In this document: one piece after another, positions 1-64,000 of the stretch
Position numbering within the stretch: the stretch's first letter is position 1
Layout of the letters: every line of letters begins with the position of its first letter
Assembly (NCBI GenBank): GCA_902825965.1
Contig: CADEDA010000004.1
Location: 171,498-235,497, forward strand
DNA: 64,000 nucleotides
Direction: 5' to 3'
Source: an uncultured Gemmatimonadota bacterium
GTDB taxonomy: Bacteria > Gemmatimonadota > Gemmatimonadetes > Gemmatimonadales > Gemmatimonadaceae
Position numbers and translations under genes: made by a program
Notes under the pieces: generated by a model
Told to the model about the DNA's origin: nothing
What the model saw: only the letters and a program-made list of their open reading frames with translations
Database searches by the model: none

Positions 1-713
1 GGCAGGCCCGCCTCGTGCAGCAACTGCAGCGTGTACCAGGCCGAGAGCATCTGCGTGGCGGCGGGCTTCCAGAGCACCGTGTTGCCCATCATCGCGGGCG
101 CGCCGCAGAGGTTGCCGCCGATCGCGGTGAAGTTGAACGGCGTCACCGCGTAGACGAACCCCTCCAGCGCGCGGTACTCGCTCTGGTTCCACATCCCCGG
201 CGGCGACACCGGCTGCTCGTGATAGAGCTCCTGGGCGAAGTGCGCGTTGAAGCGGAAGAAGTCCACCATCTCGCAGGCGGCGTCGATCTCCGACTGGAAG
301 ACGGTCTTCGACTGCCCGAGCATCGTCGCGGCGTTGAGCGTGTCGCGCCAGGGGCCGGCGAGCAGGTCGGCCGCCTTCAGGAACACCGCGGCGCGGGCCT
401 CCCACGGCGTCTCCGACCACTCGCGCCAGGCGCGCTGCCCGTCGGCGATCGCCGCGCGCACGTCGTCGGCGGTGGCCTTGTGCCAGGTGGCGGTGACGTG
501 GCCGTGCTTGTGCGGCGACACCGCCTGCATGCGCTCGCCGCTGCGGATCTCCTTGCCGCCGATCACCACGGGGATGTCGGGGCACTCGGCCTCCATCGCG
601 GCGAGACGCGCCTTGAGGCTCGCGCGCTCGGCCGAGCCCGGGGCGTAGGCGCGGATGGGGTCGTTCACGACCGGAGGGAGTCGGCGGGCGGCGCTGGGCG
701 AGAAGGACGTCAT
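1..713 (-). CDS. pruA: L-glutamate gamma-semialdehyde (P5C) dehydrogenase, N-terminal part
   Basis: Only the first ~237 residues are in the window; the gene runs off the left edge. It oxidises glutamate-5-semialdehyde (from proline breakdown) to glutamate with NAD in the cytoplasm. The reading starts at the ATG whose complement is at 711-713 and contains the aldehyde dehydrogenase N-terminal domain; around residue 145 the stretch GQSKTVFQSEIDAACE followed by FFRFN is typical of the ALDH4/PruA branch, and VTPFNFTAIGGN followed by GNTVLWKPA is the cofactor-binding region. The catalytic Cys and Glu lie beyond the edge. It is divergent from the lipoprotein gene at 778. No proline dehydrogenase gene is visible here. 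Family assignment is confident; the stand-alone (non-fused) state cannot be confirmed. Confidence 0.9.
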   Translation of the reverse strand, partial: MTSFSPSAARRLPPVVNDPIRAYAPGSAERASLKARLAAMEAECPDIPVVIGGKEIRSGERMQAVSPHKHGHVTATWHKATADDVRAAIADGQRAWREWSETPWEARAAVFLKAADLLAGPWRDTLNAATMLGQSKTVFQSEIDAACEMVDFFRFNAHFAQELYHEQPVSPPGMWNQSEYRALEGFVYAVTPFNFTAIGGNLCGAPAMMGNTVLWKPAATQMLSAWYTLQLLHEAGL

Positions 714-777
714 CGGGATCTCAGGCAAGTGGTGGACGCGGTGGAAATCTAATCGCGTGCCGGGTGATACTTCAGGC

Positions 778-1593
778 ATGCCATCGTCCGTGTCGTCACG
801 CGTCGTGTCCGCTGCCGCCCTCCTGTCCCTCTGCGCGGGCTGCATCCCGGTGCCGGTGACCTGGGACGAGGGACTCACGCGGGCGAGTGGCGTGGTGGCC
901 GACTCGCTGCGCCTCGTGCTGGCGGACACCGGCGCGGCGACGCTGCAGCCGCTCTGGACGCCGCCGCAGTGGCCGGAGGAGCCGTCGGTCTGCGTGGCGT
1001 CGCGCCGGGCCGCGCAGGGCAGCGACGGCGCGGCGTATGCGAGCTGGTTCCGGGTGCGGCCCGACTCCAGCGTGGAGCTGCGCGTGGCGCGTTCCGCCGA
1101 CGGCGGCCACCGCTGGGACACGGCCGTGTTGGTGGATTCCACCGACGTCGGCCGCGCCGGCTGTGCGCGGCCGGTGCCGTACCTCGAGGTGGATGCGTCC
1201 AACGGCTTCGTGCAGCTCGCCTACCACCTCGAGGCGCGGGAGGGCGCCGGCCTGTTCTTCGTGCACTCGATGACGCAGGCCACGTCGTTCGAGAATCCGC
1301 TGCCGATCGTCTACGGCGACCGTCCGTCGTCGGCGGCGATCGCCTCGCGCGGCGACACCGTGGTGGTGGCGTACGAGGATCCCAACAGTCGGCTGCCGCG
1401 GCTGGGACTCGCCCTCTCCCGCACGGCGGGCCATGTTTTCGAAGCACGTCTCCCGGCGAGCGATGCCACCGGCGAGGCCCGCACCCCGCGGGTCGCCGTG
1501 CGCGGGACGCGCCTGGTGCTCGCGTGGACCGCCGCCCAGCGCGGCGGTGTCGCCCCGTACATCGCGTTCCGCTCCGGCACCCTCACCTGGTAG
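778..1593 (+). CDS. BNR/sialidase-like repeat lipoprotein
   Basis: 271-residue exported protein. The N-terminus has a hydrophobic segment ending in SLCAGC, a convincing lipobox, so it is probably a lipid-anchored protein. The rest contains sialidase-like beta-strand repeats, for example RSADGGHRWD (an Asp-box-like SxDGGxxW pattern) and later VVVAYEDPNSRLPRLGLALS. I see no full set of sialidase catalytic residues, so it is more likely a propeller-like binding or structural protein than an enzyme. The ATG at 778 was chosen over upstream starts because it begins the signal peptide directly. The response-regulator gene follows 11 bases downstream, so they may be cotranscribed. Function unknown. 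Confidence 0.7.
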   Translation: MPSSVSSRVVSAAALLSLCAGCIPVPVTWDEGLTRASGVVADSLRLVLADTGAATLQPLWTPPQWPEEPSVCVASRRAAQGSDGAAYASWFRVRPDSSVELRVARSADGGHRWDTAVLVDSTDVGRAGCARPVPYLEVDASNGFVQLAYHLEAREGAGLFFVHSMTQATSFENPLPIVYGDRPSSAAIASRGDTVVVAYEDPNSRLPRLGLALSRTAGHVFEARLPASDATGEARTPRVAVRGTRLVLAWTAAQRGGVAPYIAFRSGTLTW

Positions 1594-1604
1594 GGACCCC
1601 GCAG

Positions 1605-2381
1605 ATGCACCTTCTGCTGGCCGACGACGACGAGTTGATGCGCGGCCTGATCGAGGCGGTGCTGCTCGCGCACGACCACACGGTCGACGCGCACGCCGAC
1701 GGGCGCGCGGTGTGGGAGGCCTTCGAGCGCCAGCCGGCGCAGATGGTGATCCTCGACTGGCAGATGCCCGGCCTCGACGGGCTCGAGGTCTGCCGGCGCG
1801 TGCGCAGCCACCCGCAGGGCAAGGACGCGTACCTGCTCGTCGTCACGGCCCGCAGCGGCATGCGCTCACTCGAGGCGGTGCTCGACGCCGGCGCCGACGA
1901 CTACCTCGGCAAGCCGGTGACGCCCGAGGACATCGCGGCGCGGCTGCGGATCGCCGAGCGCCGGCTCGAGGTGGCGCTCGCGCGGCGCACGGCCGAGGAG
2001 GAGCTGCGGAAGGCGCGCTACCTCGCCGGCATCGGCGAGCTGTCGCTCGCGCTGCAGCACGAGATCAACAACCCGCTCGCGGCGCTGCTCACCAACAGTG
2101 CGCTCATCACGAGCGGGATCCTCTCCGAGGCGGAGAAGGACGAGGGCCTGCGCACCATCGACCAGCAGGCGCGGCGCATCGCCGACGTGGTGCGCCGCCT
2201 GCAGGCGATCGACGACCCGCGCTCGGTGGAGTACGTGAAGGGCCAGCGCATGGTCGACCTGGGCGGCATCTCGCCGATCCCCAAGGGGCACAAACCGGCC
2301 AAGCCGCCGCGGCGCACGCCGCGCGGGACGGATCAGCAGCCGGACAAACCGACACCGGGCGGGACCGAGGGCGAGGGATGA
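1605..2381 (+). CDS. Response regulator receiver fused to a HisKA-like dimerisation domain
   Basis: 258 residues. Residues 1-120 form a receiver domain: acidic DDD at 7-9, phospho-acceptor Asp51 in ILDWQMPG, Thr81 and Lys103 in LGKPVTP. A coiled-coil linker (about 118-140) leads to an H-box-like segment with His152 in LQHEINNPL, which is the hallmark of HisKA dimerisation/phospho-acceptor helices. After this the protein ends in a basic, proline-rich tail; there is no ATP-binding (N, G boxes) domain. It therefore probably acts as a phosphorelay intermediate or needs a partner kinase, which is not visible nearby. The stop overlaps the start of the endonuclease IV gene by four bases, implying translational coupling. 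Confidence 0.85.
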   Translation: MHLLLADDDELMRGLIEAVLLAHDHTVDAHADGRAVWEAFERQPAQMVILDWQMPGLDGLEVCRRVRSHPQGKDAYLLVVTARSGMRSLEAVLDAGADDYLGKPVTPEDIAARLRIAERRLEVALARRTAEEELRKARYLAGIGELSLALQHEINNPLAALLTNSALITSGILSEAEKDEGLRTIDQQARRIADVVRRLQAIDDPRSVEYVKGQRMVDLGGISPIPKGHKPAKPPRRTPRGTDQQPDKPTPGGTEGEG

Positions 2382-3280
2382 CGCGATTGCTGGGAGTGCA
2401 CCCGGCCGACGACGGCGGGCTGCCGATGGCCGTGCGGCGCGCGGCCTCGGCCGGCGCCAAGGCGCTGCAGGTGATGACGGCCAAGCCGACGTTCTACAAC
2501 GAGAAGGTGTCGCTCAAGCCGCCGGCGGCGGCGAAGGTGCACGCGGTGCTCGACGAGGTGGGCATCGCCCGGCGGCACGTGCTCGTGCACGCGGCGTACG
2601 TGCTCAACACCGCGTCGCCCGAGGAGGAGAAGGCGATGCGGGCGCGGGCCGGCCTCGCCAAGGAGCTCGAGCGCAGCACGGTGCTCGAGGCGTACGGCTG
2701 CTGCTTCCACCCCGGCTCGGCCGGCGACAGCGACCCCACCGACGCCGCGGTGCGCGTGGGTGTGACGCTGCGCCACGTGCTGGAGGCGGTGCCGGAGACG
2801 GCCGCGGGCACGCGCGTGCTCATCGAGAACACGGCCGGGGCGGGCCGCACCATGGGGCGCACCGCCGAGGAGATCGCGCTGATGCTCGCGCAGGTGCCGG
2901 CCGCGTTGCGGCACCGCACGGGCTACGGCCTCGACACCTGCCACCTCTTCGCCGCGGGGCACGATATCCACTCGTCGCGCGAGGCACTCACGAATGTGCT
3001 CTCGCACTTCGAGCGCACCATCGGGGAGCCGCCCGCGTTCTTCCACCTGAACGACAGCCAGCATCCGTTCGGCTCGAACAAGGACCGCCACGCACTCGTC
3101 GGGGAGGGCGCACTCGGTGCGGAGCCGTTCCGCTGGCTGCTCGGCGACGCGCGCAGCGCGGGCGTGCCGCTCATCCTCGAGACACCCTCCGAGCGGGAGT
3201 CCGTGGTGGAGGACGACCCGAGCGCCGACCCCGCCGACGCGCGCATGATCACGCTGCTGCAGGGCTTCCTCGCCGAGTGA
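2378..3280 (+). CDS. nfo: Deoxyribonuclease IV (AP endonuclease, TIM barrel)
   Basis: 300 residues, close to the family norm (~280-300). Endonuclease IV cuts DNA 5' of abasic sites in base-excision repair and uses a trinuclear zinc site. Visible zinc-ligand motifs match the family: VHAAYVLN, CCFHPGSA, LIENTAG, GYGLDTCHLFAAGHD, HLNDSQ, followed by DRHALVGEGALG and LILETPS. The ATG overlaps the previous stop as ATGA, so it is coupled to the receiver-HisKA gene, an unusual partner. Downstream there is a gap of about 160 bases holding the promoter of the SWIB gene. Confidence 0.9.
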   Translation: MTRLLGVHPADDGGLPMAVRRAASAGAKALQVMTAKPTFYNEKVSLKPPAAAKVHAVLDEVGIARRHVLVHAAYVLNTASPEEEKAMRARAGLAKELERSTVLEAYGCCFHPGSAGDSDPTDAAVRVGVTLRHVLEAVPETAAGTRVLIENTAGAGRTMGRTAEEIALMLAQVPAALRHRTGYGLDTCHLFAAGHDIHSSREALTNVLSHFERTIGEPPAFFHLNDSQHPFGSNKDRHALVGEGALGAEPFRWLLGDARSAGVPLILETPSERESVVEDDPSADPADARMITLLQGFLAE

Positions 3281-3326
3281 GCCGGAGGGAAATCCGGGGC
3301 GCGCACGGGGGGCCGCCGAGGGGCGT

Positions 3327-3370
3327 CAGAGGGAACGCCCTATTGCGCCAGAGGGAGACTGCCTTACTTT
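3327..3370 (+). promoter_or_regulatory. Candidate promoter with paired CAGAGGGA repeats
   Basis: Upstream of the SWIB gene, TTGCGC (3343-3348) and TACTTT (3365-3370) are 16 bases apart and could be -35 and -10 elements. The octamer CAGAGGGA occurs at 3327-3334 and again at 3349-3356, 22 bases apart (two helical turns); the second copy lies in the promoter spacer. This looks like an operator arrangement, but no regulator is known. Confidence 0.35.
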
Positions 3371-3444
3371 CGAGTGCAGATCGCGCCGTGCTCGACCGGG
3401 CGTAGCACCGCGATCCATCACTTCCTTTCGAGGAGACAGTACGA

Positions 3445-3783
3445 ATGGCTGCCAAGAAGAAGACCGCGAAGAAGGCTGCGAAGAAGGCGGGCAAGAAGCC
3501 GGCGAAGAAGGCCGCGAAGAAGGCCACCAAGCGCAAGCCGAATGCGGCGTTCATGAAGCCGGTGACGCCGAACGAGAAGCTCGCCGCGGTCGTTGGCTCG
3601 ACGCCGATCCCGCGCACGGAGCTCACGAAGAAGCTCTGGGCGTACATCAAGAAGAACGGCCTGCAGGACAAGAAGAACCGCCGCATGATCAACGCGGACG
3701 ACAAGCTCAAGGTCGTCTTCGGCGGCAAGGCGCAGGTCTCGATGTTCGACATGACCAAGCTCGTCTCGAAGAACGTCAAGTAA
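3445..3783 (+). CDS. Histone-H1-like SWIB/MDM2 domain protein
   Basis: 112 residues. Residues 1-31 are almost only Lys, Ala and Thr in AKK-type repeats, like the tails of histone H1 and bacterial Hc1 proteins; residues ~36-112 form a SWIB domain (LAAVVG...RTELTKKLWAYIKKNGLQD...INADDKLKVVFG). Small SWIB proteins with basic tails are known in Chlamydiae and several other phyla and are thought to bind DNA or chromatin-like nucleoids. A strong Shine-Dalgarno GAGGAG sits at about 3431-3436. It is a single-gene transcription unit, bounded by a candidate promoter upstream and a perfect hairpin downstream. Role as nucleoid protein is inference. Confidence 0.85.
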   Translation: MAAKKKTAKKAAKKAGKKPAKKAAKKATKRKPNAAFMKPVTPNEKLAAVVGSTPIPRTELTKKLWAYIKKNGLQDKKNRRMINADDKLKVVFGGKAQVSMFDMTKLVSKNVK

Positions 3784-3808
3784 GCGTTCTCGGTCCTGCC
3801 GTACGCCG

Positions 3809-3836
3809 GAGGGGCGCGCCGATCGGCGCGCCCCTC
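3809..3836. terminator. Perfect 28-base palindrome, probable terminator
   Basis: The sequence from 3809 to 3836 is its own reverse complement (two 12-base arms beginning GAGGGGCGCGCC around GATC). It lies 26 bases after the SWIB stop and is followed by a short T-containing stretch (TCGTATT). Position and strength fit an intrinsic terminator, although the U-tract is weak, as common in GC-rich genomes. Confidence 0.6.
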
Positions 3837-3871
3837 TCGTATTCGGCCCCCCGCCGCGCCAGATTCCTCCC

Positions 3872-4657
3872 ATGGCCGCGAAGCGCTCCCTCAAGAAACC
3901 CGAGAAGTCCACCGTCGCCGCCGCGCGCAAGGGCGGCAGCGTCGTCAACGCGAAGAACGTCTGGGAGGTGACCAAGTCCCTCGCCGGCATCCTCGCCATC
4001 TTCCTCGTCCTCCGCATCTTCCTGATCGAGGCCTACCGCATCCCCTCGGGCTCGATGATCCCGACGATGCTCATCGGCGACTGGCTGTTCGTGAACAAGC
4101 TGCGCTACGGACCGCACATCCCGTTCACGGACGTCAACCTGCCCGGCTACGCCGAGCCGAAGCGCGGCGACATCGTGGTGTTCGTCTCGCCGTACCAGAT
4201 CGAGAACCCGGCCGACCCCACGCCCACGGTCGTCAAGCGCGTCATCGCCGTCGGCGGCGACACCATCCACTCGCGCGCCGGCGTCGTGCACATCAACGGC
4301 CAGCCGCAGCAGCAGGGCTACGCCGTCGCCTCGGGTGCCATGGGGCCGTTGGAGACCCGGGCGATCTTCGACTGGCAGAAGCGCTACCAGCTCGTCACCT
4401 CGCGCTTCGGTCCGCCCCCCTCGGCCCCCACCATCGACGACTTCGGGCCGCTGCTCATCCCCGAGGGCCATTTCTTCATGATGGGCGACAACCGGTACAA
4501 CTCGTACGACAGCCGCTTCTACGGCGTCGTGCCGCGCAAGAACATCCGCGGCCGCCCGCTGTTCGTGTACTACTCGTGGAACGCCGACGACTCCGACCGC
4601 CCGCTGCCCGCGATCACCGACATCCGCTGGTCGCGCCTGGGGACGATCATCCGATGA
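3872..4657 (+). CDS. lepB: Signal peptidase I
   Basis: 261 residues. It cleaves signal peptides from exported proteins at the outer face of the inner membrane. A basic cytoplasmic tail (1-35) precedes one membrane segment (about 38-55). The catalytic Ser61 is in IPSGSMIPT (box B) and Lys122 in VVKRVIAVGGD (box D); box E is MMGDNRYNSYDSR. The tail is longer and more lysine-rich than usual, a feature also of the neighbouring SWIB protein. The stop overlaps the start of the RidA-like gene (ATGA), starting a coupled run of four genes to 7081. Confidence 0.93.
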   Translation: MAAKRSLKKPEKSTVAAARKGGSVVNAKNVWEVTKSLAGILAIFLVLRIFLIEAYRIPSGSMIPTMLIGDWLFVNKLRYGPHIPFTDVNLPGYAEPKRGDIVVFVSPYQIENPADPTPTVVKRVIAVGGDTIHSRAGVVHINGQPQQQGYAVASGAMGPLETRAIFDWQKRYQLVTSRFGPPPSAPTIDDFGPLLIPEGHFFMMGDNRYNSYDSRFYGVVPRKNIRGRPLFVYYSWNADDSDRPLPAITDIRWSRLGTIIR

Positions 4658-5130
4658 GCGGCCCGGCGCGCGCACCCCGGCGGGTACTGGCACCTGCACT
4701 GCTCTCGGCGCTGCTGCTCGTGGCGACGGGCTGCCGCGCCGCGGCGCCGGGCCCGGTGTACCTCACGCCCTTCGGAGCGCCCACGCGGCCCTTCTCGCCC
4801 GCCGTGCGTGTGGGCTCGCTGATCTTCCTCTCCGGGCAGATCGGCACCGACGCCTCCGCCAACGGGGCGGTGGTGCCCGGCGGCATCGAGGCCGAGACGC
4901 GGCAGACGATGGAGAACATCAAGACCGTACTCACCGCCATCGGCTCGTCGATGGACAAGGTGGTGAAGTGCACCGTGATGATGGCCGACATGGCCGAGTG
5001 GGACCGCATGAACGCGGTGTACCGCACCTACTTCACGCCGGGGCGCCTCCCGGCCCGCAGCGCGCTCGGCGCGAACGGACTGGCGCTGAACGCCCGCGTC
5101 GAGATCGAGTGCATCGCCACCGCTGACTGA
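4654..5130 (+). CDS. RidA/YjgF-family protein with lipoprotein signal
   Basis: 158 residues. RidA proteins deaminate reactive enamine/imine intermediates, normally in the cytoplasm. Here the RidA domain (about 40-158, with VRVGSLIFLSGQIGTD, IKTVLTAIGSSMDKVVKCTVMM and LPARSALGANGLALNARVEIECIA) is preceded by a signal segment ending LVATGC, a lipobox. The domain contains the R of the PARSA motif that binds the substrate carboxylate in classical members. So this appears to be an exported, lipid-anchored RidA, an uncommon location. It is coupled by ATGA to lepB and by one base to the next gene. Confidence 0.85.
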   Translation: MSGPARAPRRVLAPALLSALLLVATGCRAAAPGPVYLTPFGAPTRPFSPAVRVGSLIFLSGQIGTDASANGAVVPGGIEAETRQTMENIKTVLTAIGSSMDKVVKCTVMMADMAEWDRMNAVYRTYFTPGRLPARSALGANGLALNARVEIECIATAD

Positions 5131-5627
5131 TGCCGCTCCTGCGCCGCACCACGCTCGTCACGCAGATCGAGGAGCCATCGATCCTGCGCTGGGTGTCGCT
5201 CAACCTCGTGGTGATGGCGCTGCTCACCGGCGGCAGCCTGCGGCTCTACCGCGCGCTCGTGCTGCAATACGGCTGGAGCAACTCCTGGAGCTGGATCGCC
5301 GGCACCTTCTTCGGTGGCGTGGCGTTGCTGTTCCTGATGACCACGCTGCACCTGGGCAACTATCCCGCACGCGCCTGGCTCTGGCGCGCGCCGCTGTTCG
5401 CGCTGCTCGAGTCCCTCACCGAGATCGCCGTGAGCTTCGTGCTCACCCGCATGAGCCTGGAGCGCATCGGGAGCCTCACCGCCACCTACGAGGACTGGCA
5501 GAGCTCGGCCGTCCGCATCGCCACCGTGCGGCTCATCGCCATCCCGCTCTTCGCGCTCGTGCTCGCGTTCGTCTCGACCATCGTCCGGCTCATCCTCCTG
5601 CCGCGGAAGACCGCACCGACGCCATGA
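5130..5627 (+). CDS. Four-helix membrane protein, function unknown
   Basis: 165 residues with roughly four hydrophobic segments (about 22-42, 57-75, 86-106 and 134-155) and a short basic C-terminus. I do not recognise the family. The start overlaps the RidA stop by one base and the stop overlaps the M24 peptidase start by four bases, so it is made together with both. Confidence 0.6.
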   Translation: MPLLRRTTLVTQIEEPSILRWVSLNLVVMALLTGGSLRLYRALVLQYGWSNSWSWIAGTFFGGVALLFLMTTLHLGNYPARAWLWRAPLFALLESLTEIAVSFVLTRMSLERIGSLTATYEDWQSSAVRIATVRLIAIPLFALVLAFVSTIVRLILLPRKTAPTP

Positions 5628-7081
5628 TCCTCGCTCCGTCCCTCCACCGGCGGCTGTCGTTGCCATTCGTGCGGCGTGTCCGCGCCGCCGCCTTGCTGCT
5701 CCTGCTCGCCACCGCGGGTGCCGCCGTGGGCGCCGCCCCGACCGGCCTCGGCGCGCAGGCGCCGCGCCGTCCCTTCGGCACGCTGCGCGAGCAGGCCCTG
5801 CGGCAGCAGCAATGGCTGGACCAGCGCCTGCGCAGCGTGCTGCCCGCGCTCATGCGCAAGCACGGGGTGGATGCCTGGGTCATCCCCATGCGCGAGTACA
5901 ACGAGGACCCGGTGTTCTCGTCGCTGGTCTCGCCCACCACGTTCGCGGCCCGGCGCCGCACCATCTACGTCTTCTTCGACGCCTGCGCCGCCAGCGGCCG
6001 CACGGATCCCGGCGACGGCTCCTGCGTGCAGCGCATCGCCCTCGGCGGCACGTCGCAGGGCGGGCTGTACGAGGCCCGGCGTGCGACCAAGGCCGTCACC
6101 GCCGCCGTGGGTGGCCAGCAGGCCGAACTCTGGGGCGACGAGCAGTGGTCGGTGCTCAAGCAGCTGCTCGAGGAGAAGAACCCGCGCGTGATCGCGATCG
6201 ACGTCTCGCGCACCTTCGCCTTCACCGATGGGCTCACCGCAGGCGAGCGCGACGGCATGACCGAGGCGCTGGGGCCCGCACTCGCCGCGCGCTTCAGGCC
6301 GGCCGAGGCGCTGGCCCTGGAGCTGATCGCCACGCGGGTGCCCGACGAGGTCGCGTTCTACGCCAAGCTGCAGGAGCTTGTGTGGGAACTGACGCAGCGC
6401 ATGTTCTCCGCCGAGGTGGTGAAGCCCGGGGTCTCGCGCACCAGCGACCTCGTGTGGTGGTGGCGGCAGCAGGTGAACGACCTCGGCCTCGGGACCTGGT
6501 TCCAGCCGAGCGTGAGCGTGCAGCGGCGCGGCGCGACGGCGGCGCAGCTCGGGGAGGACCCGGTGATCCAGCGCGGCGACGTGCTGCACTGCGACGTCGG
6601 CATCACGGCCCTCGGCCTCAACACCGACACGCAGCACAACGGCTACGTGCTGCTCGCCGGCGAGACCGACGCCCCGGCCGGCCTCACGGCCGCCCTGCGC
6701 GCGACGAACCGGCTGCAGGACATCGTGATGGAGGAGCTGCGCGCCGGCCGCACCGGCAACGAGGTGCTGGCCGCCTCGCTGCAGCGCATGAGGGCCGCGG
6801 GCATCGACGGCACCATCTACTCGCATCCGATCGGCAAGCACGGCCACGGCGCGGGTCCGCTCGTGGGGCTCTGGGACTACCAGGATGGCGTCCCCGGCCG
6901 CGGCGACGCGCGCGTGATCGCGAACATGTGGTACTCGATCGAACTGCAGTCGACGTCGCGTGTGCCCGAGTGGGGCGGTCAGCCCGTGCGCATGGCCCAG
7001 GAGGAGGATGCCGTGATCGGCGCCGACGGCCGGCCCACGTGGGCGATCAAGCGACAGGACCGGTTGTTCCTCATCAAGTGA
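5624..7081 (+). CDS. Exported M24-family metallopeptidase (Xaa-Pro aminopeptidase-like)
   Basis: 485 residues. A signal peptide (about 1-45, ending GAQA) is followed by an N-terminal creatinase-like domain and a pita-bread M24 domain. Metal-site motifs are seen: HCDVGITALGLNTDTQHNG (Asp ligands; the second is NTDTQ), HPIGKHGHG (His) and the two glutamates in YSIELQS and MAQEEDAV. The family removes N-terminal residues before proline, but periplasmic members such as this have poorly known substrates. It is the last of four overlapping genes from lepB. The GroES-like gene begins next. Confidence 0.85.
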   Translation: MILAPSLHRRLSLPFVRRVRAAALLLLLATAGAAVGAAPTGLGAQAPRRPFGTLREQALRQQQWLDQRLRSVLPALMRKHGVDAWVIPMREYNEDPVFSSLVSPTTFAARRRTIYVFFDACAASGRTDPGDGSCVQRIALGGTSQGGLYEARRATKAVTAAVGGQQAELWGDEQWSVLKQLLEEKNPRVIAIDVSRTFAFTDGLTAGERDGMTEALGPALAARFRPAEALALELIATRVPDEVAFYAKLQELVWELTQRMFSAEVVKPGVSRTSDLVWWWRQQVNDLGLGTWFQPSVSVQRRGATAAQLGEDPVIQRGDVLHCDVGITALGLNTDTQHNGYVLLAGETDAPAGLTAALRATNRLQDIVMEELRAGRTGNEVLAASLQRMRAAGIDGTIYSHPIGKHGHGAGPLVGLWDYQDGVPGRGDARVIANMWYSIELQSTSRVPEWGGQPVRMAQEEDAVIGADGRPTWAIKRQDRLFLIK

Positions 7082-7098
7082 CCGAACGAGGCAGCGGC

Positions 7099-7458
7099 AT
7101 GCGGAAAGGACGGAAGGAGTTGTTGATCGTCGGTGATCGGGTGCTCATCAAGCTCGAGGACGGCGAGGAGCGCACGAAGGTGGGCCTGTACCTCCCCGCC
7201 ACGGCGGTGGAGAGCCAGGCCGTGCAGGGCGGCACCATCGTCGCCACCGGGCCCGGACAGCCGTTGCCCGAGGTGGGCGACCACCTCGATGAGCCGTGGC
7301 GGATCGGGTCGATGAAGGAGACGAAGTTCATCCCGATGCAGGCGCAGGTAGGCGACTATGCACTGTTCTTCCGGAAGGCGGCGGTGGAGATCACGTTCGA
7401 GAACGAGCGGTACCTGGTGGTGCCCCAGGCAGCCATCCTCGCGCTGTCGCGCGAATAG
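7099..7458 (+). CDS. GroES-like co-chaperonin paralogue
   Basis: 119 residues, slightly longer than GroES (~97). The fold signature is present: LLIVGDRVLIKLED near the start, a mobile-loop equivalent ERTKVGLYLP, GTIVATGPGQP, then VGDYALFFRKAAVEI and YLVVPQAAILAL at the end. An insertion of about 15 residues (HLDEPWRIGSMKETKF) sits between the two halves. There is no groEL nearby, so this is likely a divergent second GroES rather than the housekeeping one. The ATG at 7099 is preferred; a GTG at 7078 overlapping the peptidase stop would add seven residues. Confidence 0.75.
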   Translation: MRKGRKELLIVGDRVLIKLEDGEERTKVGLYLPATAVESQAVQGGTIVATGPGQPLPEVGDHLDEPWRIGSMKETKFIPMQAQVGDYALFFRKAAVEITFENERYLVVPQAAILALSRE

Positions 7459-7469
7459 GAGCGCGGAGC

Positions 7470-7592
7470 GAGGGGGAGGGGGAAGGGGAAGGCCCAGGGA
7501 GAGAGCGGAGGGCGGAACCTCACCCTTCACCACTGTATTCTTCCGGTACCACCATTCACCATCCAGCATCCACCATCCAACCTCCACCATCC
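7470..7592. repeat. Intergenic heptamer-repeat element 1 (G-arm then C-arm)
   Basis: Between the GroES-like and bacilliredoxin genes. Positions 7470-7516 are almost purely purine (GAGGGGGAGGGGGA...). Positions 7548-7592 are C-rich and built from about six seven-base units (ATTCACC, ATCCAGC, ATCCACC, ATCCAAC, CTCCACC). The C-arm ends one base before the bacilliredoxin ATG, so it would form its mRNA leader. Same design as four other elements in this window. Confidence 0.7.
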
Positions 7593-8030
7593 ATGATGTA
7601 CGACGAACGAATGGTCGCCCCCATGCGCGCCGAACTCACGCGACTCGGCGTTGAGGAGCTGCGCACGGCGGCTGCGGTCGACGACGCGATCAAGCAGAAG
7701 TCCGGCACGCAGCTGGTCATCGTGAACTCCGTCTGCGGCTGTGCGGCGCGGAACATGCGGCCGGCGGTCGCCGTGGCGCTGGCGCACGGCGTGAAGCCGG
7801 ACAAGGCATATACCGTGTTCGCGGGCAACGATGCCGACGCCACGCGGCAGGCGCGCAGCTACTTCACCGGGTACGCTCCCAGCTCGCCGAGCATCGGCCT
7901 GCTGCGCGACGGCAAGCTGGTGCACATGATCGAGCGCTGGCAGATCGAGGGCCGCAGCGTGGACGCCATCGCGGCCGACCTCAAGAGCGCGTTCGACCAG
8001 CACTGCACGCCGAGCGCCGCCGCGCACTGA
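7593..8030 (+). CDS. BrxA/BrxB-type bacilliredoxin (YphP/YqiW family)
   Basis: 145 residues, thioredoxin-like fold. Bacilliredoxins remove bacillithiol from mixed disulfides; the active site CGC motif is seen in NSVCGCAARN (residues about 48-56), which matches the family. Two adjacent ATG codons begin the gene; either is possible. The final part has the expected GYAPSSPSIGLLRDGKLVHMIER strand-turn-strand. Bacillithiol synthesis genes are not visible here, so the thiol used is unknown. The gene is preceded immediately by a heptamer-repeat element rather than a normal Shine-Dalgarno region, and is convergent with the DUF4097 gene. Confidence 0.85.
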   Translation: MMYDERMVAPMRAELTRLGVEELRTAAAVDDAIKQKSGTQLVIVNSVCGCAARNMRPAVAVALAHGVKPDKAYTVFAGNDADATRQARSYFTGYAPSSPSIGLLRDGKLVHMIERWQIEGRSVDAIAADLKSAFDQHCTPSAAAH

Positions 8031-8032
8031 GC

Positions 8033-8074
8033 GGCGCCCGGGCTACGGCGCCCGGGTTATGGCGTCCGGGCGGG
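8033..8074. repeat. 14-base tandem repeat between convergent genes
   Basis: Three consecutive imperfect copies of a 14-base unit GGCGCCCGGGCTAC / GGCGCCCGGGTTAT / GGCGTCCGGGCGGG lie between the bacilliredoxin stop and the end of the DUF4097 gene, the last copy inside its C-terminus. Each copy is self-complementary at CCCGGG, so the array could fold as a bidirectional terminator. Confidence 0.5.
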
Positions 8075-9052
8075 CTCGGCGGGGAGCAGACGCACCTCAC
8101 CCTTGAACGCCCGCACCGTCAGCAGCGGTGATCGCTCCCCGGGGGAGTTGAGGGCGATGGCGCGTGCGCCGGGGCGCTTGCCGGCGCCACCATCGGGCTT
8201 GCCCGGCGCGCCGACGAAACGGGCCGCGTCGACGTGCAATCGCGCCGGGGCCTTGGCCGGCAGTCGCAGCTCGACGTCACCGCTGTGCGACTCGATCACC
8301 ACCTCCGCGTCGGCGGCCAGCGTGCCGCCCAGCCGCACCGTGCCGGAGATCGTCTCGATCCGCACGCGCCCCAGCGGCCCGCGCAGGGTCTCGATCGACC
8401 CCGTCACCGAGCCCAGCGTGGCGTCGCTCGACTGACCGGTCCAGAGCAGCGCCCCGCTCGCCGTCTTGGCGCGCAGCACGCTGGGTGAGCCGATGATCTC
8501 CACCGTGCCCTCCATCGACTCGGCCACCAGATCGCGCGGGTCGCCCAGCACGCGCACGGCGCCGCTCACGCTGCCGCAGTCCACGCCGCCGCTGAGTCCC
8601 TCCACGCTGATGTCGGTGGCGGCCCCGCGCACCCAGATCACCGCGCCGGCGGGGACGTAGAGCACGAACTCCGCCCGCGGCGTCGCCGCACCCTGGTCGC
8701 CCTCGATGCCCATCTTGATGCCGCGGCGATTGCCGCCGCCGAAGAACCGCGCGGCCTTGGAGATCGACCCGACGAGCGCCACGCTGTCCCGCTCCCAGCC
8801 GATCACCTGCACCGTACCGACCGCGTTGAACACCTTCACGAGGCCGTCGCGGTCGAGTGCCCAGCCGCGCGTGATCTTGACCATCGGACCGGCCGGACCC
8901 TGCGCGTGCAGCGCTGGCCCGTCGAGGGCGCCGATCGTGACGAGCACGCCGAGCACGATCACGAGTGTGTGGCTGCGCGCCGTCGCACGCACCTGCGAGA
9001 GCAGCGGCGTGTGCGGTCCGGCGCGCGGGATGGAGAGTGGTCGCATGGTCAT
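8057..9052 (-). CDS. DUF4097-type exported beta-solenoid protein
   Basis: 331 residues. An N-terminal hydrophobic stretch ending ALHAQ gives a signal peptide. The rest is a run of short beta-strand repeats (GVDCGSVSGAVRV, AESMEGTVEIIG, AKTASGALLWTG, GSVTGSIETLRG, IETISGTVRLGG, IESHSGDVELRL) of the DUF4097/putative adhesin type. Such proteins are commonly found behind ECF sigma and anti-sigma genes, as here. The ATG overlaps the upstream stop (ATGA), so the three genes form one operon transcribed leftward. Probably a periplasmic or cell-surface protein controlled by the sigma factor; its ligand is unknown. Confidence 0.75.
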   Translation of the reverse strand: MTMRPLSIPRAGPHTPLLSQVRATARSHTLVIVLGVLVTIGALDGPALHAQGPAGPMVKITRGWALDRDGLVKVFNAVGTVQVIGWERDSVALVGSISKAARFFGGGNRRGIKMGIEGDQGAATPRAEFVLYVPAGAVIWVRGAATDISVEGLSGGVDCGSVSGAVRVLGDPRDLVAESMEGTVEIIGSPSVLRAKTASGALLWTGQSSDATLGSVTGSIETLRGPLGRVRIETISGTVRLGGTLAADAEVVIESHSGDVELRLPAKAPARLHVDAARFVGAPGKPDGGAGKRPGARAIALNSPGERSPLLTVRAFKGEVRLLPAEPARTP

Positions 9053-9591
9053 GGCCCGATGGCGGACGCGACGTCGTTGGCACGCCGCAGGAAGTCGATC
9101 TTCTGTCGGTACGCCGACGCGACGAAGGCCTGGATGGCCGGGTCGCTGGGGCGTTCGGCGAGCGCCACCCGCGCCTCGGCGATCGCACCGTCGATCGTGC
9201 GCAGCGTGCGCTCGAGTACGGCGAGTGTGTTGGGATCCAGTCCCGCACGATGGCGTTGGAGGCTGGCCTCGAGGTCGGCGGCCGAGCGCTCGTAGCTGGC
9301 GAACTCCGTGCCCAGCGTGGCCCCGCCCGCGGGGTCACTGCGGCGCGCGAGTGTCCACGTGGTGGTCGCCGTGATGAGCACGAGGGCCGCGGCCGCCGCG
9401 AGCCAGCGGTAGCCGCCCCAGCGGCCCGCGCCGCGGCCGGGCCCGCCGTGGCCCTGGGCGGGCCGCAGGGCGATCTCGGCGCGGATCCCGGGCCAGAGGT
9501 CCTGTGCCGGCTCCACCTCGCGTGGCAGGGCCTGCACGGCCTCGCGCAGGCGCGCGGCGTCCCGCGGATCGAGTTCGTCGAAGTCGCTCAT
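9049..9591 (-). CDS. Putative anti-sigma factor, single membrane segment
   Basis: 180 residues. A charged N-terminal domain of about 65 residues, then one membrane helix (about 66-83, WLAAAAALVLITATTTWTLA), then a periplasmic helical region. The organisation and its place immediately after an ECF sigma gene (four-base overlap) match membrane anti-sigma factors, but I see no zinc-binding HxxxCxxC motif, so this is a position-based call. Codirectional with the sigma and DUF4097 genes. Confidence 0.6.
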   Translation of the reverse strand: MSDFDELDPRDAARLREAVQALPREVEPAQDLWPGIRAEIALRPAQGHGGPGRGAGRWGGYRWLAAAAALVLITATTTWTLARRSDPAGGATLGTEFASYERSAADLEASLQRHRAGLDPNTLAVLERTLRTIDGAIAEARVALAERPSDPAIQAFVASAYRQKIDFLRRANDVASAIGP

Positions 9592-10130
9592 CGGTCCAGT
9601 ACCTCCAGCAGCTTCTTGCGCGCCCGGAACAGCTGGGCGCGGATGGTCGCGGCGGCGACACCGGACATCGCCGCGATCTCCTCGTGGGAATACCCCTCGA
9701 TCTCGTGCAGGACGAAGGCGGTGCGGGCGCCCGGCGCCAGCCGCGAGATCGCCGCCTCGAGGTCCATCCGTCCTTCACGTCCCAACCCTTCGCCGTCGTG
9801 GTCCACGGGGGACTCGGGCAGCTCGTCGTACATCTCCACGCGCCCCTCCCGCCGGCGGCGCGAGCGATCGCCCACCAGGAAGCAGTTCACCGTGAGCCGA
9901 TGCAACCAGGTCTGGAAGCTGCTCTCGCCGCGGAACGACTCGAGCTTCTCCCAGGCGCGGACGAAGGCGTCCTGCACCAGCTCCTCCGCGCGCGCCCGGT
10001 CGGCGGTGAGCCTCAGGGCGAGCGCGTGCACACGCCCCACGTGGGCCCGGTAGACCCGGCCGAAGGCCTCCGCGTCGCCGGATTGGGCGGCGCGGACGTC
10101 GGCGAGCGATGGGGACGGGGCGGGGGGCAC
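9588..10130 (-). CDS. ECF-family RNA polymerase sigma factor
   Basis: 180 residues. Sigma-70 region 2 is at about 17-85 (GDAEAFGRVYRAHV, AEELVQDAFVRAWEKLESFRGESSFQTWLHRLTVNCF) and region 4 at about 125-176 (LAPGARTAFVLHEIEGYSHEEIAAMSGVAAATIRAQLFRARKKL), with a short linker and no region 3, the ECF pattern. It starts with GTG at 10130. It is the first gene of a leftward operon with a putative anti-sigma and a DUF4097 protein, so the operon is probably autoregulated. Target promoters not identifiable here. Confidence 0.9.
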   Translation of the reverse strand: MPPAPSPSLADVRAAQSGDAEAFGRVYRAHVGRVHALALRLTADRARAEELVQDAFVRAWEKLESFRGESSFQTWLHRLTVNCFLVGDRSRRRREGRVEMYDELPESPVDHDGEGLGREGRMDLEAAISRLAPGARTAFVLHEIEGYSHEEIAAMSGVAAATIRAQLFRARKKLLEVLDR

Positions 10131-10173
10131 GGTCAGCTTATCCGATGCCGGTGGCGGGGCGGGCGTTTACAGA

Positions 10174-10303
10174 AGGTGGCTGCGGTGTGGGTGGAGGTGG
10201 AAGGCGGCCCGGTCCGGGGGGATGCGCAAGGGAGCGAGTCCCCGTCGGAGACCCGCCCCCTCATCGCCGTTCCTCACACCTCACACCTCACACCTGCCCC
10301 TCT
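10174..10303. repeat. Intergenic heptamer-repeat element 2
   Basis: Occupies the gap between the sigma gene and the ABC permease stop. The G-arm at 10174-10206 contains GGTGTGG GTGGAGG TGGAAGG; the C-arm at 10270-10298 has three exact copies of TCACACC. The arms are partly complementary, separated by about 65 bases. Confidence 0.7.
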
Positions 10304-11633
10304 ACGACTGCCGTATCCAGCGCATCAGCTCCGCCATGCTCGGCCGCTTGCCGTACATCAGCAACCCGATCCGGTAGATCCGTGCGGCCATCCACACGCA
10401 GGCGAAGCACATCGCCAGCACGCCGGCGAGCACCGCGGCCAGTTCACCGATGCCGATCTCGGTGGCCGTCATGCGCATGGGCATGATGATCGGGGCCGAG
10501 AACGGCACCCAACTCACGATCTGCGCCAGGCGACCCGTGGGGTTGAGCAGCACGGGCTGGAGGAAGATGATGCTGAACACCAGCAGCATGATCACCGGCT
10601 GCGACGCCTGGTTGGCCTCCTCCTGGCTGCCCACCATCGCACCCACGGCCGCGAAGAGTGAGGCGTAGAGCGTGTAGCCCAGCAGGAAGAACAGCACCAG
10701 CGCCACCAGCACGGTGGGCGACACGGTCGGGAACGCCATCGGCGGCGGCGCGCCCATGCCGAGCATCTTGAACAGCGCCCCGCGCTGCGTCCAGAAGAAC
10801 ACGCCGCTGCTCAACCAGACGAGCTGCTGCGTGAGCCCCACCGCGCCCACACCGAGCACCTTGCCGGCGAGCAGCGTGTCGGGCGAGACGCTGGAGACGA
10901 TCACCTCGGCCACACGCGTGGTCTTCTCCTCGAGCACGCCGCGCAGGATCGCCTGGCCGTAGAACACGATGGAGAAGTAGAGCAGCATCGCCACGCCGCC
11001 GCCGAGGAAGGCGCTGGCCAGACCGGAGCCGCCCTTGCCGCGGTCGGTGATGCGGTCGGCGCTCAGCGAGATGCGCAGCCGCGTGAGCGACTCCGCCGTC
11101 GTGGCGGAGATGCCGGCGGCCTCGATGCGCATGGAGAGCAGGGCCGAGCGCAGTGCGGACTCGATCCGCTCCGTCTCCCCCACCGAGCCGGCGTTGCGTC
11201 CGGCGTACCGGGCCTCGCCCTTGTCCACCGTGGCGCTGTCGATCACCAGGAAGCCGACGAGCCGCTTCTCCTGCACCTCGGTGACCAACTGCGCCTCGCG
11301 CGCGGCCAACGCGTCCGCCGTGAGCACCTCGATCACCGGCCGCGGCACGACCGGCATCGCATTCACCGTCTCGGCCAGCGCCGGCGGCAGCGAGTCCGTG
11401 TTGGGCCGCGACGCGATGCGGTCGGCGAGCCGCTCGCCCAGCCCCGTGCCGGTGGCGTCGAGCACCGTGAACTGGCTCACGCCGGAGTTGCGCATGCCGC
11501 GGATGCTCAGGTAGCCGGGCAGCACCATGATGGTCGCGAAGAACAGCGGACCGAAGAGCGTGACGATGAGGAACCAGGGCGACCGCACCCGCTCCAGGTA
11601 CTCACGCTTGACCACTGCGAAGAGCTTAGCCAT
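10302..11633 (-). CDS. ABC exporter permease (NatB/ABC-2 type)
   Basis: 443 residues. One N-terminal membrane helix (about 19-42), then a long periplasmic domain (about 43-230) and five to six further helices, the ABC-2 family 'NatB' layout. It pairs with the ATPase encoded just upstream, whose end it overlaps by eight bases. The exported substrate is not evident; relatives export sodium or drugs, but that cannot be assigned here. The C-terminus ends a few bases from a heptamer-repeat element. Confidence 0.85.
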   Translation of the reverse strand: MAKLFAVVKREYLERVRSPWFLIVTLFGPLFFATIMVLPGYLSIRGMRNSGVSQFTVLDATGTGLGERLADRIASRPNTDSLPPALAETVNAMPVVPRPVIEVLTADALAAREAQLVTEVQEKRLVGFLVIDSATVDKGEARYAGRNAGSVGETERIESALRSALLSMRIEAAGISATTAESLTRLRISLSADRITDRGKGGSGLASAFLGGGVAMLLYFSIVFYGQAILRGVLEEKTTRVAEVIVSSVSPDTLLAGKVLGVGAVGLTQQLVWLSSGVFFWTQRGALFKMLGMGAPPPMAFPTVSPTVLVALVLFFLLGYTLYASLFAAVGAMVGSQEEANQASQPVIMLLVFSIIFLQPVLLNPTGRLAQIVSWVPFSAPIIMPMRMTATEIGIGELAAVLAGVLAMCFACVWMAARIYRIGLLMYGKRPSMAELMRWIRQS

Positions 11634-12591
11634 GTCCGCTCATCCCCTCTTCGACGCCCGAGGCGCCGACACGCTGAAGGAAGATCTGGTGCAGCGAGGG
11701 CTGCACCCGCTCGAACCGCGCGATGCGCGCCCCGGCCTCGAGGATGCGCCGCAGCAGCACCTGCGCGTCCGCGTTCGCGGCGAGCTCCACCTCGAAGAAC
11801 CGGCTCTGGTCGTCCACGCGCTCCACCAGCGCCTTGTCCTGCAGCACCCCCATCACCGCCGGCGAGGCGCTGCCTTCGAGCGCCAGGGCCACCGTGCGCC
11901 CCGCGTTCTCCGACTTCACCGCCGCCACGGCGCCGTCCAGTACCTTCTCGCCGCGTGCGATGATGCAGACCGCGTCGCAGAGCCGTTCGGCGTTGTCCAT
12001 CAGGTGCGTCGAGAAGATCACCGTCTTGCCGCGCCGCTTGAGGTCCACCACGGTGTCCTTGAGCGCCTGCGCGTTGATCGGGTCGAGCCCGCTGAACGGC
12101 TCGTCGAGGATCACCAGCTCGGGGTCGTGCAGCAGCGTGCCGATGAACTGCACCTTCTGCTGCATGCCGCGCGAGAGTTCGTCCACCTTGGCCTTGCCCC
12201 AGTCCTTCTCGGGCGTCCGCAGCGCGAGGCGGTCGAGCCACTCGTCGATCCGCGCGTCCGCCGTGCGCCGCGCCACGCCCTTGAGCTCGGCGAGGAACCG
12301 CAGCACGTCGCGCACGGCCATCTTCTTGTAGAGTCCGCGCTCCTCGGGGAGGTAGCCGATCCGGTCCTGGATGGCGCCGTCGCTGTGCGGCCGTCCGAGC
12401 AGGTGGATCGTGCCCGTGTCGGGCGCGATGATGTTGAGGATCATCCGGATGGTGGACGTCTTCCCAGCACCGTTGGGTCCGAGCAGGCCGTACACCGTGC
12501 CGCGCGGAACGGAGAGCGAGAGGTCGCGCACGGCCACGTGCGCGGCGTACCGCTTGGAGACGCCCCGGATATCGAGGGCGAGGTCGGTCAT
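11626..12591 (-). CDS. ABC exporter ATPase (NatA type)
   Basis: 321 residues. Walker A GLLGPNGAGKTSTIR, Q-loop in DRIGYLPEERGLY, signature LSRGMQQK (a NatA-type variant of LSGGQ), Walker B LVILDEPFSGLDP and H-loop STHLMDNAE are all present. The C-terminal ~90 residues form the small regulatory domain found in NatA-like ATPases. The ATG at 12591 was chosen; an upstream start would add 20 unlikely residues. Cotranscribed with the permease gene, which begins before its stop. Confidence 0.9.
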   Translation of the reverse strand: MTDLALDIRGVSKRYAAHVAVRDLSLSVPRGTVYGLLGPNGAGKTSTIRMILNIIAPDTGTIHLLGRPHSDGAIQDRIGYLPEERGLYKKMAVRDVLRFLAELKGVARRTADARIDEWLDRLALRTPEKDWGKAKVDELSRGMQQKVQFIGTLLHDPELVILDEPFSGLDPINAQALKDTVVDLKRRGKTVIFSTHLMDNAERLCDAVCIIARGEKVLDGAVAAVKSENAGRTVALALEGSASPAVMGVLQDKALVERVDDQSRFFEVELAANADAQVLLRRILEAGARIARFERVQPSLHQIFLQRVGASGVEEGMSGHG

Positions 12592-12670
12592 TGCAGTCCG
12601 GGGAAAGGGTGCCGGAATATACGGCGGGAGGGGCTGGTGCCAGCGGCACAAGCTCGCGACACTACGGGCG

Positions 12671-13609
12671 ATGCGACGCCCCGGGATTCAGTGGCTGACG
12701 ATGCTCGGACTCCTCCTCGGCGCCTGCGCGGAGGCGAAGGTCGCGCCGCCGGAGCCGCTGGTGGTGTTCACGGCCGTCAGTCTCGCCGCGCCGCTGCGCG
12801 CCGCGCTCGACACCTTCACGCAGCGCGAGGGCCTGCCGGCGGCCGCGCAGGAGGTCGCCGGCTCGGTGGAGCTCGCCCGGCGTGTTGCCGAGCTCGGCCG
12901 CACTCCCGACCTCATCGTCGTCGCCGACCCCGAGGTGCTGAGCCGGCACCTCGCGCCCGCACACGTGGACGGCTGGGTGCTGTTCGCCCGCAACCGGCTG
13001 GTGCTGGCCTACACGGACCGCTCCCGCGGCGCCGACCGCCTCAGCAGGGCGCGCTGGTACGAAATCCTTACACGCGACGACGTCGAGGTGGGTCGCACGG
13101 ACCCTGACCTCGTGCCAATCGGCTACCGCACGTTGCTCGCCTGGCGGCTCGCCGAGCGCCATCACGGCCGCGCGGGGCTCGAGGCGCAGCTCCTCGCGCG
13201 CAGCCCGCCACGCAACGTGCGCCCGGAGTCGGAGCTCGTGGCGTTGCTGCAGGCCGGTGAACTCGACTACGCCTGGCTCTACGAGTCGCAGGCCCGCGCC
13301 GTGGGGCTCCGCGTACTGCCGCTGCCGGTGGAGATCGACCTCTCGGACCCCGCGCTGGAGCAACGCTACGCCGAGGCGAGCATCCGTCTCCGCGGGCGCA
13401 CGGCGGCGGATTCCATCACCATGGCCGGCGCGCCCATCGTCTACGCCCTCGCGGTGCCGCGCGCCGCGCCGCAGCGCGCACGCGCCGAACGCGCCGCGCG
13501 ATTCCTCGTCTCGGACTCGGGCCGCGCGATCCTCGCCCGGCACGGCCTCAACACCATGGACAGCGTGCGGGCCGTCGGCAGCGTCGCCGCCTGGATGCGC
13601 GCGCCATGA
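12671..13609 (+). CDS. Molybdate/tungstate-type ABC substrate-binding lipoprotein
   Basis: 312 residues. A lipobox LLLGAC gives a lipid-anchored solute-binding protein. Residues onward match the type-2 periplasmic-binding fold of oxyanion binders (VVFTAVSLAAPLRAALDTF at the start, DLIVVADPEVLSRHL, VLFARNRLVLAYT, YAWLYESQARAVGLRVLPLPVEIDLS), as in WtpA/ModA/TupA. Oxyanion specificity (Mo versus W) cannot be decided from sequence. It is coupled by an ATGA overlap to the permease gene. A Mo hydroxylase is encoded 36-48 kb downstream, consistent with an oxyanion importer. Confidence 0.8.
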   Translation: MRRPGIQWLTMLGLLLGACAEAKVAPPEPLVVFTAVSLAAPLRAALDTFTQREGLPAAAQEVAGSVELARRVAELGRTPDLIVVADPEVLSRHLAPAHVDGWVLFARNRLVLAYTDRSRGADRLSRARWYEILTRDDVEVGRTDPDLVPIGYRTLLAWRLAERHHGRAGLEAQLLARSPPRNVRPESELVALLQAGELDYAWLYESQARAVGLRVLPLPVEIDLSDPALEQRYAEASIRLRGRTAADSITMAGAPIVYALAVPRAAPQRARAERAARFLVSDSGRAILARHGLNTMDSVRAVGSVAAWMRAP

Positions 13610-14388
13610 ACCGCATCGGCATCGCCACGGTCGTCGCCGGGCTGCTCGGCTCGCTGCTGCTGCTCTTCCTCGCCGCGCCCATCGTGCAGCTTGTGGGCTC
13701 GAGCGGGGCAGACGGCCTGCAGCGGCTCGGCAGCGACCTCGCGCTGCGGGACGCGCTGCTCCTCACCGCCGCCACCGCCACGGCCGCCACGCTGCTCGGG
13801 GTCCTCGGTGGCACACCCATCGCGTATCTGCTCGCGCGCCGCGAGTTCCCCGGCCGCGCGGTCATCTCCGCACTGCTCGACCTGCCCCTGCTCATCCCGC
13901 ATCCGGTCGCCGGCATGGCGTTGCTCCTCCTGCTCGGCCGCGACAGCGCCGTGGGGAGCGCCGCACTGGACCTCGGCCTGCGCATCGTCGGCACACCGCT
14001 CGGGATCGTCGCCGCGATGTTGTTCGTATCGGCACCGCTGTTCGTGAGCGGGGCCCGTGAGGCCTTCGCCCGCGTCGACGCGCGCTACGAGGGCGTCGCG
14101 CGCACACTCGGCGACCCGCCCTGGCGGGCGTTCCGTCGCGTGACGCTGCCGCTCGCCGGGCGTGGTCTCGTGGCATCGGCGGTGGTGATGTGGGCGCGGG
14201 CGGTGAGCGAGTTCGGTGCGGTGGTGATCCTCACCTACAATCCCAAGACGGTGAGTGTGCTCAGCTACGACCGGTTCACGGGCTTCGGGCTCTCCGAGGC
14301 GCTGCCGGTGGCGGCCGCCCTCGTGCTGCTCGCGCTGGTGCCGCTCGTGCTGCTCCGCGCCCTGCGCGCCGGGGAACCGCGCACATGA
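13606..14388 (+). CDS. Molybdate/tungstate-type ABC permease
   Basis: 260 residues with about six membrane helices. The cytoplasmic loop shows EAFARVDARYEGVARTLGDPPWRAFRRVTLPLAGRGL, the EAA/G-type motif that docks the ATPase, and HPVAGMALLLLLGR near the middle. Helix layout and the VSEFGAVVIL segment are characteristic of WtpB/ModB-like permeases. Its start overlaps the substrate-binding gene and its stop overlaps the ATPase start, both as ATGA. Confidence 0.88.
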   Translation: MNRIGIATVVAGLLGSLLLLFLAAPIVQLVGSSGADGLQRLGSDLALRDALLLTAATATAATLLGVLGGTPIAYLLARREFPGRAVISALLDLPLLIPHPVAGMALLLLLGRDSAVGSAALDLGLRIVGTPLGIVAAMLFVSAPLFVSGAREAFARVDARYEGVARTLGDPPWRAFRRVTLPLAGRGLVASAVVMWARAVSEFGAVVILTYNPKTVSVLSYDRFTGFGLSEALPVAAALVLLALVPLVLLRALRAGEPRT

Positions 14389-15413
14389 TCACGCTCGAGT
14401 CGGCACGGGCCAGCAAGGGGCGCTTCACGCTCGACGGCATCTCGCTGCACCTCGCGAGCGGACAGTACGGCGTGGTGATCGGCCCTGCGGGTTCGGGCAA
14501 GACCACGTTGCTCGAGCTCATCGCCGGCCTCGTGCCGCTGCGCGGCGGCCGGCTGCTGCTCGAGGGCGTCGAGGCGCAGCATCGGCCCGTCGAAGCCCGC
14601 CAGGTCGGCCTGGTCTACCAGCACGCGTACCTGTTCCCGCACCTGAGCGTGCGCGAGAACATCGCCTACGCCGGCGCCGCCGCGGACCTGCAACAGGAGC
14701 TCATCGCGCGGTTCGCGCTCTCCCCGCTGCTCGGTCGCGCCGTGGAGTCGCTCTCAGGTGGCGAGCGGCAACTCGTCGCCCTCGTACGCACGCTGGCCCG
14801 CCGCCCGCGCATGCTCCTCCTCGACGAACCGTTCAGCGCACTCGACCCCGGCCGGCGCACGCGCGTGCGCCGCGAGGTGCGGGCGCTGCACCGCGAGTGG
14901 GGACTCTCCACGCTGCAGGTCACGCACGACTTCACCGAGGCCGGATTGCTCGGGGACGTGGCCATGCTGCTCGATGCCGGACGCCTGTTGCAGAGCGGCC
15001 CGCCCACCGAACTCTTCCGCCGCCCCGCCAACGCGTTCGTCGCGGAGTTCCTCGGCGCCGAGAACGTGTTCGCCGGCACCGCCAAGGCACTGGGCGACGG
15101 GACGTTCGAGTTCGTCACCGGCGGACTCACACTGCACGCCGTCGGCGAGTTCGCGAACGGCCCGGCGCACGCGGTGCTGCGCGCCGAGGAGATCACGCTC
15201 GCGCGCGACCAGGGCCACGACTCGGCGCGCAACCGCTTCAGCGGCCGCATCGTGGACATCGAACCCCACGGTGCCGTGGCCCGCGTGACGGTGGACGTGC
15301 GCGGCGTGGCGATCGTCGCCGCTCTCACCGCCCGGTCGGCGCAGGACCTCGCGCTCGCACCGGGTCTCGCGGTGGTGCTGAGCTTCAAGGCGATGGCGGT
15401 GCACCTGTGCTGA
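14385..15413 (+). CDS. Molybdate/tungstate-type ABC ATPase with C-terminal TOBE region
   Basis: 342 residues. Walker A VVIGPAGSGKTT, Q-loop VGLVYQHAYLFPHL, signature LSGGERQL, Walker B MLLLDEPFSALDP and H-loop VTHDFTEA. After residue ~240 a TOBE-like domain (NVFAGTAKALGDG... RFSGRIVDIEPHGAVARVTVDVRGV) follows, typical of oxyanion importers. The start overlaps the permease gene. The stop overlaps the GTG start of the next (glycosyltransferase) gene by seven bases, so the transporter and the sugar-transfer trio are translationally linked. Confidence 0.9.
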   Translation: MITLESARASKGRFTLDGISLHLASGQYGVVIGPAGSGKTTLLELIAGLVPLRGGRLLLEGVEAQHRPVEARQVGLVYQHAYLFPHLSVRENIAYAGAAADLQQELIARFALSPLLGRAVESLSGGERQLVALVRTLARRPRMLLLDEPFSALDPGRRTRVRREVRALHREWGLSTLQVTHDFTEAGLLGDVAMLLDAGRLLQSGPPTELFRRPANAFVAEFLGAENVFAGTAKALGDGTFEFVTGGLTLHAVGEFANGPAHAVLRAEEITLARDQGHDSARNRFSGRIVDIEPHGAVARVTVDVRGVAIVAALTARSAQDLALAPGLAVVLSFKAMAVHLC

Positions 15414-16639
15414 ACGCCACGCGCATCCTCGTGGTCGCGTCCACGTTCCCCATGTCGGAGACGGACGCCTCGCCGCGTTTCGTGCGCGACCTCGTCGAGG
15501 CGATGCATCGCGAGGACCCCTCGCGGCGCTTCGCGGTCCTGGCGCCGCAGGTGGGCCGCGGCGGGCCCGCGCATCAGCGACACGAGCACTTCGAGGAGTT
15601 CCGCTTCCGGTACGCCTGGCCCGCGTCGCTGCAGCGACTCACGGGTCGCGGCATCGTGCCCACCCTCGCGGCCGAGCCCTGGCTGCTGCTCGTGCTGCCC
15701 TGGCTCTTCGTCGGGGAGTTCATCGCGCTCAGGCGCCTCGTGCGCCGCTGGGCGCCGGACGTGATCCACGCGCAGTGGTTCACGCCGCAGGGCGTGGTCG
15801 CGGCGCTGGTCGCGCGGTGGAGCGGCGTGCCTTGGGTGCTCACCACCCACGCCAGCGACGTGTCCATCTGGGATCGCGTGCCGCTCGTCGGCGCGCGTGT
15901 GGTGCGGGCGCTGCTGCCCACCGCCACGCGTATCACGGCCGTGAGCAGCGGCACACTCGGGCGCACGCGCAGGTTCTTCAGCGACGCCGAGTGGGCCGGC
16001 ATCGCGTCGAAGGTCGCGATCATCCCCATGGGGGCGCCCGGCGTCAGCACCGCAGCGGCGCCGTCCGGCGGCGACGAGCGGACGTTGTTGTTCATCGGCC
16101 GATTGGCCGAGAAGAAGGGGGTGCCGGTGCTGCTCGACGCGCTCGGTCGGCTGCCGGAGTCGGTGACGCTCACCATCGCCGGCACGGGACCCGACGAGGC
16201 GACCCTCCGCGCACAGGTCACCCGGCTGGGCCTCGAGTCCCGCGTGCGCTTCGCGGGGTTCGTGACCGGCGATGCCAAGCAGCAGCTGCTCGCATCGGCC
16301 GCCGTGGTGGTGGTGCCGTCGGTGGTCACGGCGGGTGGTGACGCCGAGGGGCTCCCAGTCGTGGTGCTGGAGGCGCTCGCGGCCGGCAAGCCCTGTGTGG
16401 CCTCCGACGAGAGTGGTGCCGGCGATGTGATCGTCGACGGCGAGAACGGCTTCCTCGTACCCGCCCGCGACGTCGAGCGCCTGCATCGCCGACTGGCCGA
16501 GGTGCTGGCGATGGATGCGGCCGCGCTCGCGCAACTGGCAGCACGTGCGACGGCGTCGATGCAGGCGCTGCAATGGCCGGTCATCGCGCGACGTCATCTG
16601 GAGTTCCTCTTCACCGATCTCCCGACCCCCCAGGGATGA
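15407..16639 (+). CDS. GT4-family glycosyltransferase
   Basis: 410 residues. Two Rossmann domains: N-terminal VVASTFPMSETDASPRFVRDL and donor-binding C-terminal domain with IGRLAEKKG (position about 228), ADSSGAG-equivalent ASDESGAGDVI, and GLPVVVLEALAAGKPCV, which contains the family's E-x7-E region. Likely transfers an activated sugar to a lipid or another sugar. The GTG at 15407 is chosen as it overlaps the transporter stop. It is coupled by ATGA to the HPr-kinase-like gene, so it acts in the same pathway as the following two genes. Acceptor not identifiable. Confidence 0.85.
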   Translation: MLNATRILVVASTFPMSETDASPRFVRDLVEAMHREDPSRRFAVLAPQVGRGGPAHQRHEHFEEFRFRYAWPASLQRLTGRGIVPTLAAEPWLLLVLPWLFVGEFIALRRLVRRWAPDVIHAQWFTPQGVVAALVARWSGVPWVLTTHASDVSIWDRVPLVGARVVRALLPTATRITAVSSGTLGRTRRFFSDAEWAGIASKVAIIPMGAPGVSTAAAPSGGDERTLLFIGRLAEKKGVPVLLDALGRLPESVTLTIAGTGPDEATLRAQVTRLGLESRVRFAGFVTGDAKQQLLASAAVVVVPSVVTAGGDAEGLPVVVLEALAAGKPCVASDESGAGDVIVDGENGFLVPARDVERLHRRLAEVLAMDAAALAQLAARATASMQALQWPVIARRHLEFLFTDLPTPQG

Positions 16640-17670
16640 ACACGTACGACCTGCACGGCTACCTGACGATCGCGCTCGACACCGAGGTGCCGGCGTACCG
16701 CCGCTACTTCGACAACGAGTACGCGCGCGTGCACGCCATGTCCTCGGGTCGCGCCACGCCCCGGCAGCGGGTGACCGTACACATCGTGGACGTGCTGCCG
16801 GCGCCGGAGCCCGGCGATCTCGCGCATGAGGTGCGGTTCAAGCGGCTCTTCACCTTCGCATACCTCGTGCGCGGGCTCCGCAGCGACGACGTGCACCTGT
16901 ACTTCCGTCGCCATCCGGTGGACCTGCTCTACGTGACCGCGCTGGGGGTCTTCCTGCAAGCGCAGGTGCTGGAGCCCATCCTGTACCTCAAGCTGCTCGA
17001 GCAGGGTGTGGTGTTCATGCACGCGGCTGCGGTCACCGACGGCTCGCAGGGGGTGCTGTTCCCCGCGCACGGCGGCACCGGCAAGACCACGCTGAGCCTG
17101 CGGCTCGCCGACCGTGGGTTCCAGTTGCTGGGCGACGACCTGATCATCGTGGACCCGGCGCGCGGTCTGGTGCATCCGCATCCGCGGCCCTTGCACCTGT
17201 TCAACTACAACCTCACGCAGATGCGCGAGCGCCGGCTGCCGGCGCGCCTCAAGGCCGTCATCCACGCCAAGGACGTGCTGCGCGTCGGTCTCGAGACCGC
17301 ACTGCGCACGGAGTTCCTCATCTCGACGCGTGCGCACGTGGACGCCATCATGCCCGAGGTGCGGTTCGGTGCGTCGGTGCCGTATCGCCAGCTCGCGTTC
17401 CTCACCACGCGGCGTCCGGCGGAGACCGTCGTGCTGGACTCGGACAGCCGCCGCGACGAGGTCGCGCGGGTGATCGTCGAGTCCGCCGACCTCAACGGCA
17501 GCCTCTACACCAACGTGCTTCGCGATCCGGCGGAGATCGCAGCGACCAAGGAGCGGGAGGTCGCCGTGGTGCGGCAGGTGCTCGAGCGGCTGCCGTCCAT
17601 GCGGTTCGTGAATCCGCGGACCTTCACGGCGGCGGAGTTCGACGCCTTCGCCGCCAGCCTGCGCCGCTGA
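16636..17670 (+). CDS. HPr-kinase-like P-loop protein
   Basis: 344 residues. The C-terminal half resembles HprK-type kinases: HAAAVTDGSQGVLFPAHGG at about 129-147 with P-loop 145-152 ending GTGKTTL, and a Walker-B-like GDDLIIVD at 166-173. Related stand-alone 'HPr kinase' proteins occur in peptide-maturation and polysaccharide clusters, where they phosphorylate Ser or sugars; no HPr or PTS genes are nearby. The N-terminal ~100 residues have no recognised domain. It sits between a glycosyltransferase and a flippase-like membrane protein, overlapping both genes, which argues for a role in making or exporting a glycolipid or modified peptide (inference). Confidence 0.7.
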   Translation: MNTYDLHGYLTIALDTEVPAYRRYFDNEYARVHAMSSGRATPRQRVTVHIVDVLPAPEPGDLAHEVRFKRLFTFAYLVRGLRSDDVHLYFRRHPVDLLYVTALGVFLQAQVLEPILYLKLLEQGVVFMHAAAVTDGSQGVLFPAHGGTGKTTLSLRLADRGFQLLGDDLIIVDPARGLVHPHPRPLHLFNYNLTQMRERRLPARLKAVIHAKDVLRVGLETALRTEFLISTRAHVDAIMPEVRFGASVPYRQLAFLTTRRPAETVVLDSDSRRDEVARVIVESADLNGSLYTNVLRDPAEIAATKEREVAVVRQVLERLPSMRFVNPRTFTAAEFDAFAASLRR

Positions 17671-18611
17671 TGCTGCGCCGCGTGGTGAGCGGGCTCTACT
17701 ATGTACTGCTCGCGGTGTTCCTCGCGTGGTACGTGCGGCGGCTCGACTTCACCGCACTCAACGGCACGCGCCCGTCGTTCCTGTGGCTCGTGCTGGCGTC
17801 GCTGCTCGCCCTCGCCTTCCGCTACTGGGGCGTCTTCACCTGGCGCACCATGCTGCGTGACCTGGGCGCGCGCGACATCGGCAGTTGGGGATCGAGTGCG
17901 TACGTGTATGCCAAGGCCTGGCTCGGCAGGTACCTGCCCGGCAAGGTCGGCTGGATTCTCGGCAAGGTGTACTTCGGCACCGCGTTGGGCATCGCGCGCG
18001 AGCGCTTGGTGGTGGGGGCGCTCATCGAAGCGCTGCAGCAGGTCGCCGTCACGCTGCTGCTCGCGCTGGCGCTGCTGGCGTTCGACACGCGCGTCGCCGT
18101 GCTCTCGTGGCCCGAGCGCGCGCTGCTGCTCGCGGTGGCGGTCGCGCTGCTGCTGGGCATGCACCCCTGGGTGTTCAACTACGTGATCCAGCTCGCCCGC
18201 CGCCTGCGGCGCAGCGCCGAACCGATCCCCGACGCCGTGGTGCGGTCGCGCACCCTGCTGCGCGGCGCGCTGATGCAGGGCGTGGGCTTTGCCCTCACGG
18301 GGCTGTCGTACGTGGCGTTCACACTGGCCTGGGTGCCGTCGCTCGCGGTGGCCGACATGCCGTTCGTGCTGGGGGCGTTCAACCTCGCCGGGGCGGTGGG
18401 GATCCTCGCGGTCTTCGCGCCCAGCGGGCTCGGCGTGCGCGAGGGGATGCAGTTGCTGCTGCTGCCGTTGGTGATGCCGAAGGAGCTGGCGTTCGTGGTG
18501 ACCGTGGCGGCGCGGGTGTGGAGTACGGCGATGGACCTCGTGTTCTTCGGGTTGGCCTGGGGAAGGCGGGGGGACGACGCAGGGGGCGCGGTCGCTTCTT
18601 CCTCACGGTGA
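17670..18611 (+). CDS. UPF0104/LPG-synthase-TM-like flippase-type membrane protein
   Basis: 313 residues with about eight to nine membrane helices. The motif RYLPGKVGWILGKVYFG and later FNLAGAVGILAVFAPSGLGVREG are characteristic of the DUF/UPF0104 domain shared by lysylphosphatidylglycerol synthetase flippase halves and undecaprenyl-linked transporters. It could move a lipid-linked product across the membrane. It is the last gene of the coupled GT4 / HPrK-like / membrane trio, one base overlap with the preceding gene. The C-terminus ends in a short Ser/Arg tail. Confidence 0.8.
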   Translation: MLRRVVSGLYYVLLAVFLAWYVRRLDFTALNGTRPSFLWLVLASLLALAFRYWGVFTWRTMLRDLGARDIGSWGSSAYVYAKAWLGRYLPGKVGWILGKVYFGTALGIARERLVVGALIEALQQVAVTLLLALALLAFDTRVAVLSWPERALLLAVAVALLLGMHPWVFNYVIQLARRLRRSAEPIPDAVVRSRTLLRGALMQGVGFALTGLSYVAFTLAWVPSLAVADMPFVLGAFNLAGAVGILAVFAPSGLGVREGMQLLLLPLVMPKELAFVVTVAARVWSTAMDLVFFGLAWGRRGDDAGGAVASSSR

Positions 18612-18612
18612 C

Positions 18613-19032
18613 TCAGACGGGCCAGACGGCATCCCGGCAGTCCGCCTTCGTTGTCACCGCCCCGTCGGGGATCATGCGGACGGTGACGTACGACCGGCCC
18701 CTCATCCCCGGCTGAAAGACCATCGACACCTGCCGGTATCCCCGCGCCAGAACGCTCGCCTGCACGTTGCGTCCGCCGAGGCCGCTGACGCGAATGACTC
18801 CCAGCGAGTCCGCGCGGCCTTCCATGTTCCCGCGAACGCAGAGCAGCGCGGGAACCGGCAGCCCGCTCTGGATGTCGACGATCACTGCCTCGACCGTCGT
18901 GGAGTCCATCGGAGTCGGCGGCGCGGACCAACGCACGCGCTGATTGTAGGGGACGATCGCCTGGGCGCTGGCGGCAGGTCCAGCCACCACCATGAGGCTT
19001 GCGACGGCGAGAACGGCGAGGGGAGAACGCAT
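18613..19032 (-). CDS. Small exported protein with carboxypeptidase-regulatory-like domain
   Basis: 139 residues. A signal peptide ends in ASAQ; the mature part (VEAVIVDIQSGLPVPALLCVRG ... SLGVIRVSGLGGRNVQASVLARGYRQVSMVFQPGMRGRSYVTVRMIP) resembles a CarboxypepD_reg-like beta-sandwich, the type often found in outer-membrane or periplasmic accessory proteins. It is convergent with the flippase-type gene, two bases apart. Function unknown; call rests on strand pattern only. Confidence 0.55.
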   Translation of the reverse strand: MRSPLAVLAVASLMVVAGPAASAQAIVPYNQRVRWSAPPTPMDSTTVEAVIVDIQSGLPVPALLCVRGNMEGRADSLGVIRVSGLGGRNVQASVLARGYRQVSMVFQPGMRGRSYVTVRMIPDGAVTTKADCRDAVWPV

Positions 19033-19183
19033 CGAGGCTCCGGTGTGAGAGGTCGCGGTTGTAACCTCAAGCTCGGGCCGTGCGATTGCAGTGTCGTGAC
19101 AGGGAGATTAAGAGTCGCTTAGTCAGTGCGAGCAGCACCCGCCGAAGGGGTTCGTCGGCCGACTCGTCGTTCGGGACGTTCGT

Positions 19184-19510
19184 TCACTTGGCCGGCAACG
19201 TCGCCACGAACGCCAATCCGGCCTGCACCCAAGCGGCCAGGTCCGCATCGCGCTCGTAGCCCGGCGGATCGACGAACACATAGCCCTTCATGGGTCGGCC
19301 CGTGAAGTCCATCTCCCGCGCGTGCGGCCGCTGGAGTGCCGCCGGGTACGCCTCTGGCCCCACGCGGACCATCAGCGCCTCCTTCGCGATGCCGATGAAC
19401 ATGTGCCCGCGCGACATGAACGCGAGGCCGCCGAACATCTTGCGCTCGGTGGTGCGGGCAGTGCCGAGGACGTCCCGAATGCGTGCGGCCAAACCTTCGT
19501 CGATTGCCAT
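19184..19510 (-). CDS. TfoX N-terminal domain protein
   Basis: 108 residues, a stand-alone TfoX_N domain (ERKMFGGLAFMSRGHMFIGI followed by LMVRVGPEAYPAAL and GYVFVDPPG). TfoX/Sxy proteins in other groups act in competence gene regulation, but single-domain members have unknown roles. The ATG at 19510 was chosen as the domain begins soon after. No competence genes nearby. Confidence 0.8.
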   Translation of the reverse strand: MAIDEGLAARIRDVLGTARTTERKMFGGLAFMSRGHMFIGIAKEALMVRVGPEAYPAALQRPHAREMDFTGRPMKGYVFVDPPGYERDADLAAWVQAGLAFVATLPAK

Positions 19511-19796
19511 GGGTCTCGTGTCGGGTGTGCGACAACTGCCGTGCGTCCCTTGGGGCTGCCATCCACGACCGGCCTGCCGCTCGAGCGCCTCGGGTCTAAG
19601 CTCGCTCCGCGCATCCGCCGTCAGCAACCCACGGCGATCGAACCAGTGCGCCGTGCGGGCCGCAGGTCGCACCGCCGATGCGGAGGACCACTCGGCCCGG
19701 ACCCCACGCACGAATGGCACTGGCTGACCCCGGACTCGCAGGAGAGGTTTCATCGAACCAAAGCCCGTCCGACACTCCACTCCGCGACCGAATCTC

Positions 19797-20243
19797 ATGC
19801 TGACCGCGCCCCGTGCCGCCCTGCTGCTGGCGTCGCTGCTGGCGTCGCTGCTGATGCCAGCGCTGACGACGCCCACGCCCCCGGTCGCCGTCTCGCCTGA
19901 CCGCGACGCGATCCTCCAGACGATCCGCAACTTCTACATCGGCGACCACACCGGCAGTGTCGAGCACAAGCGGTTGTCGATGCATCCGCAGGGCGAGTTC
20001 CGATTCGTCGACCGCGCCGGAGACTATCAGGAGAGCAAGTTCCAGCTCGTCGCGACCCGAGGGGACACGCTGTACACCGAGGAGCTGCTGAGCATCGAGA
20101 TCTACGAGACGGTCGCGCTGGCGCGCCTGCGACTGGCGAGCAAGCGACGGCCGGAGGCCGAGTACAAGCTGATGACCCTGCACAAGGCGAACGGGGCCTG
20201 GCTCATCACGGGAATCTCGTGGGGATGGGGCGTCACGCAGTAG
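19797..20243 (+). CDS. Small exported NTF2-like protein
   Basis: 148 residues. A signal peptide (about 1-26) is followed by a domain with the NTF2/DUF4440 pattern (AILQTIRNFYIGDHTG ... FRFVDRAGDY ... IYETVALARLRL ... LHKANGAWLITGISWG). The family is a general small-molecule or protein binding fold, so a precise role cannot be given. It stands alone between genes on other strands; a 286-base gap precedes it. Confidence 0.65.
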   Translation: MLTAPRAALLLASLLASLLMPALTTPTPPVAVSPDRDAILQTIRNFYIGDHTGSVEHKRLSMHPQGEFRFVDRAGDYQESKFQLVATRGDTLYTEELLSIEIYETVALARLRLASKRRPEAEYKLMTLHKANGAWLITGISWGWGVTQ

Positions 20244-20262
20244 CGAGGCCGATCACCACGGG

Positions 20263-21360
20263 TCATGGTGCGCGCGGACTCCGTCGATAGAGCGCAACGG
20301 CTTCCTCTCCCGATTCCGCCGTGACCTTGAGCAGCACCAGTGGCGCTCGCACTGCCAGGAGCTGCGCACCCGCCGGCACGAGCAGCGAATCGTGCGCCGC
20401 GCGCCCCTCCCGGAACGCGTACCACATCGTGGGTACCGAGTCCGAGACCTGGAAGGTCCGCACCCAGAGCTCCTCGCGGTCCATGAGCAGCCCGGCGATC
20501 GCCGGTACGGTGGTGGGCAGCGGCACCGTCTTGAGCAGTTCCGACACACCACCGAGCGTCGACGGACGTTCGGCCCGGCGCCGGGCCCAGGCGACCTCGG
20601 CCTCCGACACGGCGCGCAGCGGCAGCGCGAGCGCAACACGGCGGAGCAGGGCACCTGCGGCGCTGTACTCCATGATCTCCGGCCGATCCCCGAACGCCAC
20701 GACGACGGTGGACTCTCTCGCGACCACCGATGCCGTGGGCCCGAGCGGCTGGGTCACCAGCGCGACGGATGCTCCGTCTTGGTACCGCGTGTACCACGGG
20801 ATGCGCGCGAGAGGTTGCGGGGTGGTCGCCGGCGGCCGGAGCGCGAGCAACCCGACCGTATCGACCGAGAGGCCCCCACGGCGCGCCGGCATCGGCATGA
20901 AGGGATCCACCACCAACACCTCGCCGCTGCCGAGCCGCGCGATGGCGTTGGGCGTGGCCGCCCCCTCGATGCGCCACGAGTCGGCGAATGCGTCGCCGAC
21001 GAAGAGACTGAGGCGCCGCAGCTGGAAGTCGAACGCCCACACCGAATCCCCGCCGCCGGGTGCCGCCCACGTGAGCATGCGGAACTCGCCGGGGCCACTG
21101 CCGGTGCGGCCCAGCGTCGTGTGATGCGTGCCCGTGCTATCGAAGACGGCGATGATGTTGGGGCGTGCGAAGGCGACGATGCGGCCGTCGTCGGCGAGGG
21201 CGGCGCTGGCGATGGTGCCGTCGTCGAGCGTGACGCGGTGAACCAGCGTGAGGCCGTCGATGGTGGTGCTGGCGGGTGTGCGGGGATCGGGCGGCGCGCA
21301 GGCGGCGAGCACCAGCGCAGCCAGGAAGCGGCACATGCACGGTGGTCCGACACGTCTCAT
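20263..21360 (-). CDS. Exported beta-propeller-like lipoprotein
   Basis: 365 residues. The ATG at 21360 has GGAG seven bases upstream. The N-terminus ends in VLAAC, a lipobox. The mature part has repeated IASAALADDGRIVAFARPN / IAVFDSTGTHHTTLGR / GPGEFRML strands, like the 6-bladed propeller '6-bladed beta-propeller' proteins common in Gemmatimonadota and Bacteroidota. Later DREELWVRTFQ and AYREGRAAHD parts have no clear match. Convergent with the NTF2-like gene and divergent from the alpha/beta hydrolase. Ligand not identified. Confidence 0.65.
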   Translation of the reverse strand: MRRVGPPCMCRFLAALVLAACAPPDPRTPASTTIDGLTLVHRVTLDDGTIASAALADDGRIVAFARPNIIAVFDSTGTHHTTLGRTGSGPGEFRMLTWAAPGGGDSVWAFDFQLRRLSLFVGDAFADSWRIEGAATPNAIARLGSGEVLVVDPFMPMPARRGGLSVDTVGLLALRPPATTPQPLARIPWYTRYQDGASVALVTQPLGPTASVVARESTVVVAFGDRPEIMEYSAAGALLRRVALALPLRAVSEAEVAWARRRAERPSTLGGVSELLKTVPLPTTVPAIAGLLMDREELWVRTFQVSDSVPTMWYAFREGRAAHDSLLVPAGAQLLAVRAPLVLLKVTAESGEEAVALYRRSPRAP

Positions 21361-21469
21361 GAGTTGCTCCGCTCGGCAGTCACCTTCACCTCGCATCCGC
21401 ATGACGTCCCGGACGACTCGACTCGGGGTCGGCGCAACCCTTTCCGAATCGGGCTTGTCTATCCGCGTC

Positions 21470-22555
21470 ATGAGAAGCATGAGCGGCGGACCACGCGTCG
21501 ACAACCGCACCACGCGCAGATCGCGCGTCCGACGCGTGGCGTGGTCTCTGGCGTGCGGCCTTGCCTTCAACGTACTCGCGCTTTCGGCCGCCGCCGCGCA
21601 GGGCCCCACACGCGGCGTCGACCAGACATCGTTCGTCTCGATCGGTGGCATCGACCAATGGGTGAGCGTCCAGGGTCTCGATCGCAGCAATCCAGTATTG
21701 CTGGTGGTGCACGGTGGACCGGGCGAGTCGCAGTGGCCGGTCGCCGATCGGTATCGGCCGTGGCAGCGTGCGTTCACGGTCGTGCTGTGGGATCAGCGCG
21801 GCAGTGGCCGGACCTACGGGCGTTACGGCGCGCAGACGCCGGACTTCTCACTCGACCGCATCGCGAGTGACGGGATCGAGCTGGCGGAATACCTCACCCG
21901 CACACTCGGCAAGCAGCGGGTGATCGTACTGGGCCACTCTTGGGGATCAGACGTCGCGGTGCAGATGGTGCAGCGGCGGCCGGATCTCTTCGCCGCGTAT
22001 GTGGGCACCGGGCAGGTCGCGAGCTGGGAGGCCACATCGCACCAGCAATACGAACTCGCACTCGCTCGGGCGCGCCGGGATGGCGACGCCGCGGCGATCG
22101 CCAAGCTGGAATCGAACGGGCGTCCCGACCCCCGCGATCCGAAGCACGCGTTCGCCGTGGACCTCTGGCTCGCCATGGCGGCGACGGATCGTGCCTGGAT
22201 CCAGTCGCTGCGCGCGAGCCTGCCGGCGCTCAAGGTGACGCATCCCAAGGACATCCAGGACTTCGAGGATGGGTTCCGGTTCAGCGTCGCTCGCGCCTTG
22301 CCCGACCAGATGAAGACCGACCTTCCGCGGACGGCGAGGACGTTCGCGGTTGCGTTCTTCGTGATCCAAGGGCAGGACGACGTGATGACACCGACCCGGG
22401 CTGCGGTCGACTACTTCGATCGCGTCGCCGCTCCGGTCAAGGAGTTGGTGCTGATTCCCGAGGCCGGCCACTTCGCATTCATGACTGCGCCTGAAGCGTT
22501 CCTCGAAGCCCTCGTCGCCAAAGTGCGTCCGGTGGCGTTGGCCCACGGAGCCTGA
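21470..22555 (+). CDS. Exported alpha/beta hydrolase of prolyl-aminopeptidase type
   Basis: 361 residues. A signal peptide ends in AAAAQ. The hydrolase core has HGGPG (oxyanion loop), WDQRGSGRTYG, and GHSWGSDV with the nucleophile Ser, the S33 peptidase pattern; Asp and His are likely in GQDDVMTP and EAGHFAF. The HGGPG and DQRGSG motifs are typical of prolyl iminopeptidases and tricorn-factor-like enzymes. Secretion suggests periplasmic peptide hydrolysis. The upstream 110 bases hold the divergent promoter region shared with the propeller lipoprotein. Confidence 0.85.
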   Translation: MRSMSGGPRVDNRTTRRSRVRRVAWSLACGLAFNVLALSAAAAQGPTRGVDQTSFVSIGGIDQWVSVQGLDRSNPVLLVVHGGPGESQWPVADRYRPWQRAFTVVLWDQRGSGRTYGRYGAQTPDFSLDRIASDGIELAEYLTRTLGKQRVIVLGHSWGSDVAVQMVQRRPDLFAAYVGTGQVASWEATSHQQYELALARARRDGDAAAIAKLESNGRPDPRDPKHAFAVDLWLAMAATDRAWIQSLRASLPALKVTHPKDIQDFEDGFRFSVARALPDQMKTDLPRTARTFAVAFFVIQGQDDVMTPTRAAVDYFDRVAAPVKELVLIPEAGHFAFMTAPEAFLEALVAKVRPVALAHGA

Positions 22556-22747
22556 CATGCGCGCCGGCCGGACGCCGGGATCAGTGGGTTGCCACGGCGG
22601 TCCGTCCTCGGCTTGAGTCGTAACAGCCGGTCGTGGCCGCAGGATCGGGTGAAACCTCGTGCCGCCCAGTCGCGTCAATCCCTCAGCGAGGCCCTCCACG
22701 GTTCGCCGAGCCGTGTCGATCCCGCCCACCCCTCTTGCCCCAGGGCC

Positions 22748-23875
22748 ATGCGCCGTCGCTCCGCGATCCTCTACGCCGTGGCGATCCTCACCTGCGCTTC
22801 TGCCGCGGACGCGCAGCCGGCGGCGCCGGGCACGCGCCGCTTCGTTCGCGCCCTCGCACTCGAGGATTCCGCCTACACCTCGGCCAACGCCAGTATCGGC
22901 GATGTGAATCGCGACGGGCATCTCGATATCGTGCTCGTGAAGGGGCGCCATTGGCCGCTCCGCAATCTCGTGTTGACCGGGACGGGTACAGGCACCTTCC
23001 GGGCCCCGACCCCTGTCGATACGGTCGCCGACAAGTCGTACTCCGGCGTACTCGTCGATGTCGATGGCGACGGCGCGCTCGACATCGTTGTGAGCAACGA
23101 CAGGCCCGATCCGAAGAAGGTCTACCGCAACGACGGTGCAGGGCGCTTCACGCTCGTCGCGACGTTCGGGAGGCCCGAGTGGAACACCCGCCACGTCGCC
23201 GTCGGCGATCTCAACGGTGATCGCATCGTCGACTTGGTGCTCGCGAATCGGGGGAGCGATGCCCCCAGCTACCTGTGTCTGGGCATCGGTGGTGGGCGTG
23301 TGGAGGAGCCGTGTCGGGAGATCTCACGCGGCTCGTCAACCACCATCAGTCTGGTCGATGTGAACCTTGATGGCGCGCTGGACCTCATCGTGCCGCACCG
23401 TGACGGTGGACAGAGCTACGTCGCACTCAATGATGGAAGTGGCGGATTCAGGGACCGCAGGCTGTTCGGACCGCCGACGGCCACGTACCGGGCGGCCTAC
23501 GCGGCTGACTTCGACGGCGACGGGGCGATGGATCTCGTCGCCATCGATGAGAACAGCACCGTGTTCACGATGCGTGGATCTCCCAACGGCGCGTATGCCG
23601 AGCCGATTGCGCTCGGTCCGTCGTCCGCGCCGTACGCGTTGGCCGTGTCCGATGTCGACCGCAACGGCACGCCTGACCTCATCGTCGGCTACACGAGGGC
23701 ACGTCCGGTCGTGTACTTCAATGATGGTCCTGGGCGGTTCACCCCGGTCCCGTTCGGAGACGACAAGGGAGTTGCGTACGGCTTCGCGATCGGGGATCTC
23801 GACGAGGACGGCCTGCTGGATATCGTGATGGCACGATCGGACGCCGTGAACGTCATCTACTTCGGCGCACGCTGA
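22748..23875 (+). CDS. FG-GAP/VCBS-repeat exported protein
   Basis: 375 residues. Signal peptide ends ADAQ; seven or so repeats of the FG-GAP/VCBS type follow, each with a DxDxDG-like calcium loop: DVNRDGHLDIVL, DVDGDGALDIVV, DLNGDRIVDLVL, DVNLDGALDLIV, DFDGDGAMDLVA, DVDRNGTPDLIV, DLDEDGLLDIVM. This makes a seven-bladed calcium-bound beta-propeller, usually a surface or secreted ligand-binding protein. Follows the hydrolase gene on the same strand with a gap of 192 bases, so possibly an independent unit. Confidence 0.85.
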   Translation: MRRRSAILYAVAILTCASAADAQPAAPGTRRFVRALALEDSAYTSANASIGDVNRDGHLDIVLVKGRHWPLRNLVLTGTGTGTFRAPTPVDTVADKSYSGVLVDVDGDGALDIVVSNDRPDPKKVYRNDGAGRFTLVATFGRPEWNTRHVAVGDLNGDRIVDLVLANRGSDAPSYLCLGIGGGRVEEPCREISRGSSTTISLVDVNLDGALDLIVPHRDGGQSYVALNDGSGGFRDRRLFGPPTATYRAAYAADFDGDGAMDLVAIDENSTVFTMRGSPNGAYAEPIALGPSSAPYALAVSDVDRNGTPDLIVGYTRARPVVYFNDGPGRFTPVPFGDDKGVAYGFAIGDLDEDGLLDIVMARSDAVNVIYFGAR

Positions 23876-24380
23876 TCCCCGGCATCGTCGCCCGGGCGTG
23901 CGTCGCGTGTCGGGTACCTGCCTCGCCACCGCGACCAGCGATCACCAGCGATCACCAGCGATCACCAGCGATCACAACGAACACCATCGGACGTCAGGCA
24001 GCGCCGTGCACGGGCGCGGACGGAGGACGAACCGTTGGTGCAATGGCATACGGCCGGCCTCGACGCGATCGACTCGGTGCCGCGGCGAGCAAGAGCGTGA
24101 GATTCGGCATCGATGTCCGAGTGACCGATGTCTGGCTCCACGGCCTAACGTTGCGTTCCACTGTGCTCGTTCGCATCGACTGCGGGTTGGTTGCTGCGCT
24201 GCCCCTTCAGGAGCGAAAGGGCGCGGCTACTGTCCCAAGATCTCGCGGATCAACCTCGTATCGTCGCTGAACGGCCCACCGCAACGTCAGTGGGCGGCCA
24301 AGGTCGGGTCGTGGCCGCTCGCGGAGGGTCCCGCGCCGCGAGCCGCGCAGCGAGCCGCCATGCATCAGCGCCGACGCTCG
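23876..24380. other. Gap of about 500 bases with tandem repeats, no convincing gene
   Basis: Contains a four-copy 10-base tandem repeat at its start. Open frames on both strands are short and do not look protein-like. A GCCTAAC heptamer near 24145 resembles the start of an integron attC site but lacks the matching end. I see nothing else definable here. Confidence 0.4.
23935..23974. repeat. 10-base tandem repeat, four copies
   Basis: The unit CCAGCGATCA is repeated four times without change from 23935. It lies 60 bases downstream of the FG-GAP gene, in a gap with no convincing gene, and is period-10 like the array at 50604. Confidence 0.75.
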
Positions 24381-25058
24381 CTAGGCACCTGATGATACTC
24401 TCACTGGGTGCTCTTCACCGCGCAGTACAGAAGCCGCGCTCCAGTAGTCCGCCGGCGCAACGTGCAACTCGAACACTACCATCGCGTCCGCATCGGACTT
24501 GGCCATGCTCGGCAGCAGGTTCTGCCACGCGGGAGACATCGCTTCAGCACGCGTCACCACACGCTCCTCACGGCGTACGGAGATGCCACACGTGCGCAGC
24601 TTGTCCTCCGCCGCATTGATCTCCCGCACGCACTCGAATCGATTCACGTCCACCGGAACGGCGAAAGTCGCGACCACGGAGCTCAGCGAGACCCCAAACC
24701 GCGCCCCAAGGACTGAAGCGAATCGCAAGGACGCCCTATGGATAGGGTTCCCGGGGCTTCCACCCCCGCAGGCGCGTCCAAGTACGGCGGTGCGCCACAA
24801 CAGCCGTTCGATCCTACGCTTCACGATGACACCATGCTGGCACCTACGCGCAGCACCCAAGTGGTCATCGCCCAGCACCATCAGCTCTAACGTGCTCAGC
24901 ACTGCACTCGCACCCGTGTCCATCATCGCGTGTATGACTCGCCTGCGCAAACGATCGGTGAACTCCTCCTGCCGATCATGCTCCTGCACTTCTCCTCTAG
25001 GCGGAGTGAACCGCTTCACCGCTCGGCGCCGACCTGTACCGTCCGCACGCGGAACCAC
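24381..25058 (-). CDS. Doubtful ORF, unrecognised protein
   Basis: An open frame of 225 residues with no recognised family. Its last ~100 residues (FGVSLSSVVATFAVPVDVNRF ... CVREINAAEDKLRTC ... ERVVTRAEAMSPAWQNLLP ... ADAMVVFELHV) look protein-like; the N-terminal part is Arg-rich and less convincing. It could be a short gene with an ATG or TTG start inside this frame, or a decayed gene. It lies in the accessory section and the codon use is less GC3-biased than its neighbours, judged by eye. Confidence 0.3.
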   Translation of the reverse strand: MVPRADGTGRRRAVKRFTPPRGEVQEHDRQEEFTDRLRRRVIHAMMDTGASAVLSTLELMVLGDDHLGAARRCQHGVIVKRRIERLLWRTAVLGRACGGGSPGNPIHRASLRFASVLGARFGVSLSSVVATFAVPVDVNRFECVREINAAEDKLRTCGISVRREERVVTRAEAMSPAWQNLLPSMAKSDADAMVVFELHVAPADYWSAASVLRGEEHPVRVSSGA

Positions 25059-25144
25059 GGTGTCGGCTTCGATGCGCCACGTGGACTACACTTCGCGCTG
25101 CAAGGTGCCTCGGCGCGGTCCGGGCACTCCGCCGCGTCACCTGG

Positions 25145-25321
25145 CTAGCCGAAACTGCCGCGCAGCGACCACAGGTGCACCGCAAGCAGCGCCGTCAGTA
25201 CGACCGCCACGACCGCTGCCTGAAGGGCAGAGCGACTCCGCCCGCGTACGAGCGCGACGGCCAGCACGAGCCAAGCGAACGCAACGGCCGCGGCGAACAC
25301 CAGCGATCGGTCGGGGAGCAT
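25145..25321 (-). CDS. Small membrane protein of 58 residues
   Basis: 58 residues with two membrane helices (SLVFAAAVAFAWLVLAVALV and LQAAVVAVVLTALLAVHLW) separated by a short basic loop. It starts 20 bases after the stop of the amidohydrolase gene on the same strand, so it probably belongs to that operon. There is no clear Shine-Dalgarno. Function unknown. Confidence 0.5.
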   Translation of the reverse strand: MLPDRSLVFAAAVAFAWLVLAVALVRGRSRSALQAAVVAVVLTALLAVHLWSLRGSFG

Positions 25322-25340
25322 CAGCCGCAGTGTGTCGCAC

Positions 25341-27422
25341 TCAAGGCGTGCCCGGACCGTCAATCCGCACGACGTGCAGATAGCCGTCCGCGCTGCGCAC
25401 ATCGCGCAGGACTCCGGCCCTGTCGACAGTCACTTGCCAGCGACTCATCCCACTGCCGTTCAAGCCAGGAACGAGCACCGAATAGTGGCGTGTCCCGACG
25501 TCGCCCGCCGCACCATCAGCCCCACGCGTGACTCGCCAGGTCACGGCTCCCACCAGTCCGGCCCGCCCGTGTTCCTCCTCGTTGAGTTCGGCGCGCAGGC
25601 CGTCGATCAAGCGGGACTCACCAACCGCCATCGTCGCGGACGCAGCCACGACCAACTGCAAGGTGCCGACGAGGTCGATGTCCACGTTCACGCCCTGTAG
25701 CGGACCGCCGAGCACGATGGCGGGGTCCGTCGGCTGCACCCAGCGTTCGCTTGACCCCGCCAGATTCGCGTCCACCTGAACCGTGCCGTCCGCAAGCTGC
25801 AACCGTACCTCGGCCGGCGCGCCCGCAACCCAGCGCTGCACCAGCAGCGTCGCGCCGCCGTCCACGCGACGGTACTCCATGCTGGTCCGCGTTTCGAGGT
25901 GCGGGTCGATCGACGACTGCGCGGACAGCCGCATCACCATCCTGTCGGAGCGCGTCATGGCGACGCGCTCTTCGCCGACCGAGAGCCCGCGCGCGCGGAT
26001 GTCGTAACGCGCGCAGGTCGCGGGCGCCGCGCAAGGCAGCGCCGGGAACATCGCGAATCGCTCACGGCGTGCGCCTGCCAATCGGGCTGACTCGGCGCGC
26101 AGCGCTTCCACTGGCAGCCACCGTCCGCGCAGGACCACGCCCACCGGGTCCGCGAGCGCCGCGACATCGGCGAGGGGATCGGCGCGCAGCAGCACGAGGT
26201 CCGCGCGTTTCCCGACCGCGATGGTTCCTGCAGCGTCCAACTCGCCCAGGAACTCCGCCGCATCGCGTGTTGCGGCCCGAAGGGACTCGTACGGCGTCAG
26301 CCCCACCTCCACCAAGTTGCGCACCTCTTCGTGCATCGAGATGCCGGGGAGGATGAACGGATAGCCGGCATCGGTGCCGACCAGCAGTCGCGCACCGGCG
26401 CGGTGCAGCCGCGACACCAGATCGGGCGCGCCGCTGTAGCGATAGTCCGGAACGTTGACGAGGCGCCCGAAGGCACGTGTCCAGTGCATGCGCTGTCGCG
26501 GCGGCACTTGGGCGATGCCTGGCAGAGCCAGCAAGCCCGCGAGGCTGTCGCGCCGCGCGCGGGCCTTGTGGATGGTCAGCGTCGGAATCGTCCACTGTCC
26601 GGCTCCAGCGATGCGCGCCGCATCGCGGTCACGCTCTCGCTCGGGGACGAACGCCGCGCCGGTCTCGGTGTCCACTTCGCCGACCAAGTTGTCCCGCGAC
26701 CGTTGCCCGGACTCATGCACGAGCTCGCGGGGCACCTTCCAGGGCGTGTGCCCGGTGACGGGCAGGCCGATGCGCCGCGCCTCGTCGAGCACGGCGAAGT
26801 ATGGGAGCGGCTCGATGCCGACATAGACCATCACAGCGTCATAGCCAGCGCGTCGCTGCGCCCGAACGATGCGCCGCGCCTCCTCGGTGGACGCGAGCGA
26901 GCCAGCGCTCGAGTAGCTGGGCTCGATGCCGTCGAGGACCGGGCCGGTCGAGAACACACGCGGGCCGATGCGACGGCCCGCCGCGATGTCCTCGCGCAAC
27001 GCGAGGTGGGCGAGTCGTCCTGGTGCGGCGTTGCGCACGGTGGTCACGCCAAACGCGAGGAACTGCGGCAGGGCCCACTCATGGATGTGGGCGTACAAGT
27101 CGTACAGCCCAGGCAGCAGATAGCGGTCTCGTCCGTCGATCCGTTCGGCGTCACGCGGTACCGCCGTCGTCGCAGCAGGGCCCATCGCCACGATCACTCC
27201 GTCACGGATGATCACGGTGTGCCCGTGCAGCACGTCTGCGCTCTCCATGGGCAGCACATGCACGTTGGTGATTGCCACGCTCCGCGCGCCCGGGGGTTGT
27301 GCATGGGCCGCGAGGGCGAGCGAGATGAGCAGGCCCAGGGTCGCAAGGGCATTGCCAGTCGCGCGGAGACGGACGAGCGAAGCGATGGTCACGTGGATCG
27401 GTGAGGAATCGGTCAGCAACAT
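25341..27422 (-). CDS. Exported amidohydrolase-family protein with extra C-terminal domain
   Basis: 693 residues. After a signal peptide (ending AHAQ), an amidohydrolase core: HIH metal ligands in LYAHIHEW, downstream HTPWK, and TDAGYPF (Asp in the last metal site), followed by AAEFLGELDAAGTIAVGKRADLVLL, the usual end of this enzyme fold. Members hydrolyse cyclic amides, imides or peptides. An additional ~230 residues at the C-terminus (about 465-693) have no recognised domain. The ATG at 27422 was preferred; the upstream TTG at 27464 is less likely. Divergent from the AraC regulator gene, which may control it. Confidence 0.8.
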   Translation of the reverse strand: MLLTDSSPIHVTIASLVRLRATGNALATLGLLISLALAAHAQPPGARSVAITNVHVLPMESADVLHGHTVIIRDGVIVAMGPAATTAVPRDAERIDGRDRYLLPGLYDLYAHIHEWALPQFLAFGVTTVRNAAPGRLAHLALREDIAAGRRIGPRVFSTGPVLDGIEPSYSSAGSLASTEEARRIVRAQRRAGYDAVMVYVGIEPLPYFAVLDEARRIGLPVTGHTPWKVPRELVHESGQRSRDNLVGEVDTETGAAFVPERERDRDAARIAGAGQWTIPTLTIHKARARRDSLAGLLALPGIAQVPPRQRMHWTRAFGRLVNVPDYRYSGAPDLVSRLHRAGARLLVGTDAGYPFILPGISMHEEVRNLVEVGLTPYESLRAATRDAAEFLGELDAAGTIAVGKRADLVLLRADPLADVAALADPVGVVLRGRWLPVEALRAESARLAGARRERFAMFPALPCAAPATCARYDIRARGLSVGEERVAMTRSDRMVMRLSAQSSIDPHLETRTSMEYRRVDGGATLLVQRWVAGAPAEVRLQLADGTVQVDANLAGSSERWVQPTDPAIVLGGPLQGVNVDIDLVGTLQLVVAASATMAVGESRLIDGLRAELNEEEHGRAGLVGAVTWRVTRGADGAAGDVGTRHYSVLVPGLNGSGMSRWQVTVDRAGVLRDVRSADGYLHVVRIDGPGTP

Positions 27423-27484
27423 TGTCCGCTGGGTCGGCGTTCGTAGAATTGCGGTGGCAGTCAATCACCTTCACGGTTTGCTCG

Positions 27485-28342
27485 ATGCCTGCTCACCGTC
27501 ACACTGCGACCGCCTCCGAGCGTACCGACTCCGGTATCGCCTTCCGCGACGCTCCGCCGGATCCCAGGCTCGCGCCCTGGGTGGCGTCGTTCTGGTTGCT
27601 GCGCATCGCCGAATCCGCCGCCGCACGACGCTACTGGGTACTGCCCGACGGCTGTGCGCATCTCGTGCTGCCGCTGCATGGGGGGCACGTCACCGCGAGT
27701 GGCCCACGGCCGCTGCCGCAGCGTCGAATCGCGGTGCCGGGCAGCAACGTGTTCGGTGTGCGTGTACAACCAGGTGCCCTGCGCGCCATGCTCCGACTCG
27801 AGGCGCTCCCGTCGCTGCGTGCGCGGAGCGTCGCATTGCATCGCTACACCCGACTCAGCGGCATCGAAGGCTGGGCGCGCACCTGCAGTCCGCGAGACGG
27901 CTTCGCGAGGCTGGTCGAACGCGCAACAGCGGCCCTGCTGCCCATCGTCGCCGACGCGCGCGAGCCCGACGCGATCGTAACGGCGGCCATACGGCGTGTG
28001 CACGCAGATCACCCGCCGCATCCGACGGTCGCGTCGCTGGCCGCCGGTGCGGGTCTCTCGCCACGCCAGTTCCTGCGCCGCTTCGTCGACGCCGTTGACC
28101 TCACACCGCGTGAGTACGGCAACATCTGGCGATTCAGACGATGCGTGCTTGGCCTGTTGGAGGATCACGACAGCACCTGGACGACGCGCGCGGCAACGGG
28201 CGGGTTTGCGGACCAAAGCCATCTGATTCGCGAGTTCCGCCGTCTGGGAGGAATGACCCCGCGGCAGTTTGTCACGCGCCTGCGGAACGTCGCCCACGAG
28301 CGCGTGTGGGATCCTACACGACCGGAGTACCGCCCCAGCTGA
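27485..28342 (+). CDS. AraC-family transcriptional regulator
   Basis: 285 residues. The N-terminal half (WVASFWLLRIAE ... WVLPDGCAHLVLPL ... VPGSNVFGVRVQPGALRAML) is the DUF6597-like sensor domain of a subgroup of AraC regulators; the C-terminal ~100 residues carry two helix-turn-helix motifs (PTVASLAAGAGLSPRQFLRRFVD and ATGGFADQSHLIREFRRLGGMTPRQF). It is divergent from the amidohydrolase with 62 bases between starts, so it probably regulates that gene. Four bases separate its stop from the convergent DUF2785-like gene. Confidence 0.88.
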   Translation: MPAHRHTATASERTDSGIAFRDAPPDPRLAPWVASFWLLRIAESAAARRYWVLPDGCAHLVLPLHGGHVTASGPRPLPQRRIAVPGSNVFGVRVQPGALRAMLRLEALPSLRARSVALHRYTRLSGIEGWARTCSPRDGFARLVERATAALLPIVADAREPDAIVTAAIRRVHADHPPHPTVASLAAGAGLSPRQFLRRFVDAVDLTPREYGNIWRFRRCVLGLLEDHDSTWTTRAATGGFADQSHLIREFRRLGGMTPRQFVTRLRNVAHERVWDPTRPEYRPS

Positions 28343-28346
28343 CGGT

Positions 28347-29255
28347 TCACACACGGATCAGGCGACGCAGCTCGCGGTCCACGAGCGTCGCGAGCCCATC
28401 GTTGGCAGGACGCGCGGCGCGCGCCGCAAGCCCGAGCGTGTGAAGGAAGCTGAGGATGTTCAGCCTGCGGGCCCGTCCACTCGCGGACTCGAACGCCGCG
28501 CCCCAGTTCCCGATCGGACCCGGGTCCGCAAGCGTCGCCATCCATGCGTCCCAGAACGCCGCGCGAAGCACGCCACTTGCGTGGATGAGCGCCACCGTCC
28601 GCGCCATGCGTTCGGGCTCGGCATCGAGATACACGTGTGCGTCGTGCGCCGGAACCTGCGAGGCCAACGCCAGCAACAGCCGCTCGATGGTCGCTGGCGG
28701 AACACGGGGATGCACGCCGAGCTGCAGGATGAGATCAGCACTGTGCGCAGCATCGTGGCGCCAGCCGTCGCGCTGGTCGTAGCCGCGATAATCACGAATC
28801 CCTTCCATGTGTCTCGCCGCGGCATCGGCGATCGCCGCCAGCGTCGCGGGCGCGAGTGCGCTGTCGAGCCGATCAGCCCGGACGATCTCCGACAGCGTCA
28901 GGGCGGCAAAGGACTGTGTGAAGCCCGCGCTGTCCCGCGCCGATGTCAACAGCGCGAGCCCGCGCTCACCAAGGCGCTGCACCGTCGCCGTCGACAAGAG
29001 CTTGCCGCGCAGCCACCCCGAGATGGCCGCCGCGGCAATCTCATCGCGGAGCACAGGATCGCGCGCCGAAAGGCAGTCCATCAACCGCAACGCGAGCGTG
29101 GGCCGCTCCCCATCCTCGATCGCGAACCGCTGGCTGCGCAGTGCGAGGAGCCGCTCCTGCGTGATGCCTGCAGGCGGGCAGGACTGGGCGCTGACACTGC
29201 TCATCGCGAGAGTGAGGGCGAAGCCGACAGCCAGCGAACGCCGAGCACCGATCAT
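28347..29255 (-). CDS. DUF2785-type exported protein
   Basis: 302 residues. Signal peptide ends SSVSAQ; the mature part (ISGWLRGKLLSTATVQRLGERGL ... YRGYDQRDGWRHDAAHSADLILQLG ... LASQVPAHDAHVYLDAEPERMA) matches the DUF2785 pattern of helical proteins of unknown role. Its start overlaps the end of the preceding amidohydrolase-fusion gene (29252) by four bases, so both form a leftward pair. Confidence 0.7.
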   Translation of the reverse strand: MIGARRSLAVGFALTLAMSSVSAQSCPPAGITQERLLALRSQRFAIEDGERPTLALRLMDCLSARDPVLRDEIAAAAISGWLRGKLLSTATVQRLGERGLALLTSARDSAGFTQSFAALTLSEIVRADRLDSALAPATLAAIADAAARHMEGIRDYRGYDQRDGWRHDAAHSADLILQLGVHPRVPPATIERLLLALASQVPAHDAHVYLDAEPERMARTVALIHASGVLRAAFWDAWMATLADPGPIGNWGAAFESASGRARRLNILSFLHTLGLAARAARPANDGLATLVDRELRRLIRV

Positions 29256-30679
29256 CGAGCGCTCCGCGGCATCGTCCGGAAGATGCCGCCTTCGGCACCG
29301 CGCACGATGCGGTCCACTTCCTGCAGCGTCAGCCCCACGCGCGAAAGCAGTGCCTCGCGTCCGCGCAACGGGTCGAAGACCGGATAGTCCGAGCCGAAGA
29401 TCACTCGGTCCAGGTTCATCGCGCGGAGATCGTCTCTCAGTAGCGCCGCCTCTGCAGCCGTCGTGGCTGGCACGCCCTCCGACTCCGTCTCCAGGACCAC
29501 GGCCGAGAGCTCGAAGTACAGCCGCCGCCGCGGCCCGCTTGCCTCCACGTCTCGGCGCCAGCCCAGCAGAGTACGGAACACCGTACGTGTCCACGGGCCA
29601 TAGCCGCCGCTGCCGCCGAGGTGCGCGACCACGACGACGAGGCTCGGATGCGGCCCAAGGACCTGCTCGGCGAGTGCGCGCACGTGCGCTGAGTCGTGCC
29701 CACGACGCTGTGGGTCGACGTGGAGCAGGATCGGGAGCCGGTTGGCGGCGGCAAACTGCGCGATCTGCGCAAGGCGACGCAGGTGCGAGGCATCGCGCAG
29801 GTCCACCTGCGAGCTTGCCAAGTGCAGCTTGATGCCGGCAATGCTGAGGGAGTCGCGGCACCAGCGGAGGTCCTCCAAGGCCCAGTCGGCCAGTGCCGGC
29901 ACTGAGCAGAGCGAGACCGCGCGTCCCGGATGTGCCGCCGCCGCCGCGGCCACGTGGACATTCTCGCGTCGCACGCGCCGCCGCACCTCGGCGGCGTCAA
30001 TGCCCAACTCCCCGACGAACTCCGGATTCGCGTAGAGATGGCCCATCGGCAGGAGCACGACCGCGGCGAGCGAATCCCCGCGTGCTCCGAGCAGCGTCGA
30101 GGGCGAGCCGTAGATGGAGTCTGGACGCGTGAACGTCACACCGATCGCGCGCCAGTCACGCATGACGTCGGGGCCGAGCACGTGGACGTGGTGGTCCACG
30201 ACGCCGGGAGCCGACGCCGGACGGACACGGTTGCCCGAGGTGTGCGATGCGATCGCGCGCCATGTGCCATCGGACTGCTTCAGCAGGATGTTCGTGGACT
30301 GGTACTCGGTCACTTCGAGACGGCCGTCTGCGTCGTCGTACACCACGCCGGTTCCCGCCACGATGGCCGTGCCGTTTGCGTGCACGTCGAGCCGCGTGAC
30401 GTGAAAGACCAACGAGTCGTAGGAGGGACGGTTCTCGCGCAGCCATTCGAGTTCCTCCCGCTTCGAGGACCAGCCACCGTCACTGCGGATCATCCGGAAG
30501 TCGTCGGCAAGGATGCGGTCAAGCAACGCGATGTCCTGCGTCTGGTAAGCCCTCGGCCAGTCGACGGTCTTCAGGCGCCTGAGCGCATCGTGGTCAGCCG
30601 TCTGCGCGTGTGCGGCAGCCGACAGGAGCGCGAGGCCGAGGCTCGCGGCGTGGAGGCAGGTGCGAGGAGTGCGTGGCAT
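29252..30679 (-). CDS. Exported amidohydrolase-2 protein with N-terminal DUF4440/NTF2 domain
   Basis: 475 residues. Signal peptide ends AHAQ. Residues about 28-155 form a DUF4440 domain (DIALLDRILADDFRMIRSDGGWSSKREELEWLREN ... FHVTRLDVHANGTAIVAGTGVV ... GTWRAIASHTSG). Residues about 160-475 form an amidohydrolase-2/TIM barrel (VVDHHVHVLG metal ligands, LPILLHVDP, VVVVAHLGGSGGYGPW, RVIFGSDYPVFDP). Fusions of this type are not common. The gene is coupled (ATGA) to the DUF2785-like gene downstream. Substrate unknown. Confidence 0.8.
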   Translation of the reverse strand: MPRTPRTCLHAASLGLALLSAAAHAQTADHDALRRLKTVDWPRAYQTQDIALLDRILADDFRMIRSDGGWSSKREELEWLRENRPSYDSLVFHVTRLDVHANGTAIVAGTGVVYDDADGRLEVTEYQSTNILLKQSDGTWRAIASHTSGNRVRPASAPGVVDHHVHVLGPDVMRDWRAIGVTFTRPDSIYGSPSTLLGARGDSLAAVVLLPMGHLYANPEFVGELGIDAAEVRRRVRRENVHVAAAAAAHPGRAVSLCSVPALADWALEDLRWCRDSLSIAGIKLHLASSQVDLRDASHLRRLAQIAQFAAANRLPILLHVDPQRRGHDSAHVRALAEQVLGPHPSLVVVVAHLGGSGGYGPWTRTVFRTLLGWRRDVEASGPRRRLYFELSAVVLETESEGVPATTAAEAALLRDDLRAMNLDRVIFGSDYPVFDPLRGREALLSRVGLTLQEVDRIVRGAEGGIFRTMPRSAR

Positions 30680-31105
30680 TCATCGAATGTGCGGTGCGGT
30701 TGGCGGGAGCGCTTGAACGTTTCGGACATGTCGACCGGGTCGACCGGTTGCCGAGACACTCAAGGGGCCGCGTCGTCTCGCTGCGCCTGACCGCAGTGAC
30801 ATCATCGAAGGCGTGATCGAGACGCTCGCTCCGCACGACGGACGACTGGTTGCGCCACTCGCTCAGCGTCCGCCGCCCCAACTCGAGTGAGTGCGTGCGC
30901 ATACCACTCGAGCGCCCCGAAATAGTCGGGGATGGTGCGCGACCGCGCGCGTTACTCGCGCGATACTCGCGCGTGAAGCCGAGTGCGAAGCGGTGTCGAA
31001 GCCATGCCATGAGCATACACGGGACCTCGTGTGTCGCCCCGACCTCAGGTTGAAGCCTGGCCGTTCACGTCAGATACGGCTTGGCGGCTGGGCTCTGGAG
31101 CTTCC
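30680..31105. other. Gap of about 430 bases with a broken small gene
   Basis: No intact gene. Contains the frameshifted frame described at 30802-31016, an inverted set of CGCGC-rich short repeats near 30945-30965, and no other clear signal. Confidence 0.4.
30802..31016 (-). pseudogene. Frameshifted small gene, unrecognised
   Basis: Read leftward from the ATG at 31016, the frame gives MLMAWLRHRFALGFTREYRA, then loses sense; shifting frame by one near 30925 gives DYFGALEWYAHALTRVGAAD and continues RVAQPVVRR to a stop at 30802. Joined, the two parts give a plausible ~70-residue protein. The likely reading is a small gene broken by a frameshift; a sequencing error would explain the same. Neither part is recognised. 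Confidence 0.3.
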
Positions 31106-31510
31106 TCATTCCTGGATGAGTCGTGCGATCATGTGCGCCACGCCGAACGCCGCTGCAATGCCGCCTATGGATCCCGTGACGACCCTGATACGAACCGCTG
31201 GCGTGACGATGGTATGACGCGCACGAATGACGAGTGCCATTCCGCTCACGGCCGCCACCGCAACGACCGCAGCTGGCAGCAGCAGGCTGAGCACGAAGAG
31301 GACGATATCCGACGCACAGGTCAGACTCTGCAGCAGTGGTAACGCTTGAACGATAAGAACTGCGAAGGCAAAACCCGACCAGAGCGCGAATCGACGGGAA
31401 CCCGACGCGCGGGCGAGTGATCCACTCGCGAACACAGCAACGCCCGTGAAGAGAATCGCGAGCCACCAGATCGACAAGAAGCCGGAGGGGCCATCGATGT
31501 CCATGCACAT
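31106..31510 (-). CDS. Small four-helix membrane protein
   Basis: 134 residues with four predicted membrane helices (about 9-29, 38-57, 66-93 and 108-130). The ATG at 31510 has a GAGGTG Shine-Dalgarno seven bases upstream. I do not recognise the family. It stands between a gene remnant and an IS3-like remnant. Confidence 0.55.
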   Translation of the reverse strand: MCMDIDGPSGFLSIWWLAILFTGVAVFASGSLARASGSRRFALWSGFAFAVLIVQALPLLQSLTCASDIVLFVLSLLLPAAVVAVAAVSGMALVIRARHTIVTPAVRIRVVTGSIGGIAAAFGVAHMIARLIQE

Positions 31511-32137
31511 CTCAGCACCTCGTATCGGGCGTCGCCCGTCTGTTCAACGTGAGACTGCGCTGTGGGTGCAACTACGGGCCGCGGCACCGCTGCCGCTTCC
31601 GCACCCACGACTGAATCGGCCCGGGTTTTCCCGAGGCTCCATTTCGTGAGGGGTTGGAGCCACGCCAAGACGTTCACAATTTGCGCCTGAGTTCCGCGAG
31701 CGCGCCATCCGGATGGTGGTGGAGCAGACGCCGCAACACAACTCGCAGTGGGCCGCGGTTTGCTCGATTGCCGAGAAAGTGGGATGCCACCGGGAGACCC
31801 TGCGCCTCGGAAGAAGACAACTGCTGCGTGGCAAGACTCCAACCTCTCAGAGATCGGAGCCGCCGACAATCCCGGTGCGGTTCCAGCGCTCGATTGATTC
31901 ACATCGAGCCGGACGTACGCGAGCAAGCAGTCACGAGTAGCATCGAACACGCCTGGCCGGACAAGCGCCTGTTGCTGCTTACCGTCTTGCACGAATCTGC
32001 GCATCCGCTCTGTCCTCAGGTGTCACACCCCTGAGGCATGCAGGGCTCCTACAGTGGAATCCCGTTCCGGAATTTCAATCGCCCCATTCACGAGTCTCCG
32101 ACCACACCCCGCTCACCCTGCATCTCGTGGTGACACC
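31511..32137. other. Gap of about 630 bases holding an IS3-family OrfA remnant
   Basis: No intact gene. The main content is the transposase fragment at 31650-31940; flanking sequence shows no obvious terminal inverted repeats. Confidence 0.5.
31650..31940 (+). mobile_element. Remnant of IS3-family transposase OrfA
   Basis: The plus-strand frame starting after the stop at 31647-31649 reads SQFAPEFRERAIRMVVEQTPQHNSQWAAVCSIAEKVGCHRETLR, the N-terminal helix-turn-helix of IS3-family OrfA (typical pattern PEFRERAVRMV ... WAAIRSIAxKIG ... ETLRRWV). The usual tryptophan-valine continuation is lost after ETLR and no start codon remains; the frame then runs on to a stop at 31938-31940 without transposase-like sequence. 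No OrfB or terminal repeats are seen. It is a fossil, not an active element. Confidence 0.8.
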
Positions 32138-32869
32138 ATGAAGGCCGACTTGTTGCGTCCGCTTCCCGCATCACTCGCGGCTGCGCTGGCGCTATTGTGC
32201 GTACCCGCCCTCCACGCGCAGGTACTTCCCGACATCCCCCTGCGCGCAAAAAAGCACCGCCATCCTCAGTGCCCTCGCCGAGCGAGCGACCAGGGTCGGA
32301 AAGGACTCCCGGTCTCGACTTGCTCGGTGCTCAACGCACTAGGCTTCGAGGAGTTCGCGCTGCGCGAGGCGCCGGCGCTCCGCGCGCGGCTGGTTGATGA
32401 TCCCGCGTCGCTGGAATGCAGGTTGAAGCCGAGTGACCGGTTTGCCGGACCTTGGACCACATCTGGCGAGGTCACACACGTCGCCATCCGCTCGCGACCG
32501 GTTGGCCCGCCGCTGGCGATCGTGGAGCTTGAGGTGTGGAAGGGCCCGCGGGAGTACGCGAACGAGACCTTTGAGTTCGTCGTTTCGTCCGATTCGATCT
32601 GGTCACCAACGCGCTACGAGGAGCTCTGCTGCACCGTCATCCATCCCCGCGCCGAGCCCGCGCGGCGTCCGCTTGTGATCCTGAACGGAGCGCTGCTCCC
32701 ACTCGGTGTCTCGCCGGACTCGGCACTGCGACGCGTCAGCGGCCATGTCGTCGATAGCATTCGGGTCTATCACGCAACGGAGGGTGGCATCGCTGCCAAG
32801 TACGGATCGCGAGCTGCCGCCAACGGTGTGATCGTGATCGGGACTCACGCTCCCGCGGGACGGCCATAG
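32138..32869 (+). CDS. Exported protein ending in a TonB-receptor-plug-like motif
   Basis: 243 residues. Signal peptide ends LHAQ. The C-terminal ~55 residues (VILNGALLPLGVSPDSALRRVSGHVVDSIRVYHATEGGIAAKYGSRAAANGVIVIGTH) resemble the end of SusC/TonB-dependent receptor plug domains, where the typical pattern is IESIEVLKG...AALYGSRAANGVILI. There is no barrel: the protein stops there. It may be a stand-alone plug, a signalling or binding protein, or a truncated receptor. The IS3 remnant lies just upstream, so truncation is possible. Confidence 0.6.
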   Translation: MKADLLRPLPASLAAALALLCVPALHAQVLPDIPLRAKKHRHPQCPRRASDQGRKGLPVSTCSVLNALGFEEFALREAPALRARLVDDPASLECRLKPSDRFAGPWTTSGEVTHVAIRSRPVGPPLAIVELEVWKGPREYANETFEFVVSSDSIWSPTRYEELCCTVIHPRAEPARRPLVILNGALLPLGVSPDSALRRVSGHVVDSIRVYHATEGGIAAKYGSRAAANGVIVIGTHAPAGRP

Positions 32870-32967
32870 CGCCACTCAGGACCGCGACTGTACGCTACCC
32901 TGCAAGGCGCGTGCGACCCCAGCGCATCGTTGACCAGGCATTTGCGGGGTACGTGCGCCAACATGCA

Positions 32968-34908
32968 TCAGTGCCCACCCGCCCGCACCCGATAGACCTC
33001 CACGCCCCCCGTCCGCGTGATCAACTCCAGGCACCGCCCCGCGAACTCCGGGAACCGGTCCCACGACAGCAACGCCAGGTCCAGCCCCCGGTACCGATAG
33101 TACGACGCGATCGCCTGGTTCACGTACACATGCGTGATCCCGGTCCCCGCGAGGCAACGGTCGGTGGCTCCCGTCCCCACCAACAACGGCCAGTTGGTGA
33201 GTACGTTGTCCTGGATGGTCGTGCGCTCCCAGTAGAAGCCGCGGGCGTCGAACAACATCAGCATCTTGGCATCCGCCGGCGCGGCCTGGTTGTACCAGCG
33301 CGCCACCGCGTAATGTGTCTCGCGGCCCAGGAACTCCTCGGTGGGCACGAGTCCCAGTGCCGCACGCACGCGCACCGCGTACAGCAACCGGTCCACGTCC
33401 ACCCGCAGCGCCGGCAGGGCCGCCAGCGCCACGGCCGCCACCAGCCACTGCGTCATGCGCGCCGGAGCGGGGAATCGCCCGGGCAGCCGACCCACCACGC
33501 GCCGCAACGCCTCCACGGTCACCAGCGCCATCGCCGGGATCGCCGGCATCAGGTAACGCAGGTTGGTCTTGGCGAACGGACCCAACGCGAACGCGAGATA
33601 CCCCAACGCCGGCAGCAGCAGCGCGAGCATCAACCGGTCGCGCAGGAAGAACAGTGCCAGCGGCGCCAGGAACAGCACGGGGTTGCGCGTATACGCCAAC
33701 GCCTCGCCTTCGACGGTGAGCGAGGCCGGGCGCAGGAGCAGCGCGGTCAACGACACCGACTCGCGCGCCCGCCCCAGCGCCCCATAGATGTCCCGCGTCA
33801 CGTTCGCCGGGTGCGCGGTGCTGCCCTGCAACTCGGCGATGAACGGCGGCACCACACGCGCCGACACGAACGGATACAGCGGCGCGCCGAAGAACACGGT
33901 GTTCTTCACGAACCAAGGCGCCGCGATCAGCAGCGCGATGCCCGCGCCACCGACGGCGCGGCGCAGGAGCACCGCGTCCACCCGCCGCGCGTTTCCGAGC
34001 CACAGGCCGTACACCGCGAACGGGGCGAGCACGCCGAGGTAGGGCAGGGCGTGGTACTTCATCGCGATGGCGACACCGGCGAGGACGGCCGCCAGTCGTA
34101 CGGCCCAGATGGCACGCTCCGCCACTGCCAGGAGCACGGCATGGTGCGTGAGGAACAGCACGAACATCAACGTGACGTCGATCCGTGCGGTGGTCGCCAC
34201 CAGTGCGATCGACGAACTGCCCCAGAGCGCGAGGAACGCGGTCACGCCGCTGCTGCGCGCGAAGAATCGGTCCCCGGCCGCCAGCAATGCGAGTGCGAGC
34301 CCCATCGCGAGCACGGCGTTGAGCAGCGCCGGCCCCGCCGTCGCACCGGCCGCGAGCAAGGGCAGGTAGAGGAACTGGAACAGTCCCAGGTACGCCACGT
34401 GCAGCCCGTCCGGCGGCACGTGCAGGCGCCCGACCTCGAGGAAGGTCTTGGGCAGCTCCAAATGGTACATCAACGAATCCCAGTCGTTGCCGGGAGCCAA
34501 CGCGCCGAGCACGAGGAGGATCGGCAGCACCACGAGGGCGACCGAGAGCACGATGCGCTCCACGGGGCCGTCCGGGTGCAGCGTGCCGCGCAGCTCCCGC
34601 AGCAACGCGGGCAGCCGACGCCACGACTCGCGCGCGGCGAGGGCGGGCAGCAGCGCCACGGCCCAGAGCAGCCCCACGTGCAGCACGCCCGCCGCCGCCA
34701 GCGCGAGGTACACTGTGCCCAGTGCCCCCACGCCAAGCGCGGTCGCGAAGAGCAGCGTCTCGAGCGCCCGCAGCGATGCCGCGGCACCGAGCCAGCGCAG
34801 CAGCTGCGCGCCGATCGCGTAGGCGGCGGCGAGCAGCACGACCACCAGCGCCACTGTCGATACCACGGAGAGTGGTGAAGCCATCGGCGAAGCCGTCGGC
34901 GAAGCCAT
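32968..34908 (-). CDS. GT39/ArnT-like membrane glycosyltransferase
   Basis: 646 residues with about twelve membrane helices. After the first helix pair, LAPGNDWDSLMYHLELPKTFLEVGRLHV places a DxD/DW-like acidic motif in the first periplasmic loop, where lipid-linked sugar donors bind in GT-C enzymes (PMT/ArnT). The C-terminal ~150 residues form a soluble domain (GRETHYAVARWYNQAAPADAKML ... GATDRCLAGTGITHVYVN). The likely role is to transfer a sugar from a polyprenyl phosphate to a cell-envelope acceptor, matching the GT2 encoded next. The start ATG lies within the GT2 stop (ATGA), giving coupling. Confidence 0.8.
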   Translation of the reverse strand: MASPTASPMASPLSVVSTVALVVVLLAAAYAIGAQLLRWLGAAASLRALETLLFATALGVGALGTVYLALAAAGVLHVGLLWAVALLPALAARESWRRLPALLRELRGTLHPDGPVERIVLSVALVVLPILLVLGALAPGNDWDSLMYHLELPKTFLEVGRLHVPPDGLHVAYLGLFQFLYLPLLAAGATAGPALLNAVLAMGLALALLAAGDRFFARSSGVTAFLALWGSSSIALVATTARIDVTLMFVLFLTHHAVLLAVAERAIWAVRLAAVLAGVAIAMKYHALPYLGVLAPFAVYGLWLGNARRVDAVLLRRAVGGAGIALLIAAPWFVKNTVFFGAPLYPFVSARVVPPFIAELQGSTAHPANVTRDIYGALGRARESVSLTALLLRPASLTVEGEALAYTRNPVLFLAPLALFFLRDRLMLALLLPALGYLAFALGPFAKTNLRYLMPAIPAMALVTVEALRRVVGRLPGRFPAPARMTQWLVAAVALAALPALRVDVDRLLYAVRVRAALGLVPTEEFLGRETHYAVARWYNQAAPADAKMLMLFDARGFYWERTTIQDNVLTNWPLLVGTGATDRCLAGTGITHVYVNQAIASYYRYRGLDLALLSWDRFPEFAGRCLELITRTGGVEVYRVRAGGH

Positions 34909-35891
34909 CAGCGCCCCGATGGATCCCTCCGCCGCTTGTCATCGAGCGAGCGCACCTGCCAGTCGATCCGCTCGAGCAGGTTGCGGTTCACCGAGATCAG
35001 GTCCGCGAGCAGCCCCACGATCACCAGGAAGAACCCGGACCCCAGGAGCAGCACGGCGAGCAGCAGCGACTGGATGTGCCCCGAGCCGTCCCCGCCGAAG
35101 TAATGGAAGAGGAACCGCACGCCGATCGCGAAACCCACCGCGAAGATCGTCGCGCCGGGCACGGCGAAGAACACGAACGGCCGGTACGTCATGAAGATCC
35201 GGATGATCGTGAGCATCTGCCGCGCGACGTAGCTCGTCATGGAGCGCGCCAGTCGCGACGGCCGCGTGGGGGCGTTGACGCCCACCGGCACGGTGGCGAT
35301 GGCCATGCCCTTCTGCCCCGCCTGGATGATGGTCTCGACGGTGTACGTGTAGCGGTTGAACACGTGCATGCGCATCGCCGCCTCGCGCGACAGCGCGCGG
35401 AAGCCGGACGGGGCGTCCTCCACCGCGGTGCCGCTCGCGGCGCGCGTCACCGCACTCCCGAAGCGCTGCAGCAGCTTCTTGAGCGGCGAGAAACTGCGGA
35501 TCTCGGTCACCGGACGCACGCCGATCACCAGGTCGGCGCGGCGCGCGACCACCGGTGCGACCAGCGACGCGATGTCGGCGCCGCGGTACTGGCCATCGCC
35601 GTCGGTGTTCACCACCACGTCGGCGTCCATCGCCAGCGCGGCATCGATGCCGGTGAGGAAGGCCTTGGCCAGCCCGCTCTTGCGCGGCAGCGACACCACG
35701 GCGGCGCCCAGCCCCCGCGCCACCTCCACGGTGCGATCGGTGCTGCCGTCGTCGATCACCAGCACCCGGATGTCCGCGATGCCGGGCAGCGCACGCGGCA
35801 GGTCCGCGATCACCGCCGGCAGCGTGGCCTCCTCGTTGTGACACGGGATCTGGATGACGACCCGCATGCCCGCCGTCGGTGCGTTCACCAC
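34908..35891 (-). CDS. GT2 glycosyltransferase (polyprenyl-phosphate sugar synthase type)
   Basis: 327 residues. An N-terminal GT2 domain (PCHNEEATLPAVIADLP, VLVIDDGSTDRTVEVAR, VVNTDGDGQYRGADI with the DxD) is followed by two C-terminal membrane helices (FVFFAVPGATIFAVGFAIGVRFLF and LLLAVLLLGSGFFLVIVGLLA), the layout of dolichyl/undecaprenyl-phosphate sugar synthases such as ArnC and GtrB. It may supply the lipid-linked donor for the GT39-like protein, a common pairing. GTG at 35891 (or 35888) overlaps the gamma-glutamyltransferase stop; an internal ATG at 35867 is another possible start. Confidence 0.85.
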   Translation of the reverse strand: MVNAPTAGMRVVIQIPCHNEEATLPAVIADLPRALPGIADIRVLVIDDGSTDRTVEVARGLGAAVVSLPRKSGLAKAFLTGIDAALAMDADVVVNTDGDGQYRGADIASLVAPVVARRADLVIGVRPVTEIRSFSPLKKLLQRFGSAVTRAASGTAVEDAPSGFRALSREAAMRMHVFNRYTYTVETIIQAGQKGMAIATVPVGVNAPTRPSRLARSMTSYVARQMLTIIRIFMTYRPFVFFAVPGATIFAVGFAIGVRFLFHYFGGDGSGHIQSLLLAVLLLGSGFFLVIVGLLADLISVNRNLLERIDWQVRSLDDKRRRDPSGR

Positions 35892-37816
35892 GAGATCCCG
35901 TAGTCCTCGCCGAAGTTGCTTGCCGCGCCCCAGAGCGAGCCGTGCTTGCGATCGACCCAGATGGCCGTGATCGGACCCGAGGTCCAGCGCGCGAACTCGG
36001 TCGCGTAGCCGCGGCGCCGCAGGTCCTCGCGCACCCAGTCGGGGATGCGCTCGTTCAACTGCAGGCGACCCGGCCGCGCATCGTGCGCGCCGAAGCTCGA
36101 GCGCATCTGGTAACTATGGAAGCCCGGATGTTCGGCCGCCTGCTGCACGGTCTGCCCGAACTCCACCATCGCGAGGAAGAACTGCAGCAGGTCCTGGTCC
36201 TGCGTGTCGCCGCCCTGCACGGAGAACGCCATCCAGGGCTCGCCGTCCTTGAGCGCGATGGTCGGCGTGAGCGTCACCCGCGGCCGCTTGCCGGGCTCGA
36301 TCACGTTGAACGGACCGTCCTCCGCGCGCGTCACGAATGACTGCGCACGCTGCGACAACCCGATGCCGGTGTTGCCCGCGATCACCGCCGGCACCCAGCC
36401 CCCGCTCGGCGTGATCGACACCAGCCAGCCGTTCTTGTCCGCTGCCTGGATGCTCGTGGTGCCACGCGTGAACGCGTCATCGAACGCCGCGGTCCGCTCG
36501 GCCTCCGTCTGCGGCGGCTCCTGCATCCGCTGCCGTGGGGTGCTGTCAGCCCGCGGGCCGGTCACCGACCACGTGGCGAGCAACTCGGTGAACGGATTGG
36601 TCCCGCCCTGGAACGGATACGGGTCGCCCGGACGCACCGCAGGGTCGTTCCGCTCCTTGTTCATCAGTTCCCAACGCGTCTTCGCGTAGGCCTTGCTCAT
36701 GAGGCCCTGCACCGGCTCCGCGGGCGCGAAGTAGGGATCGCCGTAGTAGAAGTCGCGATCCGCGAACGCGAGGTTCATCGCCTGGTACACCGTATGGATG
36801 TACTGCGCGCTGTTGTAGCCCATCGCCTTGAGGTCGGCGTGCTCGAGGATGTTCAGCGCCTGCAGCATCGCCGGCCCCTGTTGCCAGATGGGCAGCTTGT
36901 AGACGTCGATGCCGCGGTAGTTCGTCGAGTACGGCTCCTCGATCATCACCTTCCAGTTCGCGAGGTCGGCCTTGGTGAACAACCCGCCCTGCTCCTGCAC
37001 GCTGCGCACGATCTCGTCGGCGATGTCGCCCTTGTAGAAGCGGTCGTACGCGGCGTAGATCGCCTCCTTGCGCGACTTCTTCGCCTTCTTCGCCGCGCGC
37101 TCGGCCTCGATCAGCTTGCGGAACGTCGCCGCGAGGTCCGGCTGCCTGAAGATCTCGCCCGCGTTGGGCGCCTCACGCGCCTCACCGGGGTGCGTCAGGA
37201 AGACCTTCGGGGAGTACGTCCACTGCTTGATCTGTGCCTTGTTGCTCTCGATGCCGTTGGCGAGCTGGGCCTCGATCGCATATCCCTCCTCGGCCATCTG
37301 CAGCGCCGGCGCGAGCACCTGCTCCAGCGACATCGTGCCGTACTCGGCCAGCATGGTCATGAGCCCGCCCGGCGTGCCCGGCGTCACCGCCGCCAGCGGG
37401 CCGAACTCGGGTGGGAAGCGCATGCCCTTCGACTGATAGAACGCCGCGGTCGCCCCCGTGGGTGCGACGCCGAGTGCGTTGATGCCGATGACCTTCTTGA
37501 GACCCGGGTGGTAGATGAGCGCCTGCGTCTCGCCGCCGCAGCCCAACGTGTCCCACATGGTGCAGACCGCAGCGAGCATGGCGGCGGCTGCGTCCACGGC
37601 GTTGCCACCCTGCTGGAAGATCATCGCGCCGGCGGTCGCGCCGAGCGGCTTGCCGGTTACCGCGACCCAATGCTTGCCGTGCAGCGGGGGGCGCTCGGTG
37701 CGCTGGGCGTCGGCGACGCGGGGGACCCCCGCGAGCACGAGGGCACAGGCCACGGCCACAAGTGGTGCGGACGCGAGGGCGGAGGAGAGCGGACGGAGGA
37801 GGCGGGCGAGGCGCAT
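35885..37816 (-). CDS. ggt: Gamma-glutamyltransferase
   Basis: 643 residues including a signal peptide (ending ADAQ). It cleaves or transfers the gamma-glutamyl group of glutathione or gamma-glutamyl peptides in the periplasm. The precursor is cut before the nucleophile Thr, here in RGTTSIQAADKNG (TTS pattern). Downstream FVTRAEDGPFNVIEPGKRPRVTLTPT and SVQGGDTQDQDLLQFF provide small-subunit signature segments. The family norm is ~560-580; the extra length comes from the leader. The ATG at 37816 was chosen to begin the signal peptide. Transcribed leftward and overlapping the GT2 gene, although no functional link is obvious. Confidence 0.9.
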   Translation of the reverse strand: MRLARLLRPLSSALASAPLVAVACALVLAGVPRVADAQRTERPPLHGKHWVAVTGKPLGATAGAMIFQQGGNAVDAAAAMLAAVCTMWDTLGCGGETQALIYHPGLKKVIGINALGVAPTGATAAFYQSKGMRFPPEFGPLAAVTPGTPGGLMTMLAEYGTMSLEQVLAPALQMAEEGYAIEAQLANGIESNKAQIKQWTYSPKVFLTHPGEAREAPNAGEIFRQPDLAATFRKLIEAERAAKKAKKSRKEAIYAAYDRFYKGDIADEIVRSVQEQGGLFTKADLANWKVMIEEPYSTNYRGIDVYKLPIWQQGPAMLQALNILEHADLKAMGYNSAQYIHTVYQAMNLAFADRDFYYGDPYFAPAEPVQGLMSKAYAKTRWELMNKERNDPAVRPGDPYPFQGGTNPFTELLATWSVTGPRADSTPRQRMQEPPQTEAERTAAFDDAFTRGTTSIQAADKNGWLVSITPSGGWVPAVIAGNTGIGLSQRAQSFVTRAEDGPFNVIEPGKRPRVTLTPTIALKDGEPWMAFSVQGGDTQDQDLLQFFLAMVEFGQTVQQAAEHPGFHSYQMRSSFGAHDARPGRLQLNERIPDWVREDLRRRGYATEFARWTSGPITAIWVDRKHGSLWGAASNFGEDYGISW

Positions 37817-37903
37817 GGGGGATGGGAAAGGGGCACCGGGACGATATAGTCCCGACGCCCCATGGGCCACCTCGTCACAGCCGGCACACCCGGTCCCCGG
37901 CGG

Positions 37904-39478
37904 CTACTTCCGCGCGCGTCCCTTGCTCCAGGCGTTCGCCGCCTGCGGGCGCCGGGCGGGGCTGGCCGCGGCGGTCCCGGGCCGCAGCGCCCGCGGGTCC
38001 TCGGTGAGCTTGAAGCGCGACACGATCTCCGACAGGCTCGTGGCCTGGCCGGCCAGCTCGGTGGAGGCGCTCGCCGTCTCCTCGGACGCCGCGGCGGTCC
38101 GCTGCGTCACCGAGCTGATGCGGTCGAGCGCACTGCTCATGTCGGTGCTGCCGTCCCGCTGCTGCTGCGACCCGGCGACGATCTCCTCCATCATCGAGCG
38201 CACCTTGCCGATGCCGTGGTTGATCTTGGCGAACTGCTCCACGACCTCCGCACTCACCGCCACGCTGGCGGTCGCACTGGCCTGCGACGCGGCGACGATG
38301 TCCGTCGTCTGCTTGGCCGCCTCCGCCGAACGGATGGCCAGCGACCGCACTTCCTCGGCCACCACCGCGAAGCCGCGACCGGCGTCGCCGGCCCGGGCCG
38401 CCTCCACGGCGGCGTTGAGGGCGAGGAGGTTGGTCTGGAACGCGATCTCGTCGATGGTCTTGATGATGCGCGCCGTGCGCTCCGACGACTGCTTGAGCTC
38501 CTGCACGGCTCCCTCGAGCCGGTGGATCGCCTCGTCGCCGGTGACCGCGGCCGAGGCGGCGGAGGATGCGACGCCGTTGGCGTCCACGGCGCGGTCGGTG
38601 TTGCTGGCCGAGAGCGAGGAGAGTTCGTGCGTGCTCGCCGAGATCTCCTCGAGGTGTGCGGCCTGGTTCCCGGCGCCGGTGGCGAGCTCCTGGCTCGCGG
38701 CACTGATCTGCTGCGACGCCGCGGCGACCTGGTCCGCCGCCTGCGACACCTCGACGAACGCCGCGCGCAGCGTCTCGATCGCGTCGTTGAACGCCTCCGC
38801 GGCGGCGGCGTTCTCGTCCTTGTAGCTGCCGCGCACCCGGACGGTGAGGTCGCCCTCGCCGAGTTCGACCATCACCTGCGACACTTCCTTGAGGAAGCGG
38901 GCGTTCTCGCCGCGCAGCAGCTCCTCCATCCGCGCCTGGCGCGCGTCGGTGAGTGCGGTGATCACCACCGCGATGTCCACCTGCAGGAGGCGGGTGAAGG
39001 CCTCGGTGAACCGCTCCTTCTGCGCCGCCGTCGCGCCGCTGCTGCCCACCGCGTCCACCATGTGCCGACGGATCACGTCGTACATGGCGACGAACCAGTT
39101 GGAGTCGAGGTCCACGCGGTCGTGGATCTGGCCCACCTTCCGGCGATACCCGATGTACTCGTCGTCCACGCGCCCCGTGAGCATCGTCGCGAGGTAGCGC
39201 GTGATCATCGGCTTCTGCCGCTCGATCGTGGTGTGCTTGCGGATGATGTCGGCGGTCTGCCGCTCCTTCATGATGTGACTATAGAAGTCCTCGATCATGA
39301 CCGCCGATCGCGACTGGCACACGGCGCTCCAGCGACAGATGACCCCGAGGTCGTCCTCGCTGAGGCCGAGGAAGCGGAGGCGGGTCATGACCTCCGGGTC
39401 AGAGACGGCGATGCTGCCGGGCGGGATGACCTCGACGGGTTCCGCGTGCGGCTTGAGACCGAACCATGAGAACGCCAT
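37904..39478 (-). CDS. HemAT-type globin-coupled chemotaxis transducer
   Basis: 524 residues, without membrane segments. Residues about 25-180 form a sensor globin with the proximal His119 in [19 protein letters not shown], which binds heme for O2 sensing. After a HAMP-like segment (about 190-240, [14 protein letters not shown]), the methyl-accepting signalling domain has its hairpin tip in [29 protein letters not shown] (about 345-370). It should signal oxygen to CheA from the cytoplasm; no che genes are nearby. Two 21-base direct repeats lie upstream (39588-39630). Confidence 0.9.
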
Positions 39479-39587
39479 GACGACTCCAGATGCGTGGCTG
39501 CGCCATCCGTGGTAGTGGCGCTAACCAGTGTGCATCTAGCTTCGTCTGCCGAGCGGTCAGGTTGAGATTGTTACACCCCGCGCGGCA

Positions 39588-39630
39588 AAGTTCAGGCAAC
39601 TCCCTACGAAGTTCAGCGATTCCCCTACGG
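39588..39630. promoter_or_regulatory. Tandem 21-base direct repeats upstream of the HemAT gene
   Basis: Two imperfect copies starting AAGTTCAG at 39588 and 39609 (AAGTTCAGGCAACTCCCTACG and AAGTTCAGCGATTCCCCTACG), exactly 21 bases apart. They lie in the 161-base gap between the sufS stop and the HemAT start. The spacing of two helical turns fits a regulator binding as a tandem dimer; a palindrome is not obvious. Confidence 0.5.
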
Positions 39631-39639
39631 GAGACCTCC

Positions 39640-40887
39640 TCAGGGCAACGCGAAGCGCTCCTGCGCTGCCTGCACCGCCGCAGCCAGGCGATGCACATCG
39701 GGGGGCGTGTTGTACACCCAGAACGAAGCGCGCACGGTGGAGTGCACACCCAGCGCCCGCATCAAGGGTTGCGCACAGTGGTGCCCCGCGCGCACACACA
39801 CGCCCTCCACGTCCAGCGTCGTTGCCACGTCGTGCGGATGGACGTCCCGTACGCTGAAGCTCACGACGCCGCTCCGGTCCTCGGCGCGGGCGCTCCCATG
39901 GAGTGTCACGCCGGGGATCGCGGCGAGTGCACGCATGGCCTCCGTGGTGAGCGCGATTTCATGCGCGCGCACGGCCTCCATGCCGAGCCCGTCCACGTAG
40001 TCGCAGGCCGCCGCGAGCCCGACCGCCGCCTCGACGTTCGGGGTGCCCGCCTCGAACTTGTGCGGCACCACGTTCCACGTGGTGTGGTCGTCATGCACCC
40101 ACTCGATCATGTCGCCGCCGAAGTGGTAGGGCGGCATCGCCTCCAGCAGCGCGCGGCGCATCACCAGGCCGCCACTGCCCATCGGCCCGCCGATCTTGTG
40201 ACCGCTGAACGCATACGCGTCCACGCCGAGTGCGTCGACGTTCACGCGCAGATGCGGCACTGCCTGCGCCCCGTCACACACCACCAGTGCCCGGCCGGCA
40301 CGGCGCGCGATCGCGACCATCTCCGTCACCGGATTGATGGTGCCGAGCGCGTTGGACACCTGGCCGAACGCAACGACCTTCGTGCGCGCGTCGACGAGGC
40401 GGGCCCACTGCTCAAGATCCACTCCACCCGAGGCATCACGCTCACAGATGCGGAACTCCGCCCCCACCGCGAGTGCGAGCTGCTGCCACGGGACGAAGTT
40501 CGCGTGATGTTCGAGCCGCGTGACGACGATGTTGTCGCCGCGCGCGACGTTCGCACCGCCCCACGCGGTAGCCACGAGGTTCATCGCCTCGGTGGTGCCG
40601 CGGGTGAAGATCAGCGTGTCGGCGTCGGCGACCCCGAGGAATCGTGCCACCCGCACGCGGGCATCATGGTATGCCTGCGTCGCCGCTGCCGAGAGCGCGT
40701 AGGCGCCGCGGTGCGGGTTCGCGTTGGTGTGCCGGTAGTAGTGCGCGATCGCGTCGAGCACCGACTGCGGCTTCTGCGCGGTCGCGGCGGAGTCGAGGTA
40801 CACGAGCTCCGGCGACGCAGCGAGCAGCGGGAAGTCGGACTTCGGTGCCAGTGCACCGAGCGTGTGCACCGTGCTCTTCACACTCAT
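39640..40887 (-). CDS. sufS: Cysteine desulfurase SufS
   Basis: 415 residues. PLP enzyme that removes sulfur from cysteine for Fe-S assembly. The PLP-lysine is in FSGHKIGGPMG and the active-site Cys in RAGHHCAQPLM; STAATAQKPQSV at the start is also typical. Its start overlaps the Rieske gene stop by four bases. In the SUF pathway, it passes persulfide to SufU, encoded just upstream of the Rieske gene, for building the cluster on SufBCD. Confidence 0.95.
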   Translation of the reverse strand: MSVKSTVHTLGALAPKSDFPLLAASPELVYLDSAATAQKPQSVLDAIAHYYRHTNANPHRGAYALSAAATQAYHDARVRVARFLGVADADTLIFTRGTTEAMNLVATAWGGANVARGDNIVVTRLEHHANFVPWQQLALAVGAEFRICERDASGGVDLEQWARLVDARTKVVAFGQVSNALGTINPVTEMVAIARRAGRALVVCDGAQAVPHLRVNVDALGVDAYAFSGHKIGGPMGSGGLVMRRALLEAMPPYHFGGDMIEWVHDDHTTWNVVPHKFEAGTPNVEAAVGLAAACDYVDGLGMEAVRAHEIALTTEAMRALAAIPGVTLHGSARAEDRSGVVSFSVRDVHPHDVATTLDVEGVCVRAGHHCAQPLMRALGVHSTVRASFWVYNTPPDVHRLAAAVQAAQERFALP

Positions 40888-41222
40888 CGCGCCCTCCGGA
40901 CGAAGACCACCCCTTCACGTTCCACGACGTCATACCGCACGAGTTCCTGGTCGGCCGGGCCGCGCAGCACGGCGCCCGTGCGGCAATCGAAGCGCGCACC
41001 ATGCCAACAACACTCGAGCTCCCCGTTCGCGTACAGCGTGCCCTCCGAGAGCGGGAACTCGGCGTGTGGACAGTGGTCCTTCACCGCGAACAGGTTGCCC
41101 GCATGCCGGCCCACGCAGAGGGTGGTGCCGTTGGGGTGCGTGGCCTGCCGAAGCGCTCCGTCCGCCAACTCGGTCGCGCGCAGGCCAGCGAGCGGCTCGA
41201 AGCCGTCGCCCGTGCCGCTCAC
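40884..41222 (-). CDS. Rieske-type 2Fe-2S protein in the suf operon
   Basis: 112 residues. A small Rieske domain with CPH at 51-53 and CCWH at 71-74 (Cys-x-His ... Cys-x-x-His, separated by 17 residues), consistent with 2Fe-2S coordination by two Cys and two His. The GTG at 41222 overlaps the SufU stop. Non-heme Rieske proteins of this kind are often electron carriers for oxygenases; this position between sufU and sufS suggests an electron-donor role in cluster assembly, though unproven. Operon position is highly conserved in several phyla. Confidence 0.85.
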   Translation of the reverse strand: MSGTGDGFEPLAGLRATELADGALRQATHPNGTTLCVGRHAGNLFAVKDHCPHAEFPLSEGTLYANGELECCWHGARFDCRTGAVLRGPADQELVRYDVVEREGVVFVRRAR

Positions 41223-41689
41223 GACGTGGCTGCGCCCTGCGCAGCGGGCTCGGCCCCGTCCATCGCGGACTTGAGCGCATGCCACGCGAGCGACGCACAC
41301 TTCACGCGCATCGGGAACTTGGCCACGCCGGCGAGCGCCCGCAGCTGGCCCAGCTCCTTCGCCGTCGCGGCGTCGGTCTCCGTGCCGGTCACGAGGCGGT
41401 GCACCTTCTCGAAGATCACCGCGGCTTCGTCACGCGAGCGTCCCTTCACCGCCTGCGTCATGAGCGAGGCCGAGGCCTTGGAGATCGCGCAGCCGACCCC
41501 TTGGAACGAGACGTCGCTCACCAGGTCGCCGTCGAACTTGAGCCAGACTGTGAGCGCGTCGCCGCAGTTGGGGTTCTTGCCGTCGGCGCTGCACGACGCC
41601 TCCGGCAACTCGCGGAAGTTCCGCGGGCGCCGGTAGTGGTCCAGGATGATCTCCTGGTACAGGGCGTCGAGTGCGGCGTCGTCGGCCAC
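41219..41689 (-). CDS. sufU: SufU zinc-dependent sulfurtransferase/scaffold
   Basis: 156 residues. Cys residues C33, C42, C67 and C131 in the pattern NPxCGD ... GVGCAISKASAS ... FPMRVKCASLAW, matching SufU (which binds Zn and accepts sulfur from SufS). Starts with GTG at 41689, four bases after the sufD stop. It overlaps the Rieske gene. SufU is typical of Gram-positive and some Gram-negative SUF systems lacking SufE, as here. Confidence 0.93.
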   Translation of the reverse strand: MADDAALDALYQEIILDHYRRPRNFRELPEASCSADGKNPNCGDALTVWLKFDGDLVSDVSFQGVGCAISKASASLMTQAVKGRSRDEAAVIFEKVHRLVTGTETDAATAKELGQLRALAGVAKFPMRVKCASLAWHALKSAMDGAEPAAQGAATS

Positions 41690-41692
41690 GGC

Positions 41693-43005
41693 CTACTCGA
41701 GCCGGAGGTGGGTGAAGCGTTCGAACACCGCGCGCTCGAGCTCCAGGCGCAGGCTGTCGATCTCGATCGTCTCCAGCACCTCGGCCGCGAACGCATAGGT
41801 GAGCAGCGCGCGCGCGTTCTCGGCGCCGATGCCGCGGCTCTTCAGGTAGAAGAGGGCGATGTCGTCGAGCCGCCCGATCGTCGCCCCGTGCGTGCACTTC
41901 ACGTCGTCGGCGAAGATCTCCAGCTGCGGCTTCGTGTCCACCCGCGCCTTCTCGGAGAGCAGCAGCGCCTTGTTGGTCTGCTTGCCGTCCGTCTTCTGCG
42001 CGATGGGGTCCACGTAGACCTTGCCGTTGAACACGCCGTGCGACTGCCCGTCGAGGATCCCCTTGTAGAGCTCCCGGCTCGCGCAGGACTCGGCCAGGTG
42101 CTCCACGAAGGTCTGGTGGTCGGCGTGCTGGTTGCCGTCGAGCACGTACAGGCCGTTCAGCCGCGCCTCGCTGCCCGTGCCGGCCAGCTTGGTGTAGATG
42201 TTGGTGCGCGAGAGTTCCGCACCGGCGGCGTACGAGAACGAGTGGTAGATCGCGTCGCGGCCCTGCGTGACCTGCACCGTGCCGACGTGGAAGGCCTCGA
42301 GGTTGTCGCGCTGCACCTTGTAGTGGTCCACGCGCGCCCCCGAGCCCACCGAGATCTCGGCCACGCCGTTCACCAGGTAGCTCGCCTTGCCCAGCCCGAC
42401 GTAGCTCTCCACCAGCACCACCTGCGAGAGCGCCTCCGCCACCACCAGCAGCCGCGGATGGATCGCCGCGCCGTTGGCCTGCGCGTCCACCACATTGAGG
42501 ATGTGCAGCGGGACCTCGACCGTCTCGCCCTTGGGCACGCGCACCACCACGCCGTCCTGCATGAAGGCGGTGTTGAGCGCCGTGAAGGCGGCACGGTCGA
42601 ACGCGGCGAGCGCCCCGAGGTGCTTCTGCACCCACTCGGGCTGCTCGCGCAGGGCGTCGGAGAGCGTGCTCACGTGCACTTCGGCCGAGAGCTCGGCGAA
42701 GTTGGAGAGGGCGGGCTCGAGGCGGCCGTTGACGAACACCAGCCGGTGCCAGGCCTCGTCGACGAGCCAGGGCTTGAGGTCCGAGAGCGTGAGCGCGGTC
42801 GGCGCCGGCTTGACCGCCTTGAACGTGCGCTCCGCGATCGGCGTCACCGACGTGAAGTGCCAGTCCTCGTCGCGCGTGGTCGGGAAGCCGAGGGCGGTGA
42901 AGCGCTCGAACGCCTGCTGGCGCAGCGCGGGGAGCCACGCCGGGCCCTCGCCGCCACCGTTCGCGGCGTAGGCCGCGAACTGATCGGAGTAGGGAGCGAC
43001 GCTGG

Positions 43006-43009
<4 letters not shown>
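41693..43009 (-). CDS. sufD: SufD, Fe-S cluster scaffold subunit
   Basis: 438 residues. SufD pairs with SufB and SufC in the SufBC2D scaffold. The right-handed beta-helix core is covered by [38 protein letters not shown] and [40 protein letters not shown], the conserved C-terminal SufD signature (with the histidine at CTHG). GTG start at 43009 overlaps the sufC stop as GTGA. Confidence 0.95.
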
Positions 43010-43758
<749 letters not shown>

Positions 43759-43767
43759 ATGTGATAT

Positions 43768-43865
43768 AGGGGTGAGGGGTGAGGTGTGAGGCGTGGGGAA
43801 GGGAGACGCGGGCCTGTGGAGGAATGCCGTCGTTCCTCCCACCTCCCACCTCACACCTCCCACCT
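43768..43865. repeat. Intergenic heptamer-repeat element 3, inside the suf operon
   Basis: Lies between sufC and sufB. The G-arm (43768-43803) reads GGGGTGA GGGGTGA GGTGTGA GGCGTGG; the C-arm (43836-43865) reads CCACCTC CCACCTC ACACCTC CCACCTG. The arms are largely complementary over about 25 bases, separated by about 33 bases. Sits between two genes of the same operon, so it would be transcribed. Confidence 0.8.
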
Positions 43866-43869
43866 GCCG

Positions 43870-45303
<1,434 letters not shown>

Positions 45304-45629
45304 GCTGCCGACTGGTTCAGGGATCGCCCGCTATAGACTAGCAATCTAGTCGGGAATCATTTGAACGCATAGGATGATGGCCGGGGTTCCGAACGGTGAT
45401 CGGTGGTGTGAGGTGGAGGCGCAGGGCGACGGTGCGGCTCACCCTCCCGGCCCAAACTCGGGCTTCAGCTGGAAGCTCGCATCAAGCAACCGCCCGCAAA
45501 CAAATGATTGCCGACGCGGCATAAGCTTTGTTCTGACTATGCGATAGGTAGATGCTGCAGTCGAAGCCAAGCGGGCGAAACAACCCTCCGACACATCCAC
45601 CCTCGACCATCCATCATCCACCATCCACC
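45304..45629. other. Gap with suf promoter and heptamer-repeat element
   Basis: No convincing gene in these ~326 bases. Holds the suf operon leader, the palindrome at 45336-45351 and the two arms of heptamer-repeat element 4. A possible 64-residue minus-strand frame (45439-45633) looks like a shadow. Confidence 0.5.
45336..45351 (-). promoter_or_regulatory. 16-base inverted repeat upstream of sufB
   Basis: GACTAG-ATTG-CTAGTC in the leader of the suf operon: six-base perfect arms with a four-base loop. It lies 33-48 bases upstream of the sufB ATG, beside a TATAG motif. It resembles, but does not match in spacing, the GACT...AGTC half-sites of IscR-type operators. Best seen as a candidate operator for an Fe-S-responsive regulator encoded elsewhere. 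Confidence 0.5.
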
Positions 45630-45635
45630 TCACCC
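45401..45635. repeat. Intergenic heptamer-repeat element 4
   Basis: G-arm at 45401-45419 (GGTGGTGTGAGGTGGAGG) and C-arm at 45594-45635 with about six seven-base units (CATCCAC, CATCCAT, CATCCAC, CATCCAC), about 175 bases apart. The C-arm runs into the stop of the diguanylate cyclase gene. Confidence 0.65.
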
Positions 45636-46829
45636 CCTGAGCAGCGCCTCTTCCACCGCCCCATACACCTCAACCCGGTTCCGCCCAAGCGCCTTCGCCC
45701 GGTACATCGCCTTGTCGGCGTGCTGCAGGGCCACCGGTACCGTCATGCCGTCGGCCAACGGTGCGATGCCGCTGCTCACCGTGATCACCAGCGAGGCGCC
45801 GTTGCTCACGGCGATCGGGGACTCACCCACCGACTTCCGCACGCGCTCGAGCGCGTAGAGCGCCTGCTGCGGGTTCGTGTCCGGCAGCAGCACCACGAAC
45901 TCCTCGCCGCCGATCCGGCCCACGATCTGCTCCTGGCGCAGCGTGTCCTCGATCCGCTTCGCGACCTCGCGCAGCACGTCGTCACCGATCGCGTGGCCGT
46001 GCGTGTCGTTGATCTCCTTGAAGTGGTCGAGGTCGAGCAGCGCGATCGCGATCGGCTTGCCGCGACGCCGGCTGCCCGCGATCACCGGTTCGATGTCGTC
46101 GAAGAACGAGCGCCGGTTCTTGAGCCCCGTCAGCTCGTCCACCATCGCGAGGTCCGACATGCGCGAGAGCATCAGCTCCAGCTGCACGCCGCTCTCCTTC
46201 GCCTCCTGCAGCAGCCGGTCGCGCTCCACCAGCACGCGGACGTTCTCCACGAACTGCCGCCAGGTGGTGCGGGTGAAGAGCAGCGCGCAGGCGATGAACA
46301 CCGCGATCGACGCCGGCAGCACCGGCGAGCGCAACGAGCTGAACGTGAGCGCCTGCGCCAGCAGCGTCAGCATGAACGGCAGGTAGAAGCCGATCGATGC
46401 CATCGGGCTCGACGAGAAGAACGCCACCGAGCCGGCGCAGAGGCCCGCCATCATCATCACCAGCGCGGCCCGCTCCTCCGGGCCGCCCGCCGGGAACAGC
46501 GCGAACGCCGCCATCGCCCACAGCAGCCCCGCCGTCGTGGAGAAGATCAGCGCCCGCCGCTCGTTCCCCGGACTCACCCGCAGCGGACGCACCTTGTGCC
46601 GCAACCGTCGCCAGCTGAGGATGGCCGGCGTCCATAGCACGATCATCGCCGCCACGAACAGCACGAGCAGCGTGCGGAACACGTGGTCCCAATACACGAT
46701 CGCGATGAACATCGCGAGCAGCGGGTTCGCCGCGAACACCGTGGGCAACTGCTGCACACGGGCCACCGCCTGCGACACGCGGATCTCGCGCAGCAGGGCG
46801 TCGGACGGGTTGGGGATGGGGAACCACAT
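45630..46829 (-). CDS. Diguanylate cyclase (membrane GGDEF protein)
   Basis: 399 residues. Five to six membrane helices (about 35-190) are followed by a short coiled-coil and a GGDEF domain (about 230-395). Active-site motif GGEEF and substrate-binding LDLDHFKEINDTHGHAIGDD are intact. It likely makes cyclic di-GMP in response to a membrane-located input. The allosteric I-site RxxD is not evident upstream of GGEEF (QEQIVGRIGGEEF). The ATG at 46829 was chosen. Divergent from the membrane protein at 46910. Confidence 0.9.
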   Translation of the reverse strand: MWFPIPNPSDALLREIRVSQAVARVQQLPTVFAANPLLAMFIAIVYWDHVFRTLLVLFVAAMIVLWTPAILSWRRLRHKVRPLRVSPGNERRALIFSTTAGLLWAMAAFALFPAGGPEERAALVMMMAGLCAGSVAFFSSSPMASIGFYLPFMLTLLAQALTFSSLRSPVLPASIAVFIACALLFTRTTWRQFVENVRVLVERDRLLQEAKESGVQLELMLSRMSDLAMVDELTGLKNRRSFFDDIEPVIAGSRRRGKPIAIALLDLDHFKEINDTHGHAIGDDVLREVAKRIEDTLRQEQIVGRIGGEEFVVLLPDTNPQQALYALERVRKSVGESPIAVSNGASLVITVSSGIAPLADGMTVPVALQHADKAMYRAKALGRNRVEVYGAVEEALLRG

Positions 46830-46909
46830 CAGTCCACTAGGATATTGCGCGATCGGAGGTTCGGCCAGACTGTGTGTGCTCCAGCGCACACCTTCCCCCC
46901 GGAGGTTCC

Positions 46910-47464
46910 ATGCAGTTCCTGCTCGACTTGTGGCTCCCGATCATCGTCACCGGTGTCGGCGTCTTCCTGATGTCCGCACTCAACTGGACGGTGCTCCCCA
47001 CGCACCAGAAGGAGTTCGCAGCCTTCACCGACGAGGACGGGGTCTCCGATGCGCTGCGGGCCAATGCCCCCGCACCGGGACGCTACGTCTCGCCCAACCT
47101 GCTCGGGGGTGCCGGCAATACGCCCGAGGGAAAGGCGAAGATGGAACGCGGCCCCATCGCCTACGTCACGGTCGCGCCGCCGGGACTGCCCAACATGGGC
47201 GCGATGATGGGGCAGTCGTTCCTCTCGGCCACGGTCATCGCGGCCTTCGTCGCGTATGTCGCGGCCAACACCCTCGCCCCCGACGCCGACTACCTGAGCG
47301 TCTTCCGCATCACGGGCACGGTCACCTTCATGGCCTATGCCCTCGGCTCCACGTCCGAGTCGATCTGGTTCGCACGCCCCTGGAAGAGCTGGCTGCTCAA
47401 TGCCTTTGACTCGCTGCTCTACGCCGGCATCACGGGCGGCATCTTCGGCTGGCTCTGGCGCTGA
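46910..47464 (+). CDS. Four-helix membrane protein, unknown function
   Basis: 184 residues. A GGAGG Shine-Dalgarno sits at 46901-46905 before the ATG. Hydrophobic segments at about 4-24, 103-122, 133-150 and 163-182; a soluble region between the first and second contains PNLLGGAGNTPEGKAKMERGP. I do not recognise the family. It is divergent from the diguanylate cyclase and followed by a strong hairpin (47503-47545). Confidence 0.6.
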   Translation: MQFLLDLWLPIIVTGVGVFLMSALNWTVLPTHQKEFAAFTDEDGVSDALRANAPAPGRYVSPNLLGGAGNTPEGKAKMERGPIAYVTVAPPGLPNMGAMMGQSFLSATVIAAFVAYVAANTLAPDADYLSVFRITGTVTFMAYALGSTSESIWFARPWKSWLLNAFDSLLYAGITGGIFGWLWR

Positions 47465-47502
47465 CCCACGCCCAGCGGCGCAGCCGCAGCAAGGAGAACG
47501 GC

Positions 47503-47577
47503 GAGAGGTGAGAGGAGCGCATCGCGCATGCCCCTCTCACCTCTCACCATCCACCATCCACCTTCCACCTCACATCA
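47503..47577. repeat. Heptamer-repeat element 5 with a perfect 13-base hairpin
   Basis: GAGAGGTGAGAGG at 47503-47515 is exactly complementary to CCTCTCACCTCTC at 47533-47545, with a 17-base loop that contains GCGCATCGCGCATGC. The C-rich side continues as seven-base units (TCTCACC TCTCACC ATCCACC ATCCACC TTCCACC) up to the end of the propeller gene. Lies between convergent genes, so could terminate either. Confidence 0.8.
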
Positions 47578-48583
47578 CCGTCTTCACCTTCCCCACCTCC
47601 GCCCGGCCGATCGTTCCCTGATCGGTCCCGAACCACAGCAGGCCCGTCTTCTTGTCGAAGTACATGTGCCGGATCGTGTTGGTCTCCGGACGCCCCACGG
47701 TCGTCTCGGCGAAGAACTTCCGCGTCTTCGGATCGAAACCCAGCAGCCGCGATCCCTTCCCGGGGAGGTTCTCCGTGATCCACAACCGGTCCTTGTCGTC
47801 CGATGCCATGCCGTAGGGCAGCGACTGGAAGCCACCCGGCATCAGGAACTCCTCCACCTGGCCCGTGCGCGGATCCAGCCGGCCGAGGTAGCCGCGGGTG
47901 TAGTCCGTGTACCAGACCACGTCATCACTCGTGAGTGCGATGCGCCGCCCGCGCGTCTTGGCGTCCGGCAGCTTGTACGTCTTCACCGCCATCGTGTTCG
48001 GGTCGATCGACGCGATCTGGTCGGTGCCGAACAGGTTGAACCAGGGGATGCCCTTGGAGTTGATCACGATCCCGTAGGGGCGCGTCTGCGGGCCCGTGTA
48101 CGCGAGGCGGATCTTCCCCGTCTTGGTGTCCAGGTGCCCCACGGCGCCCGAGTTCTGCGCGGAGAACCAGATGTCGCCCTTCGCGTCGAACACCAGCGTG
48201 TGCGGGTCGCGCACGTTGGCGTCGGGCATCGGGTAACGCGTGATCTCGCCGGTGAGCGGGTTCAGCTTGCCGATCATGCCGTTGCGGTTGCCCGCGTACC
48301 ACACCTGGCCGCTCGGGTCCACGATGAGGTTGTGCGGGTTGGTGCCGGCATCGATGGTGTACTGCTTGAACTCGCCCGACGCGGGGTCGAGGCGCGCGAT
48401 GTAGTTCCCGTTCTGTCCGACGAAGAACACCTTGCCGTCCGGCGCGACGAACGGGTCGCGCGGCCGGCCCTGGGCGCCCCACGGCACCTGCCACTCATTG
48501 GTGGGAACGGCTACGTTCTGCGCGCCCAGCCACAGGGGTGCAGCAAACAGTACGACACTCACGTGGTGACGAAACAACGACAT
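47570..48583 (-). CDS. Exported streptogramin-lyase-like seven-bladed beta-propeller
   Basis: 337 residues. A signal peptide ends LGAQ; the rest has repeated YNG-type blades seen in virginiamycin B lyase (Vgb) relatives: GNYIARLDPASGEFKQYTIDAGTNPHNLIVDPSGQVWY, GMIGKLNPLTGEITRYPMPDANVRDPHTLVFDAKGDIWFS. Vgb enzymes linearise streptogramins, but most members are of unknown function and this one is exported. A good GGAGGA Shine-Dalgarno lies before the ATG at 48583. Divergent from the NTF2-like gene. Confidence 0.8.
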   Translation of the reverse strand: MSLFRHHVSVVLFAAPLWLGAQNVAVPTNEWQVPWGAQGRPRDPFVAPDGKVFFVGQNGNYIARLDPASGEFKQYTIDAGTNPHNLIVDPSGQVWYAGNRNGMIGKLNPLTGEITRYPMPDANVRDPHTLVFDAKGDIWFSAQNSGAVGHLDTKTGKIRLAYTGPQTRPYGIVINSKGIPWFNLFGTDQIASIDPNTMAVKTYKLPDAKTRGRRIALTSDDVVWYTDYTRGYLGRLDPRTGQVEEFLMPGGFQSLPYGMASDDKDRLWITENLPGKGSRLLGFDPKTRKFFAETTVGRPETNTIRHMYFDKKTGLLWFGTDQGTIGRAEVGKVKTVM

Positions 48584-48635
48584 CGGATCCTCCGGTACGG
48601 GTGCACGACAACCGTCAACGACAGGAAAACGCCCC

Positions 48636-49229
48636 ATGACCGCTCAGCGTTGCCTCCGTGCAGGCCTGCTCGGCCTCTCCAGCCTCACCCTCACCATCGC
48701 CGCCCGTCCGGCCGTCGCGCAACAGCCGGCCGCGCAGCCGCCGGCCGCAGCCCAGGCGGCCGAGCTGCGCCCACCGGCGCGTCCGGAGGACGTCGAGAGC
48801 ATCGACGCCATCATGAAGGCGATCTATGACGTCATCTCGGGGCCGGCCGGACAGAAGCGCGACTGGGACCGCTTCCGTTCGCTCATGGCGCCGGGGGCGC
48901 GGCTCATTCCCACGGGACGGCGCGCCGACGGCAGTGGCGGCATGCGCGTGTGGACCGCCGACGAGTACGTGCAGCAGGCGGGCGCTTCACTCGAGCGCGA
49001 CGGCTTCTTCGAGCGCGAGATCGGCCGCAAGCTCGAGCGCTACGGCAACGTCGTGCACCTCATGAGCGCCTACGATTCACGCCGCAAGGCGGACGACGAG
49101 AAGCCGTTCACCCGCGGCGTGAACTCGTTCCAGCTCTGGTTCGACGGCAAGCGCTGGTGGGTGGTGACGATCTTCTGGGAAGCCGAGTCGGCGGCGAACC
49201 CGATCCCGGCCTCCCTGATCGATCGCTGA
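48636..49229 (+). CDS. Exported SnoaL/NTF2-like protein
   Basis: 197 residues. Signal peptide ends AVAQ; a Gln/Pro/Ala-rich linker precedes a domain with the NTF2 pattern (IDAIMKAIYDVISG, DRFRSLMAPGARLIP, WTADEYVQQAGASL, FTRGVNSFQLWFDGKRWWVVTIFWEAE). Small-molecule binding or isomerase-like folds of this kind are common but functions vary. Convergent with the following repeat protein (one base between stops). Function unknown. Confidence 0.65.
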   Translation: MTAQRCLRAGLLGLSSLTLTIAARPAVAQQPAAQPPAAAQAAELRPPARPEDVESIDAIMKAIYDVISGPAGQKRDWDRFRSLMAPGARLIPTGRRADGSGGMRVWTADEYVQQAGASLERDGFFEREIGRKLERYGNVVHLMSAYDSRRKADDEKPFTRGVNSFQLWFDGKRWWVVTIFWEAESAANPIPASLIDR

Positions 49230-49230
49230 C

Positions 49231-50406
49231 TCAGCGGCCCCAGTTGATGATCGGCAGCACCTTCCGTCCCGACGGGTTGTCGCGGACGATGTTGATCACG
49301 CCGATCTGCGCACCGTCGAGCCGGCGGGCGAAGTTCACGATGCCGATCGACAGGCCGCGCTGACTGCCGCGCACGGCGTTCACGCTGGACAGGCTCACGC
49401 CGGTGAACGAGCCGTCCCGCGCCGTGCGCAGCAGCACCGGAGCGATCACGATCGCGCGCAGCTCCTCGCCGCCCACCGCGGGCGCCATGGCGAAACCCTC
49501 GAGGCGCTCCGCGCCCACGCCGAGCCCGCCGATCATCACGCCGTGTGCCGTACCGCCCGCACCGACGCCCACGCCGCCGATCGCGATCCCGCGGATGCCG
49601 CCGCCGGCGCCGACACCGATGCCGCCCACGGCGATGCCGCTGATGCGGCCGCCCGCGCCCACACCCACACCACCGACCGCGAGGCCGCGCAGGTCTCCCC
49701 CGGCCCCGGTGCCCACGCCGCCGATCAGCGCTCCCCGGGCGTCGCCGCCCGTCGCGGCACCGATGCCACCGACGACGATGCCGCGCACATCGCCGCCGAT
49801 GCCGGCCCCGAGACCGCCGACCAGCAGGCCGCGCGCCGAGCCGCCGGCGCCCACCCCGAGTCCGCCCGCCGCGATGCCGCTCACGCGGCCACCGCTGCCG
49901 ACGCCGAGGCCACCGAAGGTGAAGCCGCTCACGTTGCCGCCACTGCCGGCGCCGAGGCCCGCGATGGTGATGCCGTGTACGCTGCCCCCGGCACCGACGC
50001 CGAGCCCCGCGATGTTGATGCCCCGCAGGCTTCCGCCACCACCCACGCCGATGCCCGCGAGCATCACGCCGTGTGTCCCCTCGTGGGCTTCGATGCTGAA
50101 CGCCGCGAGCCCCAGGCCGGTGATGCGCCCGGCGCCGGTCATCGGCAGCCCGAGCGCCATCCCGCTCACCTCACCGGTGGCGTCGTCATGCGGGCGCCAG
50201 AGCGTGACGTTCGCGCCCCGCACACGATCGAGGTCGCGGTCGCGGAAGTTGATGCGCAGGCCGTCCACCCGGGGATGGTTCCCGATGGAGATCACGCGGC
50301 GCGTGTCGTCGTCCTGGGCGGCGAGGGGATCGGTGAGGGGAACGGCGGCGCCGAGCAGCACGAGCGGCAGCACGAGCGGCAGCGCGAGGCGAAAGGTGGT
50401 CCGCAT
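49231..50406 (-). CDS. LA_2272-type surface-repeat protein, twelve 16-residue repeats
   Basis: 391 residues. Signal peptide ends LAAQ. Residues about 110-305 consist of about twelve nearly identical 16-residue units of the pattern xxGGLGVGAGGxxRGI (48-base DNA period), then a C-terminal domain with repeats SSVNAVRGSQRGLSIGIVN and GAQIGVINIVRDNP that fit the LA_2272-type surface repeat. The Gly-rich repeats should form a beta-solenoid. Found in Gemmatimonadota and Leptospira as predicted surface proteins. The DNA repeat may expand or contract by slippage; copy number could vary between strains. Confidence 0.8.
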   Translation of the reverse strand: MRTTFRLALPLVLPLVLLGAAVPLTDPLAAQDDDTRRVISIGNHPRVDGLRINFRDRDLDRVRGANVTLWRPHDDATGEVSGMALGLPMTGAGRITGLGLAAFSIEAHEGTHGVMLAGIGVGGGGSLRGINIAGLGVGAGGSVHGITIAGLGAGSGGNVSGFTFGGLGVGSGGRVSGIAAGGLGVGAGGSARGLLVGGLGAGIGGDVRGIVVGGIGAATGGDARGALIGGVGTGAGGDLRGLAVGGVGVGAGGRISGIAVGGIGVGAGGGIRGIAIGGVGVGAGGTAHGVMIGGLGVGAERLEGFAMAPAVGGEELRAIVIAPVLLRTARDGSFTGVSLSSVNAVRGSQRGLSIGIVNFARRLDGAQIGVINIVRDNPSGRKVLPIINWGR

Positions 50407-50603
50407 GAGATCCGTGAGTGGTCCGAGGGTGATCCGTGGGTGTTCCAAGGGCGTTTCCGATGATGCCAGCTGGGGAATCGCGGTGACGACGGCAATACGC
50501 ACGCCGAACGGGCGGCGGTTTCGTCGCCGCCTTCCCGGGATTCGACCCGGCAGCACTGCCGAAGGTTTTAACGGGTGTCCGGCGCCGACCTTCCGCACCG
50601 ATG

Positions 50604-50674
50604 TGCACTGGCCTGCACTGGCCTGCACCGGCCTGCACCGGCCTGCACCGGCCTGCACCGGCCCGCACCGGCCG
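50604..50674. repeat. 10-base tandem repeat, about seven copies
   Basis: The unit GCCTGCACYG is repeated about seven times from 50604 (with TGCACTGGCC, TGCACCGGCC variants). It lies just past the 3' end of the FAD-subunit gene and before the LA_2272-type gene's promoter region. Period-10 like the array at 23935. Confidence 0.8.
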
Positions 50675-50680
50675 GCCGGG

Positions 50681-51646
50681 CTACGACGCCGTGAGCACCG
50701 ACATCGCGCGGCGGAGCAGGGCCTGCGCGATCCGCACCTTGTAGCGCGTGCCGTCCAGCGGCGTCGCGTCGTAGAGTGCCCGCTCGGCCAGCGCGTCGAT
50801 GCTGTCCGCATCGAGGCCACCCGAGGCCACATCCTCCTCCACCGAGAGTGGTGTGCGCCACGGTCCCGCGGCGACGCCGCCCAGCGCCATCCGCACCACG
50901 CCGTCCGAACGGCGCAGGGCCGCGCAGGACACCAGTGCGAAGTCGAACGCCCCACGCTGGATGGTCTTCTCCCAGTGCCACACGCCACCGAGGCTCTCCG
51001 CCGGGATCCGCACGGCCACGATGAGCTCGTCGTCCGCGAGCGTGACCTCGCGCACGCGGTTGTGGGCCGCGCCCTCGTAGAGCGCCGCGACGGCCAGCAC
51101 CCGTGTGCCGCGTTGGCTCGCGACTTCCACTTGGGCGTCGAGTGCCTCGAGTGCGACCGAGGGATCGGACGGGTGCACCGCGTGACAGGGCCCGGTGTCG
51201 AAGATGGCGTGATACGAATGCTCACCCGCATACGCCGCGCAGTGGTCGCCGCCGTTCTTGAAGCACGCGACGCCGCGGCGCAGGTACCAGCAACGCTGCC
51301 GCTGCGCGAGGTTGCCGCCCAGGGTGCCCATGTTGCGCAGCGCCGGACTGCCCACGGCGGCCGCGGCGGCGGCGAGCAGCGCTGCGTGCTCCCGCACCAG
51401 CGGGTGCTGGGCCACGGTGTCGATCCGCACCCCGGCGCCCAGGCGCAGGGCCCCATCGGCGCCGCGGCCGATGTCGTCGAAGCCCGGCAGCGCCTGCACG
51501 TCCACTACGGCGGACGGCGTCAGCAGTCCCTCGTCGATGGACGGGAGCAGGTCGCTGCCGCCGCCCAGCGGCACGGCCCCCGGCGCCGCGAGGGCGTCCA
51601 ATGCCGCGGCGAGCGAGGGCGGGCGGAGGTAGGTGTAGCGCGTCAT
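50681..51646 (-). CDS. FAD-binding subunit of a molybdenum hydroxylase
   Basis: 321 residues. FAD-binding domain of the xanthine dehydrogenase family (VPLGGGSDLLPSIDEG, VDVQALPGFDDIG, AVGSPALRNMGTLGGNLAQRQRCWYLRRG, and later RVPAESLGG equivalents). The GGGSDL and NMGTLGGN segments bind the flavin. It is the FAD partner of the large and 2Fe-2S subunits encoded at 57.6-60.4 kb, about six kb away; such splitting of the three subunits is unusual, since they are normally in one operon. The ATG at 51646 is chosen. Divergent from the next gene, only ten bases apart. Confidence 0.85.
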   Translation of the reverse strand: MTRYTYLRPPSLAAALDALAAPGAVPLGGGSDLLPSIDEGLLTPSAVVDVQALPGFDDIGRGADGALRLGAGVRIDTVAQHPLVREHAALLAAAAAAVGSPALRNMGTLGGNLAQRQRCWYLRRGVACFKNGGDHCAAYAGEHSYHAIFDTGPCHAVHPSDPSVALEALDAQVEVASQRGTRVLAVAALYEGAAHNRVREVTLADDELIVAVRIPAESLGGVWHWEKTIQRGAFDFALVSCAALRRSDGVVRMALGGVAAGPWRTPLSVEEDVASGGLDADSIDALAERALYDATPLDGTRYKVRIAQALLRRAMSVLTAS

Positions 51647-51655
51647 ATTTCGCCC

Positions 51656-52684
51656 GTGCCGATTCGAGGAATCCTGCCGTTTGCCGTGCGCGCTGCGCTC
51701 CGCACGCCACGTGTCGCGCGTCCCACGCTCCTGGTGCTCGTCGCCGGACTCGTCCTGCGGCCGGCGTTCGCGCCCGAGTCCGGTCGAGTGCACGCGCAGG
51801 CCGCGGCGGTCATCGGACCGGCCACCGCGTCGCCGAGCGACAGCGTGCGCCCCTTCCTCGTGTTCCGCCCGCGCGGCGAAAGTTGGTTCGTCGTCGCGAG
51901 TCGCGGCAAGCGCATGCTGCTCGACATCGGCCGCGTGGACCTCGAGGTGCGCAAGGACAGTGCCCTCGCGCAGGCGTTCCGCGAGGTCGCGGCCGAGATG
52001 TCACCGGTGCCGGTGGGGACGCGATTCGCGCTGCGCGGACCCTGGGGCAGCGAGGAGGTGCGGGCGACCGGCGTCGATACCTGGAACGGCCGCATCGTGC
52101 TGGTGGTGCAGGGCTCGGCCACCTTGGACAGCGCCGCGCAAGGGAGGGCGACCGTGGTGGCCTCGGCCGTGCGACTCGCCGATCCCGAACCCGGCGCCGT
52201 CACGCGCCCGCCGCTCGAGGACGTGAAGGTGGAGCGCTGCCGTCGCGCGCCGCTCTCGGGTGTGTACGCCGACCGCGTGAAGGTGCTGCGCGATTCGCTC
52301 GACCAGGCGCTGCGTGCGCAGGGCATGCCGATCTACGAGCGGCTCGCCAAGCGCGTGACTACCAGTCACTCCGTGGTCACGGGCTGCTTCGGCGCGGCGC
52401 GTGCGCTGCTCGCCGTGAGCCTCCGCGCCGGCAACGCCGAGTGGACGCGGGAGCGGATCGTGCTGGTGGACACCCTCGGGCACGCGCAGCCGCTGGCGGT
52501 GGACGACCTGCGGTTCCGCGTGCATGACCTGCTGCACGCCGCCGACTTCGACGGGGATGGCATTGACGACGTCGCCGCGGTCGGCCGCACCCATCGCGCC
52601 GGCGGCACGACGATGCTCAAGTACGAAGTCGCGAAGAAGCGCCTGACCCGCCTGGCGGCGGGATTCGTCTGGGAGGATATGTAG
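51656..52684 (+). CDS. Exported protein, FG-GAP-like C-terminus
   Basis: 342 residues. Begins with GTG at 51656 (or GTG at 51686) with a signal peptide ending VHAQ. The central part has no recognised domain; near the end, ADFDGDGIDDVAAVG is an FG-GAP/dockerin-like calcium loop. The start lies just ten bases from the divergent FAD-subunit gene, so the promoter overlaps that gene's leader. Function unknown. Confidence 0.55.
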   Translation: MPIRGILPFAVRAALRTPRVARPTLLVLVAGLVLRPAFAPESGRVHAQAAAVIGPATASPSDSVRPFLVFRPRGESWFVVASRGKRMLLDIGRVDLEVRKDSALAQAFREVAAEMSPVPVGTRFALRGPWGSEEVRATGVDTWNGRIVLVVQGSATLDSAAQGRATVVASAVRLADPEPGAVTRPPLEDVKVERCRRAPLSGVYADRVKVLRDSLDQALRAQGMPIYERLAKRVTTSHSVVTGCFGAARALLAVSLRAGNAEWTRERIVLVDTLGHAQPLAVDDLRFRVHDLLHAADFDGDGIDDVAAVGRTHRAGGTTMLKYEVAKKRLTRLAAGFVWEDM

Positions 52685-52696
52685 CGCGCCGGTGCG

Positions 52697-53647
52697 TCAG
52701 CGCGTTGCGCCGGGCGGGGTGGCGGCCGGCTTGGGCGTGGCGAGGGTGAACACGACGAAGTCGCCGAGCTTCCGATGCGGCTTGCCGTCGACCGTGTCGA
52801 GGTCCGTCACCGGCACGAACGACACGACCACGGACTTGGCCTTGGGGGCCCGCTGCTGCGCCCGGGCGACCGTCCCGTAGCGATAGTCCGAGTGGAACGC
52901 GCCGTTGGCGTGGATCACCATGGCCTGCCGCGCCAGGTGCGACTCGGCCACCGCCTCGCCCATCGTCTCGTCCTTCACGCACTGCGCCTCGTAGGTGCGC
53001 CAGACCGTCGCTTCGAGTTGTTCGGGGCTCAGCGACATGCCGTGGCCGCCCATGTCGCCCATGGTCTGCTTGAAGCGCTCCCAGTAGCCGTCGCGCGGGC
53101 AGCTGAGCTGCTTGGCGACGAACGCGCGATCGCCGGCCGGCAGCGAGTCGATGGCAGCCAGCCCGCGACGCGCGACGACCGAGGCGAGCCGCCGCGGCAC
53201 GTTGCCCGCGACCACCGGCCAGCCCTTGCTGCGGGCGAACTCGACCATCGGACGGTAGTCCACCGCGTAGTTGCCCCAGGGCCGGGAGCCGGCGAGGAAC
53301 TCGGCCTCCGTCATGTTGCCGGCGAGGTAGCGGTCGAGGTTCGGCTGGACGTCGCGCTCGAACATCTCGAGGGCGAGGACGATGGGCCCGCTGCGGCGGC
53401 GCGCGACACCCTCGAGGACGGCCGCCTGCAGCTGATGGGTGCGCGGGTCGTCGTGCTGCTCGCCGAGGAACACGAGGTCGGCGTTGGCGAGCTGCGCGAC
53501 CATGGCTTCGAAGTCGGTGATCCGCTTCTTCTTGGTGTCGTAGACGCGGTGGGCCGGGTACGCGCTCACCGGGGCGGCTGGCGCGGGCTGGGCCAGCGCG
53601 ATGTCAGTGGATGCGAGAAGTGCAACAGCAAACAAGACTTGGCGCAT
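52697..53647 (-). CDS. ChaN-family exported iron/heme-related protein
   Basis: 316 residues. Signal peptide ends ALAQ. The domain begins LVFLGEQHDDPRTHQLQ, the ChaN/DUF399 heme-binding motif, followed by IVLALEMFERDVQPNLDRYL and NVPRRLASVVARRG. ChaN in Campylobacter is a lipoprotein that binds heme pairs and helps heme uptake; here no lipobox, so it is likely periplasmic. It is convergent with the FG-GAP-like gene and divergent from the HTH gene. Confidence 0.85.
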   Translation of the reverse strand: MRQVLFAVALLASTDIALAQPAPAAPVSAYPAHRVYDTKKKRITDFEAMVAQLANADLVFLGEQHDDPRTHQLQAAVLEGVARRRSGPIVLALEMFERDVQPNLDRYLAGNMTEAEFLAGSRPWGNYAVDYRPMVEFARSKGWPVVAGNVPRRLASVVARRGLAAIDSLPAGDRAFVAKQLSCPRDGYWERFKQTMGDMGGHGMSLSPEQLEATVWRTYEAQCVKDETMGEAVAESHLARQAMVIHANGAFHSDYRYGTVARAQQRAPKAKSVVVSFVPVTDLDTVDGKPHRKLGDFVVFTLATPKPAATPPGATR

Positions 53648-53742
53648 TAATACTGCCTATAAGGAACTTGACCAGGTGCATGACTTGACGGATGCAAGTC
53701 GTTTCCCAATCGTTAGTCAACATTGCCTATCTAAATCTACTT
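53644..53742 (+). promoter_or_regulatory. AT-rich control region upstream of the winged-helix gene
   Basis: About 100 bases that are clearly AT-richer than the surroundings. Two copies of a GCCTAT motif (TTAATACTGCCTAT and TCAACATTGCCTATC, about 75 bases apart) and TTGACC/TTGACG boxes lie here. It looks like a regulated promoter, probably for the gene starting at 53743, with a shared leader for the ChaN gene. Confidence 0.45.
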
Positions 53743-54537
53743 ATGCACGAAATCGCTGCCGACCAACTAGCCAGACTCGATACCGCGGCTGCGCTCGCTC
53801 CCAACGCCATCGCGCTCGCCCTCCGGGCCGCGGCGCTGGCTGAGCTCACACAAGCTACGCGTTCCCGGCTCGCGGCGCTCGTCGCCGCCGAAGCTGATAC
53901 CCTGCTCGACCGCGCCCTGGATCCCGCCACCATCACATTGCGCGACGGCTTCGATGCGGGTGAACGCCAGGCCCGATCCGCCGGTGCCCGACCGCGCGAC
54001 GATGGCTCACCGCTGGAGCGGGCGCTGGACTGCGCGGCCCGCGCGGCGTCGCCCGCCCATGGCGAGCTCGATGCGGCGCTCCAGCTCTGCCGCGACGGCC
54101 GCACCGGCCGCGTGCGCCTGCTGCCGTTCGCCGGGATCGCCGAGGACAGGCGTGCGGCGGCGGTCGCCGCCTGGCGGGAGGGCGACACCGGCCCCTGGCG
54201 GGCACTGGGGCTCACGGCCCTCGCTGATCGTGCGTCGCGACTGCGCCGGGTGCTGTTGCGGTTCCTCGAGCAGTACGGGCCCGACGAGGCGCGGCTCGAT
54301 CAGCTCGGTCGCGCGGCCATCAACGCGCGCCGCGTCGTCGGGTTGCTGCGCCACGACCTCGCCGGCTCCATGCCCTGGGTCGCGGAGCGGCTCGAGCTCT
54401 CGCGCCCGGCGGCATCCGATGCCCTCGAGCGGCTGGTCGCGTCAGGACTGGTGGTGGAGCTCACGGGCCGCGCCCGCGACCGTGTGTACGCCTATCGGGC
54501 GGCGGTGGACGTCGCGGGGACCCTGTTGAGCGCCTGA
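53692..54537 (+). CDS. Winged-helix protein with Fic-like C-terminal HTH
   Basis: 281 residues as drawn from the ATG at 53692; the ATG at 53743 (264 residues) is equally possible as AT-rich control DNA overlaps the first 17 codons. Long helical N-terminal domain (Ala-rich), then ADRASRLRRVLLRFLEQYG and, at the C-terminus, a winged HTH (SMPWVAERLELSRPAASDALERLVASGLVVELTGRARDRVYAY). This C-terminus resembles the HTH found after Fic domains, but no Fic motif (HPFxxGNG) is visible. Convergent with the thioredoxin-like gene. Probably a regulator; target unknown. Confidence 0.6.
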   Translation: MQVVSQSLVNIAYLNLLMHEIAADQLARLDTAAALAPNAIALALRAAALAELTQATRSRLAALVAAEADTLLDRALDPATITLRDGFDAGERQARSAGARPRDDGSPLERALDCAARAASPAHGELDAALQLCRDGRTGRVRLLPFAGIAEDRRAAAVAAWREGDTGPWRALGLTALADRASRLRRVLLRFLEQYGPDEARLDQLGRAAINARRVVGLLRHDLAGSMPWVAERLELSRPAASDALERLVASGLVVELTGRARDRVYAYRAAVDVAGTLLSA

Positions 54538-55064
54538 GCCGCACGCTCGATGAGCTGCGTGATCTCCTCCATGGTGCTCACGCCGCGGTCACGCGCGTAG
54601 CGCGCGCGGAGCTCCTTGTACCGCTCCTCCTTGGTGAGCGACTGCGCTTCAGCCGTCATCGTCCAGAGTTGCATCTCGCGCGGCCGCGGACCCCACCAGC
54701 CACGCTCCACGAACTGGTCGTCCAACACCAGCACGATCGGGATCGCGCGGGCGCTTCCGTTCGTGAGATGCTGGTCCATGAGGTCGAGGTTCCGGTCCCG
54801 CTCGAGGAACCGCAGGTCCACGCGTGACGAGGTCGCGACCATGGCCTCGATCCACGGGATCAGGTTGACGGCGTCGTTGCACCACTCCTCGGAGAGCACG
54901 AGCAGGTGCCACTGCCGTCCCGTGGCCGCGATGCGTTCCGCGAAGCTCACCGGGGCGACGGCACGCGACCGCATCACGCGGTAGATCTCCGCGTGCTTCA
55001 CGCCCCCGGCGAGGAAATCGTCGAGGGACTTGGCGGTGGCCCAACGGTCGGCGAGGGAGGTCAT
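54492..55064 (-). CDS. Thioredoxin-like protein without CXXC
   Basis: 190 residues, thioredoxin fold. The active-site region is LSEEWCNDAVNLIP: one Cys and no second Cys of CXXC, so it is not a standard dithiol oxidoreductase. The IPIVLVLDDQFVERGWWGPRP strand and cis-proline follow. It is known as a 'thioredoxin family protein' in several bacteria, with unknown partner. The ATG at 55064 is chosen. Its 3' end overlaps the HTH gene by 46 bases, convergently. Confidence 0.7.
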   Translation of the reverse strand: MTSLADRWATAKSLDDFLAGGVKHAEIYRVMRSRAVAPVSFAERIAATGRQWHLLVLSEEWCNDAVNLIPWIEAMVATSSRVDLRFLERDRNLDLMDQHLTNGSARAIPIVLVLDDQFVERGWWGPRPREMQLWTMTAEAQSLTKEERYKELRARYARDRGVSTMEEITQLIERAAQALNRVPATSTAAR

Positions 55065-55236
55065 GCCAGTAGAGTCGGCAGATCGGCCGCGCGGAGCCAT
55101 CAGGGAGCCTCCGCCGGCGTGTCGGTGAACACCCGACGAAGCCGTGGCGCCGCCGTGTGGTTCCGGGGCGGGTTCCGCCGTCCGGCACGGCGCGGCGTGC
55201 GGTGACGCGCGCCCCGCCGCACTCGTTTACCGGGAG

Positions 55237-55782
55237 ATGCGCCGCCTCCTCGTCCTCGCCCTCGTCACCATCGCCGCCTGCGGCGGACCACGCGCCGAGA
55301 CCGCCCCGCGGACGCTGTCCGACGCCGAGTACCTGCAGCGCCGCGAGCTCATGGTCCCGGTGCAGGGCGTGCGGCCGAAGGACCTGCGCGACACCTTCAG
55401 CGCGCCGCGCAGCGGCGGTCGCGCCCACCTCGCACTCGACATCCTCGCCAAGACGGGCACACGCGTGCTCTCGGCCGACGACGGCGTGATTCTCCGCATC
55501 ACCAAGAACGAACTCGGCGGCAAGGTCATGTACATCGCCGACACGCAGCGGCGATTCGTGTACTATTACGCGCACCTGGACGAGTGGAAGTACGGATTGA
55601 AGGAAGGCGACACGGTGAAGCGCGGGCAGCTCATCGGCTCGGTGGGCACCACGGGCAACGCCCCGAAGGAGACGCCGCACCTGCACTTCCAGCTCATGCG
55701 GATGGGAGCGGGCGGGCGCTACTGGAACGGCACGCCCATCAATCCCATCCCCTACCTCAAGCGCGCGGGCGACGAACGATGA
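55237..55782 (+). CDS. M23/LytM-family lipoprotein peptidase
   Basis: 181 residues. Lipobox VTIAAC near residue 15. The LytM domain has the metal motif HLALD (HxxxD) and HLHF (HxH); YYYAHLDEWKYGL and GQLIGSVGTTGNAPKETPHLHF are typical of active LytM enzymes that cut peptidoglycan peptides or act as EnvC-like activators. Coupled by ATGA to the YhbY gene. Function as an enzyme is probable as all metal ligands are present. Confidence 0.85.
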   Translation: MRRLLVLALVTIAACGGPRAETAPRTLSDAEYLQRRELMVPVQGVRPKDLRDTFSAPRSGGRAHLALDILAKTGTRVLSADDGVILRITKNELGGKVMYIADTQRRFVYYYAHLDEWKYGLKEGDTVKRGQLIGSVGTTGNAPKETPHLHFQLMRMGAGGRYWNGTPINPIPYLKRAGDER

Positions 55783-56090
55783 CGATGACCGGGAAGGAGC
55801 GCGCCGCGCTGCGATCGGAGTGCAACCGGCTCAAGCCCACGGTGCACGTGGGACAGGAAGGTCTCACGCCCGCACTCGCAACCTCGCTCGACGACGCGCT
55901 GCGCACGCGCGAGCTGGTGAAGGTGCAGCTCAACAAGTCCGTGGATGTGAGCGCCAAGGAGGCCGCCGCGACGCTGGCCAAGCGCGTGCGCGCCGAGGTG
56001 ATCCAGACCATCGGGCGCACGGCGACGTTCTATCGCCATAACCCCGACCTCAAGCGCAAGGCCGGTGCCGTGCCGCCCTGGCGGGTCTGA
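55779..56090 (+). CDS. yhbY: YhbY/CRS1-type RNA-binding protein
   Basis: 103 residues. The CRM domain is present: LTGKERAALRSE ... LKPTVHVGQEGLTPALATSLDDALRTRELVKVQLNKS, ending in a conserved RNA-binding GxxATFYRHNP. YhbY associates with the 50S ribosomal subunit precursor and helps ribosome assembly. ATG overlaps the stop of the M23 gene. Convergent with the serine hydrolase. Confidence 0.93.
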   Translation: MTMTGKERAALRSECNRLKPTVHVGQEGLTPALATSLDDALRTRELVKVQLNKSVDVSAKEAAATLAKRVRAEVIQTIGRTATFYRHNPDLKRKAGAVPPWRV

Positions 56091-56104
56091 GTGACGGCCG
56101 AGCC

Positions 56105-57550
56105 TCAGCGGCCGGGCGTGAACACCACGTCGTAGGCGCGACCGCTGCCGAGGTGCATGAGCGTGCGGCCCCCCTCACGCGTGAACCAGAGCTGGTACGG
56201 GCCGGCGCTGAAGCGGCCGTCGCGCGACACGCGCGTGACGGTCCAAGCATCCGATGGCGCACGCCGCAGCACGAGGCGCCCAGCTTCCACGCGCACGCGG
56301 AACGTCACGCCCACCTCGTCACTCGTGTAGTCCCCGACGAACGTCGCCAGCGAATCGGCACCGGGCATGCTGCCGGCGGTCGGCGGCTCGGCGGGTGTGG
56401 TGGTGACGGGCGTGAGTCCGGTCGCCAGGCCCTCGACCATCCGATGCACGAGCGCCGTCGCCGGAGCGTACGTGTTGCACAGCACCGCGACCGAGAGCTC
56501 GCGCTGCTCGGGATACCGGGCGAGGTACGCGCGATACCCGGCGGTCGCCCCGCTGTGTGCCACCTGTGGGGTGCCGCGGAACCGGTCCACGACCAGTCCG
56601 GCGGCATACGTGATGGTGTCGCCGTTGGTCAGCCGGCCGCGGCGCGTGAGTGAGTCGAGCAGCGCCCCACCCACGGCGCCGCCAATCCGCCGACGTGCGA
56701 GCGCGGTGTTCCATGTGAGCAGGTCCCCGACGGTCGTGAGCAGGCCGCCGTTGCCGTGTGCGTTCTCGAACGGCATGTCGGTCGCCCAGCTCATGCTCGA
56801 GCCCAGCGGCTGGTAGGCGGTGGCCCGGCCCGGCACCACGCGGCGGTAGTCGTCGCGCCACGAGGTGCGAGTCATGCCGAGGGGTTCGAACAGGCGCTCA
56901 CGCGTGAACTCCGCGAACGAGCGTCCGCTCACGCGGGCCACGAGCATGGCCAGCAGGTTGTAGCCGCTGTTGGTGTACGAGTACCGGTCGCCCGGCGGGT
57001 AGTTGGTCGCCCGTTGCCGCGCGATCACCTCGAGCACGTGGGCGTGCGTGACGGCCCGCGAGCCACGCGGCCAGCCGGCCATGCCGACGATGTCACCCCA
57101 GTCGCGGAGGCCGCTCGTATGGTCGAGCAGCATGCGGATGGTGATGGGGCGGTCATACCGCGGCAGCTCGGGGAAGTACTGATGGATCGGATCCTCGAAG
57201 CGCAGCTTGCCGTCCAGCGCGAGCAGTGTGACCGCCGCCGCCGTGAACTGCTTCGACACCGAGCCGGCTTCGAGGATCGACTGCGCGGTGAGCGGCGTTC
57301 GCTGCTCGAGATCGGCCGCACCGTATCCGCGCTCGAGCAGCACCACGCCGTCCTGCGCCACCCCCACCACGCACCCCGGCACGGCGGCGGTGTAGCTCGC
57401 GAACACGCGGTCGGCGAGTGCGGGCACGTCCACCATCTGCTGGGCCGCGAGTGGCGCCAGCGGGACGGATGCCGCGACCGGCAGCGCGAGCACGGTCACG
57501 GCAGCGGTCACGACCGCGGGCAGACGACGACGGCATGGCGCTGGCGACAT
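56105..57550 (-). CDS. Exported serine hydrolase, class-C-beta-lactamase fold
   Basis: 481 residues. Signal peptide ends AAQQ. Nucleophile Ser97 in EAGSVSKQF (SxxK), the second catalytic motif YSYTNSGYN (YxN), and a HxG-equivalent HSGATAGYR; the overall pattern is of beta-lactamase/D-aminopeptidase-type penicillin-recognising hydrolases. A C-terminal ~110-residue domain (DSLATFVGDYTSDEVGVTFRVRVEAGR) is typical of these. Substrate unknown. Divergent region of 15 bases to the Mo hydroxylase genes. Confidence 0.85.
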   Translation of the reverse strand: MSPAPCRRRLPAVVTAAVTVLALPVAASVPLAPLAAQQMVDVPALADRVFASYTAAVPGCVVGVAQDGVVLLERGYGAADLEQRTPLTAQSILEAGSVSKQFTAAAVTLLALDGKLRFEDPIHQYFPELPRYDRPITIRMLLDHTSGLRDWGDIVGMAGWPRGSRAVTHAHVLEVIARQRATNYPPGDRYSYTNSGYNLLAMLVARVSGRSFAEFTRERLFEPLGMTRTSWRDDYRRVVPGRATAYQPLGSSMSWATDMPFENAHGNGGLLTTVGDLLTWNTALARRRIGGAVGGALLDSLTRRGRLTNGDTITYAAGLVVDRFRGTPQVAHSGATAGYRAYLARYPEQRELSVAVLCNTYAPATALVHRMVEGLATGLTPVTTTPAEPPTAGSMPGADSLATFVGDYTSDEVGVTFRVRVEAGRLVLRRAPSDAWTVTRVSRDGRFSAGPYQLWFTREGGRTLMHLGSGRAYDVVFTPGR

Positions 57551-57565
57551 CGTGGGCCTCAGTGT

Positions 57566-59872
57566 TCAGGACGGCAGCGCCGCGAGCACACGCCACGGCG
57601 TCAGGGGCAGCTCATTCACTTCGACGCCGAGGGCGTCGGCCACCGCGCCGGCGATCGCCGGCGCGGTGGGGATGATCGCGGGTTCGGCGATGCCGCGCGC
57701 GCCCACGTGATTGGCCTGTGGATCGGCACCGTCGAGAAAGTGCCCGTCGATCCGCGGCAGGTCGGCGATGGTCGGGATCTTGTAGTCGTGCAGTCCGACG
57801 TTGAGCGGCAGTCCGAGCCGGGCATCGAGCCGCCGTTCCTCGAACAGCGCGAAGCCCAGTCCCTGCAGGATGCCACCCTCCAGCTGCGACTCGGCCAGCG
57901 TGGGGTTCACGATGCGGCCCGCGTCGTGGACGGCCACCACGCGCAGCACCTTCACCACGCCGGTCTCGATGTCCACGTCGACCTCGGCGAACTGCGCCCC
58001 GGTCGTGACGATGCCGACGTCCTTGGGATTGGGGCCGCGTGAGCCGTGGCCCTGGATCATGACGTTGCCGAGCTTCGCCGTGACCTCACCGAACGTCATG
58101 CTGCGGTCGGTGTCGCGAACGCAGACCCGACCGTCGCGCGTCTCGAGCGCATCGGGCGTGACCGCAAGCAACCCTGCCGCCGCCTCGAGCAGCGCGCGGC
58201 GCGCGTCCTCGGCGGCCATGCGCACCGCGGGGGCGAGCGACGCGACGGTCATCGAGCCCCAGGAGTTGCCGGCGTACGGGCCGCTGGCGGTGTCGCCGAT
58301 GACGGCTCGCACGCGTGCGAGTGCGTGGCCGAGTGCCTCAGCCGCCACCTGGGCGAGGATGGTGCGCGTGCCGGTGCCGAGGTCCTGCGAGCCGGTGAGC
58401 ACGTCCGCACTGCCGTCGGTATTGAGGCGCACCGTCGCGTAGCTCGGGGGCCCTCCACCCGTGGACCACACCTGTGCGGCCACCCCGAAGCCGCGCCGAC
58501 GGTGCGGCGTGGCACGCTGGGCCTGCGCACGCTGCTGCTCGCGCGACGCCCACCCGATGCGGCGTGCGCCTTCGCGGTAGCACTCGGCGAGCCGGTTGCC
58601 GGTGTACGGTCGGTCCTTCTTCTGGTCGTGCGTGGCGATGTTCCGCTCACGGAGCAGCAGCGGATCCATCCCCAGCGCCTTGGCGAGGGCGTTCATCGCG
58701 ATCTCGAGGCCCACCGCGCCCTCCGCGTGCCCCGGCGCACGGAACGCGGCCATCGCCGCCGTGTTCACGAACGCGAAGGTCTCGTGTGTGCGCACGTTGG
58801 GGCAGGCATACAACTCGTGGAAGATCTCGCCCGGCCCGCCCTCCCATCCCCCGATGCCGAGCGGCACCGTGGCGTCGAGCACGATCGCCGTGAGCCGGCC
58901 GTCGCGCGTGGCGCCCAGCGTGATGCGCTGCCAGGAACTCGGTCGGTTGCCGGTGTCGACCTGCTCGCCTCCGCGGTCGATCACGCAGGAGACGGGCCGC
59001 CCGAGGCGACGCGCGAAGAGGGCGGCGGCGTAGGTGTGGGCGCCGGCGTAGTTCTTGGCGCCGAAGCCGCCACCCATGGCCTCGCAGATCACGCGGACGT
59101 CGGTGAGCGGGATGCCGAGTGCCTTGGCCAAGTTTTCGCGGACGCGGTAGATGCCTTGGGTGCTCTCCCACACCGTGAGCCGCTCGCCTTCCCACTCCGC
59201 CACCGCCGCGTGCGGTTCGAGTGCACTGTGCAGCACGCAGGGCGTGCGCACCTCGCGCGTGACCGTCACGGCGGCCTCGGCCAGACCGCGGTCCACGTCG
59301 CCGCGCGCACTCACGCGCGGTGCGCCCTGCATGAGGTTGTTCGTGAGGCCGGGCCGCACGGCCTCCGCGTGTAACGCCGCCTCGACCGTGACGGCGTGCG
59401 GCAGCGGATCGATGCGGAGGCCCACCGCGCGCACCGCACGTTCGGCCGCCTCGCGGGTGCTGGCACACACCGCCGCGAGCGGCTGCCCGACGTAGGTGAT
59501 GTCGGGCGAGAACAGCCGCGTGCGGGCCGGCACGTCGGCGTGGAGGAGCACGTCGAGCACGTCGGGGTGGGCACGCACATCGGCCCAGTCGATCTGCGTG
59601 AGGCGACCCCGCGCGACCGGCGCGCGCACGAACGCCACGTGTGCGAGCCGCGCCCGCTGCAGGTCGGTGGTGTATCCCGGCCGGCCCGTGGACTTGAGCA
59701 GCGCGTCCACCCGCGGCGCGCGGGCACCCACGTGCGTGAGCTTCGCATCGCGGTCCCAGGGCGTCGGCTCGAACGCCGGCACCTCGACCACACGTTCCTC
59801 GGTGCGCCCTTCGACCTCGACCGTGGTGCTGACGAAGCGGCGCTTCGGCGACTCGCCCGTGCGCTCAGCCAT
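57566..59872 (-). CDS. Molybdopterin-binding large subunit of a molybdenum hydroxylase
   Basis: 768 residues. Aldehyde oxidase/xanthine dehydrogenase family. Contains the pterin-binding motif GGGFGAKNYAG, AFRAPGHAEG, and LTGSQDLGTGTRT; the C-terminal catalytic Glu region lies in the GIAEPAIIPTAPAIAGAVADA stretch. It catalyses hydroxylation of an aldehyde or heterocycle using Mo. Its start overlaps the 2Fe-2S subunit gene by eight bases; the FAD subunit is at 50681-51646. The Mo/W ABC transporter is at 12.7-15.4 kb. Confidence 0.92.
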   Translation of the reverse strand: MAERTGESPKRRFVSTTVEVEGRTEERVVEVPAFEPTPWDRDAKLTHVGARAPRVDALLKSTGRPGYTTDLQRARLAHVAFVRAPVARGRLTQIDWADVRAHPDVLDVLLHADVPARTRLFSPDITYVGQPLAAVCASTREAAERAVRAVGLRIDPLPHAVTVEAALHAEAVRPGLTNNLMQGAPRVSARGDVDRGLAEAAVTVTREVRTPCVLHSALEPHAAVAEWEGERLTVWESTQGIYRVRENLAKALGIPLTDVRVICEAMGGGFGAKNYAGAHTYAAALFARRLGRPVSCVIDRGGEQVDTGNRPSSWQRITLGATRDGRLTAIVLDATVPLGIGGWEGGPGEIFHELYACPNVRTHETFAFVNTAAMAAFRAPGHAEGAVGLEIAMNALAKALGMDPLLLRERNIATHDQKKDRPYTGNRLAECYREGARRIGWASREQQRAQAQRATPHRRRGFGVAAQVWSTGGGPPSYATVRLNTDGSADVLTGSQDLGTGTRTILAQVAAEALGHALARVRAVIGDTASGPYAGNSWGSMTVASLAPAVRMAAEDARRALLEAAAGLLAVTPDALETRDGRVCVRDTDRSMTFGEVTAKLGNVMIQGHGSRGPNPKDVGIVTTGAQFAEVDVDIETGVVKVLRVVAVHDAGRIVNPTLAESQLEGGILQGLGFALFEERRLDARLGLPLNVGLHDYKIPTIADLPRIDGHFLDGADPQANHVGARGIAEPAIIPTAPAIAGAVADALGVEVNELPLTPWRVLAALPS

Positions 59873-60380
59873 GCGCGCGCTCCGGGCCGGCCGGGTCGGC
59901 GTGGCGCAGCGTGGCGGCCGCCCGTCGTACCGCCCGCACGATCTTGGGATAGGTGCCGCAACGACAGAGGTTCCCGCTCATCGCGGCGATGACCTCGTCC
60001 TCACTGGGATCGGGGTTGGTGGCGAGCAGCGCCGCCGCCGCCATGAGTTGGCCCGGTGTGCAGAAGCCGCACTGTGCCGCGTCCTCGGCCGCGAAGGCGG
60101 ATTGCAGCGCGTGGGGTGCGTCGGCGCTGCCGAGCGACTCGATGCTGCGGATCTCGTGGCCCGTGCAGGCGTGCGCCAGGGTGAGGCAGGCGTAGATGGG
60201 GCGCCCATCCCGCACCACCGTGCAGGCGCCGCATTCACCGCGATCACAGGCCCGCTTGGTGCCGGTGAGGGCGAGTGTGTCGCGCAGCAGGTCGAGCAGC
60301 GTCGCGTCCGCCGGCGCGGCGACCGCGAGCGGTCGGCCGTTCACCGTGAGTTGCACGAGTGGAGGCAGCATGGTGTTCAC
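59865..60380 (-). CDS. 2Fe-2S subunit of the molybdenum hydroxylase
   Basis: 171 residues. An N-terminal plant-type ferredoxin domain (CDRGECGACTVV with the CxxxxCxxC motif and a later CxxxxA-type Cys in YACLTLAHAC) and a C-terminal four-Cys domain (QCGFCTPGQ and LCRCGTYPKI). These carry two [2Fe-2S] clusters that pass electrons from the molybdopterin to FAD. The GTG at 60380 or the ATG at 60371 could begin it. It is the promoter-proximal gene of the two-gene leftward operon. Confidence 0.92.
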   Translation of the reverse strand: MNTMLPPLVQLTVNGRPLAVAAPADATLLDLLRDTLALTGTKRACDRGECGACTVVRDGRPIYACLTLAHACTGHEIRSIESLGSADAPHALQSAFAAEDAAQCGFCTPGQLMAAAALLATNPDPSEDEVIAAMSGNLCRCGTYPKIVRAVRRAAATLRHADPAGPERAHG

Positions 60381-60504
60381 GTGAGGGATTTACGGATGCG
60401 GGCAAGCCCTGTCCAGCGTGACGACTCACCCTGTCGGTCCGTCCTTCGCCTGTCTATCTTGCGACGCAGCGAATCCGCGAGACCGCCAACACCACCGAGG
60501 ACGT

Positions 60505-60768
60505 ATGCCGTACGTGATCACCGAAGCCTGCATCAACACCAAGGACAAGTCCTGCGTCGACGTGTGCCCGGTGGACTGCATCTACGAGGGTCCCGAGATG
60601 CTCTACATCCATCCGGACGAGTGCATCGATTGCGGCGCCTGCGAGCCGGAGTGCCCGGTGACGGCGATCTTCCCGGAGGAGGACGTGCCGGCGAACCTCA
60701 AGCAGTACATCGCCATCAACAAGGATGCCTTCCAGAAGGATCCGAAGCCGGGGCGGCCGACGCGCTGA
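60505..60768 (+). CDS. fdxA: Seven-iron ferredoxin
   Basis: 87 residues. N-terminal half has [19 protein letters not shown], matching the [3Fe-4S]/[4Fe-4S] arrangement of 7Fe ferredoxins, and [13 protein letters not shown] completes the second cluster. Small electron carrier of the FdxA type. A TATCTT-like box is 50 bases upstream. It ends in a strong terminator at 60794. Divergent from the Mo hydroxylase operon and possibly its electron partner, though that is not shown. Confidence 0.9.
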
Positions 60769-60793
60769 ACCCGCTGGGCGATGGAGGAACACA

Positions 60794-60824
60794 CGGGGCG
60801 CCGATCCGATGGATCGGCGCCCCG
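60794..60824. terminator. Perfect 14-base hairpin, ferredoxin terminator
   Basis: Arms CGGGGCGCCGATCC at 60794-60807 and GGATCGGCGCCCCG at 60811-60824, loop GAT. It is 26 bases after the ferredoxin stop and before the convergent methyltransferase gene, followed by TTGCAT. Serves as terminator for both directions. Confidence 0.75.
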
Positions 60825-60852
60825 TTGCATCAGCGGCAGCTACGGTGGCGGG

Positions 60853-61521
60853 TCAGAGGCTCCAGCCGTAGCGGCCCTTGGCCCAGAGCAGGCCGAGGAT
60901 GATCGCGTACTGCCCGAACGTGGACACCTCGCTGCGCCAGGCTTCCGCCCAATAGAAGTCGCCGGCGTGGCCCTGGGCCGGCGGCCGGGGGAACCAGCGG
61001 GGCGTGCGCGCCTTGTACTCCAGGTACTCGCGCCCGAAGATGCTCTCGAGCACCCCCTCCTCGTAGCGCACGATGTAGTAGTACTCGACCGTGAACAGCA
61101 GGATGGCGACCGGGATGAACCAGAGCACCCCGGAGATGGCGATCACACCGATCCAGATGAGGAAGTTGCCCACGTAGAGCGGGTTGCGGCTCCACGCGAA
61201 GGGCCCGTGGTTCACGAGCTTCTGCACCTCGCGCGAGCGACGGCGCGTCACGGTGCCGGCGGTGGCCACGCCCCACATGCGCCAGGCCTCGCCGAGGACC
61301 ATGAGGGCCACGCCGGCGAGCGTGGTGCGCAGGGTCATCGTCCCCGGCGCCAGCAGCAGCACCACCAGGAACGGAACCGGCAGCCAGCCGCGGTTGCGGA
61401 AGAGGACGGCTCCGACGCGCGCGGCGGGCGTCTGTTCGGCGGCGCTCGGTGCGCTCGAAGAGGTCGTGGTGCTCAGGTTCGGAATCCGGTCAGGGATGGT
61501 GATCGCGAATGGTGGCCGCAA
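60853..61521 (-). CDS. ICMT/PEMT-like membrane methyltransferase
   Basis: 222 residues with four to five helices. LVNHGPFAWSRNPLYVGNFLIWIGVIAIS is the typical ICMT/phospholipid methyltransferase motif, followed by EYYYIVRYEEGVLESIFGREYLEYKARTPRWFP. Methylates a lipid or isoprenylcysteine-like acceptor; the substrate in bacteria is unknown. The reading starts with TTG at 61521 with weak support, and overlaps the end of the hydrolase gene by about 30 bases. Confidence 0.8.
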   Translation of the reverse strand: MRPPFAITIPDRIPNLSTTTSSSAPSAAEQTPAARVGAVLFRNRGWLPVPFLVVLLLAPGTMTLRTTLAGVALMVLGEAWRMWGVATAGTVTRRRSREVQKLVNHGPFAWSRNPLYVGNFLIWIGVIAISGVLWFIPVAILLFTVEYYYIVRYEEGVLESIFGREYLEYKARTPRWFPRPPAQGHAGDFYWAEAWRSEVSTFGQYAIILGLLWAKGRYGWSL

Positions 61522-62341
61522 GGAACTCAGAGAGCAAGCGGTTGAACACCACAGGCGCCTCGAAGTTACTCAGGTGTCCCGCTCCGGGGATGAGCGCGAG
61601 CTGACTCCCGCGTATCCCGGCATGGATCGTTCGGGAATCGGTCACGGGAGTCATCACGTCCTCCTCTCCGCACACGACGAGGGTAGGTACGGTGATGGTT
61701 TCGAGGGTCGGCGTGGAATCGGGCCGGTCACGCAGGGCCTCCAGGGCCGCGGCGACACTCTCCACGTGCTGCCGGCGCATCATGCGGTCGAGCGGGTCGT
61801 TGAGTTCCTGCTGGACGCGCCGCGTGGTCTCGCCGAACATCCGCGGCAGCATCGCGCGCGCCAGTGGGGCCATGCCCTCGGCCCGGGCCAGGGCGATGGA
61901 CGCGGTGCGTTTCTGCTTGCCATCCTCCGTGTCGGGTTCGGCGCGGGTGTCGGCGAGGACCAGGGCGCGCACCCGCACCGCGTGTCGGCGCCAGAAGGCG
62001 AACGCGAGGTAGCCACCCATCGACAGTCCGCCGATGATCGCGCGCGGGATGCCCATGGCCGTGAGCGTGACGGCCAGCGCATCGGCCCAGGCATCGAGCG
62101 AGTGCACCGCGACACCGGGGACGGGGCCACCGGCGATCCGGTTGAACCGCGATGGCGTGAGGCGGTCGCTCTCGCCGAAGCCGGGGAGGTCGATCGCGAT
62201 CTGCCGGATGCCGGGGATGGGTGCCGCGAGTTGTGCGGCCCAGAGCGTGCGGTCCAGCGGGTAGCCGTGCAGCCACACCAGCGGCGTGCCGGCGCCGGCC
62301 TCGTCGTAGCCGACCGCGCCGATCGGCGTCCGCAGGATCAC
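61490..62341 (-). CDS. Alpha/beta hydrolase
   Basis: 283 residues. Cytoplasmic (no signal). Conserved motifs: LHGYPLD (oxyanion loop), GGLSMGGYLAF with the nucleophile Ser, CGEEDVMTP (Asp), and GAGHLSNFEAP (His). Looks like an esterase/lactonase-type hydrolase such as 3-oxoadipate enol-lactonase; substrate unclear. GTG start at 62341 overlaps the transporter stop as GTGA, so the two are coupled. Confidence 0.85.
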   Translation of the reverse strand: MILRTPIGAVGYDEAGAGTPLVWLHGYPLDRTLWAAQLAAPIPGIRQIAIDLPGFGESDRLTPSRFNRIAGGPVPGVAVHSLDAWADALAVTLTAMGIPRAIIGGLSMGGYLAFAFWRRHAVRVRALVLADTRAEPDTEDGKQKRTASIALARAEGMAPLARAMLPRMFGETTRRVQQELNDPLDRMMRRQHVESVAAALEALRDRPDSTPTLETITVPTLVVCGEEDVMTPVTDSRTIHAGIRGSQLALIPGAGHLSNFEAPVVFNRLLSEFLAATIRDHHP

Positions 62342-63603
62342 AGCGGCGACACCTCGTTGGGTTCCTCGACCTTCGGAAGTCCCTTCGAGGCGCGCAACGC
62401 CGGCCATTCCACCGTGGGCAGTGGCGGCAGGTCGTCCTCCACCCAGAGCATCCGCACGCCCACCACGATGGTCGCGAGCAGCGGGATGGCCACGAAGAGT
62501 CCGAGGAACCCGAACACGTAGGCCATCACCACCTGCGTGACGAGCGTGAGTGCGGGCGGCAGGTCGAGTTGCTCCTTCATCAGGTACGGGATGAGGAGGT
62601 TGTTCTCGAGGAACTGGATGCCCCAGTACACCGCGAGCACCACCAGTGCCATGCGCGGCGAGTCGGCGAAGCCCATGAGGATGGCCGGGATCGCACTGAG
62701 CGTGGGGCCGACGTTCGGGATGAACTCGAAGATGCCGGCGAGCACCCCGAGCGGGAACGCTCCACGCACGCCGATGAGCAGCAGGATGATGGTGGTGACC
62801 GTGCCGATCACGAGCATCGCGATGAGCTGCGTCGCGAACCAGGTGCGCAGGGCGCCGCCGAGCGCGGTGAGCAGCTCGCCCACGCGTTCGCGGCGCTCGT
62901 TGGGCACCAGCAGCAGCACGCCGCGCCGATACACGCCGGGGTCCATCGCGATGTACAGCGCGAGGAAGATGATGAGGACCATCGCGCCGAACACGGCGAT
63001 GGTGGACTGCAGCACGCCGAACGCGAAGCCCGAGATGGCCGGCGACTTGCGGCTGATGGCCTCGACGAGACGGCCACGCGAGGCCGCGGCCACGGCCGCC
63101 ACCTGGGCCGAGTCGAGGACGGCGTTCCCCGCGGAATCCACGCCGACGGTGTCGATGCGGACGGTCGCGGCGCTGGCGGTGGAATCGCTGCTGCTGTCGA
63201 CGGGGGCGAGGACGTCGAGGATGCGCGGCTGGTTCACGGCCAGCCATTCCTCGAGCTTGGTCACCGACTGCGGGAGCTTGGTGCGCAGCTCCTGCGACTG
63301 GTTCGCCAGCGTCGGACCGGTCCACAGGGCCACGAGCACGAGCAGGCCGACGCTGCCGAACACGATGAAGGAGGCGGCGAAGGGGCGCTTGATGCGCACC
63401 TTCGACTGGATCCAATCGACGGCCTGGGCGGCCGAGAGGCCGAAGAGGATGCCGAGGAAGGCGGTGAGGACCAGGAAACGGGCCGACCAGAGCAGCTGCA
63501 GCCCGACGAGGGTCGCGACGACGACCAGCGCGGCCCGCACCAGGTCCGACTGGGACACCGGGCGGACGGTCGGGGGGAGGTTCGAGAAGGGCTCGTGGCT
63601 CAC
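62338..63603 (-). CDS. AI-2E family transporter
   Basis: 421 residues with about eight helices. Segments WIQSKVRIKRPFAASFIVFGSVGLLVLVALW and, later, GVRGAFPLGVLAGIFEFIPNVGPTLSAIPAILMGFADSPRMALVVLAVYWGIQFLENNLLIPYLM are typical of AI-2E/PerM proteins, which export autoinducer-2-like or other small solutes or act as Na/H-type exporters. GTG at 63603 is preferred (a TTG at 63639 is another possibility). Coupled with the alpha/beta hydrolase. Confidence 0.88.
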   Translation of the reverse strand: MSHEPFSNLPPTVRPVSQSDLVRAALVVVATLVGLQLLWSARFLVLTAFLGILFGLSAAQAVDWIQSKVRIKRPFAASFIVFGSVGLLVLVALWTGPTLANQSQELRTKLPQSVTKLEEWLAVNQPRILDVLAPVDSSSDSTASAATVRIDTVGVDSAGNAVLDSAQVAAVAAASRGRLVEAISRKSPAISGFAFGVLQSTIAVFGAMVLIIFLALYIAMDPGVYRRGVLLLVPNERRERVGELLTALGGALRTWFATQLIAMLVIGTVTTIILLLIGVRGAFPLGVLAGIFEFIPNVGPTLSAIPAILMGFADSPRMALVVLAVYWGIQFLENNLLIPYLMKEQLDLPPALTLVTQVVMAYVFGFLGLFVAIPLLATIVVGVRMLWVEDDLPPLPTVEWPALRASKGLPKVEEPNEVSPL

Positions 63604-63804
63604 GGGCGGGGCGCAGGGTGGGGACTGCCTCGGAATCAACCGGGTCGCAAGGGGGTCGCAAGGGGTTGGCTCCGGGTCGGCACCCTACTTGGTACCGGGC
63701 ACTCCCCGCTCGATGCCTGCGGCTAGATTGCGGGGTCCGTCCCGCCCCCACGTCCGGCCCCCACGTCCGGCGCCCACGTCCCGCTCACGTCCCGTCCAAC
63801 GCCC

Positions 63805-64000
63805 GTGTCCCGTTCTCCGAAGCCGGTCGCCACCTACCTCGACACCGATGCGGTGGTCGAGCCGTGGCTGGCGTCCATCCGGAAGACGGCGATCCTCGCA
63901 CTCGACACCGAAGGCGCGAGTTTCCACCGGTTCATCGACCGCATCTACCTGCTCCAGCTGTCCACGCGAGACGCACACGCGATCATCGATCCCCTGCCGA
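63805..64000 (+). CDS. rnd: Ribonuclease D, N-terminal part
   Basis: The first 65 residues of a gene running off the right edge. The DEDD exonuclease motif begins with LALDTEGA (Asp34, Glu36) and RIYLLQLSTRDAHAIIDPL, typical of RNase D, which trims 3' ends of tRNA and other small RNAs. Starts with GTG at 63805; several direct CCCACGTCC-type repeats lie just upstream. Divergent from the AI-2E gene. Confidence 0.85.
   Translation, partial: MSRSPKPVATYLDTDAVVEPWLASIRKTAILALDTEGASFHRFIDRIYLLQLSTRDAHAIIDPLP

Follow-up and report, generated by a model that had tools for sequence, protein, structure and literature searches.

Among the long simple repeats of many bacterial genomes, heptamers have been noted to be the most frequent, and there is no agreement on their cause. 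Of the kinds described so far, the elements reported here come closest to the G-rich intergenic heptamers of Rehm et al. (2015; PMC4692102), namely GGGNATC in Xanthomonas and GGGGA(C/T)T in Nostoc, which form inverted pairs (70-75 per genome) and to which no function could be assigned. The cyanobacterial STRR are likewise intergenic tandem heptamers but are described, in the partial accounts by which they are compared here, as direct repeats and not as two-arm elements. In Geobacter metallireducens, the class 3 paired sites of tandem heptanucleotides (MTYCTGA, 16 copies, in one species) were read as protein-binding sites (PMC2700814), and marine Beggiatoaceae carry a single unit, TAACTGA, in 169 direct-repeat sets and one indirect repeat, its function being not known (PMC4679880). 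Also, the P6b stem of the Nostoc tRNA-Leu (trnL) intron consists of complementary 7-nt repeats, of which two alternative classes give similar structures (PMC4476775).

Here we describe inverted heptad elements in an uncultured Gemmatimonadota bacterium (host genome, G000; 4.07 Mb in 73 contigs) and its relatives, starting from one stretch of 64,000 nucleotides (the window), for which an original prediction had proposed a dispersed family of such elements. Like the heptamers of Rehm et al., they are 7-nt intergenic units, over-represented in intergenic DNA, in which the gene nearest to the G strand lies on its 5' side whatever the strand of that gene; they overlap stop codons, are few between divergent genes, form inverted pairs, and keep positions mostly common to related species while their lengths change. 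The likeness to the heptamers of filamentous cyanobacteria drawn in the original prediction is apt, but the inverted G-rich arm, offered there as the distinguishing feature, is already present in Xanthomonas and Nostoc (PMC4692102). The narrow family is nonetheless a different one: the units here are GGTGTGA, GGTGGGA, GGTGGAT and many others in relatives, neither GGGNATC nor GGGGAYT; no three-tetrad quadruplex motif occurs in the 25 arms scored in G000; and several vocabularies swap at the same sites within the one genus, with octamer versions and occurrences in other phyla.

The other systems are similar in part. The Geobacter class 3 sites, with about five heptamers to an array, are depicted on the two opposing strands, but no switching of vocabulary is described there (PMC2700814). 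The Beggiatoaceae arrays stand directly upstream of start codons, as here (PMC4679880), and the Nostoc P6b stem shares the complementary 7-nt repeats but is one stem in one intron and not dispersed (PMC4476775). REP, BIME and REPIN are, like our elements, dispersed intergenic palindromes at gene ends; unlike them, our elements have arms of tandem heptads with no conserved sequence, and the RAYT transposase was undetected in 17 genomes of the genus. A literature search returned nothing on octamer units and nothing on heptads in this phylum.

Five inverted heptad elements in the window

C-rich 7-nt arrays were found at all five gene boundaries named in the original prediction, and across a spacer from each stands a G-rich arm, clear in two copies and weaker in three. 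Genes were called with our own simple codon-model finder, not with Prodigal, and predicted starts may be off. The features, in window coordinates, are as follows.

7467..7513, + strand: purine-rich left arm, period 7 not clean, following a Cpn10 (GroES-like) gene on the 3' side of its stop codon
7549..7593, + strand: C arm of ATCCACC-type heptads, immediately 5' of the ATG of a Disulph_isomer-family gene
10177..10206, + strand: G-rich left arm with partial periodicity
10272..10295, + strand: C arm with 3.4 perfect units of CCTCACA; the stop of an ABC2_membrane_3 gene (- strand) is 7 nt away
43768..43867, - strand: entire inverted element in the sufB/sufC gap, for which a long hairpin of -54 kcal/mol (z -3.9) is predicted in the RNA
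43771..43795, + strand: G arm of four GGTG-type heptads, between the sufC start (43758, - strand) and the spacer
43796..43833, no strand: spacer between the arms, including GGAATGCCGTCGTTCC
43834..43865, + strand: C arm of four to five heptads (CCTCCCA/CCTCACA), stopping 5 nt short of the sufB stop codon (- strand)
45398..45420, + strand: short G arm, GGTGGTGTGAGGTGGAGG
45594..45636, + strand: C arm of CATCCAC-type heptads, extending into the stop of a GGDEF gene (- strand)
47503..47515, + strand: G arm, GAGAGGTGAGAGG
47531..47576, + strand: C arm of seven heptads, covering the stop of a Vgb_lyase gene (- strand)

From dinucleotide shuffles, 0.04 matches to the pattern ACCNNNCACCNNNCACC would be expected in the window, where six are found; with one mismatch allowed, 19 are found for 1.94 expected. 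Nearly all of these lie at the five sites. Every copy lies at a gene boundary, its C arm at most about 9 nt from the right-hand gene or slightly overlapping it. That both arms are built of heptads, as had been predicted, holds in full at 43768, where the products of the flanking genes belong to SufBD_core and ABC_tran (Pfam) and where the only clean G-arm array (four units) is found; elsewhere it holds in part, the G arm being two units long at 47503 and at 45401 and the left arm merely purine-rich or partly periodic at 7470 and 10174. In the C arm at 47531..47576, the first 13 nt (47533-47545) are perfectly complementary to the G arm at 47503..47515 and the remainder is unpaired. No terminator-like site (a GC hairpin with a T run) was found at 43768-43865 or 47503-47577; by eye, T-tailed hairpins were seen between the arms of some further copies. 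Covariance models of Rfam 15 gave zero matches within the window at the gathering threshold.

The window holds other short repeats as well, namely seven near-perfect 10-bp copies of TGCACCGGCC between predicted genes (50604-50673) and about five copies of the 10-bp unit ACCAGCGATC (23934-23986).

Genome-wide placement and anatomy

A four-unit pattern has 42 matches in the host genome, counted as overlapping matches and not as separate elements; the backwards reading of this pattern has 9. With this count, and with independently assembled relatives sharing the anatomy, the pattern is not an artefact of one sequence. The prediction of a dispersed, non-coding family of inverted 7-nt arms at gene boundaries is supported. 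A hairpin-like heptad element occupies about one in ten sizeable intergenic gaps in the host and its relatives; these genome-wide figures rest on pattern searches and on sampling about 0.7 Mb from G000 and about 0.4 Mb from each relative.

The layout is constant irrespective of gene strands: gene edge, purine arm, spacer, pyrimidine arm, gene edge. The arms often begin inside a stop codon (GGTGTGA provides TGA), and their far ends lie a few bases ahead of a start or stop. The enrichment at gene boundaries that the prediction called for is evident in four sampled genomes of the genus, in which the distance from array to gene edge has a median of 7 nt against 25 nt for random placement (p 1.4e-7). 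In the same genomes, arrays occur in 18 of 55 convergent, 39 of 330 co-directional and 8 of 209 divergent gaps of at least 60 nt, from which it follows that they favour stop codons and avoid promoters.

Within the spacers there is frequently a GC-rich hairpin of its own, followed by a T-rich tail. Downstream of the SAHase gene, at its 3' end, a terminator of this sort stands without heptad arms in G012 and is flanked by arms in G000, G009, G006 and G016, a comparison which suggests that arms were added around a pre-existing terminator.

Even where no array is present, the sense strand ahead of start codons is rich in pyrimidines, the purine fraction being mostly 0.40-0.48 in G000, G004, G009 and G011, and purine-rich Shine-Dalgarno leaders seem uncommon in this genus. 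We also noticed that AACKGC/GCMGTT motifs recur at element edges, beside arms of differing vocabularies, in G000, G009 and G011; in G011 they are present in 13 of 20 gaps with arrays and 20 of 105 others, which is suggestive only, the motif having been spotted by eye before the test.

Polarity of the arms

The order of the arms, purine arm first, is close to absolute. All 20 two-arm elements of G000 are G-first, and among 395 genomes of the phylum, about 199 G-first match positions (overlaps counted) were found in 26 genomes against zero C-first. The unrelated unit GACGGAN, put through the same test, gave 98 G-first and 0 C-first. The sole C-first count was in G098, which has 25 matches to the backwards-read control CCACNNNx3 ... 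GTGGNNNx3; this may be a different repeat.

Vocabularies across genomes

The vocabulary of units is largely common to the copies across each genome, although several unit types can coexist within one, and is nearly exclusive among species of the one genus. CACC-type arrays number 42 in G000, 32 in G016, 27 in G009 and 26 in G006 and are missing from the counts of G004 and G007 (0 in each). Three consecutive GACGGAN units, conversely, match 213 times in G004, 100 in G007, 16 in G002, 10 in G015 and 0 in G000, and three AGTTGNN units 43 times in G011, 6 in G002 and 0 in G000. Families of 8-nt units, CACGAAGG/CCTTCGTG among them, are additionally present in G011. The prevailing units of more distant relatives are other GGTGNNN sets, namely TGACACC (G019), TTTCACC (G023), and GGGCACC with GAACACC (G018). 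An element of the relative G377 is identical in sequence to a locus (L205) of a Gemmatimonadetes MAG, by which the phylum would be Gemmatimonadota. Among the matches listed, with one polarity searched and going by the labels of the genomes, two-arm elements of this sort are also found in Acidobacteriota, Planctomycetota, Cyanobacteria, Bacteroidota, Caulobacteraceae and others.

Several observations accompany these counts. Inverted arms of period 8 in G011, CACCACGAAGGCACGAAGACACGAAGG ... CCTTCGTGTCTTCGTGGTG, have the same polarity as the heptads (L289:14134-14380 and L294:17246-17360, which are G011:C1:194134-194380 and G011:C1:297246-297360). In Acidobacteriota JAFAZX (L196:4374-4514 and L206:733-864), outer GTAGGCA/TGCCTAC arms surround inner GGTGCTG/CAGCACC arms, so that two vocabularies are nested in one element. 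CACCTCA is under-represented in predicted coding DNA of G000 (68 against 108 expected), G009 (31 against 53) and G004 (25 against 39). Two ideas on the units were dropped: stop codons in all frames as the cause of period 7, several units (GGTGGGA, GTTGGGA and CACGAAGG) containing no stop, and a resemblance to the anti-Shine-Dalgarno sequence (CACCTCC), which is missing from many vocabularies.

Replacement of units at conserved sites

From the proteins beside junctions that bear an element in G000, eleven segments were used to find the corresponding places in 16 relatives, and the sequence was read at ten junctions. Across species the hairpin sites are retained, whereas the units of both arms are exchanged for others. 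In the sufB/sufC gap, G000 and G009 have GGTGGGA/GGTGTGA units with TCACACC in the right arm, and other species have, as left/right arm pairs, GACGGAA/TTCCGTC (G007), GACGGAT/ATCCGTC (G004), GATGAA/TTCATC (G014), GTTGGGA/CCAACT (G011) or an octamer type, CACAGAG/CTCTGTG (G015); in five species, this gap is merely a pyrimidine-rich spacer of 37-63 nt. When orthologous gaps of 60-250 nt were scored blindly for arrays of period 7 or 8, an array was present in 26 of 33 against 34 of 325 background gaps in that length range (odds ratio 32, p 6e-17), the junctions having been picked for G000 elements and conserved genes and the relatives not being phylogenetically independent.

Some of the junctions compared lack the element: short spacers stand there in G003, G012 and G013, and the gcvT gap is 0-1 nt in G001 and G011. 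The element is therefore dispensable. In G011 and G007, copies within a genome are more alike than they are to their G000 orthologues, although the numbers are small. Between G001 and G008, whose genes are 89% identical in nucleotides, sites are common and arms differ by whole 7-nt units, with complete replacement of arms at some sites. The unit differences agree with the contribution of slippage anticipated earlier, and the differences between the two genomes as a whole would fit slippage plus exchange.

Pairing and folding of the arms

In G011 and G004, an arm matches its own partner better than the partners in other copies (z 5.1, p 2e-4 and z 2.5, p 0.011, respectively). No such preference over the arms of other copies is present in G000 and G009; own-partner pairing had been rejected on G000 alone and was reinstated for G011 and G004, with G000 remaining an exception. 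Against shuffles preserving local composition, the mean fold z is -4.8 in G011, -4.3 in G004, -3.25 at orthologous sites, -1.6 in G000 and -0.6 in G009, and gaps without arrays give -0.5 to -1.3. The inverted pairing design is hence kept across vocabularies, and G000 tolerates copies with unlike arms.

In the window, the copies at 43768 (z -3.9; -2.95 on the opposite, + strand), 10174 (z -4.2) and 47503 (z -6.4, folded from 47490) fold well, and two of the five copies fold no better than shuffles, the 7470 copy as a whole being not significant at z +0.39. A structural hairpin, one of the possibilities originally raised, has support in several relatives and for three of the five window copies. 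The lack of an own-partner preference and the modest fold excess in G000, and the two window copies that fold no better than shuffles, count against the hairpin reading favoured below.

Discussion

The reading that we favour, tentatively and with somewhat less than even confidence, is that the elements are hairpins between cistrons and at gene 3' ends, built by 7-nt slippage, homogenised between arms and copies, and serving as caps or separators. It starts from the dispersal to gene edges, the purine-first polarity, the complementary arms of several genomes, the conserved sites with replaced vocabularies and the changes in unit number. A purine-rich 7-nt array would directly follow the left gene and a complementary pyrimidine-rich array directly precede the right gene, with a spacer that may contain an older intrinsic terminator. 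The arms would lengthen and shorten through replication slippage in steps of 7 nt (8 nt in some genomes), while template switching at the inverted repeat and exchange with copies in the same genome would homogenise them to the local vocabulary, the property under selection being the hairpin and not its sequence; the Nostoc P6b stem (PMC4476775) is a precedent for alternative heptads giving similar structure. By analogy with REP-type hairpins, the product might cap transcript ends from two sides and keep adjacent cistrons apart.

A purely neutral or selfish origin is nearly as likely as hairpin function, even if doubtful in itself: slippage by 7 nt and quasi-palindromic template switching would build arrays wherever they are harmless, and gene conversion would spread the local unit. 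Tolerance alone likewise predicts the avoidance of divergent and the preference for convergent gaps, and the fast turnover between G001 and G008 at 89% identity, the unmatched arms of G000 and the junctions with no element all point the same way, as does the abundance of heptamers among long simple repeats of many bacteria, for which polymerase slippage has been proposed (Mrazek 2007, to the extent that it is cited in PMC4679880 and PMC4692102). A neutral origin fits less well with sites that are retained at 7-8 times background across the genus despite sequence replacement and with an arm complementarity that outlives that replacement, nor is a near-absolute purine-first polarity, convergent gaps included, obviously expected from it. 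Insertion of a mobile palindromic element (MITE- or REPIN-like) beside genes, periodically replaced by a new family, is unlikely. The elements are dispersed and inverted, hundreds of near-identical units are present in one species and none in its sister species, and the recurrence of AACKGC/GCMGTT beside arms of different vocabularies is suggestive at most. Yet the spacers vary and may hold an apparent host-gene terminator that is armless in G012, species with different families occupy common sites, and inspection by eye showed no target duplication. A mobile origin driven by RAYT/IS200 has no support, Y1_Tnp being undetected in this genome and in all of the 17 genus genomes, whereas a mobile element of another kind is conceivable; this absence and that of RVT_1 below concern these families only, in incomplete draft genomes.

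The remaining explanations carry far less weight. G-quadruplex elements as in Xanthomonas and Nostoc, working by a four-G-tract fold, would share the geometry, the inverted pairs and the overlap with stop codons (PMC4692102), and two-tetrad motifs are present in 24 of 25 G000 arms; three-tetrad motifs, however, occur in 0 of 25 arms in G000, 0 of 31 in G011, 1 of 9 in G009 and 2 of 25 in G004, and G011, with the same architecture, has two-tetrad motifs in just 3 of 31. These arm counts rule out the quadruplex as a common denominator and make it a highly improbable explanation. DNA-uptake sequences of Neisseriaceae also show lineage-specific dialects and inverted pairs at gene ends, but a set of such dialects driven by biased transformation is even harder to credit here, the words being no commoner within genes than expected (for CACCTCA in G000, 68 found and 108 expected; for GACGGAT in G004, 43 found and 49 expected). 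Least probable of all is a telomerase-like process in which a reverse transcriptase would add repeats to broken ends, so that repeats come to meet head to head: the G strand pointing outward from both gene edges and the lineage-specific units do resemble fused telomere repeats, whereas RVT_1 is undetected in G000 and present in 1 of 17 genus genomes, several unit types occur per genome, and apparently pre-existing terminators lie between the arms.

Returning to the hairpins that we favour, slippage alone cannot account for a vocabulary shared genome-wide, and the replacement of vocabularies has the look of a rapid rewriting across the whole genome. For the exchange between copies, neither an enzyme nor a process was found. 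It is possible, with some doubt, that about a hundred or more junction-conserved hairpins have had both arms converted to a species-specific, purine-first vocabulary of 7 or 8 nt by a templated or recombinational route, with neither RAYT nor RVT_1 detected.

In conclusion, three things are new: vocabularies switch at sites that are themselves conserved, the test of arm order gave counts of zero for the reverse polarity, and G-tracts are excluded as what the elements have in common. One genus with several vocabularies separates what is conserved (position, polarity and pairing) from what is not (sequence and G-tracts), which argues against the quadruplex as a general explanation. The slippage and hairpin-function hypotheses both become testable by comparison of close strains and, if true, the rewriting of these elements would be a rare case in bacteria of concerted evolution across many dispersed short sites.
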